64,000 nt of DNA from Streptomyces sp. SS1-1 (GTDB lineage Bacteria; Actinomycetota; Actinomycetes; Streptomycetales; Streptomycetaceae), in contig NZ_WBXN01000004.1 in assembly GCF_008973465.1 (NCBI RefSeq), forward strand, positions 5,868,501 through 5,932,500, in the 5' to 3' direction. A program made the position numbers and the translations under genes. The notes below the pieces were generated by a model. That model was not told the origin of the DNA. It searched no databases and saw nothing but the letters and a program-made list of their open reading frames with translations. Positions 1 through 64,000 of this stretch are shown here, one piece after another; within the stretch, counting starts at the first letter, position 1, and the number at the start of each line of letters is the position of its first letter.

Positions 1-103
1 GCCGCCCACGGCACATTCCGGGCCGGAACCGGCCACTCGCGGCAACCGTCCCATTGTTCCCCCGTTCGGCACCGAGCGTGAGCGTGCGGCAGAATCGGGC
101 CCG

Positions 104-1252
104 ATGAGCACCTACCGCGACTTCACCGCACCGATCGGCTCCCGCCGGGCCCCCGTGCTGCGCACGGTCGGCTCCAGAGAGCGCCGCTCGCACCTGTCGG
201 CCCCCCGCGTGCCCACGGTGGGCATCGACATCGGCGGCACCAAGGTGATGGCGGGCGTCGTGGACGCGGACGGCAACATCCTGGAGAAGCTCCGCACGGA
301 GACGCCGGACAAGTCCAAGAGCCCGAAGGTCGTCGAGGACACGATCGTCGAACTGGTCCTGGACCTGTCCGACCGCCACGACGTGCACGCCGTCGGCATC
401 GGCGCGGCCGGCTGGGTCGACGCCGACCGCAACCGCGTCCTGTTCGCCCCCCACCTGTCCTGGCGCAACGAACCCCTGCGCGACCGCCTCGCGGGCCGGC
501 TCGCGGTGCCCGTCCTGGTCGACAACGACGCCAACTCCGCCGCCTGGGCCGAGTGGCGCTTCGGCGCCGGACGCGGCGAGGACCACCTCGTCATGATCAC
601 GCTCGGCACCGGCATCGGCGGCGCGATCCTGGAGGACGGGCAGGTCAAGCGCGGCAAGTACGGCGTCGCCGGAGAGTTCGGCCATATGCAGGTCGTGCCC
701 GGCGGCCACCGCTGCCCGTGCGGCAACCGCGGCTGCTGGGAGCAGTACAGCTCGGGCAACGCGCTCGTGCGCGAGGCCCGCGAGCTCGCCGCCGCCGATT
801 CCCCGGTGGCGTACGGGATCATCGAGCACGTCAAGGGCCAGATCTCCGACATCACCGGCCCGATGATCACCGAGCTCGCCCGCGAGGGCGACGCCATGTG
901 CATCGAACTGCTCCAGGACATCGGCCAGTGGCTCGGCGTCGGCATCGCCAACCTGGCTGCCGCCCTCGACCCGTCCTGCTTCGTCATCGGCGGCGGCGTC
1001 TCCGCCGCGGACGACCTGCTGATCGGCCCCGCGCGCGACGCCTTCAAGCGCCAGCTCACCGGCCGCGGCTACCGCCCCGAGGCCCGTATCGCCCGCGCCC
1101 AGCTCGGACCCGAGGCCGGCATGGTCGGCGCCGCCGACCTCGCCCGCCTGGTCGCCCGGCGCTTCCGCCGCGCCAACCGGCGCCGTGTCGAGCGCTACGA
1201 GCGCTACGCACGCTTCGCGGAGTCCCGCCGGACCTCCCAGGGGCCGGCGTGA
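104..1252 (+). CDS. ROK-family sugar kinase (glucokinase-like)
   Basis: 382 aa. A basic N-terminal extension of about 35 residues precedes the ROK fold. The phosphate-binding motif DIGGTK lies near residue 42, followed by VDNDANSAAWAE, GTGIGGAI and the ROK zinc signature GHRCPCGNRGCWEQ near residues 199-213. The family phosphorylates glucose or a related hexose with ATP in the cytoplasm. There is no N-terminal helix-turn-helix, so this is a kinase-type rather than repressor-type ROK protein. The substrate cannot be read from sequence, so no symbol is given. The ATG start leaves about 100 bases to the window edge. The stop overlaps the next gene by 4 bases (GTGA), indicating translational coupling. 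Confidence 0.9.
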   Translation: MSTYRDFTAPIGSRRAPVLRTVGSRERRSHLSAPRVPTVGIDIGGTKVMAGVVDADGNILEKLRTETPDKSKSPKVVEDTIVELVLDLSDRHDVHAVGIGAAGWVDADRNRVLFAPHLSWRNEPLRDRLAGRLAVPVLVDNDANSAAWAEWRFGAGRGEDHLVMITLGTGIGGAILEDGQVKRGKYGVAGEFGHMQVVPGGHRCPCGNRGCWEQYSSGNALVREARELAAADSPVAYGIIEHVKGQISDITGPMITELAREGDAMCIELLQDIGQWLGVGIANLAAALDPSCFVIGGGVSAADDLLIGPARDAFKRQLTGRGYRPEARIARAQLGPEAGMVGAADLARLVARRFRRANRRRVERYERYARFAESRRTSQGPA

Positions 1253-1830
1253 CCGTGTCCGTACCCCGTCAGGCCGACTCCCCGGACGAGCCGCGGCAGC
1301 CCACCGAGGACCGCCGCCACCGCAACCGCCGCCGGGCGCTCACGCTGCTCATCATCGTGCTGCTCATCGGCGTCCCCGCCGGCTACCTGGTCATCTCCGC
1401 CAACCAGAGCCGCGACAGCGGCAAGGACAAGGAGGCCAAGTACTCGGCGACCGGCCTCACCGCGGGCTGGCCCGCGCGCGTGCAGCGGCACATCTACAAG
1501 GTGACCATCCCGGTCCCCTCGTACAAGGTCGCCTACTACGAGACCAACAACTGGAAGACCAGCCGGCTCTACGTCCAGTTCGAGACCGTCCCCGGCGGCC
1601 TCGACGCGTACCTGAGGACCATGGGGCTCGACCGGAACGACCTGAAGCGGGACGACATCACGATCAGCGCCCGCGACCAGAAGATCACCGGCTGGAAGTT
1701 CACCGGCGAGGGCCCCTGGTACGGCGTCGTCGACAAGCGGGAGAACCCGGCACCCACCCACGACATCGTGGTGAACCTCGCCGACCCGCAAAAGCCCTTC
1801 GTGTACGTCGTCGCCCGCACCGTCCCGTAG
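1249..1830 (+). CDS. Single-pass membrane-anchored protein of unknown function
   Basis: 193 aa, starting at a GTG that overlaps the kinase stop (GTGA). A hydrophilic, basic N-terminus of about 30 residues is followed by one hydrophobic segment (ALTLLIIVLLIGVPAGYLVI) and an external-type domain rich in charged and aromatic residues (YKVAYYETNNWKTSRLYVQF). The topology suggests a type II membrane protein with an extracytoplasmic C-terminal domain. It sits in one transcription unit with the ROK kinase. I do not recognise the domain and assign no function. An alternative reading that starts inside the kinase is only the out-of-frame extension of this gene. Confidence 0.8.
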   Translation: MTVSVPRQADSPDEPRQPTEDRRHRNRRRALTLLIIVLLIGVPAGYLVISANQSRDSGKDKEAKYSATGLTAGWPARVQRHIYKVTIPVPSYKVAYYETNNWKTSRLYVQFETVPGGLDAYLRTMGLDRNDLKRDDITISARDQKITGWKFTGEGPWYGVVDKRENPAPTHDIVVNLADPQKPFVYVVARTVP

Positions 1831-1927
1831 CGGGGGGCCGCCCCCGGTGGCCGGGGCCGATTGTCAGACCCCGCCCGTAGAGTCGGAGACAGTCGGTCCG
1901 GCGTCGGGGAGGGAGGTGACAGGACGT

Positions 1928-4750
1928 ATGAGCAGCACACCCGCGGCGACCGCGCGCACGGACGAGACCGTCCCCGCGCGGCTCGCCGCCGTCTTCCTGC
2001 CCGCGCCGCTCCCGCGCGAGGGCCGCATCGCCTTCTGGGACCCGGACGGCGACCCGCTGCCCGTCCAGGACGGCGAGCTCACCGTCGTCCGGCCGCACGG
2101 CTCCACGGTCCGCCGCCGCACCACCGCCGCGCGCACCCTGTCCCTCACCGAGGCCCTGCCGCTGCTCGTGCGCGCCCGGCACGACCCGGCCGCCCATCCC
2201 GCCACCGCCTGCTGGGGCGCCGCCGCCCTGCACGCCCTGCGGCTCACCGCGCGCGGCCGCCTCCTGCCCGGCCTCACCCCCACCGGCCACGACGCCTGGC
2301 GGGCCGGCCCCCTCGACCCCGACGACATCACGCACCTGCGGGCGATCGCCGCCGCCCTGCCCCCCGAGGGCCACGCCGTCCCGCTGCCCGGGCCCGGCCC
2401 GCTGCGGCTGCCCGAGCCCGAGGCGCTCCTGCGGTCCTTCCTCGACGCCGTCGCCGACAGCCTGCCCCGCACCCCCGCCGCCCCCTACGCCACCGGCCGC
2501 CCCTTCGCCGCGCGCGAGGCCCAGCCGCTGCCCACCGCCCACGCGTGGGCGGCCGAGGTCGCCGCCGGGATGGACGCCGGGGTGCGTATCTCGCTCCGCC
2601 TGGACCTGTCGGCGCACACCCTATTCGACGAGGACGCGGGCGGCTCACGCAACGCGGGCGCCGCGATCGTCCAGGTCCACAGCCTCGCCGACCCCACCCT
2701 CGTCGCCGACGCCGCCGCCCTGTGGTCCGGCGAGGCCGACAGCGCCTTCGGGCCCCGCGCGCGCGTGGACGCCGCGCTCGCGGTCCGCCGCGCCGCCCGC
2801 GTGTGGCCTCCGCTCGACCGCCTCTCCGAGCAGGACGTACCCGACGTCCTCGCCCTGTCCGACGACGAGCTGGGCGACCTGCTCGGCGTCGCCGCCACCC
2901 GGCTCGCCGCCGCGGGCGTCGCCGTGCACTGGCCCCGGGACCTGGCGCAGGACCTCAGCGCCGCCGCCGTCGTCCGGTCCGCCCCCGGCTCGGCCACCGA
3001 CGGCACCGGCTTCTTCGAGAGCGAGGAACTGCTCCGGTTCCGCTGGCAGCTCGCCATCGGGGGCGACCCGCTGACCGAGGCCGAGATGGACGCGCTCGCC
3101 GAGGCCCACCGCCCCGTCGTCCGGCTCCGGGACCAGTGGGTTCTCGTGGACCCGGCGCTGGTCCGCAAGGCCCGCAAACGTGAACTCGGGCTGCTGGACC
3201 CCGTCGACGCGCTGTCCGTCGCCCTCACCGGCAGCGCCGAGGTCGACGGCGAGACCGTCGAGGCGGTGCCGGTCGGCGCGCTCGCCGCCCTCCGCGACCG
3301 GCTCACCGCCGGCGTGCGCCCCGCCGAGCCCCCGGCGGGGCTGCGGGCCACCCTGCGCGACTACCAGCTGCGCGGCCTGGCCTGGCTGGACCTCATGACC
3401 TCGCTCGGACTCGGCGGCTGCCTCGCCGACGACATGGGGCTCGGCAAGACGATCACCGTCATCGCCCTGCACCTCAAGCGGGCCCGCCCGGCCCCCACCC
3501 TGGTCGTGTGCCCGGCCTCCCTGCTCGGCAACTGGCAGCGGGAGATCACCCGGTTCGCCCCCGGCGTCCCCGTCCGCCGCTTCCACGGCCCCGACCGCAC
3601 CCTGGACGGCCTCGACGGCGGCTTCGTCCTCACCACGTACGGCACCATGCGCTCCGCCGCGCCCACCCTCGCGGAGGCCACCTGGGGCATGGTCGTCGCC
3701 GACGAGGCCCAGCACGTGAAGAACCCCTACTCGGCGACCGCGAAGGCCCTGCGCACCATCCCGACCCCGGCGCGCGTCGCCCTGACCGGCACCCCCGTCG
3801 AGAACAACCTCTCCGAGCTGTGGGCCCTCCTCGACTGGACGACCCCCGGCCTGCTCGGCCCCCTGAAGGCCTTCCGCGCCCGCCACGCGCGCGCCGTGGA
3901 GAACGGCGAGGACGACGAGGCCGTCGAGCGGCTGGCCCGCCTGGTCCGGCCGTTCCTGCTGCGCCGCAGGAAGTCCGACCCCGGGATCGTCCCCGAGCTG
4001 CCGCCCAAGACGGAGACGGACCACCCGGTGCCGCTCACCCGCGAACAGGCCGCGCTGTACGAGGCCGTGGTCCGCGAGTCGCTGATCGCCATCGAGACGG
4101 CCGAGGGCATGGCCCGCCGGGGCCTGGTGCTGAAGCTGCTGACGTCCCTGAAGCAGATCTGCGACCACCCCGCCCTGTACCTCAAGGAGGACCCGTCCGC
4201 GTCGATCGAGCGCCTCGCCGTCCGCTCCGGCAAGCTGACCCTGCTGGACGAGCTCCTGGACACCGTGCTCGCCGAGGACGGCTCGGCGCTCGTCTTCACC
4301 CAGTACGTGGGGATGGGCCGGCTGATCACCTCCCATCTCGCCGGCCGGGCGGTCCCGGTGGAGATGCTCCACGGAGGCACCCCGGTCCCGGACCGGGAAC
4401 GCATGGTGGACCGCTTCCAGAGCGGCGCCACCCCGGTCCTCGTGCTGTCCCTGAAGGCGGCGGGCACCGGGCTCAACCTGACCCGCGCGGGCCACGTCGT
4501 CCACTTCGACCGCTGGTGGAACCCGGCCGTCGAGGAACAGGCCACCGACCGCGCCTACCGCATCGGCCAGACCCAGCCCGTCCAGGTCCACCGGCTCATC
4601 ACCGAGGGCACCATCGAGGACCGCATCGCCGACATGCTCGCCTCCAAGCGGGCCCTGGCCGACGCGATCCTCGGCGGCGGCGAGTCGGCCCTCACGGAAC
4701 TCACGGACCGTGAGCTGACCGACCTCGTGTCCCTGAGGAGGGAGTCATGA
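1928..4750 (+). CDS. SNF2-family DEAD/H helicase
   Basis: 940 aa from the ATG at 1928, chosen because a strong ribosome site (GGGAGGTGAC) lies about 8 bases upstream; an in-frame start 81 bases earlier lacks one. The N-terminal half is the SNF2-associated region. The ATPase core follows: Walker A DDMGLGKT near residue 500, Walker B-type VVADEAQHVKNP near 590, LTGTPVENNLSELW near 620, and the helicase C domain with ATDRAYRIGQTQPVQVHRL near 870. SNF2 proteins translocate on double-stranded DNA and remodel protein-DNA complexes. Its last four bases overlap the start of a SWIM zinc-finger gene. This pairing is typical of bacterial SNF2 helicases and suggests the two act together. Confidence 0.93.
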   Translation: MSSTPAATARTDETVPARLAAVFLPAPLPREGRIAFWDPDGDPLPVQDGELTVVRPHGSTVRRRTTAARTLSLTEALPLLVRARHDPAAHPATACWGAAALHALRLTARGRLLPGLTPTGHDAWRAGPLDPDDITHLRAIAAALPPEGHAVPLPGPGPLRLPEPEALLRSFLDAVADSLPRTPAAPYATGRPFAAREAQPLPTAHAWAAEVAAGMDAGVRISLRLDLSAHTLFDEDAGGSRNAGAAIVQVHSLADPTLVADAAALWSGEADSAFGPRARVDAALAVRRAARVWPPLDRLSEQDVPDVLALSDDELGDLLGVAATRLAAAGVAVHWPRDLAQDLSAAAVVRSAPGSATDGTGFFESEELLRFRWQLAIGGDPLTEAEMDALAEAHRPVVRLRDQWVLVDPALVRKARKRELGLLDPVDALSVALTGSAEVDGETVEAVPVGALAALRDRLTAGVRPAEPPAGLRATLRDYQLRGLAWLDLMTSLGLGGCLADDMGLGKTITVIALHLKRARPAPTLVVCPASLLGNWQREITRFAPGVPVRRFHGPDRTLDGLDGGFVLTTYGTMRSAAPTLAEATWGMVVADEAQHVKNPYSATAKALRTIPTPARVALTGTPVENNLSELWALLDWTTPGLLGPLKAFRARHARAVENGEDDEAVERLARLVRPFLLRRRKSDPGIVPELPPKTETDHPVPLTREQAALYEAVVRESLIAIETAEGMARRGLVLKLLTSLKQICDHPALYLKEDPSASIERLAVRSGKLTLLDELLDTVLAEDGSALVFTQYVGMGRLITSHLAGRAVPVEMLHGGTPVPDRERMVDRFQSGATPVLVLSLKAAGTGLNLTRAGHVVHFDRWWNPAVEEQATDRAYRIGQTQPVQVHRLITEGTIEDRIADMLASKRALADAILGGGESALTELTDRELTDLVSLRRES

Positions 4751-7059
4751 CGGGGGAGGACGAGCGCGCGCAGAGTCCCGCCGAAGCGGCCCGTCAGGCG
4801 CTGCGGGCCGCCCGGGAGAAGCGCGAGGCGGAGCGGGGCGCCGAGGGCGGATCCGCAGCTGAGGGCCGCCGCCCTGCCGAGGGCGGGCCCGCCGCCGAGG
4901 GGCGTCCCCGTGCCGAGGGCGGACCCGCTGACGAGGGGCACCCCCGTGCCGAGGGCGGATCAGCCGCCGAGGGGCACCCCGCTGCCGCCGAGGCGCGCCC
5001 GGGAGACGGTGCCCGCGCGACACGCCCCGGAGACGCCGCCCGCGCGGCTCTGAGGCGGGCCGCGTCCGCGGGTCCTGTGGCGCAACCGGATCCCCGGGCC
5101 GACGCCGGCACGGGTGCCGGGACCACGCCGGCCCGGCGTGCGGCCGAGGGAGCCCGGGAGGCGCTGCGCGCCGCCCGGGAGGACCGACGCCGAGCCGCGG
5201 CACAGGCCGAGCGCGAGGGACGACCCCCACACCGCACCCGACGGGCCGCGTCCACCGGCCCGGCGGGGGAGCGGGCACCCAGTGCCGAGGCCGCTCACGA
5301 CACCGCCGCCCAGCGCGCCCGCGAAGTACGGCGCCTGATGGCGGATGCCTTCAGGATGCCGACGTGGGAGGAGGGCGACGAGGGACAAGAGGGCTGGGAC
5401 GCCCGGGGTGGCGGTGATGGCGGTGACGGCGGCGATGGCGGTGACGGCTGGGAGGCCGGCGAGGCCCGCGACGGCCATGACACCCACGACGGTCGCGAAA
5501 CCCGCGTCCCCTACGACGGTCACGACACCGACGCCCCGGGTCCCGCCCCAACCCCGGCGGATCGCGCCCACGCGACGGACCGGGCTGCCGGAGACGCGAG
5601 GCCGGCGGAACCGTCCGGCGCCTCCGGGCCGGGTCGAGACCCTGCCCCCACTTCGCCGGACTCGGACCCTGCGTCCCCCGACCCCCGGCCTGGTCGGGAC
5701 ACACTGAGCACGGCCCCCGCTTCCCCCGCCCCCTCCCCGGACTCGACCCACGCCCCCGCCTCAGGCTCCGCCCCCACCCCCCAAGTGCCCCGCTCCATGG
5801 CCGCCCCCGGACGGGACGGGGAGCTGCGGCGGACCTTTCCGGCGTTCGCGCCACGGGCGGCCGGGGGCGTCGGGTTCGCCGAGACCTGGTGGGGCAATGC
5901 CTGGGTGGCCGCCCTGGAGGAGGGCGCCCTGGATGTCGAGCGACTGGCCCGGGGCCGGGGTTACGCGCGGCGAGGGCACGTCGACGCCATCACGGTGACG
6001 CCGGGACTGGTGCTGGCGTACGTGCGGGGCAGCCGGCCCCGGCCGTACCGCGTGCAGGTGCGGCTGCGGACGCTGGGCGACGCCGGCTGGGAGCGGTTCC
6101 TGGACGCCGTGACGGAACGCCCCGCGCACATCGCCGCGCTGCTGGACAGGGAGATGCCCCAGGCCCTCGCCGAGGGCGACGTGCCGCTGCTGCCCGGCCC
6201 CGGCGACCTCGACCCCCGGTGCAGCTGCCCCGACCGGGGACACCCCTGCAAGCACGCGGCGGCCCTCTGCTACCAGACGGCACGGCTGCTGGACGCCGAC
6301 CCGTTCGTCCTGTTCCTGCTGCGCGGACGCGGCGAGCGGGAGCTGCTCGACGCCCTGTCCCGGCGCAACGCGGCGCGCGCCGCCCGCGCCGCGCAGGAAC
6401 GGGAGCCCGAACCCCTGACGGGCGTACGCGCCACGGAGGCGCTGGCCGCGGGGCGCCGGCTCCCGCCGCCGCCACCCCCGCTGCCGGTGCCGCCGCACCC
6501 CGAGCAGCCCCCGGTGTACCCGGCGGCGCCGGGCGGCCCGGACCCGTTCGCGCTGGACCAGCTGGCCACCGACGCGGCGGCCCGGGCGCACGCCCTCCTG
6601 GGGACCGGCCGGGACCCGGTCGGCGGTCTGACGCTCTGGCAGGACGCGGTGCGGCTCGCCGCCGCCCGCCCCGGTTCCGGCCTCACCGCCGGCAGCCGCG
6701 CCCTGTACGCCTCCCTCGCGTCGGCCGCCGGCCGTACGACGGCCGACCTCGCGCGGGCCGTCGCCGCCTGGCGGCAGGGCGGCCCGGAGGGCCTGGCCGT
6801 CCTGGAGGAGCCCTGGGACCCGCCGGCGGGGCGCTTCGACCGGGCCCGCCCGCTGCTCCTCGCCGCGGACCTCCCGGCCTTCCGGCCCTGGCGCAACCAC
6901 CTCACCCACCCGCGCGGTCATGTCCAGGTGCGCCTGGGCCGGGACGGGCTGTGGTACCCGTACGAGTCCGAGCCGGGCCGCGACGACTGGTGGCCCAGGG
7001 GCACCCCCGACCTGGACCCGGTCGGCGCCTTCACGGGACTCGGTGGCGCCCAGGAGTGA
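4747..7059 (+). CDS. SWIM zinc-finger protein, partner of the SNF2 helicase
   Basis: 770 aa; ATG overlaps the helicase stop (ATGA). Residues 1-360 are low complexity: Ala/Glu/Gly-rich repeats with many RPAEGG/RAEGG units, then a Gly/Asp-rich and Pro/Ser/Asp-rich stretch, probably disordered. The ordered part begins near residue 355 (RTFPAFAPRAAGGVGFAETW). It contains the SWIM motif CSCPDRGHPCKHAAALCY near residues 490-507 with the CxC...CxH zinc ligands. The C-terminal 250 residues form a helical domain. SWIM domains bind DNA or proteins; SWIM genes commonly sit directly behind SNF2 helicases. The last 29 bases overlap the convergent CBS gene. Confidence 0.9.
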   Translation: MTGEDERAQSPAEAARQALRAAREKREAERGAEGGSAAEGRRPAEGGPAAEGRPRAEGGPADEGHPRAEGGSAAEGHPAAAEARPGDGARATRPGDAARAALRRAASAGPVAQPDPRADAGTGAGTTPARRAAEGAREALRAAREDRRRAAAQAEREGRPPHRTRRAASTGPAGERAPSAEAAHDTAAQRAREVRRLMADAFRMPTWEEGDEGQEGWDARGGGDGGDGGDGGDGWEAGEARDGHDTHDGRETRVPYDGHDTDAPGPAPTPADRAHATDRAAGDARPAEPSGASGPGRDPAPTSPDSDPASPDPRPGRDTLSTAPASPAPSPDSTHAPASGSAPTPQVPRSMAAPGRDGELRRTFPAFAPRAAGGVGFAETWWGNAWVAALEEGALDVERLARGRGYARRGHVDAITVTPGLVLAYVRGSRPRPYRVQVRLRTLGDAGWERFLDAVTERPAHIAALLDREMPQALAEGDVPLLPGPGDLDPRCSCPDRGHPCKHAAALCYQTARLLDADPFVLFLLRGRGERELLDALSRRNAARAARAAQEREPEPLTGVRATEALAAGRRLPPPPPPLPVPPHPEQPPVYPAAPGGPDPFALDQLATDAAARAHALLGTGRDPVGGLTLWQDAVRLAAARPGSGLTAGSRALYASLASAAGRTTADLARAVAAWRQGGPEGLAVLEEPWDPPAGRFDRARPLLLAADLPAFRPWRNHLTHPRGHVQVRLGRDGLWYPYESEPGRDDWWPRGTPDLDPVGAFTGLGGAQE

Positions 7060-7648
7060 CGACGCCGGTCCCAGAGCCCACCGTCAGGTCGTTCACCACT
7101 CCGACCACCCCGTCGACACGCCACGCCGACTGGACGACCAGGGGGACGGCGTCACGCTCGCCGAGCCGTCCCGACAGGGTGACCACGCCGTCCCGGACCG
7201 ACACGGTCACGCCGCCCGCCCCCGCCGGGGACACCGCGCGCGGCAGGACGTCGTCCGTCACCTCGCGGCGGATGTCGTCGTCCGTGCGCAGGAAGACCCG
7301 CAGCAGGTCCCGGCGCGTGGCGATGCCGATCAGCCGGTCCTCCTCGTCCACCACGGGAAGCCGGTCGACCCGGTGCCGTTCCATCACCCGCGCCGCCGCC
7401 GCGACCCGCTGCTCGGGATGCACCGTGACCGCGGGCGTCGACATCAACTCAGCCGCCGCGCAACGGGCCTGGCGTCCTGTCAGGTCCGCCCGGGCGACCA
7501 CGCCCACGACCTTGTCGTCGTGGTCCAGCACCGGCAGACCGCCGATGCGGTGCCGGTCGAGGAGCCGGGCCAGTTCCCCGGCCGATGTCTCGCGGCGCGC
7601 CCCGACGACCTCTCCGGTCATCACCTCACCGACCGTGCGTGCCGTCAT
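7031..7648 (-). CDS. Tandem CBS domain protein with C-terminal BON domain
   Basis: 205 aa. Two CBS motifs (residues about 5-60, MTARTVGEVMTGEVVGAR..., and 70-128, MSTPAVTVHPEQRV...) are followed by a BON domain (about 140-205, SVRDGVVTLSGRLGERDAVP). CBS pairs bind adenine nucleotides and act as energy or redox sensors; BON domains are associated with membranes or osmotic stress. It lies downstream of PPDK on the same strand. CBS, PPDK and universal-stress genes cluster in Streptomyces dormancy/hypoxia loci, so a stress role is inferred. The 3' end overlaps the SWIM gene convergently by 29 bases. Confidence 0.88.
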   Translation of the reverse strand: MTARTVGEVMTGEVVGARRETSAGELARLLDRHRIGGLPVLDHDDKVVGVVARADLTGRQARCAAAELMSTPAVTVHPEQRVAAAARVMERHRVDRLPVVDEEDRLIGIATRRDLLRVFLRTDDDIRREVTDDVLPRAVSPAGAGGVTVSVRDGVVTLSGRLGERDAVPLVVQSAWRVDGVVGVVNDLTVGSGTGVVTPGRHRVP

Positions 7649-7699
7649 GCCGACTCCCTTCCCGCCGGGGGCCGTTCGGCCCGGGCCACCGGACTCCCG

Positions 7700-10393
7700 T
7701 CACCGGCTGTCGCTGCCGTCCGTCCCTGTGAGGGCCGCCCGCCCCGCCTCCAGCCGGGCGACCGGCACCCGGAACGGCGAGCAGGAGACGTAGTCGAGGC
7801 CGGCCGCGTGGAAGAAGTGCACCGACTCCGGGTCCCCGCCGTGCTCCCCGCACACCCCGATCTTCAGGCCGGGCCGGGCGGCGCGTCCCTCGGCGACCGC
7901 GATCTCCACCAGCCGGCCCACGCCGTCCCGGTCGATCGTCTCGAACGGGGAGACCTTGAAGACGCCCTTGTCCAGGTAGGCGGAGAAGAACGCCGCCTCG
8001 ACGTCGTCCCGGGAGAACCCCCAGGTGGTCTGGGTGAGATCGTTCGTGCCGAAGGAGAAGAACTCCGCCTCCCCGGCGATCCGGCCCGCCGTCAGGGCGG
8101 CGCGCGGCAGCTCGATCATCGTGCCGACGGGGCAGTCCACGACGACACCGGACTCCTCGGACACCTCGGCCAGGACCTGCCGCACCTCCTCGCCCACCAG
8201 CCGCAGTTCCTCGACCGTGTCGATCAGCGGCACCATGATCTCCGCGCGCGGATCACCACCGGCCCGCCTGCGGTCGACGACCGCCTCGGCGACCGCCCGC
8301 ACCTGCATGGCGACGAGCCCCGGCGCGACCAGCCCGAGCCGCACCCCGCGCAGGCCGAGCATCGGGTTCTCCTCGTGCATACGGTTGACGGCGTCCAGCA
8401 GTTCGGTGTCGTGCGCGCTGGGCGTGATGCCCCGGGCCTGATCGGCGGCGAGCCGGACGGCGAGTTCGGTACGGTCGGGCAGGAACTCGTGCAGCGGCGG
8501 ATCGAGCAGCCGGATCGTGACGGGCAGACCGTCCATCGCCTCCAGGATGCCGGTGAAGTCCCGGCGCTGCAGCGGCAGCAACTCCGCGAGGGCGCGCTCG
8601 CGTTCGGCGTCCGTACGGGCCAGGATCATCGCCTCGACCAGGGGCCGCCGGTCGCCGAGGAACATGTGCTCGGTGCGGCACAGCCCGATGCCCTCCGCGC
8701 CGAACCGGCGGGCGCGCGCCGCGTCCTCGGGGGTGTCGGCGTTGGCGCGCACGCCCAGCCGGCGTGCCCCGTCGGCCCGTTCCATGACGCGGGCCACCGC
8801 CTCGACCAGCCCCGCCGAGGGCCCGGAGCGGTCGCCGGTCTCGAAGTACCGCATGACGGCGGAGTCGACCAGCGGCGCGGCACCGGCGTACACCGCCCCC
8901 GAGGAGCCGTCCACGGACAGGACCGTGCCCTCCTCGACGACCGTGCCGCCCACGGTGAAGCGACGGCCGCGTGGGTCGACGTCGATCTCCTCCGCCCCGC
9001 ACACGCACACCTTGCCCATGCCCCGGGCGACCACGGCGGCATGGCTGGTCTTGCCGCCCCGGCTGGTGAGCACGGCCTGCGCGGCCACCATCCCCGGCAG
9101 GTCGTCGGGCGTCGTCTCCTGCCGTACCAGGACGACCTTCTCCCCGGCGGCGGCACGGCGGACCGCCTCCGCCGAGTCGAACACGGCGGCCCCGACCGCC
9201 GCCCCCGGCGAGGCCGGGATGCCGCGCGCCAGCGCCTCGCCGACCCCCGAGGTGTCGAACCGGGGGAACATCAGCCGGGCCAGCCCCTCGCCGCCGACCC
9301 GCCGCAGCGCCTCGTCCTCGGTGATGAGCCCCTCGTCGACGAGTTCCGCGGCGATCGCGAACGCGGCCTCGGCGGTACGCTTGCCGACCCGGGTCTGCAG
9401 CATCCACAGCCGGCCGCGCTCGATGGTGAACTCGATGTCGCACAGATCCCGGTAGTGGTCCTCCAACGCCCGCATGTGCGACCGAAGTCGTGCGTACGAC
9501 GTCGGGTCCAGGCGTTCCAGGTCGGCCAGCGGGACGGTGTTGCGGATTCCGGCGACGACGTCCTCGCCCTGCGCGTTCGGCAGGTAGTCGCCGTACAGGC
9601 CGGGCCGGCCGGTGGCCGGATCGCGGGTGAAGGCGACGCCGCTGCCCGAGTCGGAGCCCAGGTTGCCGAAGACCATCGTCTGCACGTTGACGGCGGTGCC
9701 CAGGTCGTCCGGGATGTGCTCGCGGCGCCGGTAGAGACGGGCGCGCTCGACGTTCCACGACGAGAAGACGGCGAGGACGGCGCGGCGCAGCTGCTCGGCC
9801 GGCGACTGCGGGAAGTCGTCGCCGGTGTGCCGGTGGACCAGCTCCTTGTACGCCTCCACGAGCTCGGCGAGGTCGCCCGCGTCCAGGCCGAGGTCGTCCG
9901 CCGCGCCCCGGTCCTCCTTGAGGCGGGTCATGGCGTCCTCGAACAGGGCGCCGTCGACCCCCATCACCGTGGTGCCGAACATCTGCACGAGGCGGCGGTA
10001 GGAGTCCCAGGCGAAGCGCTCGTTCCCGGAGGACTTGGCGAGGCCCTGCACGGACTCGTCGTTGAGGCCGACGTCGAGGATCGTCTCCATCATGCCGGGC
10101 ATGGAGAACCGCGCCCCCGACCGGACGGACAGCAGCAGCGGGTCGTCCGGCTGCCCGAGCCGCCGCCCGGCCGCCTCCTCCAGGGCGGTCAGATGCTCGG
10201 AGATCTCCCGGGACAGACCCTCCGGCTCGGTGCCGGTCGCGAGGAACGCACGGCAGGCCTCGGTGGTGACGGTGAACCCCGGCGGCACGGGCAGCCCCAT
10301 CCGGGTCATCTCGGCGAGGTTGGCGCCCTTCCCGCCGAGCAGGGCGGCCATGTCCCGGCTGCCCTCGGTGAACGCGTACACGTGACGGACCAT
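7700..10393 (-). CDS. ppdK: Pyruvate, phosphate dikinase
   Basis: 897 aa, the usual length for PPDK. ATP + phosphate + pyruvate are interconverted with AMP + PPi + phosphoenolpyruvate. Visible features: the N-terminal ATP-grasp region (GGKGANLAEMTRMGLPVPPG, residues about 14-33); the catalytic-histidine swivelling domain GGKTSHAAVVARGMGKVCVC near residue 450; and the C-terminal PEP-binding barrel ending GVCGEHGGDPESVHFFH. The start is the ATG at 10,393 (MVRHVYAF); the frame stays open further upstream but the family begins here. It is divergent from the universal stress gene, and the 265 bases between must hold both promoters. Confidence 0.95.
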   Translation of the reverse strand: MVRHVYAFTEGSRDMAALLGGKGANLAEMTRMGLPVPPGFTVTTEACRAFLATGTEPEGLSREISEHLTALEEAAGRRLGQPDDPLLLSVRSGARFSMPGMMETILDVGLNDESVQGLAKSSGNERFAWDSYRRLVQMFGTTVMGVDGALFEDAMTRLKEDRGAADDLGLDAGDLAELVEAYKELVHRHTGDDFPQSPAEQLRRAVLAVFSSWNVERARLYRRREHIPDDLGTAVNVQTMVFGNLGSDSGSGVAFTRDPATGRPGLYGDYLPNAQGEDVVAGIRNTVPLADLERLDPTSYARLRSHMRALEDHYRDLCDIEFTIERGRLWMLQTRVGKRTAEAAFAIAAELVDEGLITEDEALRRVGGEGLARLMFPRFDTSGVGEALARGIPASPGAAVGAAVFDSAEAVRRAAAGEKVVLVRQETTPDDLPGMVAAQAVLTSRGGKTSHAAVVARGMGKVCVCGAEEIDVDPRGRRFTVGGTVVEEGTVLSVDGSSGAVYAGAAPLVDSAVMRYFETGDRSGPSAGLVEAVARVMERADGARRLGVRANADTPEDAARARRFGAEGIGLCRTEHMFLGDRRPLVEAMILARTDAERERALAELLPLQRRDFTGILEAMDGLPVTIRLLDPPLHEFLPDRTELAVRLAADQARGITPSAHDTELLDAVNRMHEENPMLGLRGVRLGLVAPGLVAMQVRAVAEAVVDRRRAGGDPRAEIMVPLIDTVEELRLVGEEVRQVLAEVSEESGVVVDCPVGTMIELPRAALTAGRIAGEAEFFSFGTNDLTQTTWGFSRDDVEAAFFSAYLDKGVFKVSPFETIDRDGVGRLVEIAVAEGRAARPGLKIGVCGEHGGDPESVHFFHAAGLDYVSCSPFRVPVARLEAGRAALTGTDGSDSR

Positions 10394-10658
10394 GGCGCTG
10401 CTCTCCCTTCCGGTCACGCGTGCCCGGATCACCCCAGGGGCGGCCCGGCCGGTGTGCGATACCCCTCCAGCCTCCGCCGTACGGCGGCCCGGCGGCAGGC
10501 GCTGGACGTCCTCGGAGTGAGGCCGATCGGCCCCATGGCGCAACGCGGCGGCCCGCTCACCATGGACACGGGCCGTGGGCCACGGGCCGCGGATGCCGGG
10601 TGCGGCGCGCCGGGTGAAGACTTGACGGAGCGGGGGCGACGACGGCGAGGGAGTCATC

Positions 10659-11528
10659 GTGAGCGGTCGGGTGGTCGTGGGCGTGGACGGATCGGCGTCG
10701 AGTCTGGCCGCCGTGGAGGCCGCCGCGACGGAGGCACGGCTGCGCGGGGCCGCCCTGCGCGTCGTCCACGCGTTCGTCTGGCCGGCCATGCACGTGCCGC
10801 TGGGCCCGTCCCCGCTGGGCCCGCGGGACGGCGGGCTGCGCCAGGAGGTGGACCGGCTGGTGGCCGAGGCGGTCGAACGGGCGCGGACGGTCGCCCCGGG
10901 GATCGACGTCGGCCACGCCGTCGTGAGCGGTGAACCCCTGGCCACCCTGGAGACCGAGTCGCGGACGGCGGAGCTGGTGGTCGTCGGGTCCCGGGGGATG
11001 GGCGGCTTCGTGGGCCTGCTGGTGGGCTCGACGGCCGTACACCTCGCCGCCCACGGCCGCTGCCCGGTCCTGGTCGTCCGCGAGGAGCCACGGACCGACG
11101 GCCCGGTGATCCTCGGCGTCGACGGCTCGGCCGCAGCGGAGGCGGCGACGGACTTCGCCTTCACCGAGGCCGCCCTGCGCGGCGCCCCGCTCGTCGGGCT
11201 GCACGCCTGGACCACGTGGAACGCGCCGCTGCCCACACCGGAGGGCGGGCCGTTCGCCGCCGCGCCGGGCGTCCTGGCACACGACGAGGAGCGGCTGGTG
11301 TCCGAGGCGCTCGCCGGGCACCGGGAGCGCTTCCCCGACGTGGCCGTGACGACGAAGGCGGTACGGGGCCCCACGCGGGAGACCCTGATCGAGGCGAGCC
11401 GCTCCGCGCGGCTCCTCGTGGTCGGCGCGCGGGGGCGCGGCGGCTTCACCGGCCTGCTGCTCGGCTCGGTCAGCCAGGCGATGCTGCATCACGCGCACTG
11501 CCCGGTCGCCGTCGTCCGCGGGACGTGA
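10659..11528 (+). CDS. Universal stress protein with two UspA domains
   Basis: 289 aa from a GTG. Two UspA folds in tandem: residues 1-143 (VVVGVDGSASSLAAVEAA ... VVGSRGMGGFVGLLVGS) and 148-289 (VILGVDGSAAAEAATDFA ... VVGARGRGGFTGLLLGSVS). Both keep the GxxG-x9-GS/T ATP-binding pattern, so both halves may bind ATP. Divergent from ppdK. Such two-domain Usp proteins are typical of actinobacterial dormancy and oxygen-limitation regulons; that link is by family context, not by a binding site seen here. Confidence 0.92.
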   Translation: MSGRVVVGVDGSASSLAAVEAAATEARLRGAALRVVHAFVWPAMHVPLGPSPLGPRDGGLRQEVDRLVAEAVERARTVAPGIDVGHAVVSGEPLATLETESRTAELVVVGSRGMGGFVGLLVGSTAVHLAAHGRCPVLVVREEPRTDGPVILGVDGSAAAEAATDFAFTEAALRGAPLVGLHAWTTWNAPLPTPEGGPFAAAPGVLAHDEERLVSEALAGHRERFPDVAVTTKAVRGPTRETLIEASRSARLLVVGARGRGGFTGLLLGSVSQAMLHHAHCPVAVVRGT

Positions 11529-11634
11529 CGGCCCCCGCGGACCGCCTCCTCCAGCCCGCTCGCTCCTTCGTGTGTCCGCCGTCGCGCGCCGGGCACTCGG
11601 CGGGGGACGGCGACCCGTGAGGAGGCCCGATGAG

Positions 11635-12600
11635 GTGCTCGTGGCGCCACACCCCGCCCCGCGGCGGCGCAGGACCGGTGGTCCGCCCCGGCCGCGATCC
11701 GAAAGCCGCCGGACGGTGACCCCCGCGGCCGTCGGCGTCGTCATCGCCACCCGGAACCGCGCGCCCTCGCTGGCCCTTACCCTCCGGCACCTCCTGCGCC
11801 TGCCCGAGCGGCCACCCGTCGTCGTCGTGGACAACGCCTCCACCGACGACACCACGGCCCTGCTCGCCCGCGAGTTCCCGCAGGTTCGCGTGGTGCGGCT
11901 GCCCGCCAACCGCGGAGCCCTCGCCCGTACGGCCGGCGTCCGCGCCCTCGACACGCCGTACGTGGCGTTCAGCGACGACGACTCCTGGTGGGCACCGGAC
12001 GCGCTGGGCCGCGCCGCCGGACTGCTCGACGCGCACCCGCGGCTCGGCCTGCTCTCCGCGCACACCCTGGTCGGCCCGGCGGCGGAACCCGATCCGCTGA
12101 ACGACGTGCTGGCCGGGTCACCGCTCGGCCCGGCGACCGACCTCCCCGGCACCCAGGTCCTCGGCTTCCTCGCCTGCGCCAGCGTCGTCCGCCGCACCGC
12201 CTACCTCGACGCGGGCGGATTCCACCCCGTGCTGTTCTTCGGCGGCGAGGAGACACTGCTCGCCTACGACCTCGCCGCCCGCGGCTGGGGCGTCGCCCAC
12301 TGCGCCGACGTCGTCGCCCACCACCACCCGGCGGTGTCGCCCCGCACCGGCCGTCCGGTCACCGTCCTGCGCAACGCCCTGCTCACCGCGTGGCTGCGCC
12401 GCCCGCTGCCGTACGCGCTCGCCCTCACCCGCGACCTGGCCGGTCAGGCCCGCCACGACGACCGCGCCCGCCAGGCCCTGCGCGGCGCCCTCGCCCGCCT
12501 GCCGGCGGCCCTGCGGGCGCGCAGGCCGCTGCCCCCCTCCGTCGAACGGGCCGCCCGCACCCTGGACAGCACGGCCGAGGCCGTCGGAGCACCGGCATGA
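11635..12600 (+). CDS. Family 2 glycosyltransferase
   Basis: 321 aa from the GTG at 11,635, chosen because AGGAGG lies 9 bases upstream; the frame is open further upstream without a ribosome site, and a GTG at 11,716 is another possibility. GT-A fold: nucleotide-binding start VGVVIATRNRAPSLALTLRH, PPVVVVDNASTDDT, and the DxD-like metal site FSDDDSWWAPD, then GGEETLLAYDL. It transfers an activated sugar to an unknown acceptor. It overlaps the next, paralogous glycosyltransferase by 4 bases (ATGA); the two probably arose by duplication and act in sequence. Sugar and acceptor are unknown. Confidence 0.85.
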   Translation: MLVAPHPAPRRRRTGGPPRPRSESRRTVTPAAVGVVIATRNRAPSLALTLRHLLRLPERPPVVVVDNASTDDTTALLAREFPQVRVVRLPANRGALARTAGVRALDTPYVAFSDDDSWWAPDALGRAAGLLDAHPRLGLLSAHTLVGPAAEPDPLNDVLAGSPLGPATDLPGTQVLGFLACASVVRRTAYLDAGGFHPVLFFGGEETLLAYDLAARGWGVAHCADVVAHHHPAVSPRTGRPVTVLRNALLTAWLRRPLPYALALTRDLAGQARHDDRARQALRGALARLPAALRARRPLPPSVERAARTLDSTAEAVGAPA

Positions 12601-13502
12601 CCGACCCCACCGACCCCCGTACGACCGTCGTCGTCATCACCCACAACCGCCGCCCGGAACTGCTGCGCACCCTCGACCGGCTGGCCGAACTGCCGGAACG
12701 GCCCCGCGTGATCGTCACCGACAACGGCTCCACCGACGGCACCGCCGACGCGGTCACCCGGCACCACCCCGAAGCGCTCCTGCTGCGCCCCGGCCGCAAC
12801 CTGGGCGCCATCGGCCGCAACCTGGCCATGCGGCACGTCCGCACGCCGTACGTGGCCTTCTGCGACGACGACTCCTGGTGGGCGCCCGGCTCCCTGACCG
12901 GCGCCGCCGACCTCCTCGACCGGCACGCCGGACTCGGCACCGTCACCGCCCGCATCGTCGTCGAACCCGACGGCACGGAGGACCCCATCGTCACCGAGCT
13001 GCGCGGCTCACCCCTGACCGGGCCCGCCTGGCTGCCCGGACCGGCCCTCGGCTCGTTCCTCGCCGCCGCGACCGTGCTGCGCGCCGACGCCTTCCGGGCC
13101 GCCGGCGGCTTCCACCCCCGGCTGTGGCTCGGCGGCGAGGAGGAGCTGCTCGCCGCCGACCTCGCGGCCGACGGCTGGTGGCTGACGTACGCCGACCATC
13201 TCACGATCCATCACCAGGCGTCGGTGATCCGGGACCCCACCCGGCGCCGCGCGCACGGCATCCGCAACACCCTGTGGTTCACCTGGCTCCGCCGCCCGGT
13301 GGGACGGGCCCTGAGCCGCACCCTGCACCTGGCCCGCACGGTCCCCCGGGACAGGGCGTCGCTCGGGGCCTTCGCGGAGGCGGCGGCCGCCCTCCCCTGG
13401 GTCCTGCGCGAACGCCGGGTCCTCCCGCCGGAGGTGGAGTCCCGGCTACGCCTCCTGGAAACCACCCAACGCCACTCGAAGGCCCGCCGCTACGTGGGCT
13501 GA
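12597..13502 (+). CDS. Family 2 glycosyltransferase (paralogue of the preceding gene)
   Basis: 301 aa; ATG overlaps the previous stop. Same architecture: VVVITHNRRPELLRTLDRL, VIVTDNGSTDGTADAV, metal site FCDDDSWWAPGS, GGEEELLAADLAADG and a basic C-terminal region (WFTWLRRPVGRAL). Many residues match the upstream paralogue. It probably works with that gene and the convergent pyruvyl-transferase-like gene in making a cell-surface or secreted glycan; the pathway is inferred from context only. Confidence 0.88.
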   Translation: MTDPTDPRTTVVVITHNRRPELLRTLDRLAELPERPRVIVTDNGSTDGTADAVTRHHPEALLLRPGRNLGAIGRNLAMRHVRTPYVAFCDDDSWWAPGSLTGAADLLDRHAGLGTVTARIVVEPDGTEDPIVTELRGSPLTGPAWLPGPALGSFLAAATVLRADAFRAAGGFHPRLWLGGEEELLAADLAADGWWLTYADHLTIHHQASVIRDPTRRRAHGIRNTLWFTWLRRPVGRALSRTLHLARTVPRDRASLGAFAEAAAALPWVLRERRVLPPEVESRLRLLETTQRHSKARRYVG

Positions 13503-13538
13503 ACCGGGGCCACGCCCCGCAGAACCCTCCGTCATCTC

Positions 13539-14504
13539 CTACGCGGTCGAGCCCGGTTCACCGGTCGGCGCGCCCACTCCCAGAGCCCCGAGCAGTTCCT
13601 CCGTGCCGTCGCGGGCCGCCCCCCGGCGGAAGCCCTCCGCGATCTGCCGGGCGTGGACCCGGCCCGCGGTCGTGCACCATGCCCACCAGCGGTCCAGCGT
13701 GGGCGCGTCGACGTGTTCCGCGGGGACCAGCGCGGGCCAGTCGCAGGCGTGGGCCTGGGCCGTCACCTTGGCGCCGCCCTCCACCGGGTCGACGGCCAGT
13801 GCCGGAACGCCCGCCCGCAGCGCGAGCACCATGCCGTGCAGCCGGTCCGTCACCACCAGGTCGAGCCGGGAGAGCACCGCCTCCAACTGGGCCGGTGTCG
13901 CGCACAACCGCCAGTCGTGCGCGTCCAGCCGGGTCTCCAGCTCCAGGCGCGCGCAGTCCCGCCCCGCCAGCCACCGGGTCACCTCCTCGGCGACCCGCGC
14001 GTGCCGCCTGCGTCCGCCGTACTCCCGTTGCCCGTGGGTGAGGACCACTCCGACGACCGGCCGGGCGGGAAGGGCCGACGCGCGCGCCGACAGGTCCGGC
14101 CTCGGTTCCGAACGGGGCGCGTCCCGCGCCACCACCCGGTGGAACCCGGTGACGGCCGGGCAGGCGGCGTCGACCACGGACGTGCCCACGGCGATCCGCA
14201 CACAGTGCGCGAACCGCCGGTGCAGTTCCTCCAGTTGCGGGCCGTGCAGGGGGCCGCACACGAACACCAGATGGGAGTAGTCCTCGGGGCGGACCTCGGC
14301 CAGGGACGGCCCCTCCGGGCGGAAGCCGGGGCTCCAGGCGACGTCGTGAGCGAGCCGTGCGCCCCGCAGCACCTCCCGCGCCCGCTCCAGCGCCAGCACG
14401 TCCCCGGCGGTCGCCTCCCCGTGCAGGAAGGAGAACCATCCCGTCAGCAGGATCCGTGGCCGTTCCGTCACGGCGCCCGGGTGCCCCGGCCGGCGCGCGG
14501 ACAA
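13539..14504 (-). CDS. Polysaccharide pyruvyl transferase-like protein
   Basis: 321 aa from a TTG at 14,504; GGAGGTGA directly abuts this codon, which is closer than usual, and a GTG at 14,471 (VTERPRILLTGW) is an alternative. Two Rossmann-like halves; the diagnostic stretch is DLVVTDRLHGMVLALRAGVP followed by DPVEGGAKV, as in the CsaB/WcaK pyruvyl transferase family, which transfers pyruvate from PEP to glycan sugars. Early GEATAGDVLALE and LVFVCGPLHGPQLEEL fit the same fold. Convergent with two glycosyltransferases. Substrate unknown. Confidence 0.75.
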   Translation of the reverse strand: MSARRPGHPGAVTERPRILLTGWFSFLHGEATAGDVLALERAREVLRGARLAHDVAWSPGFRPEGPSLAEVRPEDYSHLVFVCGPLHGPQLEELHRRFAHCVRIAVGTSVVDAACPAVTGFHRVVARDAPRSEPRPDLSARASALPARPVVGVVLTHGQREYGGRRRHARVAEEVTRWLAGRDCARLELETRLDAHDWRLCATPAQLEAVLSRLDLVVTDRLHGMVLALRAGVPALAVDPVEGGAKVTAQAHACDWPALVPAEHVDAPTLDRWWAWCTTAGRVHARQIAEGFRRGAARDGTEELLGALGVGAPTGEPGSTA

Positions 14505-14652
14505 TCACCTCCGGCCCCCGCACGCGGCCCGTCACCGCCGCCCCGGCGCGCGGACGATCACCGCCGCCCCCGACGCCCCGCCCCGCGAGGGCCGTCGCGC
14601 CGCTTGCGGTCCCGGGGGAGCCCGTGTCTCATGGGGGAGCGGTGACCGGTGA

Positions 14653-14787
14653 CCCCTGCGGAACTGGCAGTCCGAACTCCTCGCCGTCGCCTCCATGGCC
14701 GTCCTCGCCGTCTATCTGCGGCAGCGGGGCTCCCCGGAGTCCAAGCCCGTCGGCGCGCCCCACTCCGCCACCGGGACCGAGGGCTGA
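14653..14787 (+). pseudogene. C-terminal remnant of a DUF6766-type membrane protein
   Basis: An in-frame stretch reads LRNWQSELLAVASMAVLAVY then LRQRGSPESKPVGAPHSATG and a TGA stop. From memory this matches the last ~45 residues of DUF6766 membrane proteins (usually about 200 aa), with one transmembrane helix kept. A TGA at 14,650 closes the frame immediately upstream and there is no other half nearby, so it is a decayed 3' end. DUF6766 genes are often found near Usp/CBS stress genes, which fits the neighbourhood. Confidence 0.55.
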
Positions 14788-14908
14788 CCGCGCGCCGGGC
14801 GTGCGCGGGGCGCGGGTGGGTACCCCGGACCCACACAGCCGCCTTCCGCCCGCCCCCGACACGGCGGACCCGTTCCGGAGGCGCGGCGGACCCGTCCCGG
14901 AGGTGGGG

Positions 14909-15934
14909 ATGCGTCTCACCCACAGCCGTCCCACCGACCCCGGGTACCGCCGTCCGCGCCACGGGCGGGGCTTCCGCTACCTGGACACCCGCGGGGAGCC
15001 GCTGCGCGACCGCGACGAGCTGCAGCGCGTCCGTGCCCTCGTCATCCCGCCCGCCTGGCGCGACGTCTGGATCTGCGCCAGGCCCAACGGGCATCTGCAG
15101 GCCGTCGGCACGGACGAGGCGGGCCGCCGCCAGTACCTGTACCACCCGCGGTTCCGGGCCGAACAGGAGCTGGCCAAGCACGCGCACGTGCTCGACGTCG
15201 CCGAGGCCCTGCCCGCCGTGCGCGAGACCGTGGAGGCGCACCTGGGCGGCCGGGGACTGACCCGGCAGCGAGTCCTCGCCACGGCCGTACGCCTGCTCGA
15301 CCTGGGCTTCTTCCGCGTCGGCAGCGACCGTTACACCGAGCTGAACCAGAGCTACGGCCTCACCACCCTGCTGCGCGAGCACTCCCGCTGCCAGGCGGAC
15401 GCGGTCCTGTTCAGCTACACGGGCAAGCATGGCAAGGAGATCGTCCAGACGGTCGTGGACCCCGCCGCCTGCCGCTCCCTCACCGCGATGCTCCGGCGCC
15501 GGGGCGGCGACGAACGGCTCCTCGCCTACTGGGAGCAGCGCTCCTGGCACCCCGTGACCGGCGACGACGTCAACACCTACCTCAAGGAACTCGCGGGCTG
15601 CGAGATCAGCGCCAAGGACTTCCGCACCTGGCACGCCACCGTCATGGCCGCCGTCGCCCTGGCCGTCTCCCACCCGGTCGCCCGCAGCGAGACCGCCCGG
15701 CGACGCGCCATCGCCCGGGCGGCACGCGAGGTCGCCGGCTACCTCGGCAACACCCCGGCCGTCTGCCGCGCCTCGTACATCAACCCGCGGGTGATCGAGC
15801 TCTACGAGGAGGGCATCACCGTCGCCGACGCGCTGCCTCAACTGGGCGACGAGGGCACCCCCGGCACGCCCGCAACGCACGGCCCCGCCGAACGCGCGGT
15901 CCTGCGCATGCTCCGCAACGGATCCACCGGCTGA
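14909..15934 (+). CDS. DNA topoisomerase IB (poxvirus-type)
   Basis: 341 aa from the ATG at 14,909 with GGAGG five bases upstream. Relaxes supercoils through a 3'-phosphotyrosine intermediate. N-terminal clamp domain (PGYRRPRHGRGFRYLDTRGE, VIPPAWRDVWICARPNGHLQ), then the catalytic domain: RVGSDRYTELNQSYGLTTL, FSYTGKHGKE, ISAKDFRTWHATVMAA (catalytic Arg/Lys region), and the nucleophile tyrosine in CRASYINPRVIELY near residue 290. The frame is open upstream of 14,909 but the family starts here. Bacterial type IB enzymes are frequent in Streptomyces; their role is probably auxiliary. Confidence 0.92.
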   Translation: MRLTHSRPTDPGYRRPRHGRGFRYLDTRGEPLRDRDELQRVRALVIPPAWRDVWICARPNGHLQAVGTDEAGRRQYLYHPRFRAEQELAKHAHVLDVAEALPAVRETVEAHLGGRGLTRQRVLATAVRLLDLGFFRVGSDRYTELNQSYGLTTLLREHSRCQADAVLFSYTGKHGKEIVQTVVDPAACRSLTAMLRRRGGDERLLAYWEQRSWHPVTGDDVNTYLKELAGCEISAKDFRTWHATVMAAVALAVSHPVARSETARRRAIARAAREVAGYLGNTPAVCRASYINPRVIELYEEGITVADALPQLGDEGTPGTPATHGPAERAVLRMLRNGSTG

Positions 15935-15992
15935 CACAGGGCCGGGGCCGACCACCCTCGGCGTGCGGCCCCGGCCGTGTCTCGGCCGCGGG

Positions 15993-16110
15993 TCACCCGT
16001 TGCCGAATAGGGCCTTCTGCACCTCGTTCGGGCCGTCGAACCGGTCCGATCCGGCGTCGGAGATCATGCGCACGAACGGCAGCGCGCCGTCGCCGGGCGG
16101 CGGGCGAAAC
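15993..16110 (-). pseudogene. Unidentified C-terminal gene remnant
   Basis: On the minus strand a 35-codon frame reads PGDGALPFVRMISDAGSDRF then DGPNEVQKALFGNG before a TGA. It has protein-like composition and codon use but no start, and it decays upstream. It looks like the 3' end of a lost gene; I cannot name the family. Otherwise 15,935-16,251 contains no gene that I see. Confidence 0.35.
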
Positions 16111-16251
16111 CTCCCGGTTCATGGCGGGAGCAGGTGTTTAGCCCGGACCGCTGAGGTGAGTCGGTCTGTCCCGCCGCTCGTCCCGGCCGCTCGCCCGATC
16201 CGGGAGCCGCAGGACGGGCCGGCCAGATCCGCGACGCGACAAGGGGCCGTG

Positions 16252-16419
16252 ATGACCACTCCCGAAGAGAACCGTCCGAAGACCGACACGACCGACGAGG
16301 TCCTCACCGAGAAGAACGCCTCGGAGGCCGGCACCCCGGACGCCGGGGCCACCGGACGCACGGTCAGGGAAGCCCTCGAAGAGGCGGGCGTCAGCCCCGA
16401 GGACTTCGAGGAGAAGTGA
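16252..16419 (+). CDS. Small acidic hydrophilic protein
   Basis: 55 aa, ATG preceded in frame by GTG. Composition is Glu/Thr/Ala-rich (MTTPEENRPKTDTTDEVLTE) with a short helix-prone C-terminus (GRTVREALEEAGVSPEDFEE). Probably disordered. It lies 28 bases before another small hydrophilic gene on the same strand. No recognised domain; such small acidic proteins are common near Streptomyces stress loci. Confidence 0.5.
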   Translation: MTTPEENRPKTDTTDEVLTEKNASEAGTPDAGATGRTVREALEEAGVSPEDFEEK

Positions 16420-16447
16420 CCCGCGACCCCACCGACAGGGAACGGCC

Positions 16448-16771
16448 ATGACGCAGCACCACGAGAACGACGACTCCGTCCGGGCCGCACGGAAGGCCCT
16501 CGCCGAGGAGGAGGAACGCGCGCGGTCCCAGCCGTTCGCCTACCCGTACCCGGAGCGCCGCGCGAACGTCCGCGCCACCCGCCGCATCTCGCGGGAGGAG
16601 GCGGACGCCGACCTCACACCCGGCGTCCCCGGCGGCTACGGCAGCACCGGCGGCGGTCAGCCCGGCGGCAGCCCCGGCATCGCCCCGGACCGCGACGGCA
16701 CGGTGGACCCGTCCGAGCGCGCGAACACGATCGACGCCGGAGACGTCGCCGACGACACCGACACCGGCTGA
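16448..16771 (+). CDS. Hydrophilic protein of unknown function
   Basis: 107 aa. The N-terminal half is helical and charged (VRAARKALAEEEERARSQPF); the C-terminal half is Gly/Pro/Asp-rich and probably disordered. GGGAA lies just upstream of the ATG. It sits between the 55-aa gene and the DUF1360 gene, all on the plus strand with short gaps, suggesting one transcript. No domain recognised. Confidence 0.55.
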   Translation: MTQHHENDDSVRAARKALAEEEERARSQPFAYPYPERRANVRATRRISREEADADLTPGVPGGYGSTGGGQPGGSPGIAPDRDGTVDPSERANTIDAGDVADDTDTG

Positions 16772-16826
16772 CGTGTCCCGGAGCCCGCGGAACCCCCCCA
16801 CGAACGAGGCATGGAGAAGGGAGCCC

Positions 16827-17102
16827 ATGGACACGGCAGTCGATGGTCAGCGCACAGGACGTCTGCACGGGCTGCTGCGGCGCACCCGCGCCGAGTACGC
16901 GGCGGGGCACGACCGCCCGCTGGGTGGCTACCTCGCCGCCATGGCCGGGTTCGCCGGCTACACGGCGGCCTGGGCGACCGCCGTACGGCTGCGCGGCCGG
17001 CCGGTGCCGGACCGCCCCGAACCGTGGGACGTGGCGCTGACGGCGATCGCCACCTTCCGGCTCAGCCGGCTGCTCACCAAGGCGTCCGTCACCTGCCGGT
17101 AG
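16827..17102 (+). pseudogene. DUF1360 membrane protein, truncated at the 3' end
   Basis: 91 aa remain, from an ATG with AAGGGAG six bases upstream. DUF1360 features: GGYLAAMAGFAGYTAAWATA (first membrane segment), then RPEPWDVALTAIATFRLSRL and LLTKASVT. In the family the sequence goes on for another 60-90 residues with a second hydrophobic region; here it ends in CR and a stop immediately after the conserved LTKxxVT motif. The break coincides with a change to DNA of different character, so 17,095-17,105 is taken as the left junction of inserted material. Confidence 0.7.
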
Positions 17103-17125
17103 TTCAGATGATGCAGGGGCGATGG

Positions 17126-17137
17126 TGGTCTAGACAT
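17126..17137. promoter_or_regulatory. Possible GntR-family (DasR-like) operator
   Basis: TGGTCTAGACAT contains the 8-bp palindrome GTCTAGAC and matches most of the DasR/GntR-type box (TGGTCTAGACCA), with the right arm imperfect. It lies in the 190-base gap before the malic enzyme-fumarase operon, where an operator for that operon would be expected. The rest of 17,103-17,296 shows no gene. Regulation is inferred. Confidence 0.35.
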
Positions 17138-17296
17138 CTCGCGGATGGGCGTGCGAATTTTTCGGGCGTCTCTACTCTGGATGAGTAGGTGGCTCATGAC
17201 CGCACCGGTACTACCTGCGGCTTAAGGAGGCCACACACATAGGTCGCGGTCGTGCCTAGGTCGTTGTGATCCCACGAGCCAGGCAGGGAGAAGGAA

Positions 17297-18972
17297 CTGG
17301 CGCAAGGCGGCGAAACCGGTCCGGTTGTTCCGGACGTCCTGACGAACCCGCTCCTCAATCACGGAGTGGCGTTCACGCAAGAGGAACGTGACGCGCGGGG
17401 CCTGACCGGACGCCTCCCGGCCGCCGTACTGACGCTGGAGCAGCAGGCGGGGCGTGCGTTTCGGCAGATGCGGGGGGCGGGGGACGACCTGGCGAAGAAC
17501 GTCTATCTGGAGGAACTGCACGACCGCAACGAGGTCCTCTACTTCAAGGTGCTGCGCGAGCACCTGCCCGAACTGCTGCCGATTGTCTACGACCCCACTG
17601 TGGGCCTGGCCATCGAGAAGTACTCGCAGGAGTACCGCAGCCCCCGCGGACTGTTCCTGTCCATTGACCGTCCGGACGACATGGACCGGGCCTTCGACAC
17701 CCTGGGTCTGGGCCCGAACGACGTCGACCTGATCGTCTGCTCGGACGCGGAGGAGATCCTCGGCATCGGAGACTGGGGCGTGGGCGGCGTGCAGATCGCC
17801 GTTGGCGAACTGGCCGTCTACACCGCCGCCGCCGGGATCGACCCCGGCCGGGTGATCGCCGTCTCCCTGGACGTCGGCACCGACCGCCAGGCCCTGCTCG
17901 ACGATCCTCTCTACCTGGGCAACCGCTTCCCCCGCGTGCGTGGCGCGTCCTACGACGCGTTCATCGAGGCGTACCTGCGGACCGCGTCGATCCGCTTCCC
18001 GCACGCCCTGCTGCACTTCGAGGACTTCGGTCCGAGCACCGCCCGCCGCATCCTTGACACCTACCGCGACCGCTACCGGATCTTCAACGACGACGTCCAG
18101 GGCACCGGCGCTATCGCCCTGGCCGCCGCCCTGTCCGCGGTGAAGGTCAGCGGTGTGCCCTGCGCGAGCAGCGACTGGTCGTCTTCGGCTCCGGCACGGC
18201 CGGTGTCGGCATCGCCGACCACATCCGGGACGCCATGGTCCGCGACGGCGCGCGCGAGGAGGACGCCGAGGCGCGGATCTGGCTGGTCGACAAGCAGGGC
18301 CTGCTCACCAGCGACATGACGGACCTGCGCGACTTCCAGCAGCGCTACGCCCGCGACCCGGCGGAGACCAACGGCTGGAACCGCGACGGCGGCATCTCAC
18401 TGCTGGAGACCGTCCGCCGGGCGGGGCCCACCATTCTGCTGGGCACCTCGACCGTGCCGGGGGCCTTCACCCAGGAGGTCGTCGAGGCCATGGCCGCCTC
18501 CTGCGAGCGCCCGATCGTCCTGCCGCTGTCCAACCCGACCTCGCAGATCGAGGCCATGCCCGATGACATCATCGCCTGGACCCGCGGGAAGGCGCTGGTC
18601 GCCACCGGCATCCCGGTGGACCCCGTCGTCTACGAGGGCGTCACCTACCGGATCGGCCAGGCCAACAATGCCTTGCTCTACCCGGGCCTCGGACTCGGCA
18701 CCATCGTCGCGGGCGCTGAACACGTCACCGACGGCATGCTGCGTGCCGCCGCGCAGGCCGTCGCCGACCAGGTCGACCCCACCGCGCCCGGAGCCTCTCT
18801 GCTGCCGCCGGTCGAGGACCTGTGGGAGTCGTCTGCCCGTACGGCCACCGCCGTGGTGGAGGCCGCCATGGCGGAGGGCGTCGCGGCCCAGCGCCGCGCA
18901 GACCCCGAGCGCTCCGTCCGCGAGCGGATGTGGGAGCCCGTCTACGAGCCGATGCGGGGAGGCAGCGCATGA
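17297..18972 (+). pseudogene. NAD-type malic enzyme, frameshifted (pseudogene or sequence error)
   Basis: Oxidatively decarboxylates malate to pyruvate. The first part, read in one frame, has the family opening LTNPLLNHGVAFTQEERDAR, YDPTVGLAIEKYSQEYRSPR, ILGIGDWGVGGVQIAVGELA and FNDDVQGTGAIALAAAL. Near 18,158-18,161 the frame is lost: CCCTG stands where CCCCTG would keep VP-LREQRLVVFGSGTAGVGI in frame, a single missing C. The rest (AMVRDGAREEDAEARIWLVD to the end at 18,972) is intact. The frame needs residues before the GTG at 17,366; the only upstream in-frame candidate is a CTG near 17,297, so the 5' end may also be damaged. Overlaps the fumarase ATG by 4 bases. Confidence 0.85.
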
Positions 18973-20434
18973 ACTCCCCCAAGCATGACGACGATGTCCC
19001 CGAGGTGCGGGATCTGCCCATCGGTATCGTGGCGACCGGCACCCGGCGCGAGACCGATTCCATGGGAGCCGTGAACGTGCCCGCCGACCGTTACTGGGGG
19101 GCCCAGACCCAGCGCTCTCTCATCCACTTCTCCATCGGCGACGACCACATGCCGAAGGCCGTCTACCACGCCTACGGCCACGTGAAGCGGGCGGCCGCGG
19201 TCGTCAACGGCCGTGCGGGCCGGCTGCCCGCCTGGAAAGCGAGCCTCATCGAGCGGGTCGCCGAAGAGGTCATCGCGGGCGACCTGGACGAGCACTTCCC
19301 GCTGTACGTCTGGCAGACGGGCTCGGGCACGCAGTCCAACATGAACACCAACGAGGTGATCGGCAACCGCGCGATCAGCTCGTCAACGGCGAACTCGGCA
19401 GCAAGACGCCGGTCCACCCCAACGACCACGTCAACATGGGGCAATCCTCCAACGACACGTTCCCGACCGCCATGCACATCGCTGCCGTTCAGGGCGTCCA
19501 GGAGTATCTGCTGCCCAGCGTGCGCGCGTTGCAGCGGACGATCGCGGACAAGGCGGAACGCTGGCACGACGTCGTGAAGATCGGCCGAACGCATCTCGAG
19601 GACGCCGTCCCGCTCACAGTGGGCCAGGAAGGGTCCGGCTACGCACGCCAGTTGGAGCAGGCGTGCGACCGCGCGGGCCGCGCCGCCGAGGGGCTGCTGG
19701 AGATCGCCATGGGCGGCACCGCGGTCGGCACCGGCCTCAACGCCCCCGAGGGTTTCGCCGAACAGGTCGCCCAGGAGATAGCCCTGCGCACCGGCTACTC
19801 GTTCACCACGGCGGCGAACAAGTTCGCGGCTCAGGGCGGGCTCGACGCTATGGTCGGCGCCTCCGCCGGGGTGCGCGCGCTCGCCGTCCCGCTGATGAAG
19901 ATCGCCAACGACATCCGCTGGCTCGCCTCCGGGCCCCGCTGCGGATTCGCCGAACTCGTCCTGCCCGCCAACGAACCCGGTTCCTCGATCATGCCCGGCA
20001 AGGTCAACCCGACCCAGTGCGAGGCCATGGTCATGGTCTGCATCCAGGTGCTCTCGGAGGACCAGGCCATCGCCTTCGCGGGTACGCAGGGCAACTTCGA
20101 GCTCAACGCCATGCGGCCGGTCATCATCAACAACTTCCTGCACATGGCAAGCATCCTCGCCGACGCCTGTGACAAGTTCCGCGAGTACTGCGTCGAAGGC
20201 GTCGAGCTCGACCGGAACCGGGTCGGGGACTACGTCGAGAGGTCGCTGATGCTGGTCACCGCGCTGTCCCCGGCCATCGGGTACGACAAGGCCTCCGCCA
20301 TCGCCCACAAGGCCAACGACGAGGGCACCACCCTCCGCGAGGCGGCGCTGGCCAGCGGATATGTCAGCGAACAGGACTTCGACCGGATCGTCGACCCCTC
20401 CACGATGGTCGGCCTGAACCGACACGCCGGGTAG
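18969..20434 (+). pseudogene. fumC: Class II fumarase, frameshifted (pseudogene or sequence error)
   Basis: Converts fumarate to malate. The N-terminal part ([40 protein letters not shown]) runs to about 19,376, where GCGATCAGCTC lacks one C compared with the frame-keeping GCGATCCAGCTC. The remainder then reads [38 protein letters not shown], the family signature GSSIMPGKVNP near 19,980, and LNRHAG at the end. Apart from this one base the protein is full length (about 487 aa). The ATG overlaps the malic enzyme stop, so the two form an operon that would turn fumarate into pyruvate. Confidence 0.87.
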
Positions 20435-20460
20435 GGGCGTTGCGCTCACTCGTTTGCCTC

Positions 20461-20882
20461 CCACCAAGTCCATGGCCGGGGAACGTGATCTTCCTTTGTC
20501 GGGCCCAGTGCTGATGGCCCTCAAGATGTTCAAGACTCTCCAGGCCAAGGAGAGGCTGGCGCTCGGTGAGGCTTACTCGGACTCCGGGTACGTCGTGGTA
20601 CACGAGACCGGGGAGGCTTTCACGATCAAGCAGCTCCGCAGGCGCGCATGCAGGCTCATGGAGGTCCTTGGCCTGCGCAGAGTACGTCTCTACGACGCTC
20701 GTGCCTCCTGCCTGACCTTTCTTGCCAACAACGGTGTGCCGGATCACATCCTCGCCCGGTGGGCCGGGCACACGAACGTGAAGACCACGAAGAAGTGGTA
20801 CGTCAAGCCGGACGTGGAAGACCTCCGCGAAGCCGCCAGCACATGGGATGGCCTGCACGGTGAGCTGAACAGTCGGGCGTGA
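20461..20882 (+). pseudogene. 3' remnant of a tyrosine recombinase (integrase)
   Basis: About 140 codons homologous to the last third of the complete integrase at 57,515-58,720, roughly 80% identical by eye. Matching segments include RLALGEAYSDSGYV, FTIKQLRRRACRLMEVLGLR, VRLYDARASC, NNGVPDHILARWAGHTNVKT and the tyrosine region KKWYVKPDVEDL. The N-terminal two thirds are absent; homology begins abruptly at ACCAAGTCC, about 25 bases after the fumarase stop. The divergence from the right-hand copy shows it is a relic of a different, related element rather than a recent duplication. Confidence 0.85.
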
Positions 20883-21227
20883 GGCCGGCGACGCATCCCA
20901 AGGGGTGGTTGTCGGCTGCTGATCGGAGCGGCCCGAACTGTTTCCTGCTATGTCGTCCCCGACCTTCGGCACGATGCCACACACTTTGCCGCAAACTCGG
21001 AACAGCCGGCAGTCGTGCTGGTGAAGGAAGCAGCACGTCGATGTGTGGACCGGGCGCGAGCACGGCCGGCAGGACACGCTGCGGCAGGGGCGCCCGTACA
21101 CGCTGAGAGGTTCAGACCCGATCGACGAGGCCGTCTGCAGTGCCCGATGAGTCGAGCCGCGGGTGCGTCGAGCGGCAGGCTTCCCCGGGCTATGTGAGAT
21201 TTCGTGAGACGTGAGAGGGTCTGGGGC
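20883..21227 (+). other. Intergenic segment homologous to the pcaL upstream region
   Basis: 345 bases between the integrase relic and the pcaL 5' fragment. The last 45 bases (ATGTGAGATTTCGTGAGACG ...) align with those just before the intact pcaL at 59,187 (ATGTGACATCTCGTGACAG ...). The rest shows no gene. It probably carries an old attP-side copy of the pcaL promoter. Confidence 0.6.
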
Positions 21228-21335
21228 GTGAGTGAGACACCCCCGAACACCCTGCAATACCGCTTCGACGGGCCGGAAGACGCTCCGGTCCTGATCCTGG
21301 GTCCCTCACTGGGTACCACCTGGCACATGTCGTAG
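21228..21335 (+). pseudogene. 5' fragment of pcaL (35 codons) at the left junction
   Basis: Starts at a GTG and reads VSETPPNTLQYRFDGPEDAP, LILGPSLGTTWHM, then S and TAG. It is nearly identical to codons 1-34 of the intact pcaL-type gene at 59,187-60,485. Homology stops exactly after TGGCACATGT, where DNA of the inserted element begins. This marks the left attachment site. Confidence 0.9.
21300..21330. repeat. Left attachment site (attL), direct repeat of 59,259-59,289
   Basis: GGTCCCTCACTGGGTACCAC, one differing base, then TGGCACATGT: 30 of 31 bases match the right copy. On the left, pcaL homology ends here; on the right it continues into the rest of the gene. The crossover therefore lies within this stretch, inside codons 25-35 of pcaL. 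Confidence 0.8.
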
Positions 21336-21441
21336 AAGCCGTCTTCTGGCGTCCACGTGATCCGAGTCGGGGGCGTTTGGCCTGCTCAGGACCTTGTGGT
21401 GCAAGGGCGTCGACTCAGTTGGTGACACGGATGTGACTGAT

Positions 21442-21474
21442 AAGACCCCCGTCGGCTCGTTCCGGCGGGGTCTT
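21442..21474. terminator. Hairpin terminator
   Basis: AAGACCCCCGTCGG, a short loop, then CCGGCGGGGTCTT: near-perfect 12-13-bp arms. It stands just inside the left end of the element, before the first defence gene. It could insulate element genes from readthrough out of the truncated pcaL promoter. Confidence 0.7.
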
Positions 21475-21622
21475 GGTGGCAGGGACGGGGTGCCGCATCG
21501 GCCGACCGTCGCTTGCCATCGATGCCTTGAGCGTCGGCTACTGGCTTCTCTCGCAGGTCCCTTGCTCCTTCGAGGCAGAATGGTCTTCTGCTTGTAGCCG
21601 CTGTGCTCTGGGGAGGGGCGTC

Positions 21623-22612
21623 GTGGAGTTCAGGAAGAGAACGTTGGAGAGGCTCGGCGACCTCATCTGTGGAAACCTCGGTGCCGACGTTCCACGAGGG
21701 GACACCGAGCCCCCTTACTTTTCATATCGATCGAGCAAGTACTTAACCGAATTCTTCGGCGAGCTCGACATGGATTGGGAGCATGATGGTTCGACGCGGC
21801 ATCGCTGGGTAGCCGGCGTGCTCGAGCAGTTGCTGGCGGAGTCGCACGAGGGTCCTGCCCACCCGCCGGAGTCGTTCTGCCGAGTCATCGACCACCTGAT
21901 GGACCCGGCCAGCGCACTCAATGAGGGGCGCGACCGGTCCAATGCCTTGCGTCAGTTGAACGATGTGCTCTCACGAGAGGGCTTCGAAGCTTTCTACGCT
22001 GAAGACAAGCACTGCTACCTGAGGCATATCGGAACGAACAGTGTCTCGAGGCCGGCCCAGAACCCGCACCGCCCCCTGAGTGTCGCCGAGACGCAGCGGC
22101 GTTCGGCCCTGGCTGCTTTCCTGGACACCTGCAGCGAGGACGCTCTCATTGAGGAAGTGCTGCTTCCATTGTTCCGGCAACTGGGCTTCCACCGCATTAC
22201 CGCAGCCGGACACCGAGACAAGGCGCTGGAGTACGGGAAAGACATCTGGATGCGCTACACCCTGCCGACGCAGCACTTCCTGTACTTCGGGATCCAGGTG
22301 AAGCGCGGCAAGCTGGATGCGACAGGGCGGTCCAGGACAGGCAACGCCAATATCGCGGAGATTCATAATCAGGCGCTGATGATGCTGGCGCACGAGATCT
22401 TCGACTCGGAGACCAACCGTCGCGTGCTCGTGGACCACGCGTTCATCGTGGCCGGCGGGGAGATTACGAAGGCGGCGCGCAACTGGTTGGGGAACGCCTT
22501 GGACGCGGCGAAGCGCAGCCAGATCATGTTCATGGATCGGGACGACATCCTGAACCAGTACGTCGTGAGCAGTCTGCCGCTTCCCGCTGGCGCCTCAGCG
22601 GATCCACTTTGA
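21623..22612 (+). CDS. AbiJ-NTD-like / Mrr-like nuclease, putative anti-phage effector
   Basis: 329 aa from the GTG at 21,623 (GGGAGGGG upstream); the frame is open for 150 bases further upstream without a ribosome site. Residues 1-140 resemble the N-terminal domain of AbiJ-type abortive infection proteins (RSSKYLTEFFGELDMDWEHD, HRWVAGVLEQLL, NALRQLNDVLSREGFEAFY). Residues 180-320 resemble an Mrr/PD-(D/E)XK nuclease: EEVLLPLFRQLGFHRITAAG, EYGKDIWMRY and the catalytic-type IQVKRG. Together this suggests a nuclease that acts on infection. First gene of the element; the call rests on pattern recognition. Confidence 0.55.
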   Translation: MEFRKRTLERLGDLICGNLGADVPRGDTEPPYFSYRSSKYLTEFFGELDMDWEHDGSTRHRWVAGVLEQLLAESHEGPAHPPESFCRVIDHLMDPASALNEGRDRSNALRQLNDVLSREGFEAFYAEDKHCYLRHIGTNSVSRPAQNPHRPLSVAETQRRSALAAFLDTCSEDALIEEVLLPLFRQLGFHRITAAGHRDKALEYGKDIWMRYTLPTQHFLYFGIQVKRGKLDATGRSRTGNANIAEIHNQALMMLAHEIFDSETNRRVLVDHAFIVAGGEITKAARNWLGNALDAAKRSQIMFMDRDDILNQYVVSSLPLPAGASADPL

Positions 22613-23274
22613 TGCGTACTTCCTGGCCGCCGTTGCCAGCGAGGTGAGGCGGCAGATGTCCTCGTTCCCCATTTTTCTGACGCAGGGTGCCGGAGCGGGA
22701 CCGAATTGATCAGCGGCTACCTCGACTTCAGCATCGGATCCCCGCTCGTCGTCGACTTCGCCGACTCCGGCTGAACCTTGGCTTCAGGCGCACCGGTCAC
22801 GCGTCTGGCCTGTAGCGGCCAGGGTCATGTACAGGGAGCAACAGAGCGCGCCTGCCGTGTGGTGATCGAATTTTCAACTTCTGGCGGGACGGCAAGTGCC
22901 CGAATATTCGAACAAATGTAGGCGTCGTGGTCTGGGGCGGCTACGATCGCAGTCGTTCGTCGGCGCCCTGCTGCGGGCGCGCCTTGGACGGCGACGGGCC
23001 GCTGATGACCGGTTCGGAGTCATCCGGGGAGGTGGTACATGATCGTACGAGCGTCCGCACTAGCCTTGGTGTTCGTGGGAAGCGTTCCCGTGTCTTGGAC
23101 CGGTTTGGGTCGGTTGGCTCTGCGGCGCGTCATCCGCGCTGCGGCACAGCGGCGGAGGAAGACTCGTAGTGGGTCGGCCGAAATTGCTTCCGATGGTGCA
23201 GGGCAAGCGGTAAGGATGAGCGCGTACAGCCCCGCTGGGGAGAGCGTCAGGTCAGGACGAGAGCGGGATGGTTC
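22613..23274. other. Gene-poor interval with an AT-rich palindrome
   Basis: About 660 bases without a convincing gene. CGAATATTCG at 22,901-22,910, followed by AACAAATG, resembles GAATATTCCGAACATG upstream of the XRE-ImmA gene at 26,251. A frame from 23,039 has a good ribosome site (GGGAGGTGG) and a hydrophobic start (MIVRASALALVFVGSVPVSW) but then turns into Arg/Ser-rich sequence overlapping the next gene. Confidence 0.4.
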
Positions 23275-23892
23275 ATGGCGATCGCGGCACGGGAGCCCAT
23301 GGATGTGGTCGCGGGAGCGCTGGCTCCCGGCGATTTCGTACCCCGCGAGGCAAAGCTGGCGGTTGTCGAAGCTTTCGGGGCGAAGGCTGTGGCGGCATAC
23401 CGGTACGAGGCGCAAGAGCGGGAGCGACGGACAGCCGTGGGGATGCCACCGCTGACGCGACCGGAGGTACTGAATCTCCTAATGGCCCTTCCACTCGGTG
23501 AGCCAGTTCCCGCTGGCTCGTTGAGTGAGAAGGAACGTCGGGTGTTGAAGTCTCTGCCGAAGGGCGCGGTGGTTCGCCGCGACGGATTGATCACCCGACA
23601 GGCGACGCAGCCCGTGCACATCGACATGGTGTTTGTGCCCGGACGCAGCTGGGAGTCGGCGATGGAGCAGGCTGAGCGGTTCACGCCGTTCACTGCTCGT
23701 TCGGTGTTGGTCGATGGTGTGCTGCGGCGCAGAGATGAGGCTGTGATGCGCGCGGACTTCTACGGCATCGGGTTGTTCCTGACCCAGGGGGACGCGGTGG
23801 AGGTTGTCGTGCCGCCGAGCCCCTTCGTGCGCAGGCGCCACACGGTTGCCGCCTGGAAGTTCCTGGAAGAAATCCACCGTCAGCTTCCCTGA
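23275..23892 (+). CDS. Hypothetical protein, element-encoded
   Basis: 205 aa, ATG start with a weak upstream GAGCGGGA. Mixed alpha/beta composition: APGDFVPREAKLAVVEAFGA, AAYRYEAQERERRTAVGMPP, VVRRDGLITRQATQPVHIDM, FYGIGLFLTQGDAVEVVVPP. No membrane segment or known motif. Convergent with the TGT-like gene, 19 bases apart. I do not recognise the family. Confidence 0.6.
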   Translation: MAIAAREPMDVVAGALAPGDFVPREAKLAVVEAFGAKAVAAYRYEAQERERRTAVGMPPLTRPEVLNLLMALPLGEPVPAGSLSEKERRVLKSLPKGAVVRRDGLITRQATQPVHIDMVFVPGRSWESAMEQAERFTPFTARSVLVDGVLRRRDEAVMRADFYGIGLFLTQGDAVEVVVPPSPFVRRRHTVAAWKFLEEIHRQLP

Positions 23893-23911
23893 GGGCTCTG
23901 CTTGCGACTGG

Positions 23912-25075
23912 CTAAGGAGCGACGGGCAGCGTCGCCCATGCTTTGAGTGGCGGGGGTACCTGGAATCCGGATTTTGAGCTTGCGCCCTGCCCGATGCGCT
24001 GGTTCTCCAGCGCGTAGCGGTCGACGGCCGCAGCGCATTTGTTGCGCCACCACGTCTTGCGCTCGGTACCGGCTCGGTAGCTGGCCATTTCGCTGACCCA
24101 GCCGCTCCAGGTGATGATGGTGTGGTTGTCGGCCTCGCGTCGCGTGTCGCCGTCGGGCAGGAAGAAGCGGTCGAGACCGCGCCCGTCGCATTCCTCGCAG
24201 TCGCAGGTTGCAGGATCCACGTTGGCGTAGAGGTTGGACAGGGACTCGGCGCCCTTGAAGCACATCAACTGTGGCATCAGCACGTGCGGGTACGTGGGGC
24301 CGCCACCTCGCTTGCCTATCTGGGCCTTCTCGTCGGGAGGTATCGCGTGGCGGAGCGAGCTCTGGACGCCGATTCCCGCACAGAGGGCGCCATGCGCCAG
24401 CACATCGAGAGCTGCGAGATCCGTGCGCAGCAGTGCCATGTGCTCGACCTCGGTGAACAGCCGCCGCAGGTTGGCCGGAACGTCCTTCCCCTGTTCCAGC
24501 GGGTCGAACTGGCGGAAGAGGATTACGGCTTTGGGGTGACGGATCTTGGCGCAGACCGCGATGAGTTGACCGATGTTCTCCCGATTGAGCCAGGTGACGT
24601 CGATCGGGAGGGAGACCAGCGTGTCATCCCGCTCGATCCGGTTGGCGTCCCGCATCACTGCTTTGAGGGCGCGGGAGCTCGCCGGCGGTATGTACCCGGT
24701 GGGAGTCAGCGCTGCGGTTGCCCCTCGAGCCTTCTGGAAGTTCAAGGAGTCGTCCACGGTGGCGAACAGTTCGTCGGGAGGCGCCATGAACGGCTCTTCC
24801 GCCGTTGCCGTGTAGGTGCTGTAGGCGGCGCTGTCTATCAGCAGAGTGCCCTCGTAACCAACGTCGGTGCGGAGCTGGAACGCTCGAGCGTCGGCGTTGG
24901 CGCCGGTCATGACCACGCCGCTCAGCTCATCATCCAGGGCGCGGCGGGGTCGAGGAATGTTGCGGGCATGCTCGTGCAGCAGCACGCGTCCCTGCAGGAG
25001 CGGCACAGCCGCCACCGTGTGGTCGAGCGTCTTCAAGGCGGGCGGCCGCCGCCTCGGATCGGGGGCGTTGCTCAT
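23912..25075 (-). CDS. TIM-barrel protein resembling tRNA-guanine transglycosylases
   Basis: 387 aa, ATG with GAGGTGA upstream, 3 bases after the stop of the XRE-ImmA gene. A zinc-type cluster CDCEECDGRG (CxCxxC near residues 288-293), followed about 22 residues later by His (ADNHTIITW), mirrors the CxCxxC...H zinc site of tRNA-guanine transglycosylase. The preceding region reads as alternating strands and helices of a barrel (GTLLIDSAAYSTY, TLVSLPIDVTWLNREN, KAVILFRQFDP, HGALCAGIGVQSSLRHA). TGT relatives exchange guanine in tRNA, or in DNA (DpdA). No other 7-deazaguanine genes are nearby. Tightly coupled to the protease-regulator gene. Confidence 0.5.
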   Translation of the reverse strand: MSNAPDPRRRPPALKTLDHTVAAVPLLQGRVLLHEHARNIPRPRRALDDELSGVVMTGANADARAFQLRTDVGYEGTLLIDSAAYSTYTATAEEPFMAPPDELFATVDDSLNFQKARGATAALTPTGYIPPASSRALKAVMRDANRIERDDTLVSLPIDVTWLNRENIGQLIAVCAKIRHPKAVILFRQFDPLEQGKDVPANLRRLFTEVEHMALLRTDLAALDVLAHGALCAGIGVQSSLRHAIPPDEKAQIGKRGGGPTYPHVLMPQLMCFKGAESLSNLYANVDPATCDCEECDGRGLDRFFLPDGDTRREADNHTIITWSGWVSEMASYRAGTERKTWWRNKCAAAVDRYALENQRIGQGASSKSGFQVPPPLKAWATLPVAP

Positions 25076-25078
25076 GAA

Positions 25079-26191
25079 TCACCTCGCAGAAGGGTCCGGC
25101 ACGTCCTTGTGTCCGGACGGAGAATAAGCGCGCACGTAGATCTCGTGGAACTCCTCGCGACCCAGGCCCGCCAGGTGGGCGGTCTCGGTCGGACTGAGGT
25201 GGAGCTGCTCCTCAAGCCGGGTGACGGCCTGAGCGATATGGCGCGGGGTTTCGCGCCGGATGATCGTCGGTTCGTTCGTGCGGTAGCCGAGTGCGGACAA
25301 CTCGACCATGAGCGTGCGGTACTGCCACTCGCTGATGACCCCCAGGTCGACGGCCCGCCGGATGAGAGCGGCCATCGAAACCCCCCACCTGGCTTTGAGA
25401 TCCATGAGGCGAGCGACGTCGATGCCGGGCTTCAGCTCGCTCAGGATCACCTCGTGTGGCATGAGGAACTCGGCAGCGAACCGGTCGGCCTGTGCCTCTT
25501 GGACGCGCCCCTCACCGGGCTCGCGGTGCATGATCAGGTGGCCCAGCTCATGCGCGAGGCTGAACCGTGAACGATCGCCAGGCACTGCGGAGTTGAGGAG
25601 TATCAGCGGCGCCCTGCCGGGCGGCCACTGGCTCACGGCGTCGAGATCGGTGGTGCCAAGGTCGCGGACGACGACCTGCGCGCCGGCATCTTCGAGCAGC
25701 GCGACCAGGTTGTCGACGGGGCCGGCGGGAACGTCCCACTCTTCGCGTACCGTCTCGGCGGCGTCCGCGGGAGTGTCGAAGTCATTGACCTCAATGTGCC
25801 TGAACAGGTTGACATGGCGGAGGGCAGCCGCCTGGGTCACCGCTTCGACCTGGTAGCGGGTAAGTGCCAACGTGGCATGGATCCGGCGCAGCGCGGGGGC
25901 TCCCAGAGAGGCGCGCTTGCGGTGATGTATCAGCCCGATGCCGACCCCGGTTGTATCAGCGCCCTGGCACAGCATTTCGGGCGTGAAGCGAAGTGCGGCG
26001 GCGAACAGGCGCACCCGCTCAGCCCGGACTGGGATGCGTCCGGCTTCGGCCCGGCTCACGTACCCCTGCGTGACGCGGCTGCCGTCAACGCGCGACATCT
26101 GCTCGGCAAGCTCGGATTGGGTCCAACCGCGCGAGTCGCGTGCGAGGGCGAGCATGGAGGGGTCTGCGACCAACTCCTTGTGATCACTCAC
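25079..26191 (-). CDS. XRE-family regulator with ImmA/IrrE-type metallopeptidase domain
   Basis: 370 aa from the GTG at 26,191, preferred because GGAGGTGG lies five bases upstream; an in-frame ATG at 26,203 overlaps that ribosome site. Residues 10-75 are an XRE helix-turn-helix (LALARDSRGWTQSELAEQMS, VTQGYVSRAEAGR). Residues about 170-260 hold the zinc-protease motif FSLAHELGHLIMH and the downstream acidic ADRFAAEFLMP. Such proteins cleave or act as repressors in phages, ICEs and toxin systems. Here it precedes the TGT-like gene by 3 bases, so it probably controls that gene. Confidence 0.9.
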   Translation of the reverse strand: MSDHKELVADPSMLALARDSRGWTQSELAEQMSRVDGSRVTQGYVSRAEAGRIPVRAERVRLFAAALRFTPEMLCQGADTTGVGIGLIHHRKRASLGAPALRRIHATLALTRYQVEAVTQAAALRHVNLFRHIEVNDFDTPADAAETVREEWDVPAGPVDNLVALLEDAGAQVVVRDLGTTDLDAVSQWPPGRAPLILLNSAVPGDRSRFSLAHELGHLIMHREPGEGRVQEAQADRFAAEFLMPHEVILSELKPGIDVARLMDLKARWGVSMAALIRRAVDLGVISEWQYRTLMVELSALGYRTNEPTIIRRETPRHIAQAVTRLEEQLHLSPTETAHLAGLGREEFHEIYVRAYSPSGHKDVPDPSAR

Positions 26192-26224
26192 GGCCACCTC
26201 CATCCCTGACAAGTCTCGACTCCG

Positions 26225-26251
26225 CTGAGGATACACGATTTTATGCCTCAG
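26225..26251. promoter_or_regulatory. Palindrome upstream of the XRE-ImmA gene (possible operator)
   Basis: CTGAGG, 15 bases, then CCTCAG, 34-60 bases before the GTG start of the XRE-ImmA gene; within it, read toward the gene, is an AT-rich TAAAAT that could be a -10 box. Position and symmetry fit autoregulation by the XRE protein; not proven. Confidence 0.4.
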
Positions 26252-26400
26252 AATATTCCGAACATGATCCTCGGAGTGCACTGCCTCCAGGGATACCACG
26301 CTCCACTGACAATCCAACTGGGACGGGGCCGACCGTTGTTGGGGCTCATTGGTGCCTCAGCCCGAAACCCGATGCCGGGCTGAACGGCGGCGCCTGCCGC

Positions 26401-26505
26401 TCAGTGCCTGCGCGCGCTGGGGCCCCGCCCGGAAGTGCCGGTGGAGGTCTTGTGGAGAACGGCGACGGGCAGCGCCGCGGCGGGGTCGTACTCGATGAGC
26501 GGCAT
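26401..26505 (-). CDS. 34-aa small open reading frame
   Basis: ATG with AAGGA six bases upstream; reads MPLIEYDPAAALPVAVLHKT then STGTSGRGPSARRH. It begins 31 bases after the stop of the HEPN-zinc-ribbon gene and runs in the same direction. It is hydrophobic at the start and Ser/Thr/Gly/Arg-rich at the end. It could be a real micropeptide or a chance frame; no modifying enzyme is next to it. Confidence 0.35.
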   Translation of the reverse strand: MPLIEYDPAAALPVAVLHKTSTGTSGRGPSARRH

Positions 26506-26535
26506 GGTCGTCCTTAAGGAGGGCGTGGTCTGGGG

Positions 26536-27519
26536 TCAGAGCTTCTCGAACCGTTGAGCCAGGCATCGCGGGCACATGCCGAGATCGTCCTCACCGGGCT
26601 CGTACAGGGCAGCGCAGTTGGTACACGTCGCGGTCTGCGGGCCGAGGGAGGTGGCACAGCCGAAGCACAGGGTGCGCGGGCTGGCGGGGGCGGCCGCAAC
26701 GCGGGTCTGGCGGAGCATCTCCTCGTGGCCGCAGTCAGGACACTCCCCGGTGAGCAGGCCGGGCCGGTCGAAGGCCCTGAGGTAGTCGAACAGCAGCCCG
26801 TAGGAGTGGACCCAGCCCATGTGGCAGAAGCTGCACTGTGGGTCGGGGAAGCCGACCTGGACGGCGAACTGCGCGCACACCGGGCACTCGACGACGCTGT
26901 CCGCCACCGGGGCCAGCTCCGCGCGGATCTCGTTGTGACGCTGCTTCAGGTAGGACGTGATGGTGCCCAGCCGGGCCCGGATGACGGCCAGGTCCCGCTG
27001 CACGAGCTTGTCCTCGTCCATGCTCAGGTCGGGCTGGAGTTCGGTGGTGAAGAACTCCATGAGGAAGGTGAGCACTTCGGCGGCGCGGGCCTCGACAGCA
27101 GGGGCGGAGGTGGTCAGCCCATAGTGCTGCAATGCGTTGCGGGACTTGGTCAGCACGCCGAGCGTCTTCACGGCCTTGTCCGCGATGGTGACGCCGGCGA
27201 TGCCCGCCAGCCGGTCGAGCGCAGCATCGGTGGTACAGCTCTCGAAGTCACCGGACTCGAACCGCGCGCGGGTGGCGGCACGGGGGTTCTTGAAGACTTG
27301 GGACCAGTGCTCGCGTTGCAGGCGGGCCTTGAGGAGTACTTCCACGGCGGCCTGGAGGTGCAGGATCGCGTACTTCAGGTCCCGAGGCTCGGGCGGATCG
27401 CCGTGGGTGAGGTGGTCGGTGACGCTCAGGAGGTAGTCGATGCCGTTCTGGACCGGCGGGAAGTCGACGTCTGGCTGGCTGCCGAGGGGTTCACGGCGGT
27501 TCCGGGGTCTGATCTCCAA
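26536..27519 (-). CDS. HEPN-like protein with C-terminal zinc ribbons
   Basis: 327 aa from the TTG at 27,519, chosen because AGGAGG stands seven bases upstream; the frame is open another 26 codons without a ribosome site. Residues 1-200 are helical: DLKYAILHLQAAVEVLLKAR, then SRNALQHYG near residue 127, which has the HEPN Rx4H motif. The C-terminal part has several Cys pairs (CPVC, CSFC, CPDC, CFGC, CTNC, CPRC), forming three zinc ribbons. HEPN domains are often RNases in defence systems. Same strand as the XRE-ImmA/TGT-like pair. Confidence 0.6.
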   Translation of the reverse strand: MEIRPRNRREPLGSQPDVDFPPVQNGIDYLLSVTDHLTHGDPPEPRDLKYAILHLQAAVEVLLKARLQREHWSQVFKNPRAATRARFESGDFESCTTDAALDRLAGIAGVTIADKAVKTLGVLTKSRNALQHYGLTTSAPAVEARAAEVLTFLMEFFTTELQPDLSMDEDKLVQRDLAVIRARLGTITSYLKQRHNEIRAELAPVADSVVECPVCAQFAVQVGFPDPQCSFCHMGWVHSYGLLFDYLRAFDRPGLLTGECPDCGHEEMLRQTRVAAAPASPRTLCFGCATSLGPQTATCTNCAALYEPGEDDLGMCPRCLAQRFEKL

Positions 27520-27716
27520 GGTCTGCCTCCTCTTTGAGGGCCAAGTGGGGTGGATCGAAGAGAAGTTGGAATCAAATCCTGGCCTAGTGGTAGTCACCGT
27601 CCACGCAGTCGCCGCGCGAGGCCATGGAACAGATCACGTTCTGGTGTTGCCCAATGGCCGGTATGTACGGGTGGATCGAAAGGATCGGAGAGCGCATCTC
27701 CCGCGCCGCATGATGC

Positions 27717-28022
27717 ATGGTGCGGAGGGTAACAACGCGACACCGTAGTTGCTCCACGTCACGGCTCTTCCGACACCGCACCGCGGCTCGTCTTCTGGAG
27801 CAACGGCCTCCTGCGCGAACTCGTCGGCGAAGCAGCGGTGGCGGCTCCGGCAGTAGCGGGACGAGCGGCGGGAGCGGCTCTGGCGGCAAGACAGGCATCC
27901 AGTTCGGATACGCCTGCTCCCCCGTCGGCGCTCTGGGCGCCGCGGAGGACGGAAGGCCCGCCAAGTGCTTCATGGGCAGCGACGGCCGGGCTCGATGGGG
28001 CTACGACTCCAACCGTGGTTAG
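27717..28022 (+). CDS. Small protein with conserved Streptomyces C-terminal motif (possibly a remnant)
   Basis: 101 codons. The start is Arg/Ser-rich and unconvincing, then a Gly/Ser linker, then YACSPVGALGAAEDGRPAKC and FMGSDGRARWGYDSNRG. This ending (CxPxGA...DGRxAKCFMGxDGxARWGY) recurs at the C-termini of many Streptomyces surface or phage-related proteins, so the reading frame is real at least there. The N-terminal part may be decayed; 27,520-27,716 shows nothing else. Confidence 0.4.
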   Translation: MVRRVTTRHRSCSTSRLFRHRTAARLLEQRPPARTRRRSSGGGSGSSGTSGGSGSGGKTGIQFGYACSPVGALGAAEDGRPAKCFMGSDGRARWGYDSNRG

Positions 28023-28162
28023 CCAGCCGACGCCTGCCCGCTCTGGGCAGGGGCGGGATCCACCCCAACCATCCCCTTCCCAGAACCGCCCCCCGCTTTT
28101 CAGCGCCTCCCAGGCTCGCCCTCAACTGCCCTGGTACGCGCTCAAAATGCCGATGATCCGGC

Positions 28163-30277
28163 ATGATGACCTTCATGGCGGACGAAATGGACCTACGGGC
28201 GGCAGCGGCGGCATTCGACCGGAGCAGCGTGCCGGAGAGCGAGACAGCCGCCGAGGACGAACGCAAGCAGGTGCTCTCTCAGTTCCCCCTGGAGGAGTGG
28301 CCGACACTGCCCCTGTCGCGCTACGCCCTGGGGCAGGCGGCCGAGTCCGGGAGCGGACCGGCGTACTGCAGGCTGATGGAGTTCGGTACCCCGAACCTCG
28401 GCAGCATCAAGGGCGGCAGCGCGGCGAAGCACATCATGTACCACCACAACTCCGGCGAGTGGCGGGTGGCCGCGCCGCTGCGCGGGATGGCGCCGCAGGA
28501 GGCGTGGGAGGAGCTGCGCGGACAGTTCGTGCGGGCCTTCGAGGCCGTAGCTGCAGCGGACTTCGAGGCCGTGGACGATCTTGAGGCGCTGCGGTTCGGT
28601 CCGACGCTGGTGACCAAGTCTCTGGCCACCTACTTCCCCGAGCACTTCCTGCCCATCTACGCCGGCGAGCACCTGCGTCGGTTCGTCACTCTGCTGGGCG
28701 GCTCTTCGCAGCCCGACGCGCCGGCCTGGCGCAACAACCGTCGGCTGCTGGAACTCGTCCGCGCGAAGCCGGAGTTCGATGGCTGGAGCGGACAGGAGGT
28801 CATGCACTTCCTGTACGCGAAGTTCGATCCGCGACCGCAGCAGCGCGCCGTCTGGAAGATCGCCCCCGGTGAACGAGGACGGCTGTGGGAAGAGTGCCGT
28901 GACGGCGGGGTGATCCGCGTCGGGTGGGACGAACTCGGCGACCTCGGCCAGTACCAGAGCGACTCCGAGCTGAAGCAGGCGCTCGACGCGTACTGGCCGC
29001 GCAGCAGCGGGGGCAGCCTGACGCTCGCCCGGCGACTGCTGGCGTTCCGGGACCTGGAGGCGGGGGACCGGATCGTGGCCAACCGCGGGATGGACGAGGT
29101 TCTGGCCACCGGGACCGTCAGCGGAAGTTACCGCTTCGAGGCCGACCACTCCGAGTACCAGCACGTCGTCCCGGTGTCCTGGGACGTCTCCCACGCGCGG
29201 AAACTGTCGAAGCCCCAGCACGGCTGGCGGTCCACGTTCGCCAAGGTGCAGCCGACGCTTTTCGCCAGGATCACCGCGGGCCTCGCGGATACGGGCGCGG
29301 AGTCGACGGAGTCGTACACCGGCGGCCCCGTCACGCTGCCCGAGGATGTCGCAGGCGTACTGGAGGCGCTGGAGCGCAAGGGGCAGGTGATCCTGCACGG
29401 ACCTCCCGGCACCGGAAAGACCCGGCTCGCACTCGGCGCCGCCCTCGCCCTCGCCGGTCGTGCGGACGCGCTCAACTCCACGCCGGACCAGCGGGCCGCG
29501 GCCCAGGCCGAGACGCTGCGGGACGGCCGCATCCACATGGTGACCTTCCATCCGTCCTACGGCTACGAGGACTTCGTGGAGGGCTTCAAGCCGGACCTGA
29601 GCGCCACCGGCCCCGGGCTGACCCTGGCGCTCACCGACGGTGTGTTCCACACCCTGTGTGCCCAGGCCATCGCACGCCCGGACGAGACCTTCCTGCTGAT
29701 CATCGACGAGATCAACCGGGGCGATCTGCCGCGCATCTTCGGCGAATTGGTCACCCTGCTCGAACTCGACAAGCGCGGCCTGCCCCTCGCGCTGTCCGTC
29801 AGCAGGCGCACCTTCTCCGTGCCGCCGAACGTGCGGATCATCGGGACCATGAACACGGCGGACCGCAGCATCAGCCACCTGGACGCCGCCGTACGCCGCC
29901 GCTTCGCCTTCCTCCCGGTCGGCCCCGACCCGGACGCCGTGTCCGGCACCGTCGGCCCCCTGGACCTGGCACAGTTCTTCGAGTCCCTCAACACCCGCAT
30001 CGCCCGTCACCTCGACGCCGACCACCAGATAGGGCACGCCTACCTGCTGCGCAACGGCGAGCCGATCGCCACCGAGGACGACCTGGCCGCTGCCTTCCAC
30101 CACGAGGTGATCCCGCTCCTGGAGGACTACTGCCTCGGCCGCGCCGACCTGCTGCACCGCATCCTCGGCAGCCTCGTCGACGCGGACACCGGACGCCCCG
30201 CGCTGATGCCGCCGCAGGACCTCGCCGCCGCCCTGGCGACCGAGTTCACCAGCGGCACGCCGGGCCCCGATGCCTGA
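28163..30277 (+). CDS. mcrB: McrB-type AAA+ GTPase with EVE-like domain
   Basis: 704 aa; ATGs at 28,163 and 28,175 are both possible. Domains: a McrB-associated N-terminal region (about 20-190, YCRLMEFGTPNLGSIKGGSA, ATYFPEHFLPIYAGEHLRR); an EVE-like modified-base reader (about 228-370, VWKIAPGERGRLWEEC, IRVGWDELGDLGQY, DRIVANRGMDEVLATGTV); and the AAA+ motor with Walker A GPPGTGKTR (near 412), FHPSYGYEDFVEGFKPDL, Walker B LLIIDEINRGDLPRI and GTMNTADRSI. McrB uses GTP to drive cleavage of modified DNA by McrC. Overlaps mcrC by 8 bases. A type IV restriction system against modified phage DNA. Confidence 0.9.
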   Translation: MMTFMADEMDLRAAAAAFDRSSVPESETAAEDERKQVLSQFPLEEWPTLPLSRYALGQAAESGSGPAYCRLMEFGTPNLGSIKGGSAAKHIMYHHNSGEWRVAAPLRGMAPQEAWEELRGQFVRAFEAVAAADFEAVDDLEALRFGPTLVTKSLATYFPEHFLPIYAGEHLRRFVTLLGGSSQPDAPAWRNNRRLLELVRAKPEFDGWSGQEVMHFLYAKFDPRPQQRAVWKIAPGERGRLWEECRDGGVIRVGWDELGDLGQYQSDSELKQALDAYWPRSSGGSLTLARRLLAFRDLEAGDRIVANRGMDEVLATGTVSGSYRFEADHSEYQHVVPVSWDVSHARKLSKPQHGWRSTFAKVQPTLFARITAGLADTGAESTESYTGGPVTLPEDVAGVLEALERKGQVILHGPPGTGKTRLALGAALALAGRADALNSTPDQRAAAQAETLRDGRIHMVTFHPSYGYEDFVEGFKPDLSATGPGLTLALTDGVFHTLCAQAIARPDETFLLIIDEINRGDLPRIFGELVTLLELDKRGLPLALSVSRRTFSVPPNVRIIGTMNTADRSISHLDAAVRRRFAFLPVGPDPDAVSGTVGPLDLAQFFESLNTRIARHLDADHQIGHAYLLRNGEPIATEDDLAAAFHHEVIPLLEDYCLGRADLLHRILGSLVDADTGRPALMPPQDLAAALATEFTSGTPGPDA

Positions 30278-31526
30278 CCACACCGAGGTCCGGCTCGCAG
30301 AGTACGGATCCGCACTGCTGGGGGCCGACCAGCTCACACCCCGGGACGTCGAGCGGCTGCGCGCCCTCCAGACGCGCGCCTGCCTCAGCCTGGACCAGGC
30401 CCCGTCCGGATGGCGGCTCAAGGCCGACGCGACCGTCGGCATCCTGGTGCTCGACCGCATCCGCCTGGTCATCAAGCCCAAGTTCGCCATCCCGGGCGAG
30501 CAACTCATGATCTGGCTCGCCTACGCCCTCGGCGCGCCCGCGCCGCTCCCGGCGACGGCACGGCGCTGGGCCACCGGCCCGGAAGGCTACGCCGACCTCG
30601 TGGCCGCGGCCCTGCTGGAGCAGTGCGAGCAACTGGTCCGGGAAGGGCTGCGCCGGGACTACGTACGCCGCCAGAGCCTGCAACCGGTCCTGCGGGGACG
30701 CCTGGACGTCGCGGCACAAGTGTTCCGGCGCTATGGGCAACTCGATCAACTGCACGTCCGCACCTTCGACCGGGAGGCGGACATCGAGGACAACCGCGTC
30801 CTGGGAACCGCGCTGCGGGTGGCCCGCACCCTGGCCACACAACCCGACCTGGCCCGCGACCTTCACACTATCGCCGACGCTTTTCCGCAGGCCCCGACCC
30901 CCGACGCCGCCCTGCGCTCCCTGGACCGCACCCGGTACACACGCCTGAACGCCCGCTACCGCGCAGCGCACACCTGGGCCCGCCTGCTCCTGTGTGGCGG
31001 CGGTGTGACCGACCTCCTCACCGACGACGGCATGACGGCGGACGGCCTCCTGCTGGCCATGCCCGCCCTCTGGGAAGCCGTCGTCCGACGTCTGGCCACC
31101 GAGGCCGCCGCCCCTCACGGCGGGCACGCCGTCCCCAGCGGCGGTGCGACAGGCATTACCGTCCGGGGCGACCTCGGCAGCACCTCGACCTTCCGGCCCG
31201 ACGTGCTGCTCAGCCTTCCGGGGCGTGCCCCGTCCGCGCGCACCCTGCTGCCGGTGGACGCCAAGTACAAGCGCTACGACCGCTATGGCGTCGGCGCGGG
31301 CGACGTCCACCAACTCCTCACCTACGGTGCCGGCTACACTCCGAGCGCCGACCCGCGTGCAGTGATCGTCCACCCGTGTTCCGGTGGGCACTCCCACCGG
31401 ACCCTCCAGGCCAGTGGACCGCGGGGTGCACTCGGAAGCATCCACGTCCTCGGTGTCGACACGCACGCGTCCCCGCACCAGGCGGCCCTGTGGGTCCGGT
31501 CGGCACTGCCCTGGTCCGACTGGTGA
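30270..31526 (+). CDS. mcrC: McrC-type nuclease subunit
   Basis: 418 aa, ATG eight bases inside the mcrB end. N-terminal beta domain (LVIKPKFAIPGEQLMIWLAY), helical middle (LQPVLRGRLDVAAQVFRRYG, DREADIEDNRVLGTALRVA), and a C-terminal PD-(D/E)XK nuclease: TSTFRPDVLLSLPG then TLLPVDAKYKRYDR with the D...DAK catalytic residues near residues 310-335. It cuts DNA as the partner of McrB. Both genes have the higher GC of the chromosome rather than that of their element neighbours. Confidence 0.9.
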   Translation: MPDHTEVRLAEYGSALLGADQLTPRDVERLRALQTRACLSLDQAPSGWRLKADATVGILVLDRIRLVIKPKFAIPGEQLMIWLAYALGAPAPLPATARRWATGPEGYADLVAAALLEQCEQLVREGLRRDYVRRQSLQPVLRGRLDVAAQVFRRYGQLDQLHVRTFDREADIEDNRVLGTALRVARTLATQPDLARDLHTIADAFPQAPTPDAALRSLDRTRYTRLNARYRAAHTWARLLLCGGGVTDLLTDDGMTADGLLLAMPALWEAVVRRLATEAAAPHGGHAVPSGGATGITVRGDLGSTSTFRPDVLLSLPGRAPSARTLLPVDAKYKRYDRYGVGAGDVHQLLTYGAGYTPSADPRAVIVHPCSGGHSHRTLQASGPRGALGSIHVLGVDTHASPHQAALWVRSALPWSDW

Positions 31527-32214
31527 CCGCCGCCCGCCCACGCCAGCCGAGGTGCTGCGGTCCCATGTCGCTCACAGGCGTGGGCGTGCCGAGCGCTTGA
31601 AGCGTTGCAAGCCCGCGAAGCGCGCCGCGCTCGGTTCAGCCTCCGGCGCGCAGACGGTACCGCGTGACGACATCAGGGAGCTATGGCCAGTGGCGGCCCA
31701 GCGGGGAGCCACCTCGGTGATCGCCCTGGCCGAGCTGATGGATGGAGAGCTTGGCAACGACACCCGCGATCGTGTGCGGACAGGCTTTGGCTCGAGGCCA
31801 TCGGTGAGGTAGCCGACGACGTCGGCGTCCAGGTCGCCGCTCTTGCGGCTGGCGCCCCCTGATCGCGCCGCTCGCCTTTGTGTGCTGTTGTGCTCGGCCG
31901 GGATCAGGTTCGGGGTGTTGTGCGAAGGGGTTTGAGCATGTCCTGCGGTTCCTGGGCGGTAGCGAGATGGGGGGCAGCAGGATGGGCGGGTGCTGTCCCG
32001 GGCCCATGGTCTGACTCATGATTTCTCTGACCGAAGTGTCTCGATCACACGGTGTCGGCCGGCGGTCGGGGATGGTGCGTTGTCGGTGCCGGGCTGGCGG
32101 GGTGTGTCCCGATAGGGGCCTGCCGATAGTTGTGGCGTCCTCACGATTCTGACCGTCTGACGCGGCCCGGTACCGGCAACGCGATGTCCTCGGACCGGAA
32201 GGAGAGGAACGGGC
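31527..32214. other. Interval between mcrC and the IS110 transposase
   Basis: About 690 bases. A plus-strand frame at 31,600-31,812 (LWPVAAQRGATSVIALAELM ... GFGSRPSVR) has protein-like wording but no start and may be a remnant. The part from about 31,860 onward probably belongs to the 5' non-coding end of the IS110 element, whose exact edge I cannot fix because IS110 elements lack clear terminal repeats. Confidence 0.4.
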
Positions 32215-33327
32215 ATGTCCAGTTCGACCGTGCCCAGTACGTTGTCGGCTCCGCGAACCCGTCGCCGCCCTGCTGGGGAGGTGGTGCTGGGAGTGGATAC
32301 GCACCGGGATGTTCACATGGCTGCGGTGCTCTCCGTGTCGGGGGCGGTCCTTGCTACCGATGAGTTCCCGGCCACCGCGGCCGGCTACCGCGATCTGCTG
32401 AAGCGCGCCAGGAGGTGGGGAACCGTGAGACGGGCTGGGGTGGAGGGGACCGGCTCATACGGAGCGTCGTTGTCCCGCTATCTGCTGGCCCAGGGCATAG
32501 ACGTGTTTGACGTGAATCGGATGGATCGGGCGGATCGTCGGCGTCGCGGCAAGTCGGATCCGCTCGATGCCCAGAACGCGGCGCGAGCCGTGTTGAGCGG
32601 GCGAGCCCGTGCCCGGGCCAAAACGGGCGACGGGTCGGTGCAGATCGCGAGAATGTACAAACTCACGAAAGTGTCGGCCGTCAAAGCCCGCACGCAGGCC
32701 ATCAACCAGCTCAAGGCCGTACTCGTCACTGCCGATCCCGTCTTGCGGGAGGAACTGGCCGGACTGGGCAATGCCGAACTCTTCCGTACCTGTGCGCAGT
32801 TCACCGGTGTGAGCAGTCGCGAGGATGCCGGCGCGGAGTCGGTGGTGCAGGCCACCCGGATCACGCTGGGCCTGCTGGCTCACCGGATCGGCCAGCTCTC
32901 CGAGCAGATCCGGGATGTAGAGGCTCGTCTGACCCGGCTCGTGGAACGGCATGCTCCGCAGCTGCTGGACGTGGTCGGGATCGGTCCGGACACGGCGGTC
33001 GCTTTGCTGATCACGGTGGGGGACAACCCGGAACGGCTGGACAGCGAGGCGTCGTTCGCCGCGCTGTGCGGTGTCAGCCCTGTTGAGCGTTCCTCGGGAC
33101 GCCGGCGGTACCGTCGCCTCAACCGCGTTGGTGACCGGCAGGCCAACGCCGCGCTCCACCGCATCGTGTTCACCCGCCTGCGGGTCGACGCGCGTACCCA
33201 GGACTACTACGAGCGCCGGATCAAGGAGGGCAAGACCCTTCGTGAAGTCGTCCGTTGCCTCAAACGCTACGCGGCACGCGAGGTCTTCCACCTGGTCAAA
33301 CAGCTACAGTCGGCACCCCGCTCATAG
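32215..33327 (+). CDS. IS110-family transposase
   Basis: 370 aa, ATG with GAAGGAGAGG upstream. DEDD nuclease domain: VVLGVDTHRDVHMAAVLSVS (first Asp), VEGTGSYGASLSRYLLAQG (Glu), RRRGKSDPLDAQNAARAVL (Asp pair). The C-terminal Transposase_20 domain has VVGIGPDTAVALLITVGD and ASFAALCGVSPVERSSGRRR with the conserved serine. Intact. IS110 enzymes insert by a site-specific route, likely guided by an RNA encoded in the element's non-coding end; the 350 bases upstream are candidates for it. Confidence 0.93.
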   Translation: MSSSTVPSTLSAPRTRRRPAGEVVLGVDTHRDVHMAAVLSVSGAVLATDEFPATAAGYRDLLKRARRWGTVRRAGVEGTGSYGASLSRYLLAQGIDVFDVNRMDRADRRRRGKSDPLDAQNAARAVLSGRARARAKTGDGSVQIARMYKLTKVSAVKARTQAINQLKAVLVTADPVLREELAGLGNAELFRTCAQFTGVSSREDAGAESVVQATRITLGLLAHRIGQLSEQIRDVEARLTRLVERHAPQLLDVVGIGPDTAVALLITVGDNPERLDSEASFAALCGVSPVERSSGRRRYRRLNRVGDRQANAALHRIVFTRLRVDARTQDYYERRIKEGKTLREVVRCLKRYAAREVFHLVKQLQSAPRS

Positions 33328-33593
33328 GGGCTGTGTGATACGGCGAGGCCCCGCCGGGGTCCGTCCTGACGGGACTTTGAGCCGAGCCGTGAGACGACGA
33401 AGTGCATCAGAGCGCTTCGGTGCGGCTTCGTCAGAGACCGGCTACGCTGGCGCGCACGATGCGGTTGGCGCTTCATGCGGTCCGTGTTCCTGTGACGCTT
33501 CTAGGGTTCGCCTACTTTGCGATTGCACTCGTTGGGAGAGGAGTCCATGTATTCCGGGCGTGTGTTGTCAGTGCCCCCTTGTACCGTCCGGAT

Positions 33594-35012
33594 GTGCCAC
33601 GCAACCAGCGCTCCTTGAGCGACCAACAAGCCCAGTGGGTACTCCAGTCCATGGCCGGCGGCCACACCACCAGGGCGGAGGCTGCAGAAGAACTGGGTGT
33701 ATCGCGTGCTGTGATCGACGGCATCGTCGGGGGCCGGAGCTACCGTCACCTCCCCCGGCCTACGTCCCTGCCGCTACCACGACCGCGCACCTACCGCGGC
33801 AGCGCAGAAACGCCAGAGCGCAGAGCCTTGCGGGAGGCACAGTTCTGGACATCAGTGGACATGTCACCGGGCGAGACTGAATGCTGGCCCTTCCTCGGCG
33901 CGCTCAACATCGACGGCTACGGCCAGTACTATGCCGGACGGACTCTGATCGGTACCGTCAGTGCCCATCGGGTTGCGTATGTGCTGGCTCATGGCCTGGC
34001 CTCGAACCTTCCCGCACACAGGCTCGTTCGGCATCTATGCGCCAATCCCCCCTGCTGCAATCCGGCACACCTGACGGTTGGCTCGCAGCGAGACAACATG
34101 ACGGACCGCTTTCGCCTTCATCGGGACCGGCCTGGCCCCCACGCGGTGCGAACCTTGATCCCACCGCCTCCCGGCGGGTGGAGGGTGACGAGCGGCGACC
34201 TGAAAGAGCTGGCACGAAAGGCACTCGAGGCGGAGTTCTGGCGGAAGATAGACCGCAGCGGCGGCGATGCCGTGTGCTGGCCTTGGATGGCGGCGAGTCG
34301 GCATGACTTCGGATACGGCTTCGTGTACTGGGAAGGTCGCCACACGCAGGCTGCCCGGGTCGCTTATGTCCTGCACCACGGTCTGACCCTGGCGTGTATC
34401 GACAGTGATCTTGTTGTTCGGCATCTGTGTCCTGGGGGCAGTAATCCGGGCTGCTGCAACCCGCGCCATCTCAAGCTGGGGACACAAAAGCAGAACATGC
34501 ATGATCGTCTGGCGCAGGGCAAGTATGACCGGGGAGATGACCACTTCGCGACCAAGGTGTCCAACCGGGAGGTCAGGGCATTGCGGGAGGAGTACTGGAA
34601 CGCTCCTCATGGGAAGCGGCCTAAGCTCGAAGTCCTTGCCCAGCGGCATGGCGTGTACTGGGGGACCATTCACCGTTGGTTGCGCGGGGCCGGCCGCCAA
34701 GAAGCAGGCGGCCCCACCGGCGAACTGGAGCCCGAGGCGGAGGCACGGACAAACCATGCACGCGGCGAAGCCCACCGCATGGTGAAGATTTCCGACGCTC
34801 GGGTGCGCGAACTGCGCGAGACATACTGGAGCATGCCCACGAAGCAGCGGCCGTCCACCGTGTCGCTAGCCGCACGGCTGGGCACCGACTCCAAGACCGT
34901 GTGGAACTGGCTGCACGGAAAGTCGCGGCTATCGGCGGGCGGCCCCACCAGCTCCTCTGAGAACAGCGGGCAGCAATCCGGGAAAGAGCCCGTACCTGAT
35001 CGGCAGTCGTGA
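33594..35012 (+). CDS. Protein with two HNH endonuclease domains
   Basis: About 472 aa if started at the GTG at 33,594; a TTG at 33,615 and in-frame codons further upstream are alternatives. An N-terminal helix-turn-helix-like stretch (AEAAEELGVSRAVIDGIVGG) is followed by two copies of an HNH_3-type unit: GETECWPFLGALNIDGYG ... VRHLCANPPCCNPAHLTVGS, and DAVCWPWMAASRHDFGYG ... VRHLCPGGSNPGCCNPRHL. Two further resolvase-like HTH units follow (LEVLAQRHGVYWGTIHRWL and SLAARLGTDSKTVWNWLHG). Possibly a homing-type or restriction nuclease. Lies directly downstream of the IS110 element. Confidence 0.75.
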   Translation: MPRNQRSLSDQQAQWVLQSMAGGHTTRAEAAEELGVSRAVIDGIVGGRSYRHLPRPTSLPLPRPRTYRGSAETPERRALREAQFWTSVDMSPGETECWPFLGALNIDGYGQYYAGRTLIGTVSAHRVAYVLAHGLASNLPAHRLVRHLCANPPCCNPAHLTVGSQRDNMTDRFRLHRDRPGPHAVRTLIPPPPGGWRVTSGDLKELARKALEAEFWRKIDRSGGDAVCWPWMAASRHDFGYGFVYWEGRHTQAARVAYVLHHGLTLACIDSDLVVRHLCPGGSNPGCCNPRHLKLGTQKQNMHDRLAQGKYDRGDDHFATKVSNREVRALREEYWNAPHGKRPKLEVLAQRHGVYWGTIHRWLRGAGRQEAGGPTGELEPEAEARTNHARGEAHRMVKISDARVRELRETYWSMPTKQRPSTVSLAARLGTDSKTVWNWLHGKSRLSAGGPTSSSENSGQQSGKEPVPDRQS

Positions 35013-35309
35013 CGAGCTGTACCGGTGTCAGCGGGATCCCTCGGGTTCGATCACCGCCGTTCGGCTCGGAACAGTCAATGGGTTGGTAGTAAGTCGTCGG
35101 CCAATCACTCACCAGCCGGTCACTGGGCCTGCGAAAGCCCACGCGCGGGCGGGTCGGGGCAGGCATGTCTCCGAGCAGCGGCTGACGGCACGCGCAATCC
35201 GAGTGCGGCGCGGGCAGGTAAGCGAACAACAACCGTCGTACGGCGCCGGAACCCTCTGGCCTACCTCAAATCAGCACGGCCGACCGGTGCGGTCTCACAC
35301 AGTGGGCTC

Positions 35310-36278
35310 ATGACAACGGTCCGCACCGTGCGCACCTACGGGCAACTCGCTCTGCTTCCCCTCGGGTTCGCGAGCATCATGTACGGCGACCTGCTCTTCC
35401 GGGACGGCCAGCAGGGGCTCGGCAAGTTCCTCTTCATCAGCGGATGGGTGGTGGCGCTTTCCGGGATGCCAGCCCTGAACCGCTACCTGAAGGCGAACCA
35501 TCTCCGTGAAGGCATCCTCAAAATCTTCGTGATCCTGTTCATCGTCGGGAGCTTCGCGGTCCCCGGCCCGATCGTCAGTCTGGTCAAGGTCTTCGGCGGC
35601 ACGGCGCAGCCGGTCAACTACCGGCAGGCCGCGCTCTCGCTGGCACTGATCTACATCGCGCTGACGATCACGTCTCGGATCGCCGAGCCGAAGGACCACG
35701 TCCTGGAGCGGCTCGCGAGCCGTATCCAGCGAGCGGCTGTCTTCCGGGCGCTGGCGAACGTGACCGGCATCTTCGCCGTGGTGGCCTTCCTGGGGGCACG
35801 GTTCGTCGCCACGCACCCGGTGCCTCTGATTTCCACTGGCCTGACGCTCGTGGTGGCCGCCGCGGTGGTCACCCACAAGACATTTGCCCGGGCGCGGAAG
35901 CTGTGCACGCAGATCCACGCCGACACGCAGACCCTGCTGAGAGACCTCGACGAGCTCGACCAGGCACGCAGCCGCAGCACGACGAGCACGGCGAAGCCCT
36001 GGATCCGGCGGCTGCGCGGCGAGCGGCAGGCGGGCGGCGGCCACGCCGACGAGCAGAAGGCGGCGCTGCGGGCCTGGGACGCCGTCAAGCTCGGCCTGTC
36101 CACGCCCGTGGACACCGGCTACCGCCGCATCGGCCTGCCGTTCCTCACCGACGAGGTGGTGGCTGAGATTGAGGCGAAGGTGCGGACAGCCGTCCACGGC
36201 GGAAGCGCCGGCCCTGCGCGGGCGGACCTGCAGGCCATTCAGCGGGCGTGCTCGGGGCGCGTCGACGTCCTGGCCTAG
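35310..36278 (+). CDS. Multi-pass membrane protein, unknown function
   Basis: 322 aa from the ATG at 35,310 (MTTVRTVRTYGQLALLPLGF); the frame continues upstream but is Arg/Ser-rich there. About six hydrophobic segments: LALLPLGFASIMYGDLLF, FLFISGWVVALSGMPAL, FVILFIVGSFAVPGPIVSLV, ALSLALIYIALTI, VTGIFAVVAFLGARFV and LISTGLTLVVAAAVV. A 110-residue charged cytoplasmic C-terminus begins with a helix (IHADTQTLLRDLDELDQARS). No transporter signature. Such proteins can be membrane effectors of defence systems, but nothing here proves it. 35,013-35,309 has no gene I recognise. Confidence 0.65.
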   Translation: MTTVRTVRTYGQLALLPLGFASIMYGDLLFRDGQQGLGKFLFISGWVVALSGMPALNRYLKANHLREGILKIFVILFIVGSFAVPGPIVSLVKVFGGTAQPVNYRQAALSLALIYIALTITSRIAEPKDHVLERLASRIQRAAVFRALANVTGIFAVVAFLGARFVATHPVPLISTGLTLVVAAAVVTHKTFARARKLCTQIHADTQTLLRDLDELDQARSRSTTSTAKPWIRRLRGERQAGGGHADEQKAALRAWDAVKLGLSTPVDTGYRRIGLPFLTDEVVAEIEAKVRTAVHGGSAGPARADLQAIQRACSGRVDVLA

Positions 36279-36321
36279 ACCAGTAGTTCCGTATGTGGGG
36301 GAGGGCGTCCAGCATCGGGTC

Positions 36322-36606
36322 GTGACGACCGAGCTAGACACCCTCTTGACCGCACTGTACGTGCATGTCGACGACCGCTTGAAGACCCCGCGATGGCGGG
36401 GCCAGCCGTCCCGGCTGACCGACGCGGAACTGGTCACTCTGACCGTGACCCAGGCGGTGTTGGGCTTCCACGGCGAGGCCCGCTGGCTGCGCTTCGCCCA
36501 CGCCCATCTGCGGGCCCTGTTTCCGCATCTGCCCCAGCGCCCGGCTTACAACAAGCGTCTGCGGGCCGCACTGCCGCTGGTATCGGCGTACACGTGGACG
36601 TGGCTC
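36322..36606 (+). pseudogene. IS982-family transposase, 5' fragment
   Basis: From a GTG the frame reads LDTLLTALYVHVDDRLKTPR, LTDAELVTLTVTQAVLGFHG, EARWLRFAHAHLRALFPHLP and AYNKRLRAALPLVSAYTWTW, the N-terminal domain of IS982 transposases. It ends abruptly near 36,606 where an oppositely oriented ISL3 fragment begins. Another piece of the same family occurs at about 37,170. Confidence 0.75.
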
Positions 36607-36660
36607 TGGCAAGATTCTCGTAGTCGGAGATCACCTCGGCGCGGGGGTCCGCCGGTCCGC

Positions 36661-37174
36661 CTAGCGGCGGCGGAGATGGGCGATCAGGACGACCCGGTGG
36701 CGGAGGAGGGGGACGCCGGCGCGTCCGGCCATCAGGCGTTTTTGGAGTTTGAGGTCGGTGATGCGGCCTTCGTTGACGCCGGAGTTGTTGTAGCGGGTGG
36801 TGATGTCCTGGGTGACTGCGTGCCGGTCTTCGCGCAGGGCCCCGGCGATACCGATAAGGGGCGCCAGGCCACTGCGGGAGAGCTCATCGAGCCAGGTCGA
36901 CAGAGGTGCGGCGTCGCGGTGGTTGAGCATGGCGGTGAACTGGCGGACCAGGCCGTGGGTGCGCTGGAGTTCCGGGCAGTGTGCGAGGAGCCGGTGCAGC
37001 CGCTCGGTGGAGTGGGGGCTGCGGCGGTCCGGGCGGGTGGTGATCCAGCGTGCGGTCTCGCGCGGAGAGGGCGGGCGTTCGCGTGGTGTCCAGGGGCAGT
37101 CCCCGCCGCAGGGGTGCGACAGCCATCTTCACCCGCTGATAGTGGCCGAGGTAGCCCTTGGCCCGCAGTCTCAC
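36661..37174 (-). pseudogene. ISL3-family transposase, C-terminal fragment with frameshift
   Basis: On the minus strand, LRAKGYLGHYQRVKMAVAPL is in one frame; further on LVRQFTAMLNHRDAAPLSTW, NNSGVNEGRITDLKLQKRLM and AGRAGVPLLRHRVVLIAHLR are in another. The latter is the DDE C-terminus typical of ISL3 (N-EG-I--LK-LKR--GRAG--LLR-RV). Only the 3' third survives, with at least one frameshift. It lies between two pieces of an IS982 gene. Confidence 0.7.
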
Positions 37175-37300
37175 CGCTCCCTCGCCGCCCGGGGCATCGG
37201 CCTGCTGCGCCCCTCCTACCGCAACCGCGGCACCCCGCGGCCGGGCGAGGCCCTGCTCACGACGGTGCGGCAGCTGATCGAGTCGGTCGGCTGTTTCCCT
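37168..37300 (+). pseudogene. IS982-family transposase, internal fragment
   Basis: Reads HRSLAARGIGLLRPSYRNRG, TPRPGEALLTTVRQLIESV, the stretch after the second catalytic region of IS982 transposases, and then breaks off near 37,300. With the 5' fragment at 36,322 it brackets the ISL3 fragment, showing nested insertion followed by deletion. Confidence 0.6.
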
Positions 37301-37334
37301 GGCTCATGTGACTTAGATGTGCCCTCGCGCGCCT

Positions 37335-38354
37335 CTAGCGCAGCACGTCCACGAGGGTTTCGCACAGGGCCTTGGCATCGTTCAGGGCGCTGCGGCACAT
37401 GGTTTCGGTCAGTACGAGACGCTGCCCGATCTGTGCGGATGAACCAGGCACCTTGATCAGGTACTTCTCGTCCACGATGCCGTCGTTATGGGTGAAGACG
37501 TGTCGAGCGGCCCACGTTTCGAGGAGGTGCTGCCACGTTTGCGAGCCGAGAGCGGTCCGAAGGTCGGGGAAGCCGGCGGTGACGATGAGGTCGGCCATGT
37601 GGTCGAGACGCTGGAAGATGGCCCCCTTGCCGTTGAGGAGGCTGGCCGCGTTCGGCACGGCCGCACGGAAGAGGGAGGAAGCCAAGGCTTCCACTACTCC
37701 GACCACGTTCTCTACGGTGTCGACCCAGTTGCGCGTGAACACTCCCTGTTCCCGGAGCAGTGCCTTCGCGTCCGTGGGCAGGGCTTCCAACGCGTTCAGG
37801 CGGGCGGTATCGGCTTGGAGGGCGTCGAAGGCGACCGATGCGGCCGGCAGCTGACCGCACACGGGGCAGTATCGATGTTCTCCGAAGACCGCGTAGTTGT
37901 TCTGGCATCCCGCGCAGGTGCGGACACGGACGAGTTGCTCCTCGTCGATGCCCGGCAGCGGGCGGGGGTAGAAGGGCTGCGACCTATAGGAGAAGGAGAT
38001 GCTGCCGCCGCGCGAGCTGCGTGCGAGCCCGCCGAACATCTTGTCAAACTCCTGGCTGACCATCTGCATGGCGAAGTCACCTGCGGCGCGCATGATGCGA
38101 TCGCGTTGCTGCTCGGTCATGAACTCCGAGTGCTCTGCGTGGTGTCCGCAGTAGACGCACCAGAGGGCGAGGTTGTCGGGCAGTGCCTCGTACTGCTGAA
38201 CGTCCATGCGGAAGACCAGCGAACACTCCGGGCACTGGCGGCCGAAGAACCCGTTGTCATCGGAAGGAATGCTGACCCGCATCTCGAACGAGTCGCCCTG
38301 TCTGCCGACGAGTTCCGCACCATCGGCCAATCTAAATCTGCGGTGGTCACGCAT
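37335..38354 (-). CDS. Zinc-ribbon protein with C-terminal HEPN-like domain
   Basis: 339 aa from the ATG at 38,354. N-terminal half: Cys pairs CPEC (near 42) and CVYCGHH (near 67), then CAGC and CPVC (near 148 and 165), making two zinc ribbons. C-terminal half is helical and ends with ARHVFTHNDGIVDEKYL (near 282), containing Rx4H followed by the N-DG---KY pattern often seen in HEPN proteins. It has the same two modules as the 26,536-27,519 gene in reverse order. Likely RNA-related defence function; inference only. Next gene upstream on the same strand is the 270-aa protein. Confidence 0.6.
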   Translation of the reverse strand: MRDHRRFRLADGAELVGRQGDSFEMRVSIPSDDNGFFGRQCPECSLVFRMDVQQYEALPDNLALWCVYCGHHAEHSEFMTEQQRDRIMRAAGDFAMQMVSQEFDKMFGGLARSSRGGSISFSYRSQPFYPRPLPGIDEEQLVRVRTCAGCQNNYAVFGEHRYCPVCGQLPAASVAFDALQADTARLNALEALPTDAKALLREQGVFTRNWVDTVENVVGVVEALASSLFRAAVPNAASLLNGKGAIFQRLDHMADLIVTAGFPDLRTALGSQTWQHLLETWAARHVFTHNDGIVDEKYLIKVPGSSAQIGQRLVLTETMCRSALNDAKALCETLVDVLR

Positions 38355-38407
38355 GAGTTGATTGTTCCCTTCGGTGCTGACAGTGGCTTCTGTGCATGCG
38401 CCGCTGG

Positions 38408-39220
38408 TCAGCGGTGACAGGTGATGCGTTCCTTGAAGAGCTCGAAGCCGCGCTGCATCATCGCGACCGTGCGGTCTGTCGCCCAGAAAAGCACCCTCGG
38501 AGAACTGGTGATTTGTGCGAGGCTCACCCGTCCCTGGGTGCCCACGATGTTGCGCTCCAGGATGCTGAGGGTGCCGTAGATGTCGCCGTGTGCCAGCGAG
38601 CTGCAGCTGCTCCACACGATTTCGGCCTCAGCAGATCCCATGGGAGTCAGGGCCCCCGCTTCCCGCACGATTTCCGAGTACGTCGCGGGCTTGAGGACCC
38701 TCTTGGCGTCGGCCGGGTCAGTCCCCGCCTTGATGACGAGGTCGGTCAGCTGCTGCATCCGTACGTCCAGCGGTCGCCTGGGGTGTTGCTGGAGCAGTGC
38801 GTTCATGCGGTCGGAGTTCTTGTTCTCAGCAGCCTGCATGCACAGCCGCCGCTGCACGCGGACGAGGCGCTGGTTGGGCCCGAGCATCCATACAGCACGG
38901 GCGCTGTTCTCGAAAGCGCCTCGCAGTAATGAGTACTGCCCGTGGGTGTGGAGCGTGATCGAAACCGAGTTGTCCTGCGGGTCGTCCGCAAACGTGGAGC
39001 GGAAGCAGTGGAGGTGGTCGACGGCCACGCCCAGAGCGTTCCAAGCGTTGTGCGACACCTGGTAGGGGTCAGTCTTGGCGTCGTCCCCGGCTAGGGCGCT
39101 GCCCGGCTGTACCTGCCACTGCCTGGAATCGGATTGGGTGAGGCTCTCGTACCGCCTGGCGCTGTCCAGCAGTGCAAGGATCCGTCTGAGGTATTGATCT
39201 TCCTCAGTGGTGGTTGTCAC
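38408..39220 (-). CDS. Hypothetical helical protein
   Basis: 270 aa. Nearly all-helical composition: YLRRILALLDSARRYESLTQ, NAWNALGVAVDHLHCFRSTF, GQYSLLRGAFENSARAVWML, then WSSCSSLAHGDIYGTLSILE. No membrane segment. The start is the first ATG; no better one appears. It lies 53 bases before the zinc-ribbon/HEPN gene on the same strand and could be its partner. I know similar uncharacterised actinobacterial proteins but no function. Confidence 0.6.
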   Translation of the reverse strand: MTTTTEEDQYLRRILALLDSARRYESLTQSDSRQWQVQPGSALAGDDAKTDPYQVSHNAWNALGVAVDHLHCFRSTFADDPQDNSVSITLHTHGQYSLLRGAFENSARAVWMLGPNQRLVRVQRRLCMQAAENKNSDRMNALLQQHPRRPLDVRMQQLTDLVIKAGTDPADAKRVLKPATYSEIVREAGALTPMGSAEAEIVWSSCSSLAHGDIYGTLSILERNIVGTQGRVSLAQITSSPRVLFWATDRTVAMMQRGFELFKERITCHR

Positions 39221-39343
39221 GACTTGAGGATATGAGTGAAAGTCGAACTAGTGCACGGGATTTACGTATCTCGCCTAACCGTCAAGTCGGGATGACCGGG
39301 CAGCTTGACGTACGAGCGAGGCCGCCCCGGGAGCCCGAGTCCG

Positions 39344-39933
39344 TCAGGACGGTGCGACGGTCAACACCTTCTCGGTCCTGCTGTCGGCAAGCGCGGCGAG
39401 GTACCGCTCTGCGTCGAGTGCGGCGTGGCAGCCACTGGCGGCGGTGCTGGCCTGGCGGTAGGTGTGGTCAAAGACTTGCCGGCGGAAGACGTCGGGGATG
39501 TTGGTGCGGGTTGAGGGCGAGGCGACCTTGATGTAGTCGTCGTCATCCAGCTCCAACTGAACTACTCCGTGCGCGGGTCGCGGCCGATGGCGATGAACAG
39601 GCCAGTCACGTCCAACGCGCGGGTGGCGCCGCTGAAGACGTCGCGCAGAACGACTCCCGCCAGCATGCCCTTCTCGTCCTTGACCTCCGCGATCTCCGTG
39701 TCGAACGAGAAGGAGATCTTGTCGTCCGAGAATGCTGGGCTCTGCATGACCTGAGAGGCGCGCAGGGTGGAGCGGCGGTGGACGACGGTCAAGGAGCGGG
39801 CGAAGCGGGTGCGGAAAGTGGCTTCCTCCATGGCGGTGTCGCCCCCGCCGACGTTCTGACCGCGACGCCGTGAATGGTCCACTCGGAGGCGCGGGCCGAT
39901 GAAGCACCGGTCGTAGCCGTCACGGAAGGCCAC
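39344..39933 (-). pseudogene. Thioredoxin reductase, decayed C-terminal part
   Basis: Pieces of TrxB: VGGGDTAMEEATFRTRFARS, TVVHRRSTLRASQVMQSPAF, GLFIAIGRDPRTE in one frame, then LELDDDDYIKVASPSTRTNI, FDHTYRQASTAASGCHAALD, AERYLAAL in another. The FAD domain and the CxxC redox site are missing, the frame changes near 39,560, and short internal stretches are lost. A dead copy; the chromosome must carry trxB elsewhere. Confidence 0.85.
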
Positions 39934-39947
39934 GGTCCCGGGCGGGA

Positions 39948-40889
39948 CTACGTGTCGTCACCGTCCTCGAGGACGGTGACGCTGATACTCGCGAGATTCG
40001 CCTCTCGGTGCTTCGCACCGAAGCCGTCCTCGGGGATCAGGTACTTGTCCGGTGGGAAGCCCCAGGGCAGGCACCAGGTCATGGCCTTGCCGCGCATCCC
40101 GTTGTCGCGCGTGATGACGGTGATCTGACGCGGTGCGATGGCCTGCTGCAGGTGGGCCGCGCGGGCCACGGCTTCGTCGTCATTGTTCGGCAGGCGTCGG
40201 TGCCCAAGCTCGTCGCGTAGGACCTGGACCTCCGTGCCGTCGTGCAGTTCGAAGCGACCTTCGGTGGACAGCCCCTTGAGGACGTCGCCCAGCAGCTCGT
40301 AGACCCCGCGCGCCCGTTTCCTGATCTTTTCGCTGCCCTCGGAGTAGGACTTGGTGTCGATCTCTTCCACCACCACGTGCGGGATTACCAGCGTCGCCGG
40401 GCCCTTCCCGCACACCCGAGACCACGGGATTTTGTCGAAGCGCTGACAGTGCAGCAGGGTGTTCGCGTCCACGACCAGCACACGCTGCCGGTAGCTGCGG
40501 TACTCCTCCACGGTCTGCCGCATCTGGTTCTGCAGTTCCATGAAGTACGTCGCCAGCTCGTCCAACTCCCAGTGCAGCAGCAGCGCGGTTCGGTAGGGCG
40601 TCAGGGGGCTGTGCACGATGTGGCTGTAGTGCTCGCCGCGCAGCCGCGCTGGCACCGCCGGGTCGGCGAAGACATCCGCCAGTTGCCGGGCGGTCGTCGC
40701 GGTCCACTCGGCGTACTGCCGTAGCGTCACCACCAGGTCGGGCCCGGCCAGCTTCGAGGGTTCCACGCCCGCCAGCATCGGCTGGGCGAAGTTCGGGACG
40801 GAGTTGCGGACGTCGTTGAGGCCGCCCTGGACCAGGTCGTCCAGGAACCTGATCGCCTTCTCGCAGGTGACCCCGGGCCGCAGCAACAT
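39948..40889 (-). CDS. PIN-domain protein
   Basis: 313 aa from the ATG at 40,889 with AAGGGAG six bases upstream. The first 130 residues are helical (VTCEKAIRFLDDLVQGGLND, LVVTLRQYAEWTATTARQLA). The PIN fold follows: VLVVDANTLLHCQRFDKIPW (first Asp near 138), VIPHVVVEEIDTKSYSEGS, and late acidic/Asp residues in NNDDEAVARAAHLQQ and VITRDNGMRGKAMTW. PIN domains are metal-dependent RNases, often toxins. The gene before it on this strand was broken by an IS, and its original stop lay 113 bases upstream. Confidence 0.8.
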   Translation of the reverse strand: MLLRPGVTCEKAIRFLDDLVQGGLNDVRNSVPNFAQPMLAGVEPSKLAGPDLVVTLRQYAEWTATTARQLADVFADPAVPARLRGEHYSHIVHSPLTPYRTALLLHWELDELATYFMELQNQMRQTVEEYRSYRQRVLVVDANTLLHCQRFDKIPWSRVCGKGPATLVIPHVVVEEIDTKSYSEGSEKIRKRARGVYELLGDVLKGLSTEGRFELHDGTEVQVLRDELGHRRLPNNDDEAVARAAHLQQAIAPRQITVITRDNGMRGKAMTWCLPWGFPPDKYLIPEDGFGAKHREANLASISVTVLEDGDDT

Positions 40890-41045
40890 GGACGACTCCC
40901 TTGCTTCTCGGGCTGCCGCACCGTTGCGGGCGACTTCGCCAGCCACATCGTGGCAGCCGATCCCGGCAGGCGGCCACCGAGATCCGCGAGCCTTGAGAGC
41001 GATCAGGGCTGAGTTGGTTCGCTGGCCGAGCCTCTAGGGCGTGTT

Positions 41046-41375
41046 TTAGAACTCGCTGACCTGCTTGGTGGGCCGTCCGGGGAAGTCGCGGGCGGCCATC
41101 CAGATGGTGAGGTCGCGGGCGATGCCGTTGACACTCGTGGCCGTGGTGACCTCGTGCTCGTTGCGGGAGGTGTCACGGCGGACGATCTCGTAACCGCCTT
41201 CACCGACGACGGCCACGGAGGCGAACCAGACAGGATCGTCCTCGTCCGGCTGGACGACCACGAACGTGTTGTCGGAGTCGTTGAGGTCGCTGATCATCAT
41301 GAACAGCGCGTCTTCAGAGGGGTCGTCGATGCGGTCGCCGTTCTCGCTGTCGGCGCCGTAGTACTGAGCCCCCAT
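41046..41375 (-). CDS. 109-aa cargo protein inside the IS5-type element
   Basis: Starts MGAQYYGADSENGDRIDDPS, then DALFMMISDLNDSDNTFVVV, WFASVAVVGEGGYEIVRRDT and ARDLTIWMAARDFPGRP. The TAA stop lies within the left inverted repeat of the IS. Small acidic alpha/beta protein of the kind seen among immunity proteins (Imm1-like), but no firm match. It follows the transposase by 71 bases on the same strand. Confidence 0.65.
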   Translation of the reverse strand: MGAQYYGADSENGDRIDDPSEDALFMMISDLNDSDNTFVVVQPDEDDPVWFASVAVVGEGGYEIVRRDTSRNEHEVTTATSVNGIARDLTIWMAARDFPGRPTKQVSEF

Positions 41376-41446
41376 CGTTGCCTCTCCCTCACCCTGAGCA
41401 CCTGGTCGCGGTCAGCATGGCACGTGGCACCGACAGTTCAGGCCGG

Positions 41447-42316
41447 TCATAACCATTCGCCGATGGCGGCGATCAGAACGGTGGCTTCGAAGCGGACGGC
41501 GAGTTTGTCGAACCTGGTGGCGACCGCGCGGTTGCGCTTGAGCCGGTTGATTCCGCACTCGACCGCGTGCCGGGCCTTGTAGTCCTCGCGGTCGAACGCT
41601 GGAGGCCGCCCGCCGGCTTTGCCGCGCCGTCTGCGGTTGGCGGCCTGGTCGGCGGGCTCCGGGATCGTGCAGCGGATTCCGCGCTTTCGAAGGTAGGCCC
41701 GGTTGGCGCGGGAGGAGTACGCCTTGTCGCCCCGTACCCGCAGCGGCCGGACACGAGGACGGCCCGGTCCGGTGCGGGGCACCCGGATGCCTTCCAGGAC
41801 GGCGGCGAACTGAGGACTGTCACCACGCTGACCTGCGGTGACCAGCAACGACAGCGGCCGTTGGCCTTGCTCGCAGGCCAGATGGATCTTGGTGGTGAAG
41901 CCTCCCCGTGACCGGCCCAGGCCGTGGTCGTCGGGCTCGGTGCGGATTCCGCCCGGCGGTTCCTTCTGGGCCTGTCCGTCACGGCGGGCGCCTGCGGCGT
42001 GTTGATGGGCTCGGCAGATCGTGGAGTCCACGTTGACCTCCCACGTGATCAGCCCGTCCGCATCCGCCCGGGCCTGCAGCCGGGTCAGCAGTTCGGGCCA
42101 GGTGCCGTCACGTTGCCAGCGGCGAAAGAGCCCGTAGACGGTCTGCCACGGCCCGTACCTCGACGGCAGATCCCGCCACGGAGCACCGGTCCGCACCCGC
42201 CAACGGATCCCGTCGATCAGCCTCCGCCGACCCAACGATGGCCGCCCCAGCACCGCGACCGGCAACAGCGGCTCCAGCACGGCCCACTGCCCGTCAGAAA
42301 GATCCCCTCGCCCCAC
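41447..42316 (-). CDS. IS5-family transposase
   Basis: 289 aa, intact. Opening [20 protein letters not shown], helix-turn-helix region [23 protein letters not shown] motifs [49 protein letters not shown] and the C-terminal [20 protein letters not shown] with the catalytic Glu. Start 54 bases from the right inverted repeat. Confidence 0.93.
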
Positions 42317-43392
42317 ACCGCGATCATCACGGCACAGGGCAAGGGGCGAAGCCCACTTCTAAAACACGGCCTAGCCCCTCGCGCACCAAGGCTCTGCAGC
42401 GTGACGTCCTCTGCCGGCGTGGTGTGAGTGCCAGTGAGGTCTTCGACTACGGCGAGGTCGAGTTCGGCGGCACGCTCCCACATGTACATCTGCTGCTCAG
42501 GGGTCAGTCCCAGCGCCTCGTCAGAAGCGATGAGTTGAAGGGCGGCGGCGGCTAGTCCTGGCGCAGCCGCAGCCACGGCCTGGCGCATGGCCTCGTCGGC
42601 GGCATCGGCCGCAGGCAGGTCAGCGGCGTAGCGCGCGGCCATCCCGTGGACCTCGACCGCCCGAGCGCTGATCCGCTCCAGGGCGGCGTTCGCGCAGGCA
42701 TCGCCTTGGTCGGCGCGCAGCACGGGGTCCACCCGGTGGTGGCCCGTGGTCGCGGCGGCCGGTCGCGGCGGTACGTGCTCGGGACCGGATTCCTGGGCGG
42801 GCTCGGGGCGGGTGGCTGCAGCGACCCTCGGTGAGCGGCTGCGCAGCTTGTCCACGCGTTGGCGCACCCAGGCGTTGACGCGAGGGCGGGCGGTGGCGAA
42901 GCCGCGGGCCGCCGCGTCATATGCGAGGTCCCCCAACCACTGGACCACCTCGCGGGCGAGCAGGTCCCCGAGGTAACGGAGGAACTCGTCGTCGTGGGAC
43001 CGGTGGTCGTAGCCGTCCTGGTAGCCAGCGGCGTACCGGTCGGGGACGTCGAAGAGTTCGGCCTGGCCGATGAGCGAGTTGTCCCGGTCGTCGCGTACGT
43101 TGCCGCGCATCCCGTTGGAGGAGACGCGGGAGTGGTCGAGGTGGGTGCCGGCGGGATACACGGCCTCAACAAGCCTGCGGTTGGGCGGCCGTTCGTTGTC
43201 AGACATGGAAGCACTGTAGGAGGCGGCACTGACAGCACGGGGGTGAAGCCACCATCGCGTGAGTGACGCCGAAGGCACCCTTGGCGGGGAGCCCCGGCTG
43301 GACACGGGGAGGCGGGCGACTCCGCCACCTCAGAACGCTGCCGTCTTCCGATCGGGAGCAAGAGCTGGGCAGGCCAAGCCAGAAGTCCGAGA

Positions 43393-43569
43393 TCATTCAC
43401 GAAATCGCGACCAGAACAAAATTCGTATAACCCCATCAACCCGAACCGGGCAGGCGCCGGTCGCGCAGTCCTCGTCCGTGGAGTCTTCGATCGAGGTCAG
43501 CTCGTAGGCCGCGAACTCTTCGGCGGAGATCCGCTCGTACGGCGCCGGGAGTCGGGTGCCGTCGACCAT
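43393..43569 (-). CDS. 58-aa small open reading frame
   Basis: ATG at 43,569; reads MVDGTRLPAPYERISAEEFA, AYELTSIEDSTDEDCATGAC then PVRVDGV. Acidic, with two Cys in DCATGACPV. The frame stays open upstream for a few codons (NLKGTTI). It lies between the interrupted host gene and the Cys-rich gene. Function unknown; it might be a leftover of a larger gene. Confidence 0.35.
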   Translation of the reverse strand: MVDGTRLPAPYERISAEEFAAYELTSIEDSTDEDCATGACPVRVDGVIRILFWSRFRE

Positions 43570-43595
43570 GATCGTGGTGCCCTTTAGGTTACCGG

Positions 43596-43643
43596 CGCGC
43601 TGCCGGCTCGGTCAGCGCTCCTCGGTGGCCCGCTCGGTATGGA
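43596..43643. repeat. Dispersed 48-bp repeat, copy 1 (other copy about 47,128-47,179)
   Basis: CTGGCTCGGTCAGYGCTCYT-type sequence followed by GGCCCGCTCGGTATGGAG occurs here and again in the same orientation near 47,130-47,179 with only a few differences. On the minus strand both read IPSGPPRSADRA / IPSGPSKSTDRA in one frame and HTERATEER-stop / HTERAIEEH-stop in another. Probably remnants of the same mobile gene; not identified. Confidence 0.5.
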
Positions 43644-43715
43644 GTCCTCGTGGGCGGGCGCCCAGTCGAGCAGACTGGACGCCCGTTCCAGCAATGGCTT
43701 GGTTTCGGGCGACCG

Positions 43716-44699
43716 TCAGCAGCAGAACCTGCGGGTCGTGGCCCGGGGTTCGACGTCCGTGTAAGGCTTGAACCACTCGTCCCACAGGTCTTCTTCGGCC
43801 ACGTCTGCTTCCAGGAAGTCGTGCGCCCTGTCGCCGACGTCGAGCAGCCCGCTCTCATTAGCGAGGAACTCCCAGTCATAGTCGAACCGAGAGGTCGGAA
43901 GGGTCTGATAGACCTCGTCCGCGTGGACGGACTCGATACTGAACCCGCCGATGCCGTCCACGGCGTAGCCGAATAGCACGCTCTCGGCCAGACAGCGCGG
44001 CTCCGGGATACCGCCGGCAAGTAGATCGGCCGCGAGGTCGTCGTACGCACGAGCGCAGTGAAGAAGGAACCAGTCCGACTGAGTCCCCGCGCTGACCGGA
44101 ACGCTGTGCTCCCAGAAGTCGGGGTCATAAGCGGCACGGTACGTCTTGTCCGCAAGATCCCTCAGCTGCCGATGGAGAACGAATGCGGTCCTGGGCGTTA
44201 CCCCAACGCCGCCGCAGTCCCCACAGCCGCGGCCCCGGGGGGACGAGCCGCAGACGGCGCACTTCGCGCAGTCCTCGGCAACATTGCAGCCGCAGCTTAG
44301 GCAGCTCCCGCAGTCGGATGCGCTGAAAAGCGAGAACACGGCCGCGTTGAGCTGTCCCAGGTTCTCCGTGACGGCCCGCGCGGCCCTGCGCACGGCCCGG
44401 GCTCGTGGAGCGTCACCATGTGTGTCCTCGATCTCATCCGCGATGTCAGTGATCGCCTTCCTGAGGGGGCCAGGCAGGGAAGCTGAGCACCCGTGAACCT
44501 TCGCGAGGGCGCCTGCTCCTCCCTGGAGAGCCGCGTTGAGCGTGGCGGCGAGCAGCTGGGATTCGTCGTGATCCTCGAACGTCCCGATCTTCGAGAGTTC
44601 CGGTCCGCGGGGCGTCCCCTGCATGCTGAAGAGGATGGCACCGTTGCCCTTGGGCTGGGTCAGGAAGAAGAGATGCGACGGTGCGGAATGTGCCGGCAT
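43716..44699 (-). CDS. Cysteine-rich (DnaJ-like zinc finger) hypothetical protein
   Basis: 327 aa from the ATG at 44,699 with GGAGG seven bases upstream. Residues about 125-165 carry a dense Cys cluster (DCGSCLSCGCNVAEDCAKCA then CGSSPRGRGCGDCGG), like a DnaJ/rubredoxin-type double zinc site. The N-terminal part begins PSHLFFLTQPKGNGAILFSM; the C-terminal half is acidic and aromatic (FDYDWEFLANESGLLDVGDR) and ends in CC. No known function. Confidence 0.6.
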   Translation of the reverse strand: MPAHSAPSHLFFLTQPKGNGAILFSMQGTPRGPELSKIGTFEDHDESQLLAATLNAALQGGAGALAKVHGCSASLPGPLRKAITDIADEIEDTHGDAPRARAVRRAARAVTENLGQLNAAVFSLFSASDCGSCLSCGCNVAEDCAKCAVCGSSPRGRGCGDCGGVGVTPRTAFVLHRQLRDLADKTYRAAYDPDFWEHSVPVSAGTQSDWFLLHCARAYDDLAADLLAGGIPEPRCLAESVLFGYAVDGIGGFSIESVHADEVYQTLPTSRFDYDWEFLANESGLLDVGDRAHDFLEADVAEEDLWDEWFKPYTDVEPRATTRRFCC

Positions 44700-45709
44700 G
44701 GCTGAGCCTCCGTGTGGTGCGCGGGCAACGAGTGCGGGCACGGTAGGGAACACCGCCGCAGACTCGTGCCTGCTACGTGAAAGATGAGGTGAGAGACAAG
44801 CCGGTGGCCCCGGTGCGTCCGCAGACTCCTTGGCTAAAGCGCAGCTGGTGATCTGGCTACGAGCGAGATCCCGTTGCTGGCACGCGGAAGCCTGCCACAG
44901 AAGGTGCCGGGGACGCCAGTGAGTTCGCGAAATCCTGAGTCGGGGCGGGCGTTGCCCGGTCCCTCAACTCCTGCCCCCGCCTACCTGATGTCCTGGTTCC
45001 AGGGGCTGCTCTGGCCGTTCGGCTTCGTATTGCAGACCGTGTGTTAACAGCGCGAATATTAGGTGCCGTTCTCTCGGCGGCGCAGTTCGATGCTGGTGCC
45101 GCCGCAGCGGGCCGCACTCGAACGGGCCTGGGCCTGGTCCGTGCCGTCGCGGATGAAGACGGTCGCCGCGTCCTTCCCCCTCGCGCAGCAGCGGCAGGGT
45201 GCTGCGCACCCGGTTCAAGACCCACGCCCACAGCCAGACCGAGTTGCGGGCCGCGTGGATCTCGTCTTAGCACGTGCTGCAGAAGGTCAGTACGTCGTCG
45301 ATGCCCGTCACCTTGACGTGCCGGGCCAGAACGTCGGCGAACGCGTTCGCCAACACGCCGAGCTCGCGCTCGTTCTGGCGCGACGGAGTGATCAGGTGGC
45401 ACGCTCGCAGCCTCCGGGAGTACCTACCGACGAGGCGGGGTGGGCGAAGCACCTGTCGTCCTGTGCGGTTCAAGGCCGCTCGATCCGGGCGCCGTTCGCA
45501 GATCCTCGACCTCTTGGACGAGCTGTTGTTCTTCGGGTCGTACGGAGTGGCAGAGCGGTCACGGGCGTCGATCGGAGAGAGCAGGGACGCCCGTATGAGG
45601 TGCGGAGTGCCAAGGTCCGATTCCCTTTGCTCTCCCACGGGTTGGCGATATATCCGATGCTGGCGACGAGTCGTGGAAATCCGCAGGAAGGGCGGCGTAC
45701 GGTGATCGA
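44700..45709. other. Interval with decayed minus-strand gene fragments
   Basis: About 1 kb. On the minus strand ADVLARHVKVTGIDDVLTFC STC then a stop at about 45,267, DEIHAARNSVWLWAWVLNRV in the same frame beyond the stop, and ATVFIRDGTDQAQARSSAAR in another frame at about 45,070-45,160 suggest one gene broken by a stop and a frameshift. I cannot name it. 44,700-45,050 shows nothing else. Confidence 0.4.
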
Positions 45710-47029
45710 ATGGTGGCGATACTGCGGTGCACCCCCGGCGAGGCCAAGTTCCTCGACAACCGGAAGCGGCAGGAGCAACTCGATGCCGGCTGGGAGTCGG
45801 TCGGAGAACGGGACGAGTGGAAGAGCAGACATGTCGTCCTGCTGGTGACCGGGCAGGAGAGAGGTCGACCGCGAGTCGAATACGTGGGGCAGGCCCGGAG
45901 CGGTCGCCCTGCCGGGACCTTCCGGCGTGTGGTCGAGGTGACTCAACTCCATCGAGTCGCGCCTCCGGTCCCGATGGAAGATTTGTCCGACCAGCTTCCG
46001 CCCCGGCACAGGGACGCAGTCGACCGGTCCGGCGTGCTGACGAAGCGGTCCGGCGAAGAGTTGCTGAACGCTCTTACCACGCTCCGCGCGGATCTGGCCG
46101 CGGTCATCGCCCAGTTGCAGGAAAGGGTGGGCGGTGTCCGGATCCTCGGCAGAGTGCGGGAGCTGTTCCTGGAGCAGAGAGATGCCACCGGACTGGCACT
46201 TCAACTGGGCGGATTCGACCGGAGCATCATTGAAGAGGCGAAGTTCCCGGAAGAGGGCGGGGATCAGATCCCCGTCCTCGCCACCCTGCCGGGACATCCG
46301 GCGCACGAGGACCACCTCGTCGCTCACGATGCGCAACGCTTCTCTGACTGGATCGGAAGTGACGCGGAGCATCTCGCGAAGCGTGTATTCCACAAGGGCG
46401 ACCAGAAACTGTTTATCGCCAATGTGAACCGCCTGCCGGCTGAGGACACGCTGGGCGTCGACCTGATCTATCACCATGTGAGCCGGGACAGCTTCATCCT
46501 TGTTCAGTACAAGAAGATGGTCCAGGTCGGAGCCGGGCGCAGCGAGTGGGGATATCGGCCGGACGGTGATCTTGACGACCAACTTAAGCGCATGAGGCAG
46601 GTAGAAGAGGCGTGTATGCGGCTGGAACAGGATCCGCCGGCCGATTACCGCTTCGTTCACCAGCCGTGCTGGATCAAGTTCTGCAAGTCCGAACAAGTGG
46701 CGCCGAAAGGAGATGCGCTGATCGGCGGGATGTACCTCACGCGCGAACACGTCGAGTGGCTCCGAGGGCGGCCCGGACTGGCCACCGGCCCGAAAGGGGG
46801 TGAGCTGTTCGGCTACCACACGGTGCCCCGGTATCTCGACAACACGACCTTCACCCAACTCGTGCAGGACGGCTGGATCGGAACCCGCGGCAGGGCCAGT
46901 GACATCATCCAGGCCCAGATCAAGGCGAGTCTCGACGGCTCGCGCGCACTGGTCTTCGCCGGGCTCATCGGCGACGACACGACCCAGGCCGAACGTACGC
47001 GGGAACGCAGGGGCGGTCTAACGGGCTGA
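45710..47029 (+). CDS. Putative nuclease of unknown family
   Basis: 439 aa; ATG at 45,710, but a GTG at 45,713 is equally possible and no clear ribosome site is seen. The central part has LGVDLIYHHVSRDSFILVQY KKM (near residues 248-270), matching the D-x(10-15)-(E/Q)xK active-site layout of PD-(D/E)XK nucleases. Further segments: RHVVLLVTGQERGRPRVEYV, LPGHPAHEDHLVAHDAQRFS, WIKFCKSEQVAPKGDALIGG. Stands alone between decayed DNA and the CBASS operon, in opposite orientation. Defence role inferred from context. Confidence 0.55.
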   Translation: MVAILRCTPGEAKFLDNRKRQEQLDAGWESVGERDEWKSRHVVLLVTGQERGRPRVEYVGQARSGRPAGTFRRVVEVTQLHRVAPPVPMEDLSDQLPPRHRDAVDRSGVLTKRSGEELLNALTTLRADLAAVIAQLQERVGGVRILGRVRELFLEQRDATGLALQLGGFDRSIIEEAKFPEEGGDQIPVLATLPGHPAHEDHLVAHDAQRFSDWIGSDAEHLAKRVFHKGDQKLFIANVNRLPAEDTLGVDLIYHHVSRDSFILVQYKKMVQVGAGRSEWGYRPDGDLDDQLKRMRQVEEACMRLEQDPPADYRFVHQPCWIKFCKSEQVAPKGDALIGGMYLTREHVEWLRGRPGLATGPKGGELFGYHTVPRYLDNTTFTQLVQDGWIGTRGRASDIIQAQIKASLDGSRALVFAGLIGDDTTQAERTRERRGGLTG

Positions 47030-47310
47030 GAGTGTGAGGGGTGGGGTCAACCGTGAACCGGTGGATCCGCCCTCACCACGGCAAGAAGCGGACTTGAGCC
47101 GCCGGTCCCGGGGAGAGCGGCGGGGTATCGGCGCACCGCTGGCTCGGTCAGTGCTCTTCGATGGCCCGCTCGGTATGGAGAAGGCTGGCCATGTGAGGAT
47201 GCGGTCACCGCGGCAGCGGAACTCGGCGGTCACGGTGCTGCGGGTCCTGATCGCACGGCGTTGGGGCACGCAATCATTGCTGCAGGTTTTTGCCGCCTTG
47301 TGCGTGATCG
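47030..47310. other. Interval with a remnant frame and the second copy of the dispersed repeat
   Basis: Between convergent genes. A minus-strand frame (FRCRGDRILTWPAFSIPSGP ... RLTPPLTLSAR) covers most of it and includes the repeat shared with 43,596-43,643. It lacks protein-like codon use outside the repeat, so it is taken as debris. Confidence 0.4.
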
Positions 47311-48471
47311 TCAAGAGATGCGCAACGCTGCCGTGTACTGGCCGGCGGTGCGGTCATAGATGACCAAGTCGGGGTGAACGTTGGCATCGTGGACACGGCC
47401 GAGCGTCACCGCAGCTGACACGGGGATAGCTGCCAGTATGTGCAGTCGTCGTAGGTTCTTGTGGTTGGCCTCCAGTTCGGAGAGCAGTCGCCGGAGCACC
47501 GAGGTGAACTCGTTGAGCGTGGGAACGGAATTGATCACGTCGACGGACGGGGTGACGTCGTGCGGGTGAATCGTCCAGCGCGGAAGCAGGGCAAGCTGTT
47601 GGGGTAGCTCTTCTGCCTGGATCGATCCGGAGATGTTCAATATCAGTACTCCGTCAGAGGCGTCAGGGGCAGGAGAGAGAGGCGGCTCGGTGACGAAGCG
47701 CACCATGGGGTCCGTCGTGTCGGGCCAGGACCAGGATTCCGTGCTGCGGTGCCGTTGGTAGATGGAGACGGTGAATGTGTCGTCCAAGCGGGAGCCGAAA
47801 TAGGCAAGCAGTGGCAAGCGGGCGAAGGCGAAGGCACTCACGTGGTGCACTGAGTCCTCACGTAGCGCTTCCGCCAGCTTGTGTTCCAGGACCCGATCGA
47901 TTTGCTGCTGGCACTGCTCCCAGTACGCTGGCCCGCCGGCCTTCTCACCGGGTATGCGTCGTAGATCGATCTCGAAGCCGTCGCCGTGCAGGCTGAGGGG
48001 GAAGTCGGGGAATCGCTCTTCGGAGCGGATGACGGCCTCGGCGGCGGTGGGCTTGGTGAGTTCGACTTCCTGGCCGCGGACTTGTCCGATCAGCCGGATT
48101 ACCACGGTGCCGGTTTCCGGGTTAAGAGCGGTCAGCCGCCGGATCCACTCCTCCCGATCGCGCTTGATGCGCCGGAGCCGTTCGACCGTCATGACGTCGA
48201 GAGAGCCCTTGCGGTCGATTTCGTTATGCTCGCCGCGGCACAGCAGCATGAGGTTGTCAGCCAGGTCGCGCTGGTCCTTCGGGAGGGGGTCCATACCGCG
48301 CGGCGACTTCGGCGTTGCGTCCTGCCCCACGATGTGGGCGAGCTCTCCCAGGGTGAAGTCCTGATAGGTGAGTTTTCCCTCGAGAAGGTAGATTCCGCAA
48401 AGTTCACATCGTCCGCCGGCGCGGACCCAGACCTTGAGCCGCTCGACGTCGGGGATGGACTTGCGTGCCAC
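47311..48471 (-). CDS. cap5: HNH-SAVED effector nuclease of CBASS (Cap5)
   Basis: 386 aa from the GTG at 48,471 with GAGGAG eight bases upstream. Residues 1-90: HNH nuclease (RAGGRCELCGIYLLEGKLTY, LGELAHIVGQ, DLADNLMLLCRGEHNEID). Residues about 185-385: SAVED ligand-binding domain (SAFAFARLPLLAYFGSRLDD, LHILAAIPVSAAVTLGRVHD, HPDLVIYDRTAGQYTAAL). Cap5 proteins degrade DNA once SAVED binds the cyclic nucleotide made by the partner CD-NTase, killing the infected cell. Last gene of the CD-NTase-cap2-cap5 operon, 150 bases behind cap2. Confidence 0.9.
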   Translation of the reverse strand: MARKSIPDVERLKVWVRAGGRCELCGIYLLEGKLTYQDFTLGELAHIVGQDATPKSPRGMDPLPKDQRDLADNLMLLCRGEHNEIDRKGSLDVMTVERLRRIKRDREEWIRRLTALNPETGTVVIRLIGQVRGQEVELTKPTAAEAVIRSEERFPDFPLSLHGDGFEIDLRRIPGEKAGGPAYWEQCQQQIDRVLEHKLAEALREDSVHHVSAFAFARLPLLAYFGSRLDDTFTVSIYQRHRSTESWSWPDTTDPMVRFVTEPPLSPAPDASDGVLILNISGSIQAEELPQQLALLPRWTIHPHDVTPSVDVINSVPTLNEFTSVLRRLLSELEANHKNLRRLHILAAIPVSAAVTLGRVHDANVHPDLVIYDRTAGQYTAALRIS

Positions 48472-48621
48472 TGGTCGACTCCTCTTGGCACACGCGGGGG
48501 TTGAGTGTGTCGCGGGCCTTGGTTCGGGGACACCGGTCTGTTGCTGTGGTGCCGTGCAGCGGAAGTATGGGGTATGGGCGCTCGGTCTGGCCGCACCGGC
48601 CGGGCTAGGGGACATGGGGGA

Positions 48622-50349
48622 CTAGTGATGATGCGGTCCGCTGCGGGCGTGTGGAAGAGCGACCAGGTGGGTTCCCGACTTCGACGCGGCCAGCTGCATG
48701 CCGAGAAACGTGGTGAGCGTGGCGGCGACGGCGGCGAGGTCGGCTGAGGATCCGTGGAAGGTGGGAACGGAGCAGCCGCGGGTCGGTATGAGTTCGTCGT
48801 CGGGCTCTGCTTCTTGCCACAGGGCGTGGTACAGCTCGAGTTGGTGGTCGTCGAGTACCGAAAGGCCAGCCAGGGAGTCCAAGCTGTGGGGGCCTTGGAG
48901 GGTTCTCGGTGCGCAGACGGTGAGGATGCCAAGTGTCCCGGTGCGGGTGTCTGTGGCGATCTGGGCGAGGGTTGCCTTGCGGTTGGGTGTGCGGGCGAGG
49001 ACATCGAGGCATTGCCCGATGGCCAGGCTGACCGTGGCGTCGATCACGAGGTCGGCGTGGTTCATGATCTGTTCGGCGTCCTCGGGGACGAGGCCCTCAG
49101 CGATGTCGACGGTCAGGCGGTCGTCGATGTTACGCAGTCGGTCAGCCAGTGCGGCGGCCTTGGCCGCGCCGAGGTCGGTCTCGAGGAAGTTCTGCCGGAC
49201 GAGCAGCCCGCCGGTGACGACGCTGGGGTCGCACAGCGTGATGCGTGCTGCTCCTGCGCGTGCGATGAACTCGGCGGTCCAGGATCCGATGCCTCCGCAG
49301 CCCCAGATGTGGATGTGTTTGTGCTGGTAGCTGTTGACGGGGCGGTTGTCGTCGCGGCGGGTTGTGACGGTATGCCGTTCGTCGGACACTCGACACCACT
49401 CGATCGGGAGGGCCGGGTTGACCGCGCTGGGGGTGAGAGTGCTCAGGCAACCGGGCTGGCGCCTTGCGAGGCTGCGGAGTTCGTTGGCGGCGTTTGCGGG
49501 GATTCGGCCCGCGAGTAGATGGGGTGGGCCGCCGGCGGGGTGGGGTACGGCCAGGAGGAGGTATTGGGGTGTGTCCTCAGCGTTTCTCACCACGCTGGTC
49601 GCGAGGGAGGTCAGCACGGCCGGCGCGAACGGCCTGGCGGTAGGGGCACGGCTGGCGAGTGGCGCATCGATCTGCCGGAGGAGTTCGACGAGTGTGGTGC
49701 CGGCTCCCATTGGCAGGGGCGCGGGGAGGATGATGACCGGCAGGCGTGCCGTGGGAGGTTCTTGCGGAGTGAAAGTGAGGTCCAGGCGCTGAGCGGTCCT
49801 TGGGATCAGGTATGCGGCCTGGACGCACTTTCCGAGCACGGGTTCACGCACAACGATGGTGGGTGTTCCTGCGGACTGATGCAGGACCCCGCCGACCGCG
49901 TGATAGAGGGCGGTTGAGGCGTTGAACCGGTTGCCGGCGGCATCGCCGAGCCAGGCCCACAGGCGGTTTAGGCTGGAGCGGATGCCGCCTGCCGGGTTCC
50001 ATTCTCGCGCCGGGTCCAGGTACAGGCACAGCCGGTGGCCCTGCAGGACGTGGGGGTATCCGATGAACCGGGTGTGCGTGACGTCGACCTGCGGGGGGAG
50101 CAGCGGGGAGGACGGGACGCGGAGAACGAACCGCTCGCGCGGCTGAAGCCGAATCCCTCCCTCGACCGAGACGGTCCCCCTCGTGTCGATCTCGATCGTG
50201 ATTGCCAGGGCGCCGTCGTCCGTACGGTCAGGCACTCCCACCACGCGCAGGGTGTCCGGCTGCTCGGCGCCGATCGCGCGGAGATCCGCGAGCGCCTGTC
50301 TCTGCCACGGTGTGGGAGCGCCGAACCGCCCGGGCTTTCGCTTGCTCAT
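48622..50349 (-). CDS. cap2: CBASS Cap2, fused E2-E1 ubiquitin-transfer-like protein
   Basis: 575 aa from the ATG at 50,349, overlapping the CD-NTase stop (ATGA). N-terminal E2-like domain (residues about 10-150) with the likely catalytic Cys in GHRLCLYLDPAREWNP. C-terminal E1/ThiF domain: IHIWGCGGIGSWTAEFIARA, ITLCDPSVVTGGLLVRQNFL, and the likely E1 cysteine in PTRGCSVPTFHGSSADLAAV. Cap2 conjugates the C-terminus of the CD-NTase to a target and raises its activity. The usual deconjugating JAB protease Cap3 is not encoded next to it. Confidence 0.9.
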   Translation of the reverse strand: MSKRKPGRFGAPTPWQRQALADLRAIGAEQPDTLRVVGVPDRTDDGALAITIEIDTRGTVSVEGGIRLQPRERFVLRVPSSPLLPPQVDVTHTRFIGYPHVLQGHRLCLYLDPAREWNPAGGIRSSLNRLWAWLGDAAGNRFNASTALYHAVGGVLHQSAGTPTIVVREPVLGKCVQAAYLIPRTAQRLDLTFTPQEPPTARLPVIILPAPLPMGAGTTLVELLRQIDAPLASRAPTARPFAPAVLTSLATSVVRNAEDTPQYLLLAVPHPAGGPPHLLAGRIPANAANELRSLARRQPGCLSTLTPSAVNPALPIEWCRVSDERHTVTTRRDDNRPVNSYQHKHIHIWGCGGIGSWTAEFIARAGAARITLCDPSVVTGGLLVRQNFLETDLGAAKAAALADRLRNIDDRLTVDIAEGLVPEDAEQIMNHADLVIDATVSLAIGQCLDVLARTPNRKATLAQIATDTRTGTLGILTVCAPRTLQGPHSLDSLAGLSVLDDHQLELYHALWQEAEPDDELIPTRGCSVPTFHGSSADLAAVAATLTTFLGMQLAASKSGTHLVALPHARSGPHHH

Positions 50350-51356
50350 CCAGCGCGCCCCGACCGCCCCGTCGTCGTCACGGCGGCCACGGACGCGGTC
50401 GCGGCGGGGAACTTCGCGCTGCTCTGCTGGGCGTCGGGCTCCTTGAAGCCCGTGCCGAACAGACCCTGCCACAGCTCGATGCTGGTCTCCTTGTCCGCAT
50501 GGTGGTAGGCAGCCTCGATCTCCTCCGTGTGCACGCTGATCCGCTCGCGGAAGTAGGCGTAGGTGTCCTGGGTCCAGCGGTGGTCAAACGTGACGCCCGA
50601 CCCGGAGGGGTCGGCGATGGACGGCTTGTTGGGGTTGGCCTGCAGGTAGGTGTTGAGGTCCTGGACCAGGTGGAGCAGGGTCGTGGGGACGTTGGCGTAG
50701 TAGCCCGGATCGATCAGCGTCTTGGTGTCGCTGACCTGGTTTCCGAGCAGAGTCGTGAGGATGATCGACCGGGTTCCGGTGAAGGAGTTCTTGTGGTCGC
50801 GCAGGTACTTCAGCAGCCGGATGACCCTGCGCAGGTTCCCGCCGGTGATGTCGTCCTGATTGCGCATCCAGGCCGTGAAGCCCTCGGGGTCCGTCGCCTC
50901 CCAGCAGTTGTCGTCCCGGTTGACGATGACGTCGCGGCCGTCGCTGAGCTGGACGTACGGGACGATGTCCACGTGCATCAGGTTCTTGTATTCCAGACGC
51001 ACGCAACGGCACTTGCGCGAGTGCGGCATCTCGCGGTAACGGCTGTGGCGGTCCAGTGCCGCGTAGACCTTGTCGATGTAGGTCTTGGGGCTGCCGTGCC
51101 AGTCCGGGTTCTCCTCCATCAGAAGGAGGAAGTCGGCATCGAACTCCTTGTCGCCGACCGGGTTGATGATGGTTCTCTGCGCCCACGAACCCTGAGGGAT
51201 CTTGTCGAGGACGAGGTGTCCGATCTCCTCGTCTGCCTTGAGGGCTCGGTAGACACTGTCCACTCGGTTGTCGAGCATGTCGAGCTTGAACCGGCTCAGG
51301 TTGACAGTGTCCGTGAGGAGCGTGTTGAAACAGGTGGTGAGCTGCACTGGCGCCAT
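50346..51356 (-). CDS. CD-NTase (CBASS cyclic oligonucleotide synthase)
   Basis: 336 aa from the ATG at 51,356 (MAPVQLTTCFNTLLTDTVNL); the frame is open upstream without family resemblance. Pol-beta nucleotidyltransferase site: IPQGSWAQRTIINPVGDKEF DADFLLLM (GS...DxD near residues 55-80) and the third acidic strand LMHVDIVPYVQL. Then the helical OAS-like C-terminal domain (RRVIRLLKYLRDHKNSFTGT). Makes a cyclic di- or trinucleotide after phage infection. The C-terminus GRSGRAG ends in small residues, as expected for a Cap2 substrate. First gene of the CBASS operon. Confidence 0.92.
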   Translation of the reverse strand: MAPVQLTTCFNTLLTDTVNLSRFKLDMLDNRVDSVYRALKADEEIGHLVLDKIPQGSWAQRTIINPVGDKEFDADFLLLMEENPDWHGSPKTYIDKVYAALDRHSRYREMPHSRKCRCVRLEYKNLMHVDIVPYVQLSDGRDVIVNRDDNCWEATDPEGFTAWMRNQDDITGGNLRRVIRLLKYLRDHKNSFTGTRSIILTTLLGNQVSDTKTLIDPGYYANVPTTLLHLVQDLNTYLQANPNKPSIADPSGSGVTFDHRWTQDTYAYFRERISVHTEEIEAAYHHADKETSIELWQGLFGTGFKEPDAQQSSAKFPAATASVAAVTTTGRSGRAG

Positions 51357-51513
51357 CCCGTAAATCGTCTTCACCGAAGATGATGACACCGTAGCGTGGG
51401 GGTACGACAGCGACGGTGACACGGCTGGCCAGTCTGCCTTCAGAGCGGGGTAGTGAAAGGGCGCGCTTGGAACGACGAAGCTCCGCCGGAAGCGGAGCCT
51501 CGTCGAAGCTGGC

Positions 51514-51789
51514 TTAGGGCGTGGGGCGGCATCCGGCGCGCGCATCGTTATACTCCGGATCTCCGCTTTCGAGGACGCGGAGTAGGGACGCCGTGACAAC
51601 ACGCGTCTTACGGCCGATGCGTAGCACACGGCACGGAAACTGCCCGTTGCGGATCAGGTCGTATCCCTTGGCCCGTGAGAATCCCAGCGCCTTTGAGGCG
51701 TCCTCCACGCTCCCCGTTCCGTCCCAGGTGGCGCGGATGTGAGCGGGGCTATAGCGAGGGCCCACCGTCTCTTCGATCTGCGTGTGCAT
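51514..51789 (-). CDS. Excisionase-like helix-turn-helix protein
   Basis: 91 aa. MerR/Xis-type winged helix: SVEDASKALGFSRAKGYDLI, RNGQFPCRVLRIGRKTRVV, TASLLRVLESGDPEY. This layout is that of excisionases and small DNA-binding proteins of Streptomyces integrative elements. It lies 5.7 kb from the integrase, with ISs in between, and 157 bases upstream of the CBASS operon on the same strand, so it may be the element's Xis or may regulate CBASS. Confidence 0.7.
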   Translation of the reverse strand: MHTQIEETVGPRYSPAHIRATWDGTGSVEDASKALGFSRAKGYDLIRNGQFPCRVLRIGRKTRVVTASLLRVLESGDPEYNDARAGCRPTP

Positions 51790-51880
51790 TCCGATTACTT
51801 TCGTCTTGGCGGGTAGCCCGTGCCGGACCTACGGACACCGCATGCGTCCGTCATGGCGGTGACCGCCAATACTCCGCGTT

Positions 51881-51905
51881 ATCGCCGGTTTGGCTAACCG
51901 GCGAT
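51881..51905. promoter_or_regulatory. Palindromic operator overlapping a promoter (copy 1)
   Basis: Arms ATCGCCGGTT and AACCGGCGAT around TGGCT. On the plus strand TTGGCT then 17 bases then TATGTT gives good -35/-10 spacing, with the palindrome over the -35. The same 25 bases occur in inverted orientation at 57,290-57,314. No obvious gene follows on the plus strand before the remnant at 52,386; the rest of 51,790-52,385 shows nothing. Confidence 0.6.
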
Positions 51906-52385
51906 TTGGGGCTATGTTGCCTCGCTCGCCGTGGAGGGGTTCCCTCTGACAGTGTGAGGCACGATGCCGGCGAGGAGTCGGCAGAGTCCAGCACTTCACT
52001 GCAGTGCCCAGCACTGTGACGAACGGTTACCACGGATGAGTTTTGTGTTGCATGGGTCGCAGTTCGCCCTGTTGCACCACTGCAGGTCAATTGAGGTCTG
52101 GCTCTTCGGGGTCAGGCCCCCTAAATCTCACCGTGCTGGATGGGGCTGGATTTTCTGATTCCTCGTCACCTGCCGCCAACCCCGCATCTCGTGTACTGTG
52201 CTGGATTCGTGCTGGACGCCGACGAATCACGGGTACCACCGGCCTGCGTGCTGCGCGCCGGGGCAGCTGAACCAGTCGATCGGGCCTCCGGCACACGTTC
52301 TTCACGTGACTCGCGCCGGTTGCGGAAACAAATCTCTGCCTGTCTGACGTTGTCGATCTCCTATGCGATAACGGGGGTGGTCGGC

Positions 52386-52502
52386 TTGAAGTTGTTCCGG
52401 ACGGATGCATCGCAATGCGGAGTGAGCGAGGTCATGCCGCGTCTTGCTGAGGTCGAGGCAGATGTGCAGGGTCTCGTCGAGGCGCACATGGAGACGCTGC
52501 TA
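52386..52502 (+). pseudogene. 5' fragment of a putative nuclease gene (DUF5655/NucS-like start)
   Basis: From a TTG the frame reads KLFRTDASQCGVSEVMPRLA, EVEADVQGLVEAHMETLL. From memory this matches the opening of restriction-like DUF5655/EndoNuc proteins (...ENDVTGLVEANMETLLGVRFL). An IS cuts it at 52,502; the flank beyond the IS (after 55,086) gives one matching Gly and then diverges, so the gene was already truncated. Confidence 0.5.
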
Positions 52503-52571
52503 AGGGCTGTCCCGTAAACGATCTATGAGTCACCCAGGGCAGGGCCGATCGCCGTGTGGTCGCTGCCCTAG

Positions 52572-53471
52572 GCAGTTTCGTTTGGATCATCGGGCGGACC
52601 AGAGGAAGATGCCCGCGATGTGGAGCCCGGCCAGGTAGATGGTCGCGGTCTTCTCGTAGCGGGTGGCGATACCGCGCCACTGCTTCAAGCGGTTGATGCA
52701 CCGCTCGACGGTGTTGCGCTGCTTGTACGCCTCCCGGTCGAAGGCCGGCGGTCTGCCACCGACCGGTCCGCGCCGCATCCGGTTGGCCTGCTGATCGGCC
52801 CGCTCCGGGATCACCGCCCGGATACCGCGTCTGCGCAGGTGGTCGCGGATCTGGCGGGAGGAGTAGGCCTTGTCGGCCAGGACCAGGTCCGGTCTGGTGC
52901 GCGGACGACCGCGCTGTCGGGGAACGCGGAGGCGGGCCATCACCTCGGTGAAGGCAGGTGCGTCACCGGCCTGGCCGGCGGTGAGGACGAACGCCAGCGG
53001 CCGACACCGGCCGTCGGCGGCAAGGTGGATCTTTGTGGTCAGTCCGCCGCGGGAGCGGCCGATGGCATGGTCGGCCGGCTCGTCGGCCGAGGCCCCTTTT
53101 TTGCGGGCCCCGGCCGCGTGCTGGTGAGCCCGCACGATGGTGGAGTCCACCGACACGGCCCAGCTGACGTCTTCGTCCGCGTCGGCCTGGGCCACCAGGG
53201 CGGTGAACACCCGCTCCCAGGTGCCGTCGACGGCCCACATCCGCAGCCGGTTGTAGACGCCTCGCCAGTTGCCGTACTTCTCCGGCAGATGCACCCACTG
53301 CGTACCGGTCTGGAACTTGAAGGCGATCGCATCGATCACCTCACGATGGTCCCGCCAGCGGCCACCCCGCTTCGGCGTCCGGTCCGGGAGCAACGGCTCG
53401 ATCCGCGCGCCCACTGCGCATCAGTCAACGGCACACCCGGACCAACGACCAACTGATCCAAACGAAACTGC
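52572..53471. mobile_element. IS5-family element (inner), 900 bp
   Basis: Perfect 18-bp inverted repeats GCAGTTTCGTTTGGATCA at both ends, flanked by CTAG at 52,568-52,571 and 53,472-53,475. The right CTAG supplies the TAG stop codon of the outer element's transposase, so insertion was at the very end of that gene. Confidence 0.9.
52587..53414 (-). CDS. IS5-family transposase (inner element)
   Basis: 275 aa, intact: [98 protein letters not shown] and NTVERCINRLKQWRGIATRY. Fills most of the 900-bp element. Nearly the same layout as the 41,447-42,316 transposase but clearly a different subgroup. Confidence 0.93.
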   Translation of the reverse strand: MGARIEPLLPDRTPKRGGRWRDHREVIDAIAFKFQTGTQWVHLPEKYGNWRGVYNRLRMWAVDGTWERVFTALVAQADADEDVSWAVSVDSTIVRAHQHAAGARKKGASADEPADHAIGRSRGGLTTKIHLAADGRCRPLAFVLTAGQAGDAPAFTEVMARLRVPRQRGRPRTRPDLVLADKAYSSRQIRDHLRRRGIRAVIPERADQQANRMRRGPVGGRPPAFDREAYKQRNTVERCINRLKQWRGIATRYEKTATIYLAGLHIAGIFLWSAR

Positions 53472-54239
53472 CTAGCCGGTGAGGGCGAGGTTGTGTATCC
53501 GGGCGATGCCGAGCATGGCGTGATGGATGCCGTCACCCTTGAGCCGGCAGTCACGCAGGATCTTCCACGTCTTCATCCGCGCGAAGACGTGCTCGACGCG
53601 GGCGCGGACCTGCTTGTGGGAGCGGTTGTGCTCCTTTTTCCAGTCGGACAGGTCTTCGCCATTGCGTCGGCGGTGGGGCATGACGAGCCCGGTGCCCGGG
53701 TAGCCGCCGTCGGCGATCGTCATGGTCTTGCCGACGGCGGCCTTGGCGCCGGATTCCTCCCATGCCTTGCAGTCGTTGCGGTTTCCGGCGAGAGGCCGGC
53801 CCACGACGACGATCAGGCGGGTGCCGGCGTCGATGACGACCTGCTGGTTGGTGGAGTACCTGTAGTTCTTCGACTGCTCGGCCACAGTGTGGTCGCGGGT
53901 GGGGACCAGGGTGCCGTCCACGATGAGCACGGTGTCCTTGCGGAACCGCTTCCGCGGGCGGAGCGCGAGCAGGGGCCCGAGGTGGTCGATGATGCGGTCA
54001 GCTGCGGACTTCGAGATGCCGAACAGCGGGGCGAGCTGGCGCATTGTCAAGTTCGTGCGCCAGTACGTCGTGACCAGTAATACCCGGTCTTCCAGCGGCA
54101 GACTCCACGGTCGACCCCTTCGAACCGCGTCCGCCCCGTCGTGCCTCAGCATCCTCACCAACTTGCTGAAACAGCGCGGGCTCAGCCCGGTGAAGGGAGT
54201 TATCCACGCCGGCTGCGTAGCCGTGATCACAGCAGTCAC
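53472..54239 (-). CDS. IS5-type transposase (outer element)
   Basis: About 255 aa if started at the GTG at 54,239 (VTAVITATQPAWITPFTGLS); the frame is open further upstream, and GGGAGGG lies about 20 bases before this GTG, so the start is uncertain. HARBI/DDE_Tnp_4-like layout: RVLLVTTYWRTNLTMRQLAP, LFGISKSAADRIIDHLGPLL, VDGTLVPTRDHTVAEQSKNY, IADGGYPGTGLVMPHRR and the C-terminal HKQVRARVEHVFARMKTWKI. The stop TAG lies in the CTAG target site of the inner element. Probably still functional. Confidence 0.85.
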   Translation of the reverse strand: MTAVITATQPAWITPFTGLSPRCFSKLVRMLRHDGADAVRRGRPWSLPLEDRVLLVTTYWRTNLTMRQLAPLFGISKSAADRIIDHLGPLLALRPRKRFRKDTVLIVDGTLVPTRDHTVAEQSKNYRYSTNQQVVIDAGTRLIVVVGRPLAGNRNDCKAWEESGAKAAVGKTMTIADGGYPGTGLVMPHRRRNGEDLSDWKKEHNRSHKQVRARVEHVFARMKTWKILRDCRLKGDGIHHAMLGIARIHNLALTG

Positions 54240-54288
54240 GGCTGGATCGTTCCAAACACCACCCTCCCGTTGAACCTTGTTGTGTGGG

Positions 54289-55023
54289 TCAAGGCGCCAG
54301 CGCGGTGGCCACCTGAGCCAAGCGATCGGCTGACAAGGCGAAGGGGTTGGTGGGGTTGCGGAAGGAGTACTCGCCATCGTTCACGGAGAATCCGTGCCCG
54401 GCTACCGTCCAGCGCGCTGGACCGGGGGCCCCTTGATCCTCCAGGAGAGCAGAGGCGAGGGTCTCGGGGTCTTCCACGCGTGTGCGGGCGCGTAGCGCAC
54501 CAGCCAGGCGGCCAACAGCGTCGTCGGGCACTGCATCGTCGCCGAACGCAGGCAGCAGGAGCAAAAGACGGGAGTGGGGGTCGGTGGTGCTGCCTCCGGG
54601 CAGCATGTTGTCCGCAGCGGCCATGAGTTCAGGCCAGGACAGGCCCGGACCCATAAAGTGCCCGTCATCCCGGGCGAGCACCTCGGCCTGGCCCCAGTCG
54701 GGGTGGTGGATGAGGTAGTCGGTTCCGGTGTCATCCGCGGCTGTCCGGTAAACCACGTGAAGACGGTGATCAGCAGCGAGCGGAACCGTGAAGGCCGGCC
54801 ACTCGGCCCGCTCCCAGAGCTGCCGCTGGAAGTCGCCGGCCGCGTCATAGTCCGCGCCGAACAGCAGTTCCTCGGCCTCCTCGCTCTGGATACACGAGTA
54901 GAGGTGCCCCAGCCAGAAGAGCGGCTCATCCAAGAGCCCGACCTGGTGCGTGAGGGGACCACCGTCGTAACCCGCTATCCGGGCAGGATGCAGGTCTGCA
55001 CTGTTCATCACGGATGACATCAT
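54289..55023 (-). CDS. 244-aa cargo protein inside the outer IS5-type element
   Basis: Starts MMSSVMNSADLHPARIAGYD, with the right inverted repeat only about 45 bases upstream. Segments: LFWLGHLYSCIQSEEAEELL, FGADYDAAGDFQRQLWERAE, HRLHVVYRTAADDTGTDYLI, RLLLLLPAFGDDAVPDDAVG. Acidic, soluble, immunity-protein-like composition; no firm family. It shares strand with the transposase, whose start lies about 50 bases further on. Confidence 0.6.
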   Translation of the reverse strand: MMSSVMNSADLHPARIAGYDGGPLTHQVGLLDEPLFWLGHLYSCIQSEEAEELLFGADYDAAGDFQRQLWERAEWPAFTVPLAADHRLHVVYRTAADDTGTDYLIHHPDWGQAEVLARDDGHFMGPGLSWPELMAAADNMLPGGSTTDPHSRLLLLLPAFGDDAVPDDAVGRLAGALRARTRVEDPETLASALLEDQGAPGPARWTVAGHGFSVNDGEYSFRNPTNPFALSADRLAQVATALAP

Positions 55024-55110
55024 GCCGCCCTGGCTCCGCGTCCTTGAAGCCGGGCGTACCAGCCGATCATTGCGGGACAGCCCTTAGGATGCTCCCAAAG
55101 GCAAGCCATT

Positions 55111-55147
55111 AGCAATATGGTCGAGCAAATTGCGCGACCATATTGCT
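55111..55147. promoter_or_regulatory. 13-bp inverted repeat upstream of the XRE-DUF5753 gene
   Basis: AGCAATATGGTCG, 11 bases, CGACCATATTGCT: perfect arms, centred about 54 bases before the ATG. No T-run follows, so an operator (probably for the XRE protein itself) is more likely than a terminator. Confidence 0.6.
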
Positions 55148-55182
55148 TGTAGGGAGGGCGACGAGCCGTCAGACTGGCCACC

Positions 55183-56088
55183 ATGCCAGAAGCGAAGACG
55201 CCGTGGTCGCTGACTCTCAGTGAAGTCGGCCTGCGCCTGGAGGACTTGCGAGAACGCCGGGACCTCACGCAGGGCGACGTTGCAGGCCACGAAGTGCTGC
55301 GCCGGCGCGGAGTCAAGATCGACAAGAGCGGGCTGAGCCGACTCGAACGAGGGCAGCGCCGACGTGTGGCCCGGGATCTCATCGAAGCGCTGCTTGAGGT
55401 CTACCAGGCCAGCGACTCCGAGAGTTCAGAAATCCTGGCACTACTGGGGGCGGACACCACTCCGGCCGGTCGACCACGTCCTGCCCTGTGGCGACGCAAC
55501 GCACACTTGCTGGGACCCATGCAGTTCGAGGGCTTCCTGAAGATGGAGCGCCGGGCCGCTGCGCTGTCCAACTATGAACGGGACATCTGGCCGGGCCTCT
55601 GCCAGGTCGAGGAATACGCCTACACGGTTATCGCCCAGATGCGGCCCGATCTGCGTCCATCCGAGGTCAAGGCACTCGTCGACGTCCGCATGGACCGCCA
55701 GCAGCAGGTGCGAGAGGGTGCACTCGCCGAGTTTCGCGCCCTGGTGGACGAGCATGCGCTCCATATCACCGGCGGCGACCTCAGCGTGGCGAGGCGGCAA
55801 CTGGAACGAGTTCTGGAGGAGTCCGAAGATCCTCGCAACACGATCCGAATCCTGCCAGACGCCGTCGGATTGCACCCGGGGTCTGCGGGCCCGTTCGTCC
55901 TAATGGCCTTTCCGGAGGCCGCCCGCCAGGTTGTGTGGGTCGAGACGATGGTCAGCTCGTTGTACTTCGACGGGGAAGATGATGTGCAGCGCTACACCGC
56001 GGCTTTCACCAACCTGTGGGAGCGGGCGCTGGACCCCGACGAGACGCGCACGCGCCTCAAGAAAAGGATCAAGGAGCTAGAACAGTGA
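55183..56088 (+). CDS. XRE-family regulator with DUF5753 domain
   Basis: 301 aa. N-terminal helix-turn-helix (LRLEDLRERRDLTQGDVAGH, VKIDKSGLSRLERGQRRRV), then the DUF5753 sensor-like domain (NAHLLGPMQFEGFLKMERRA, YERDIWPGLCQVEEYAYTVI, RMDRQQQVREGALAEFRALV, GPFVLMAFPEAARQVVWVE). Such WhiJ-like proteins are usually partnered by a small DUF397 protein, as here, where the stop overlaps the next start (GTGA). They regulate development or act like antitoxin/toxin pairs. A strong palindrome precedes the gene. Confidence 0.92.
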   Translation: MPEAKTPWSLTLSEVGLRLEDLRERRDLTQGDVAGHEVLRRRGVKIDKSGLSRLERGQRRRVARDLIEALLEVYQASDSESSEILALLGADTTPAGRPRPALWRRNAHLLGPMQFEGFLKMERRAAALSNYERDIWPGLCQVEEYAYTVIAQMRPDLRPSEVKALVDVRMDRQQQVREGALAEFRALVDEHALHITGGDLSVARRQLERVLEESEDPRNTIRILPDAVGLHPGSAGPFVLMAFPEAARQVVWVETMVSSLYFDGEDDVQRYTAAFTNLWERALDPDETRTRLKKRIKELEQ

Positions 56089-56318
56089 CAGCGAAGCCGG
56101 ACCCGTCCTCGTTCGACCTCACGTCGGTCAAGTGGACGGTGTCCAAGTACAGCGGCGGCGGCGGGAACTGCGTGCAGGTCGCCGTCAAGGACGGGTACGT
56201 CCTGATCGGTGACTCGCAGAACCCTGGTCGCCCGCCCCAGGTCTTCACCCCGGCCGAGGCCAAGGCGTGGCTGCTCGGCGCGAAGGACACGGACTTCGAC
56301 TTCCTGCTCGATCTGTGA
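56085..56318 (+). CDS. DUF397 protein, partner of the XRE-DUF5753 regulator
   Basis: 77 aa from the GTG overlapping the regulator's stop. DUF397 pattern: VKWTVSKYSGGGGNCVQVAV, DGYVLIGDSQNPGRPPQVFT, PAEAKAWLLGAKDTDFD. BldB/WhiJ-associated family; pairs of this kind are found many times per Streptomyces genome. Co-transcribed with the regulator and followed by a strong terminator. Confidence 0.93.
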   Translation: MTAKPDPSSFDLTSVKWTVSKYSGGGGNCVQVAVKDGYVLIGDSQNPGRPPQVFTPAEAKAWLLGAKDTDFDFLLDL

Positions 56319-56345
56319 TCCCGTCCTGAAGCACCGTACGACAAA

Positions 56346-56376
56346 GGGCCGGCCCCACGGCAGATGGGGCCGGCCC
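56346..56376. terminator. Strong hairpin terminator after the DUF397 gene
   Basis: GGGCCGGCCCCA, a 7-base loop, TGGGGCCGGCCC: perfect 12-bp GC-rich arms, 28 bases after the DUF397 stop. The following 56,377-56,880 shows no gene. Confidence 0.85.
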
Positions 56377-56879
56377 GAGCGTTCCTGCCCGCTGCCCGGC
56401 CCAGCCACACGGCGAATCTCGTCCGCAGTCCGTGGCCGCCGTCTCCGAGGCATCGCCACCTAATATGCCGTTCAACGGAGCACCGCCCGGCCGCGGGTTG
56501 CTCTCCTCGTCGCGACGGACCCGCCCTGTCGACGCCGGCCGTCGCTGACTTCGTCATTTGGGTGGAAGCGGACGAATCATTCCCCTCGGTTTCCCAGGGC
56601 GTTCGTGATGCTGCGGCGAGCCTTTCCCGCGTCGCGTCCGTACCGGATCAACCCCTCATGAGACGGTAAGCAGGGGATTCGCCGACGGCAGACAAGGAAT
56701 GGCGCCGAAAGACTGGAAAGCTAGGCCGGGACCATGTCAACGTACAACGTCCCGCGAAACGCCAGGTCAGACGGTGCTGCTCGTCGGCTGCGCTCAGGTT
56801 TCCGAAACTGCTCGGAATGATGCGTTGCGTGAGTTGTCCCGCTGGCGTGGCCCCTACTTGGGAGGCCCGTCTGTCAGAC

Positions 56880-57266
56880 TCCGCTATCCGATCTGCCCGC
56901 TTCACTTCACCGGCACTCTTTGTCCTTGGCGGACTGAATGCCTGGATCGGCCAAGCGACGGGTGACTACCTTGCGGGATCCACCGGGCTCTGCGTCTGCC
57001 CGGCTGGCCTATTCGGTGAGGATCTCCTGCAACGAGGGTACTGCGGTGATCGTGTCGTCCTCGTCTATGTTGCGGGGCATCCCGGTGCCACAACACGGCA
57101 AGTGGCACAGGCCATCAGGATTCCCGAGCGCCGCGCTACGCGAGATCTCGACCAGCTCACGGCCGACGGCCTGCTGACGGTCGCCTCGGACGGCAATCCC
57201 CGAGCCTTGCGCTCATATCTCCTTTCCCTCGCCGATGGCGAGCCCAAGCAGACGCCGGGTTCGTGA
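56880..57266 (+). CDS. Small winged-helix protein (start uncertain)
   Basis: The C-terminal part is convincing: VVLVYVAGHPGATTRQVAQA, IRIPERRATRDLDQLTADGL, LTVASDGNPRALRSYLLSLA is a winged-helix fold as in replication-adjacent regulators of Streptomyces elements. The N-terminal part is unclear; no good start or ribosome site is visible, and the frame is open back to 56,817. It lies just upstream of the second palindrome copy and the integrase. Confidence 0.45.
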   Translation, partial: SAIRSARFTSPALFVLGGLNAWIGQATGDYLAGSTGLCVCPAGLFGEDLLQRGYCGDRVVLVYVAGHPGATTRQVAQAIRIPERRATRDLDQLTADGLLTVASDGNPRALRSYLLSLADGEPKQTPGS

Positions 57267-57289
57267 TGCAGCGCGCAACATAGACCACG

Positions 57290-57314
57290 ATCGCCGGTTA
57301 GCCAAACCGGCGAT
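57290..57314. promoter_or_regulatory. Palindromic operator overlapping a promoter (copy 2, inverted)
   Basis: Exact reverse complement of 51,881-51,905. On the minus strand TTGGCT, 17 bases, TATGTT follow as in copy 1, and the match extends to CTATGTTGC. Transcription from it would run leftward, antisense to the winged-helix gene. It also lies 200 bases before the integrase start and could repress that gene on the other strand. Confidence 0.6.
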
Positions 57315-57514
57315 CGTCGCGACCATTGAGCAGGTCCGCATTTGGCTGTACTTGGCGGTGGAGCCATAGCAGACACAGAAGAAGGCAGCGCTCCCCAAAC
57401 CACCGGGGAGGAAGAGAAGGAGCATCGGCTGCCGCAGTCGTGATGCCCGCGGCACCCTTCGCTGAAGCGCAGTGGCTCCTCCGCTCGTGTGCAGTTTCCA
57501 CACCCTCAAGGAGA

Positions 57515-58720
57515 GTGAGTATTCTGTCCGATCCCATCAAGAAACTTCCGCCGAACTCGAAGGGGAAGGTTCGATACCGGTTTGTTGTCGACGCAGGAAT
57601 CGACCCCGAAACTGGTAAGCGTAAGCAGTTGAGGCGCACCTTCGACTCGTTGAAGGAAGCTAGGGCTGAGTACGCGAACATAACTAATCGGCGGCATGAT
57701 GGGTCGCTTGTGCCGCCCAACAAGATCACCGTGAATGAGTGGCTCGACCGATGGCTGGCCATGAAAGCGGAGGACCTCGAAGAAACCACCATCTACAACT
57801 ACAGGATTACCCTGGACCGGGTTCGAGGGAGGCTCGGCAATATCCGTCTCCAGGACCTTACTGAAGAGCACGTGGAAGAGTGGAGGGACTGGGCGCTTGC
57901 GCATGGCCGCGTGCGTGGTAAAAGGGCCGGTACGCCACTCAGTGTCACGAGTGTGGATATGAGCCTCGCTCGGCTGACGGAAGCGCTGGGGAGAGCCGTT
58001 ACCCGGCGATTGGTGTATGTCAATGTTGCTGCGTACGTGACCATTCCCCGGAGGGCGCGCAAGGAAGAGCGGAAGACTAAAGAGGAGGTGCCGCCCTGGA
58101 ATGTCCAGGAGGTTCAGAAATTCATACATGGAATTAGAGGTGAGCGGCTCTATGCTGCGCTTCTTCTTTCGCTGATGGGGCTTCGTCCAGCTGAAGTCTG
58201 CGGCCTCCGGTGGGAAGACGTTGACTTGGAGAACGCCACGATCGTCATTGCCAACACGCGCACGATGATGGGCAACCGCTACGTGGTGGAGAAGGACACC
58301 AAGTCTCTTGCGGGTGAGCGGGATCTGCCGCTGCCGGCGCTGGTGCTGGGAGCCCTCAAGGCATTCCGGGCTCTCCAAGCCGAGGAGAGGCTCGCTCTGG
58401 GGGAGGCGTACACGGTGTCGGGCTACGTGCTGGCGCACGAGGCGGGCGACGCCTTCACAATCAAGCAACTTCGCCGACGCGCGTATCGGCTTATGGAGCT
58501 CCTCGGGCTCCGTCGCGTCAGGCTTTACGACGCACGCTCGTCGTGCTTCACCTTCCTGGCCAACAACGGCGTCCCGGACCACATCCTCGCGCGATGGACC
58601 GGACATACGAACGTGAAGACGACCAAGCGGTGGTACGTCAAGCCGGATGTAGAAGATCTTCGCGGAGCCGCCACCACTTGGGATGGCCTGCACGGGGGTG
58701 CGTCGGAGCGGCAAGAGTGA
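57515..58720 (+). CDS. int: Tyrosine recombinase (element integrase)
   Basis: 401 aa from the GTG at 57,515 (VSILSDPIKKLPPNSKGKVR); AAGGAGA lies immediately before it. N-terminal arm-type and SAM-like DNA-binding regions (ITVNEWLDRWLAMKAEDLEE, RLGNIRLQDLTEEHVEEW). Catalytic domain: first Arg in LLLSLMGLRPAEVCGLRW, VRLYDARSSC (box with Arg but Tyr in place of the first His), RWTGHTNVKTT and the nucleophile in KRWYVKPDVEDL. It integrates the element at the att core in pcaL. Lower GC and different codon use than the chromosome. Confidence 0.95.
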   Translation: MSILSDPIKKLPPNSKGKVRYRFVVDAGIDPETGKRKQLRRTFDSLKEARAEYANITNRRHDGSLVPPNKITVNEWLDRWLAMKAEDLEETTIYNYRITLDRVRGRLGNIRLQDLTEEHVEEWRDWALAHGRVRGKRAGTPLSVTSVDMSLARLTEALGRAVTRRLVYVNVAAYVTIPRRARKEERKTKEEVPPWNVQEVQKFIHGIRGERLYAALLLSLMGLRPAEVCGLRWEDVDLENATIVIANTRTMMGNRYVVEKDTKSLAGERDLPLPALVLGALKAFRALQAEERLALGEAYTVSGYVLAHEAGDAFTIKQLRRRAYRLMELLGLRRVRLYDARSSCFTFLANNGVPDHILARWTGHTNVKTTKRWYVKPDVEDLRGAATTWDGLHGGASERQE

Positions 58721-59186
58721 GCCACGCGGACTATCAGCCGAGCGACTTGCGAGCCGTATGGCCAGCAGGATTGGGGCGAGGTGGATTCGGAGTCCGCTTG
58801 CTGGTTTTGGATCGGTGGCTGTAACTGAGAGCATCCGGCTACGGCCAAGCCTTCTACCAAGCGTTCACCGTGTGGTGTTCAAGCTGCTGTTGGGCGGGAA
58901 TCCGGAAGGTTTTCAGGTGAGTCACGCCGAGCCTCGTCCGTGCCACCACACTCGATGCTGCAACACGAACCGCCTGGAGGCCGTGATCAAAGAGGAAAGC
59001 GTTGCTCGTAGCGGCTGAAGGAGGGCATGCGCCCGGAAGGCCCACTGCCGACACGGCCACGAGTACATGCCGGAGAAGGTATACCTGGGCTCTCGTCGGG
59101 AGGTCCGGCAGTGTCGGAGCGGGGCAAGGCCCACTAGGTTCACCCCGGCGATGTGACATCTCGTGACAGATGAGAGGCTCAGACGG
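58721..59186 (+). other. attP-side segment between integrase and pcaL
   Basis: 466 bases without a gene. It must hold the promoter that now drives pcaL. The last 45 bases resemble the ones before the pcaL fragment at 21,228. Element-derived according to the integration model. Confidence 0.6.
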
Positions 59187-60485
59187 GTGAGCGAGACACC
59201 ACCGAACACCCTGCAATACCGCTTTGACGGGCCAGAAGACGCCCCGGTCCTGATCCTCGGTCCCTCACTGGGTACCACATGGCACATGTGGGACCGGCAG
59301 GTCCCCGAGCTGACCCAGCAGTGGCGTGTCTTCCGCTTCGACCTCCCCGGGCACGGCGGCGCCCCGGCCCACCCGGCCGGTTCCGTCACCGACCTCGCCC
59401 AGCGCCTGCTCGCCACCCTCGACGGGCTCGGCGTGCAGCGCTTCGGGTACGCGGGGTGCGCGCTCGGCGGCGCGGTCGGCATCGAGCTGGCGCTGCGCCA
59501 CCCGGAGCGCGTCGCGTCGCTCGCCCTGATCGCCGCCTCCCCGCGCTTCGGCACCGCCGACGAGTTCCGGCAGCGGGGTGTGATCGTGCGGTCGAACGGC
59601 CTCGACCCGATCGCCCGCACCTCGCCCGACCGCTGGTTCACCTCCGGATTCGCGGCCGCGCAGCCCGCCATCACCGAGTGGGCCGTCCAGATGGTGCGCA
59701 CCACCGACCCCGGCTGCTACATCGCCGCCTGCGAGGCCCTCGCCTCCTTCGACGTACGGCCGCAGCTCCCCGGCGTCACCGTGCCCACTCTCGTCCTCGT
59801 CGGCTCCGACGACCAGGTCACCGGGCCCGCCGAGGCGCGCACGCTGGTCGCCGGGATACCCGACGCCCGGCTCGCGGTCGTCCCCGGCGCCTCCCACCTG
59901 GTGCCCGTCGAGCAGCCCGCTGCCGTCACCGACCTGCTGGTGCGGCACTTCTCCACCGCGTGGCAGCCCGCCTACGACACCACAGGGCAGCTGGCCGTGG
60001 TCGCCGCGCCCGTCCGGCCGGCCCCGGTCGTGGCGCCCGCGCAGCCCGCGCCCATCGCCGAGATCGCCTCGGCCGCCGCCGCCCCGGCGCAGACGGCGGG
60101 CCGCCCGGACCCGTACGACACCGGGATCAAGGTCCGCCGTGAGGTCCTCGGCGACGCGCACGTCGACCAGACCCTCGCGCAGGCCGACGAGTTCTCCGGC
60201 GACTTCCAGGAGCTGCTCACCCGGTACGCCTGGGGGGAGATCTGGGACCGGCCCGGCCTCGACCGGCGCACCCGCAGCTGTGTCACCCTCACCGCGCTCG
60301 TCGCGGGCGGGCACCTGGACGAGCTGGCCGCCCACACGCGGGCCGCCCTGCGCAACGGCCTCACCCCCGGCGAGATCAAGGAGGTGCTGCTCCAGGCCGC
60401 CGTGTACTGCGGTGTCCCGGCCGCGAACAGCGCGTTCAAGGTCGCCCAGCAGGTCATCCGCGAGGAGACCACGCCGGAGGGGTGA
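59187..60485 (+). CDS. pcaL: PcaL-type fusion: alpha/beta hydrolase (enol-lactonase-like) plus carboxymuconolactone decarboxylase
   Basis: 432 aa from the GTG at 59,187. Residues 1-260: alpha/beta hydrolase (APVLILGPSLGTTWHMWDRQ, FDLPGHGGAPAHPAG, VPTLVLVGSDDQVTGPAEAR, VPGASHLVPVEQP). Residues about 310-430: CMD domain (RREVLGDAHVDQTLAQADEF, LTALVAGGHLDELAAHTRAA, EIKEVLLQAAVYCGVPAANS). The fusion covers the last protocatechuate steps to 3-oxoadipate. The nucleophile elbow reads AGCALGGAVG: Ala stands where Ser is expected, so the hydrolase half may be inactive or have another role. The first ~30 codons lie on the element side of the att core. Confidence 0.88.
   Translation: MSETPPNTLQYRFDGPEDAPVLILGPSLGTTWHMWDRQVPELTQQWRVFRFDLPGHGGAPAHPAGSVTDLAQRLLATLDGLGVQRFGYAGCALGGAVGIELALRHPERVASLALIAASPRFGTADEFRQRGVIVRSNGLDPIARTSPDRWFTSGFAAAQPAITEWAVQMVRTTDPGCYIAACEALASFDVRPQLPGVTVPTLVLVGSDDQVTGPAEARTLVAGIPDARLAVVPGASHLVPVEQPAAVTDLLVRHFSTAWQPAYDTTGQLAVVAAPVRPAPVVAPAQPAPIAEIASAAAAPAQTAGRPDPYDTGIKVRREVLGDAHVDQTLAQADEFSGDFQELLTRYAWGEIWDRPGLDRRTRSCVTLTALVAGGHLDELAAHTRAALRNGLTPGEIKEVLLQAAVYCGVPAANSAFKVAQQVIREETTPEG
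59259..59289. repeat. Right attachment site (attR) inside pcaL
   Basis: Right copy of the 31-base repeat (GGTCCCTCACTGGGTACCAC, A for C at the next base, TGGCACATGT). The gene reads straight through it, so integration rebuilt a complete coding sequence. Confidence 0.8.
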
Positions 60486-60518
60486 GCGCCCGCCACCCGG
60501 GCGCGTCAGGATGGACCC

Positions 60519-61154
60519 ATGAAGCTCACGAAGAAGTCGCACGCGTGCGTCCGGCTGGAGAAGTCCGGCCGGACGCTCGTCATCGACCCCGGCGGGTTCA
60601 CGGAGTGGGACGCCACGGCGGGCGCCGAGGCGATCCTCGTCACCCACGAGCACCCCGACCACTTCGACGAGGGACGTCTGCGCGCGGCCCTGGAGGCCGA
60701 CCCGGCGACCGAGATCTGGACCCTGCGGTCCGTCGCGGAGCAGCTCTCGGCGGCCTTCCCCGGCCGTGTGCACACCGTCGGCCACGGCGACACCTTCACC
60801 GCCGCCGGCTTCGACGTCGAGGTGCACGGCGAGCTGCACGCCGTCATCCACCCGGACATCCCGCGCATCACCAACGTCGGCTACCTCGTGGACGCCGGCA
60901 GGGTCTTCCACCCGGGCGACGCCCTGACCGTGCCGTCCCGGCGCGTGGAGACGCTGATGCTCCCCGTCATGGCCCCGTGGAACAAGATCTCCGAGGTCAT
61001 CGACTACGTCCGCGAGCTGAAGCCGCAGCGCGCGTACGACATCCACGACGCCCTCCTCACCGACCTGGCCCGCCCGATCTACGACCGCCAGATCGGCGCC
61101 CTCGGCGGCACCGACCACCTGCGGCTCGGCGCGGGGGACTCGGCCGACGTGTGA
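60519..61154 (+). CDS. Metallo-beta-lactamase-fold hydrolase (UlaG-like)
   Basis: 211 aa, ATG 33 bases after pcaL. Metal site ILVTHEHPDHFDEGRL near residue 45-58 (HxHxDH), then HGELHAVIHPDI, GRVFHPGDALTVPSRRVETL and AYDIHDALLTD. Cytoplasmic metal-dependent hydrolase of unknown substrate. Same strand as pcaL and the exonuclease III gene. Confidence 0.9.
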   Translation: MKLTKKSHACVRLEKSGRTLVIDPGGFTEWDATAGAEAILVTHEHPDHFDEGRLRAALEADPATEIWTLRSVAEQLSAAFPGRVHTVGHGDTFTAAGFDVEVHGELHAVIHPDIPRITNVGYLVDAGRVFHPGDALTVPSRRVETLMLPVMAPWNKISEVIDYVRELKPQRAYDIHDALLTDLARPIYDRQIGALGGTDHLRLGAGDSADV

Positions 61155-61210
61155 GGGGGCGCACCCCGGGCGGGACCGCGTTGTCGGACCCGCCCGGTAG
61201 GTTGTGAGGC

Positions 61211-61990
61211 ATGCGTATCGCGACCTGGAACGTGAACTCGATCACCGCCCGCCTGCCCAGGCTGCTCGCCTGGCTGGAGAGCAGCGGCACCGACGTGCTG
61301 TGCCTGCAGGAGGCCAAGGTCGCCGAGGAGCAGTTCCCCTTCGACGCGCTGCGCGACCTCGGCTACGAGGCGGCGGTCCACGCCACCGGCCGGTGGAACG
61401 GGGTGGCGGTGCTCTCCCGCGTCGGCATCGAGGACGTCGTCAAGGGCCTGCCCGGCGACCCCGGCTACGACGGCTCCGTGGAGCCCCGCGCGATCTCCGC
61501 GACCTGCGGCCCGGTCCGCGTCTGGTCGGTCTACGTGCCGAACGGCCGCGAGGTGGACCACCCCCACTTCGCGTACAAGCTCCAGTGGTTCGAGGCCCTG
61601 AAGGCGGCCGTCGCCGGGGACGCGGCCGGCAGCCGCCCCTTCGCGGTGATGGGCGACTACAACGTGGCGCCGACGGACGACGACGTCTACGACCGGGCCG
61701 CGTTCGAGGGCTCCACGCACGTCACCCCGGCCGAGCGCGCCGCGCTCGCCTCCCTGCGCGAGACGGGCCTGACCGACGTGGTCCCGCGCCCCCTGAAGTA
61801 CGACCAGCCTTTCACGTACTGGGACTACCGCCAGCTCGGCTTCCCGAAGAACCGCGGCATGCGCATCGACCTCGTGTACGGCAACGAGGCGTTCGCGAAG
61901 GCCGTCGGCGACTCCTACGTGGACCGCGAGGAGCGCAAGGGCAAGGGCGCCTCCGACCACGCGCCCGTCGTGGTCGACCTGGACGTCTAG
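61211..61990 (+). CDS. xthA: Exodeoxyribonuclease III / AP endonuclease
   Basis: 259 aa. Mg-dependent AP endonuclease and 3' exonuclease of base-excision repair. Motifs: MRIATWNVNSITARLPRLL, VLCLQEAKVAEEQFP (catalytic Glu), VMGDYNVAPTDDDVYD (Asp/Asn), FTYWDYRQLGFPKNRGMRID and the C-terminal GASDHAPVVVDL (catalytic Asp-His). Full length for the family. Confidence 0.95.
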   Translation: MRIATWNVNSITARLPRLLAWLESSGTDVLCLQEAKVAEEQFPFDALRDLGYEAAVHATGRWNGVAVLSRVGIEDVVKGLPGDPGYDGSVEPRAISATCGPVRVWSVYVPNGREVDHPHFAYKLQWFEALKAAVAGDAAGSRPFAVMGDYNVAPTDDDVYDRAAFEGSTHVTPAERAALASLRETGLTDVVPRPLKYDQPFTYWDYRQLGFPKNRGMRIDLVYGNEAFAKAVGDSYVDREERKGKGASDHAPVVVDLDV

Positions 61991-62006
61991 AGGGCCCCCG
62001 CGGGCC

Positions 62007-63770
62007 TCACGGCACCAGCGAGCGCAGATCCACCGACCCCGCCAGCGCGGCGAGCCCCGCGTCCCCCGGGTGCAGATGGTCGCCGCTGTCGTAGGCCGGC
62101 AGCATCCGCGCCGGACGCGCCGGGTCGCGCACCACGGCGTCGAAGTCGAGCACCCCGTCGAAGACGCCGGCCTGCCGGATCCAGTCGTTGATCCTGGTCC
62201 GCTCGGCGTCGACGGCCGGGGTGCAGCGCGCCTCGCCCTCGCAGGGCAGGATCGTCGCCGCCAGCATCCGCAGCCCGTGCGCGTGCCCGCGCTCGGCGAG
62301 CGCCCGCAGCCCGGCGACGACCTGCTCGGCCGTGGCCTGCCAGCGCACGTCGTTGATCCCCTCGAACACGACCGCCGTCCGCACCGACGTCTGCGCCAGG
62401 ACGTCCCGGTCGAAGCGGTGCAGCGCGCTCACTCCTGAGGTGTCGGTGGAGACGCCGTCACCGGGATACCGGTCGGAGACCACGCGGTTGCCGGAGATCC
62501 CCTCGTTGAGCACGCCGTAGCGCGGCACCTCGCTCTGCCCGAGCAGCCGGTCCGCGAGGACGTCCGGCCACCGCCGGTCGGCGTCCGGCGTCGAGTGGTC
62601 GCCGTCCGTGATGGAGTCGCCGAGCAGCACCACGGAACCGGGACCGCCGGACACGTCGACCCCGGTCAGCAGCGGCCAGCTGGTCAGGACGGTCGGAAAG
62701 GCCGCTCCGGAGACGTCCCCCGTGTGGTCCCCCGGCTCGCTCACGTACGACCGCTGCTGCGCGAGCCGGTGCACGGGCGCCGCCGGCACGGTCCCGGGCA
62801 GGTGGAAGCTCACCAGCAGACGCGCGTCCTCCGGCACCCGGAAGCCCAGCGGATCGCTGTACGCCTGGGCGCCCGCCGGGATCAGCGCGCCCCGCGCCCC
62901 GCCGAAGGAGACACGCGCCGGCGGGCCCGCCGCCTCCGCGCCCGCACCCTGCACCGACACGGTCGCGCTCCCGATCCGCACCGGTCCCGCCGCGAACGTG
63001 TTGTCGAACCGCAGCCGCACCCGTGGCCCGCCCACCGAGGTGTGCACCACGAGCCGCAGCGTCCGGTCCGTCCAGGGACCGACGGCCGGGTAGCCCCCGG
63101 CGGCGGTCGCCCAGCTGCCCGTCCAGCCGGTCGCGGGGGCGCGCACGGCGAGCGCGAACACATGCAGCGCGGGCGCCCGGGGCAGCCGTACGGAGGCGAC
63201 CTCGCGCCCGGCCGCGAGGGGCACCGTCACGACGTACAGCCGGGGCCGTTCGGCGAGCGGGCCGCCGGGTGTGTTGAGGTGCGTGAGGGCGACCGCCTTC
63301 GTGGCGAGCGGGCCGGTGCGCCAGTCGGGGGCGGTGAGGGCGTACGCGGACCGGGTGCCGTCGGCGTAGGTGACGGCACCGGCGCCGGTCACGTCGGTGC
63401 CGGCCGTGCCGGCCACCAGGAAGGCGAGGGCGTCGCCCCGGCCCCGCAGCCGCACCTCCTGCCCGGCGGCCCGTACGTTGTCCGGGACGCCGCCGCGCCC
63501 GCGCCAGGTCAGCCGGGCGCCCTGGACGGTGAGCGCGCGGCCCGGTGTCCAGCCGGCGGCGGTGAGGGCCCGCGCGGACAGCGAGGCGCCCGAGCCGTCG
63601 AAGTCGGCCTCGGCGGGCCGGGTGTCGTCGCTGACGGCCGTGTTGTCGAAGAGCCGTTCCAGGGGCAGCGGTCCGGGTCCGCGCGCGGTGGCCGCGTGCG
63701 CCGGGACGCCGGGCACCAGCACGGTGAAGAGGGCCAGGACGGCGGCGGAACTCCACCTGCGTCGGCGCAC
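62007..63770 (-). CDS. Secreted SGNH/GDSL-type hydrolase
   Basis: 587 aa from the GTG at 63,770 with GGGAGGAG six bases upstream; in-frame codons upstream lack a site. Signal peptide (VRRRRWSSAAVLALFTVLVP ... AHA). The large N-terminal half is beta-rich (TLRLVVHTSVGGPRVRLRFD). The C-terminal half is the SGNH esterase: VVLLGDSITDGDHSTPDADR (Ser), LNEGISGNRVV (Gly), VFEGINDVRW (Asn) and GDHLHPGDAG (Asp/His). Extracellular ester or glycan deacylation is likely; substrate unknown. Confidence 0.9.
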   Translation of the reverse strand: MRRRRWSSAAVLALFTVLVPGVPAHAATARGPGPLPLERLFDNTAVSDDTRPAEADFDGSGASLSARALTAAGWTPGRALTVQGARLTWRGRGGVPDNVRAAGQEVRLRGRGDALAFLVAGTAGTDVTGAGAVTYADGTRSAYALTAPDWRTGPLATKAVALTHLNTPGGPLAERPRLYVVTVPLAAGREVASVRLPRAPALHVFALAVRAPATGWTGSWATAAGGYPAVGPWTDRTLRLVVHTSVGGPRVRLRFDNTFAAGPVRIGSATVSVQGAGAEAAGPPARVSFGGARGALIPAGAQAYSDPLGFRVPEDARLLVSFHLPGTVPAAPVHRLAQQRSYVSEPGDHTGDVSGAAFPTVLTSWPLLTGVDVSGGPGSVVLLGDSITDGDHSTPDADRRWPDVLADRLLGQSEVPRYGVLNEGISGNRVVSDRYPGDGVSTDTSGVSALHRFDRDVLAQTSVRTAVVFEGINDVRWQATAEQVVAGLRALAERGHAHGLRMLAATILPCEGEARCTPAVDAERTRINDWIRQAGVFDGVLDFDAVVRDPARPARMLPAYDSGDHLHPGDAGLAALAGSVDLRSLVP

Positions 63771-63964
63771 CTTCGACTCCTCCCGTTCACGGCCGCACAT
63801 GACTTCGGACGAGTGGTTCCGCTGAGACGCGTGACGCACCGAGACCGTAGAGAGGCGGAGGTGACTCGTCAACGCGCCATGCGCGAACCCGGCGTGAACT
63901 CGACCCGAACCGACGGTCCGCGCGCCTGTGGTGCGTTCGGCCGTGCGAATGACACGCTGGAGGT

Positions 63965-64000
63965 ATGAAGATCCCTTTTCTGGGCGGCCGGCCGGAGAGA
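63965..64000 (+). CDS. Start of a gene cut by the window edge
   Basis: ATG with GGAGG about five bases upstream; reads MKIPFLGGRPER and continues beyond the window. Too short to name. Divergent from the SGNH hydrolase, with about 195 bases between the two starts holding both promoters. Confidence 0.55.
   Translation, partial: MKIPFLGGRPER

Follow-up and report, generated by a model that had tools for sequence, protein, structure and literature searches.

A probable passenger gene within an IS112-type insertion sequence of Streptomyces that is interrupted by a second IS5-family element

The window, by which is meant the whole 64-kb stretch of Streptomyces DNA analyzed, belongs to a genome of 7.8 Mb and contains two nested elements of the IS5 type, the outer of which encloses a gene for a protein of 244 amino acids in addition to its transposase. 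A further IS5-type unit with a non-transposase gene lies at some distance from them. The features are the following (coordinates are positions in the window):

52501-52502, no strand: TA target repeat, left (from the sequence)
52503-55084, minus strand: putative outer transposable unit, an IS of the IS112 type that contains cargo and is split by the inner IS (perfect 12-bp ends and TA; copy in S. zaomyceticus)
52503-52514, plus strand: terminal inverted repeat on the transposase-stop side, AGGGCTGTCCCGTAA... (one of the exact pair)
52568-52571, no strand: CTAG target repeat of the inner IS, left (from the sequence)
52572-53471, minus strand: inner IS of 900 bp, a secondary insertion at the stop of the outer transposase (perfect 18-bp ends, CTAG)
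52587-53414, minus strand: predicted IS5-family transposase of the inner IS, 275 amino acids (NCBIfam transpos_IS5_3)
53472-53475, no strand: CTAG target repeat of the inner IS, right, which holds the stop codon (TAG) of the outer transposase
53472-54257, minus strand: predicted outer DDE transposase, IS5 family, IS112 type (Pfam, NCBIfam, 84% identity to annotated IS112 proteins)
54289-55023, minus strand: putative cargo gene, 244 amino acids, upstream of and co-directional with the outer transposase (ORF, pN/pS, relatives)
55073-55084, minus strand: terminal inverted repeat on the cargo side, AGGGCTGTCCCGCAATGATC... (homology to G249 and S. zaomyceticus stops here plus 3-4 bases)
55085-55086, no strand: TA target repeat, right (from the sequence)
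41034-42374, minus strand: second putative IS5-type unit with cargo, 1341 bp, CTAG at both ends (further copies, plasmid matches)
41046-41375, minus strand: putative cargo gene of the second unit, 109 amino acids (ORF)
41447-42316, minus strand: predicted transposase of the second unit (Pfam DUF4096 and DDE_Tnp_1)

An earlier note on this DNA had placed ends with a TA repeat around the outer transposase and the 244-amino-acid gene, and this layout holds, with both open reading frames where the note put them. The 12-bp motif AGGGCTGTCCCG has two exact matches in the 64-kb window, 52503-52514 on the plus strand and 55073-55084 on the minus strand, which form an inverted pair, and both lie against TA (52501-52502 and 55085-55086) in the context C-TA...TA-G. 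When up to two mismatches are allowed, the window contains 20 matches against 15.65 expected, a count reached in 16 of 100 shuffles; because this is the chance frequency, only the exact pair is informative. The 2-bp TA repeat by itself is weak evidence for the boundaries. The length of the outer unit minus the inner IS and one CTAG is 1678 bp. Just beyond its right end lies a near-perfect 18-bp palindrome with a 1-nt loop (AGCAATATGGTCGAGCAA / TTGCGCGACCATATTGCT, 55111-55147).

The longest open reading frame of the outer transposase spans 53472-54377 (minus strand), within which we infer a true start near 54257 (GTG). The protein matches DDE_Tnp_1, DDE_Tnp_4 and HTH_Tnp_4 of Pfam above cut-off; its nearest NCBIfam model is transpos_IS5_4, at 127.7 bits and thus under the cut-off of 140. 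Plasmid proteins with the annotation 'IS5-like element IS112 family transposase' share 84% identity with it. Its DDE transposase, short TA target repeat and matching inverted ends place the outer element, as judged from sequence, in the IS112 type of the IS5 family, the kinship to IS112 being drawn from the annotated proteins.

The nesting described in the earlier note also stands. The perfect 18-bp ends of the inner IS (52572-52589 and 53454-53471) lie inside CTAG, and together with it form perfect arms of 22 nt (52568-52589 and 53454-53475). Its transposase scores 276.9 bits against NCBIfam transpos_IS5_3 (cut-off 110) and matches Pfam DDE families. The inner IS is missing from the copy of the outer unit in S. 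zaomyceticus and represents an ordinary insertion that occurred secondarily at the stop of the outer transposase. In seven of 30 loci that contain relatives of the inner IS, both ends lie near the transposase. In another seven (L287, L295, L302, L303, L304, L308 and L311) one end lies 307-952 bp from the transposase, a count that comes without a chance control. This subgroup may carry cargo too; since the motif failed to detect one or both ends in 16 of the 30 loci, no cargo rate is given for it.

The second unit of the window, already recognized as a case of an IS5-type element with a non-transposase gene, occurs in two further copies in the same genome (99.9% identity, differing flanks, CTAG at the ends). 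Of 346 plasmid records with any match to it, 14 align over at least 80% of its length, five of these over all of it at 90-91%. Its transposase is nearer to that of the inner IS, and its 109-amino-acid cargo protein has no Pfam or PADLOC match. Cargo is thus carried within the window by two IS5-type elements that belong to different subgroups.

Whether the 244-amino-acid gene travels with the outer IS, a question raised by the earlier note, can be answered from other genomes. Plasmid NZ_CP108525.1 of S. zaomyceticus contains the outer unit with its cargo and without the inner IS over 1680 bp, with 1563 of 1680 alignment columns identical (93%) and both genes annotated. The homology corresponds to window positions 52500-52570 and 53470-55088 and ends 3-4 bases past the inverted repeats. 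Because it stops there and the flanks are unrelated, the 244-amino-acid gene can be taken, on these alignments, to travel with the IS. A second genome (G249) contains the cargo gene with a truncated transposase; the homology, 93% identical, ends at the equivalent of position 53686, and the right end consists of the inverted repeat plus TAG. In a third (G385), a relative of the cargo gene is accompanied by a remnant of the right end, and a 6-kb stretch around it gives no match to the outer transposase. On two plasmids (H2 and H3), cargo relatives lie beside small fragments of an IS112-type transposase, with no TA-flanked ends within two mismatches. These four cases indicate that cargo units decay. 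In the sister of the window transposase on the tree described below (L011), an LRV-repeat gene stands in place of most of the 244-amino-acid gene, of which about 95 bp of the 3' end are kept together with a 40-bp match at the right end; this locus reads as a cargo replacement.

A set of relatives was assembled from 200 loci with a transposase match (30 loci, 80 loci from named Streptomyces, another 30 loci and 60 further places), of which 169 are near complete and represent 148 distinct insertions as judged by the 3' flank. The end equivalent to 52503-52514 lies mostly about 66 bp past the transposase stop. Upstream ends were searched for with at most two mismatches and an adjoining TA, in about 1.5 kb of upstream DNA for many of the loci without an end and in little for a few. 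In 37 of the 148 relatives, the upstream end lies 27 bp before the transposase (about 54284 in the window) and there is no cargo (plain form). In 86, a TA-flanked end lies 298-1904 bp upstream with other DNA between (cargo form), a share that describes the best matches to the window transposase, biased to close relatives, and is not a population rate. In the remaining 25, no upstream end is recognized at this threshold. Among the 111 non-plain copies, a wrong-orientation control finds two ends, and 40 shuffled motifs find a mean of 0.35 and a maximum of two. Where both ends were located, 60 of 77 cargo units and 27 of 32 plain copies show the C-TA...TA-G context. The suspicion that cargo carriage may be a pattern is thus borne out by the 86 relatives with a distant TA-flanked end. 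The earlier note had also held that a third end between 54,240 and 54,290 in other copies, excluding the cargo gene, would speak against its reading. Such an end literally exists in the plain copies; the exclusion of the cargo from the window unit does not follow, because these ends show a plain form of the IS, and the S. zaomyceticus and G249 copies share the cargo-side end. A different IS as the source of the right end of the outer unit (GTCCCGCAATGATC, not GTCCCGTAACTGCT) was considered and rejected, as ends of this form are present repeatedly in cargo units and look like the 3' ends of the set.

Single-linkage matching sorts the 86 inserts into 30 groups; this grouping is approximate, one group (L030, L156 and others) mixing two different open reading frames. 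The choice of insert ORF was mechanical in this GC-rich DNA: in 58 units the ORF taken and the transposase are divergent, in 27 they are co-directional, and one unit has none. As far as such mechanical calls show, the slot usually holds a single gene. Thirty ORFs from 29 units, hand-chosen as likely genes, were scanned against Pfam. The names obtained are Imm35 (the one match to an immunity family among the scanned cargo of other units), DUF6221, DUF7878, DUF5959, APH, three GNATs, alpha/beta hydrolase and HEAT/LRV repeats; TetR and SDR occur together in one insert (L165), HAD_SAK_2 is matched below cut-off by one ORF, and 17 of the 30 have no Pfam match at E<=0.01. Enzyme-like inserts include an APH-type phosphotransferase (L226, by Pfam; L241 is similar to it) and an alpha/beta hydrolase (L145). 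Eight of nine groups tested have a median cargo pN/pS of 0.16-0.55, and the ninth has 0.90; three of the nine, the last one among them, are represented by a single pair each.

A transposase tree of 148 rows, in which 57 of 132 inner branches have less than 80% support, requires at least 59 changes of insert kind for about 31 states and at least 15 changes between plain and cargo forms. Inserts have thus probably been gained, lost or exchanged often. A decayed plain end still lies beside the transposase in three of the 86 cargo units (L116, L119 and L038), and in ten at least 24 nt of the outer end are the same as in the plain end. Both observations fit capture of cargo via a second upstream end followed by decay of the inner end, a route that we infer from these cases and that the inner-end remnants support in only those three units.

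Of 295 genomes of the genus, 90 contain relatives of the 244-amino-acid gene, whose pN/pS against five relatives (0.16-0.27) points to purifying selection. The structure model of its product is confident (pLDDT 86.2, pTM 0.87) and has no PDB match at E<=0.001; the protein has no Pfam, NCBIfam or PADLOC match. An immunity function was considered and finds no support in these family searches or in the fold search. A constrained gene that adjoins the transposase and reads in its direction might be an accessory transposition gene, such as a regulator or target chooser, instead of a passenger. This alternative is very improbable: the plain relatives, among them seven copies in one S. acidiscabies genome with identical transposase DNA, lack the gene, unrelated genes occupy the slot in other copies, and relatives of the gene occur widely in the genus and, on plasmids H2 and H3, beside nothing more of an IS112-type transposase than fragments. 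Its absence from plain copies, the varying slot and the relatives elsewhere argue that the 244-amino-acid gene is a passenger unrelated to transposition.

Several comparisons bear on the mobility of cargo units. In pairs of units that share an insert, homology stops within 12 bp of the upstream inverted repeat in 116 of 199 cases, short of it within the unit in 78 and beyond it in five. The two ends of a unit match each other at 11.23 of 12 positions across 77 cargo units, against a best value of 11.14 in 5000 permutations by re-pairing; in the 32 plain copies, permutation detects no end covariation beyond chance. Streptomyces sp. Ag109_O5-1 contains three units (L159, L160 and L164) whose 1345 bp are identical and whose flanks at the three sites are unrelated, and another genome (G284) contains two (L214 and L215) identical over 1368 bp at different sites. 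Empty sites were searched for by comparing the joined flanks of eight cargo units with 392 genomes, the two best candidates being scored per genome, and were found for three. For L223, base-by-base alignment gives 202 of 221 positions in G030 and 194 of 221 in G009, and for L164, 182 of 203 positions in G269; these three target loci are without an IS112-type transposase. For L119, the search alone finds empty sites in several genomes at 72-75% identity. For L160, L127, L112, L207 and L111, none of the matches listed from the 392 genomes runs convincingly across the junction. The S. zaomyceticus copy, the identical copies at multiple sites and the three empty sites argue that the unit and its cargo move as a whole.

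Two minor observations concern insertion sites. In 12 of 109 insertions, a coding-like frame has its TAG stop at CTAG, compared with four and one in two shifted frames; this is suggestive and too weak, and a claim of stop-codon targeting was dropped. Many genomes also contain the sequence just outside the 3' end of L160 and L164, with matches that begin close to the insertion point (query 138-280 and 418-560), and these recurring flanks are perhaps CTAG sites at gene ends.

Transporter insertion sequences (tISs) are best known from the IS1595 family. As two papers define them, they are ISs whose terminal repeats enclose a transposase and passenger genes unrelated to transposition (PMC3129680, PMC9330008). 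In the outer unit, one pair of terminal inverted repeats likewise encloses a transposase and a passenger gene. The reading we prefer, with a probability of about 0.93, is that the outer element is a tIS of the IS112 type with its cargo-side end beyond the passenger gene, so that transposase, 244-amino-acid gene and ends move as one. Such a unit would enter CTAG sites with duplication of TA, and the element's own transposase would do the moving. When the transposase uses the upstream end of a neighboring copy, or a look-alike of such an end, cargo would be acquired; decay of the original inner end would follow. Comparative sequence evidence demonstrates the unit boundaries, whole units at different sites, some empty sites, several kinds of cargo per IS lineage and selection on the cargo. 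It is extremely improbable that the arrangement is a chance or composite one, in which a host gene lies between the IS and the unrelated end of a mostly lost second IS and no unit moves: the TA repeats are short, the flanks in the window give no simple empty site and the agreement of outer and plain ends over at least 24 nt would be expected from a second copy, but the S. zaomyceticus unit has the same boundaries at another site, the cargo-side boundary recurs in G249 and the two ends covary in cargo units, and the boundaries, identical copies and empty sites practically rule it out.

The tIS reading has several points of comparison among known systems. Relative to tISs as described, the IS112-type set is distinguished by about 30 inserts in one slot of a single IS5/IS112 set, by an excess of cargo over plain forms among the close relatives sampled and by one apparent replacement. 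A composite transposon also has a gene between ends of one IS type, but the outer unit is bounded by two short terminal repeats instead of two IS copies and has one transposase of its type. Integron gene cassettes are single diverse genes in an exchangeable slot. The likeness to them is a functional analogy only, as IS112-type units consist of a DDE transposase and inverted ends, without integrase or attC, each unit with its own transposase. IS112 itself is described in Streptomyces albus as a plain element that disrupts restriction-modification genes, and the accessible portion of that account does not mention a passenger gene (PMC3937824); the outer unit, in contrast, carries one. IS21, IS66 and others contain additional ORFs that are thought to regulate transposition (PMC3281130), whereas the extra ORFs of the IS112-type set are mutually unrelated and missing from plain copies. 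The tIS concept is thus already known, and the IS112-type cargo variant is undescribed in the literature searched: none of the matches listed describes the pattern in IS5/IS112, ISfinder and most subscription journals lying outside the search.

ISs are usually regarded as carrying transposition genes only. If varied single passengers are carried by many copies of a common Streptomyces IS, then IS movement transfers single genes directly, and IS112-type units may commonly serve to bring single genes from one genome to another. Some 'hypothetical proteins' beside transposases would then be mobile cargo, and the plain copies, decayed inner ends, cargo units and apparently replaced cargo would provide a natural series for studying gene capture by an IS. 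A broader proposal is possible and rather doubtful, namely that IS112-type elements constitute a genus-wide single-gene cassette system of Streptomyces, with a slot that is emptied and refilled and with small accessory genes, perhaps immunity-like, swapped between chromosomes and linear plasmids.

At the insertion site of the outer unit in the window, the joined flanks are matched in some part in 101 of 392 genomes, none of which yields the uninterrupted target. In many genomes the match to the left flank (52220-52502) ends at the junction, which looks as if a gene had been interrupted at this point, and the right flank has a separate match in G028. The DNA next to this insertion has thus probably undergone a deletion or recombination. 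To the left, the unit is adjoined by a CBASS-type locus (47311-51629, minus strand) composed of genes for a SAVED protein (47311-48615), a ThiF protein with a prokaryotic E2 (48622-50472) and a SMODS nucleotidyltransferase (50346-51629). To the right lie a regulator with HTH_31 and DUF5753 (55183-56088) and a short downstream ORF (56016-56318), a common pair in Streptomyces.
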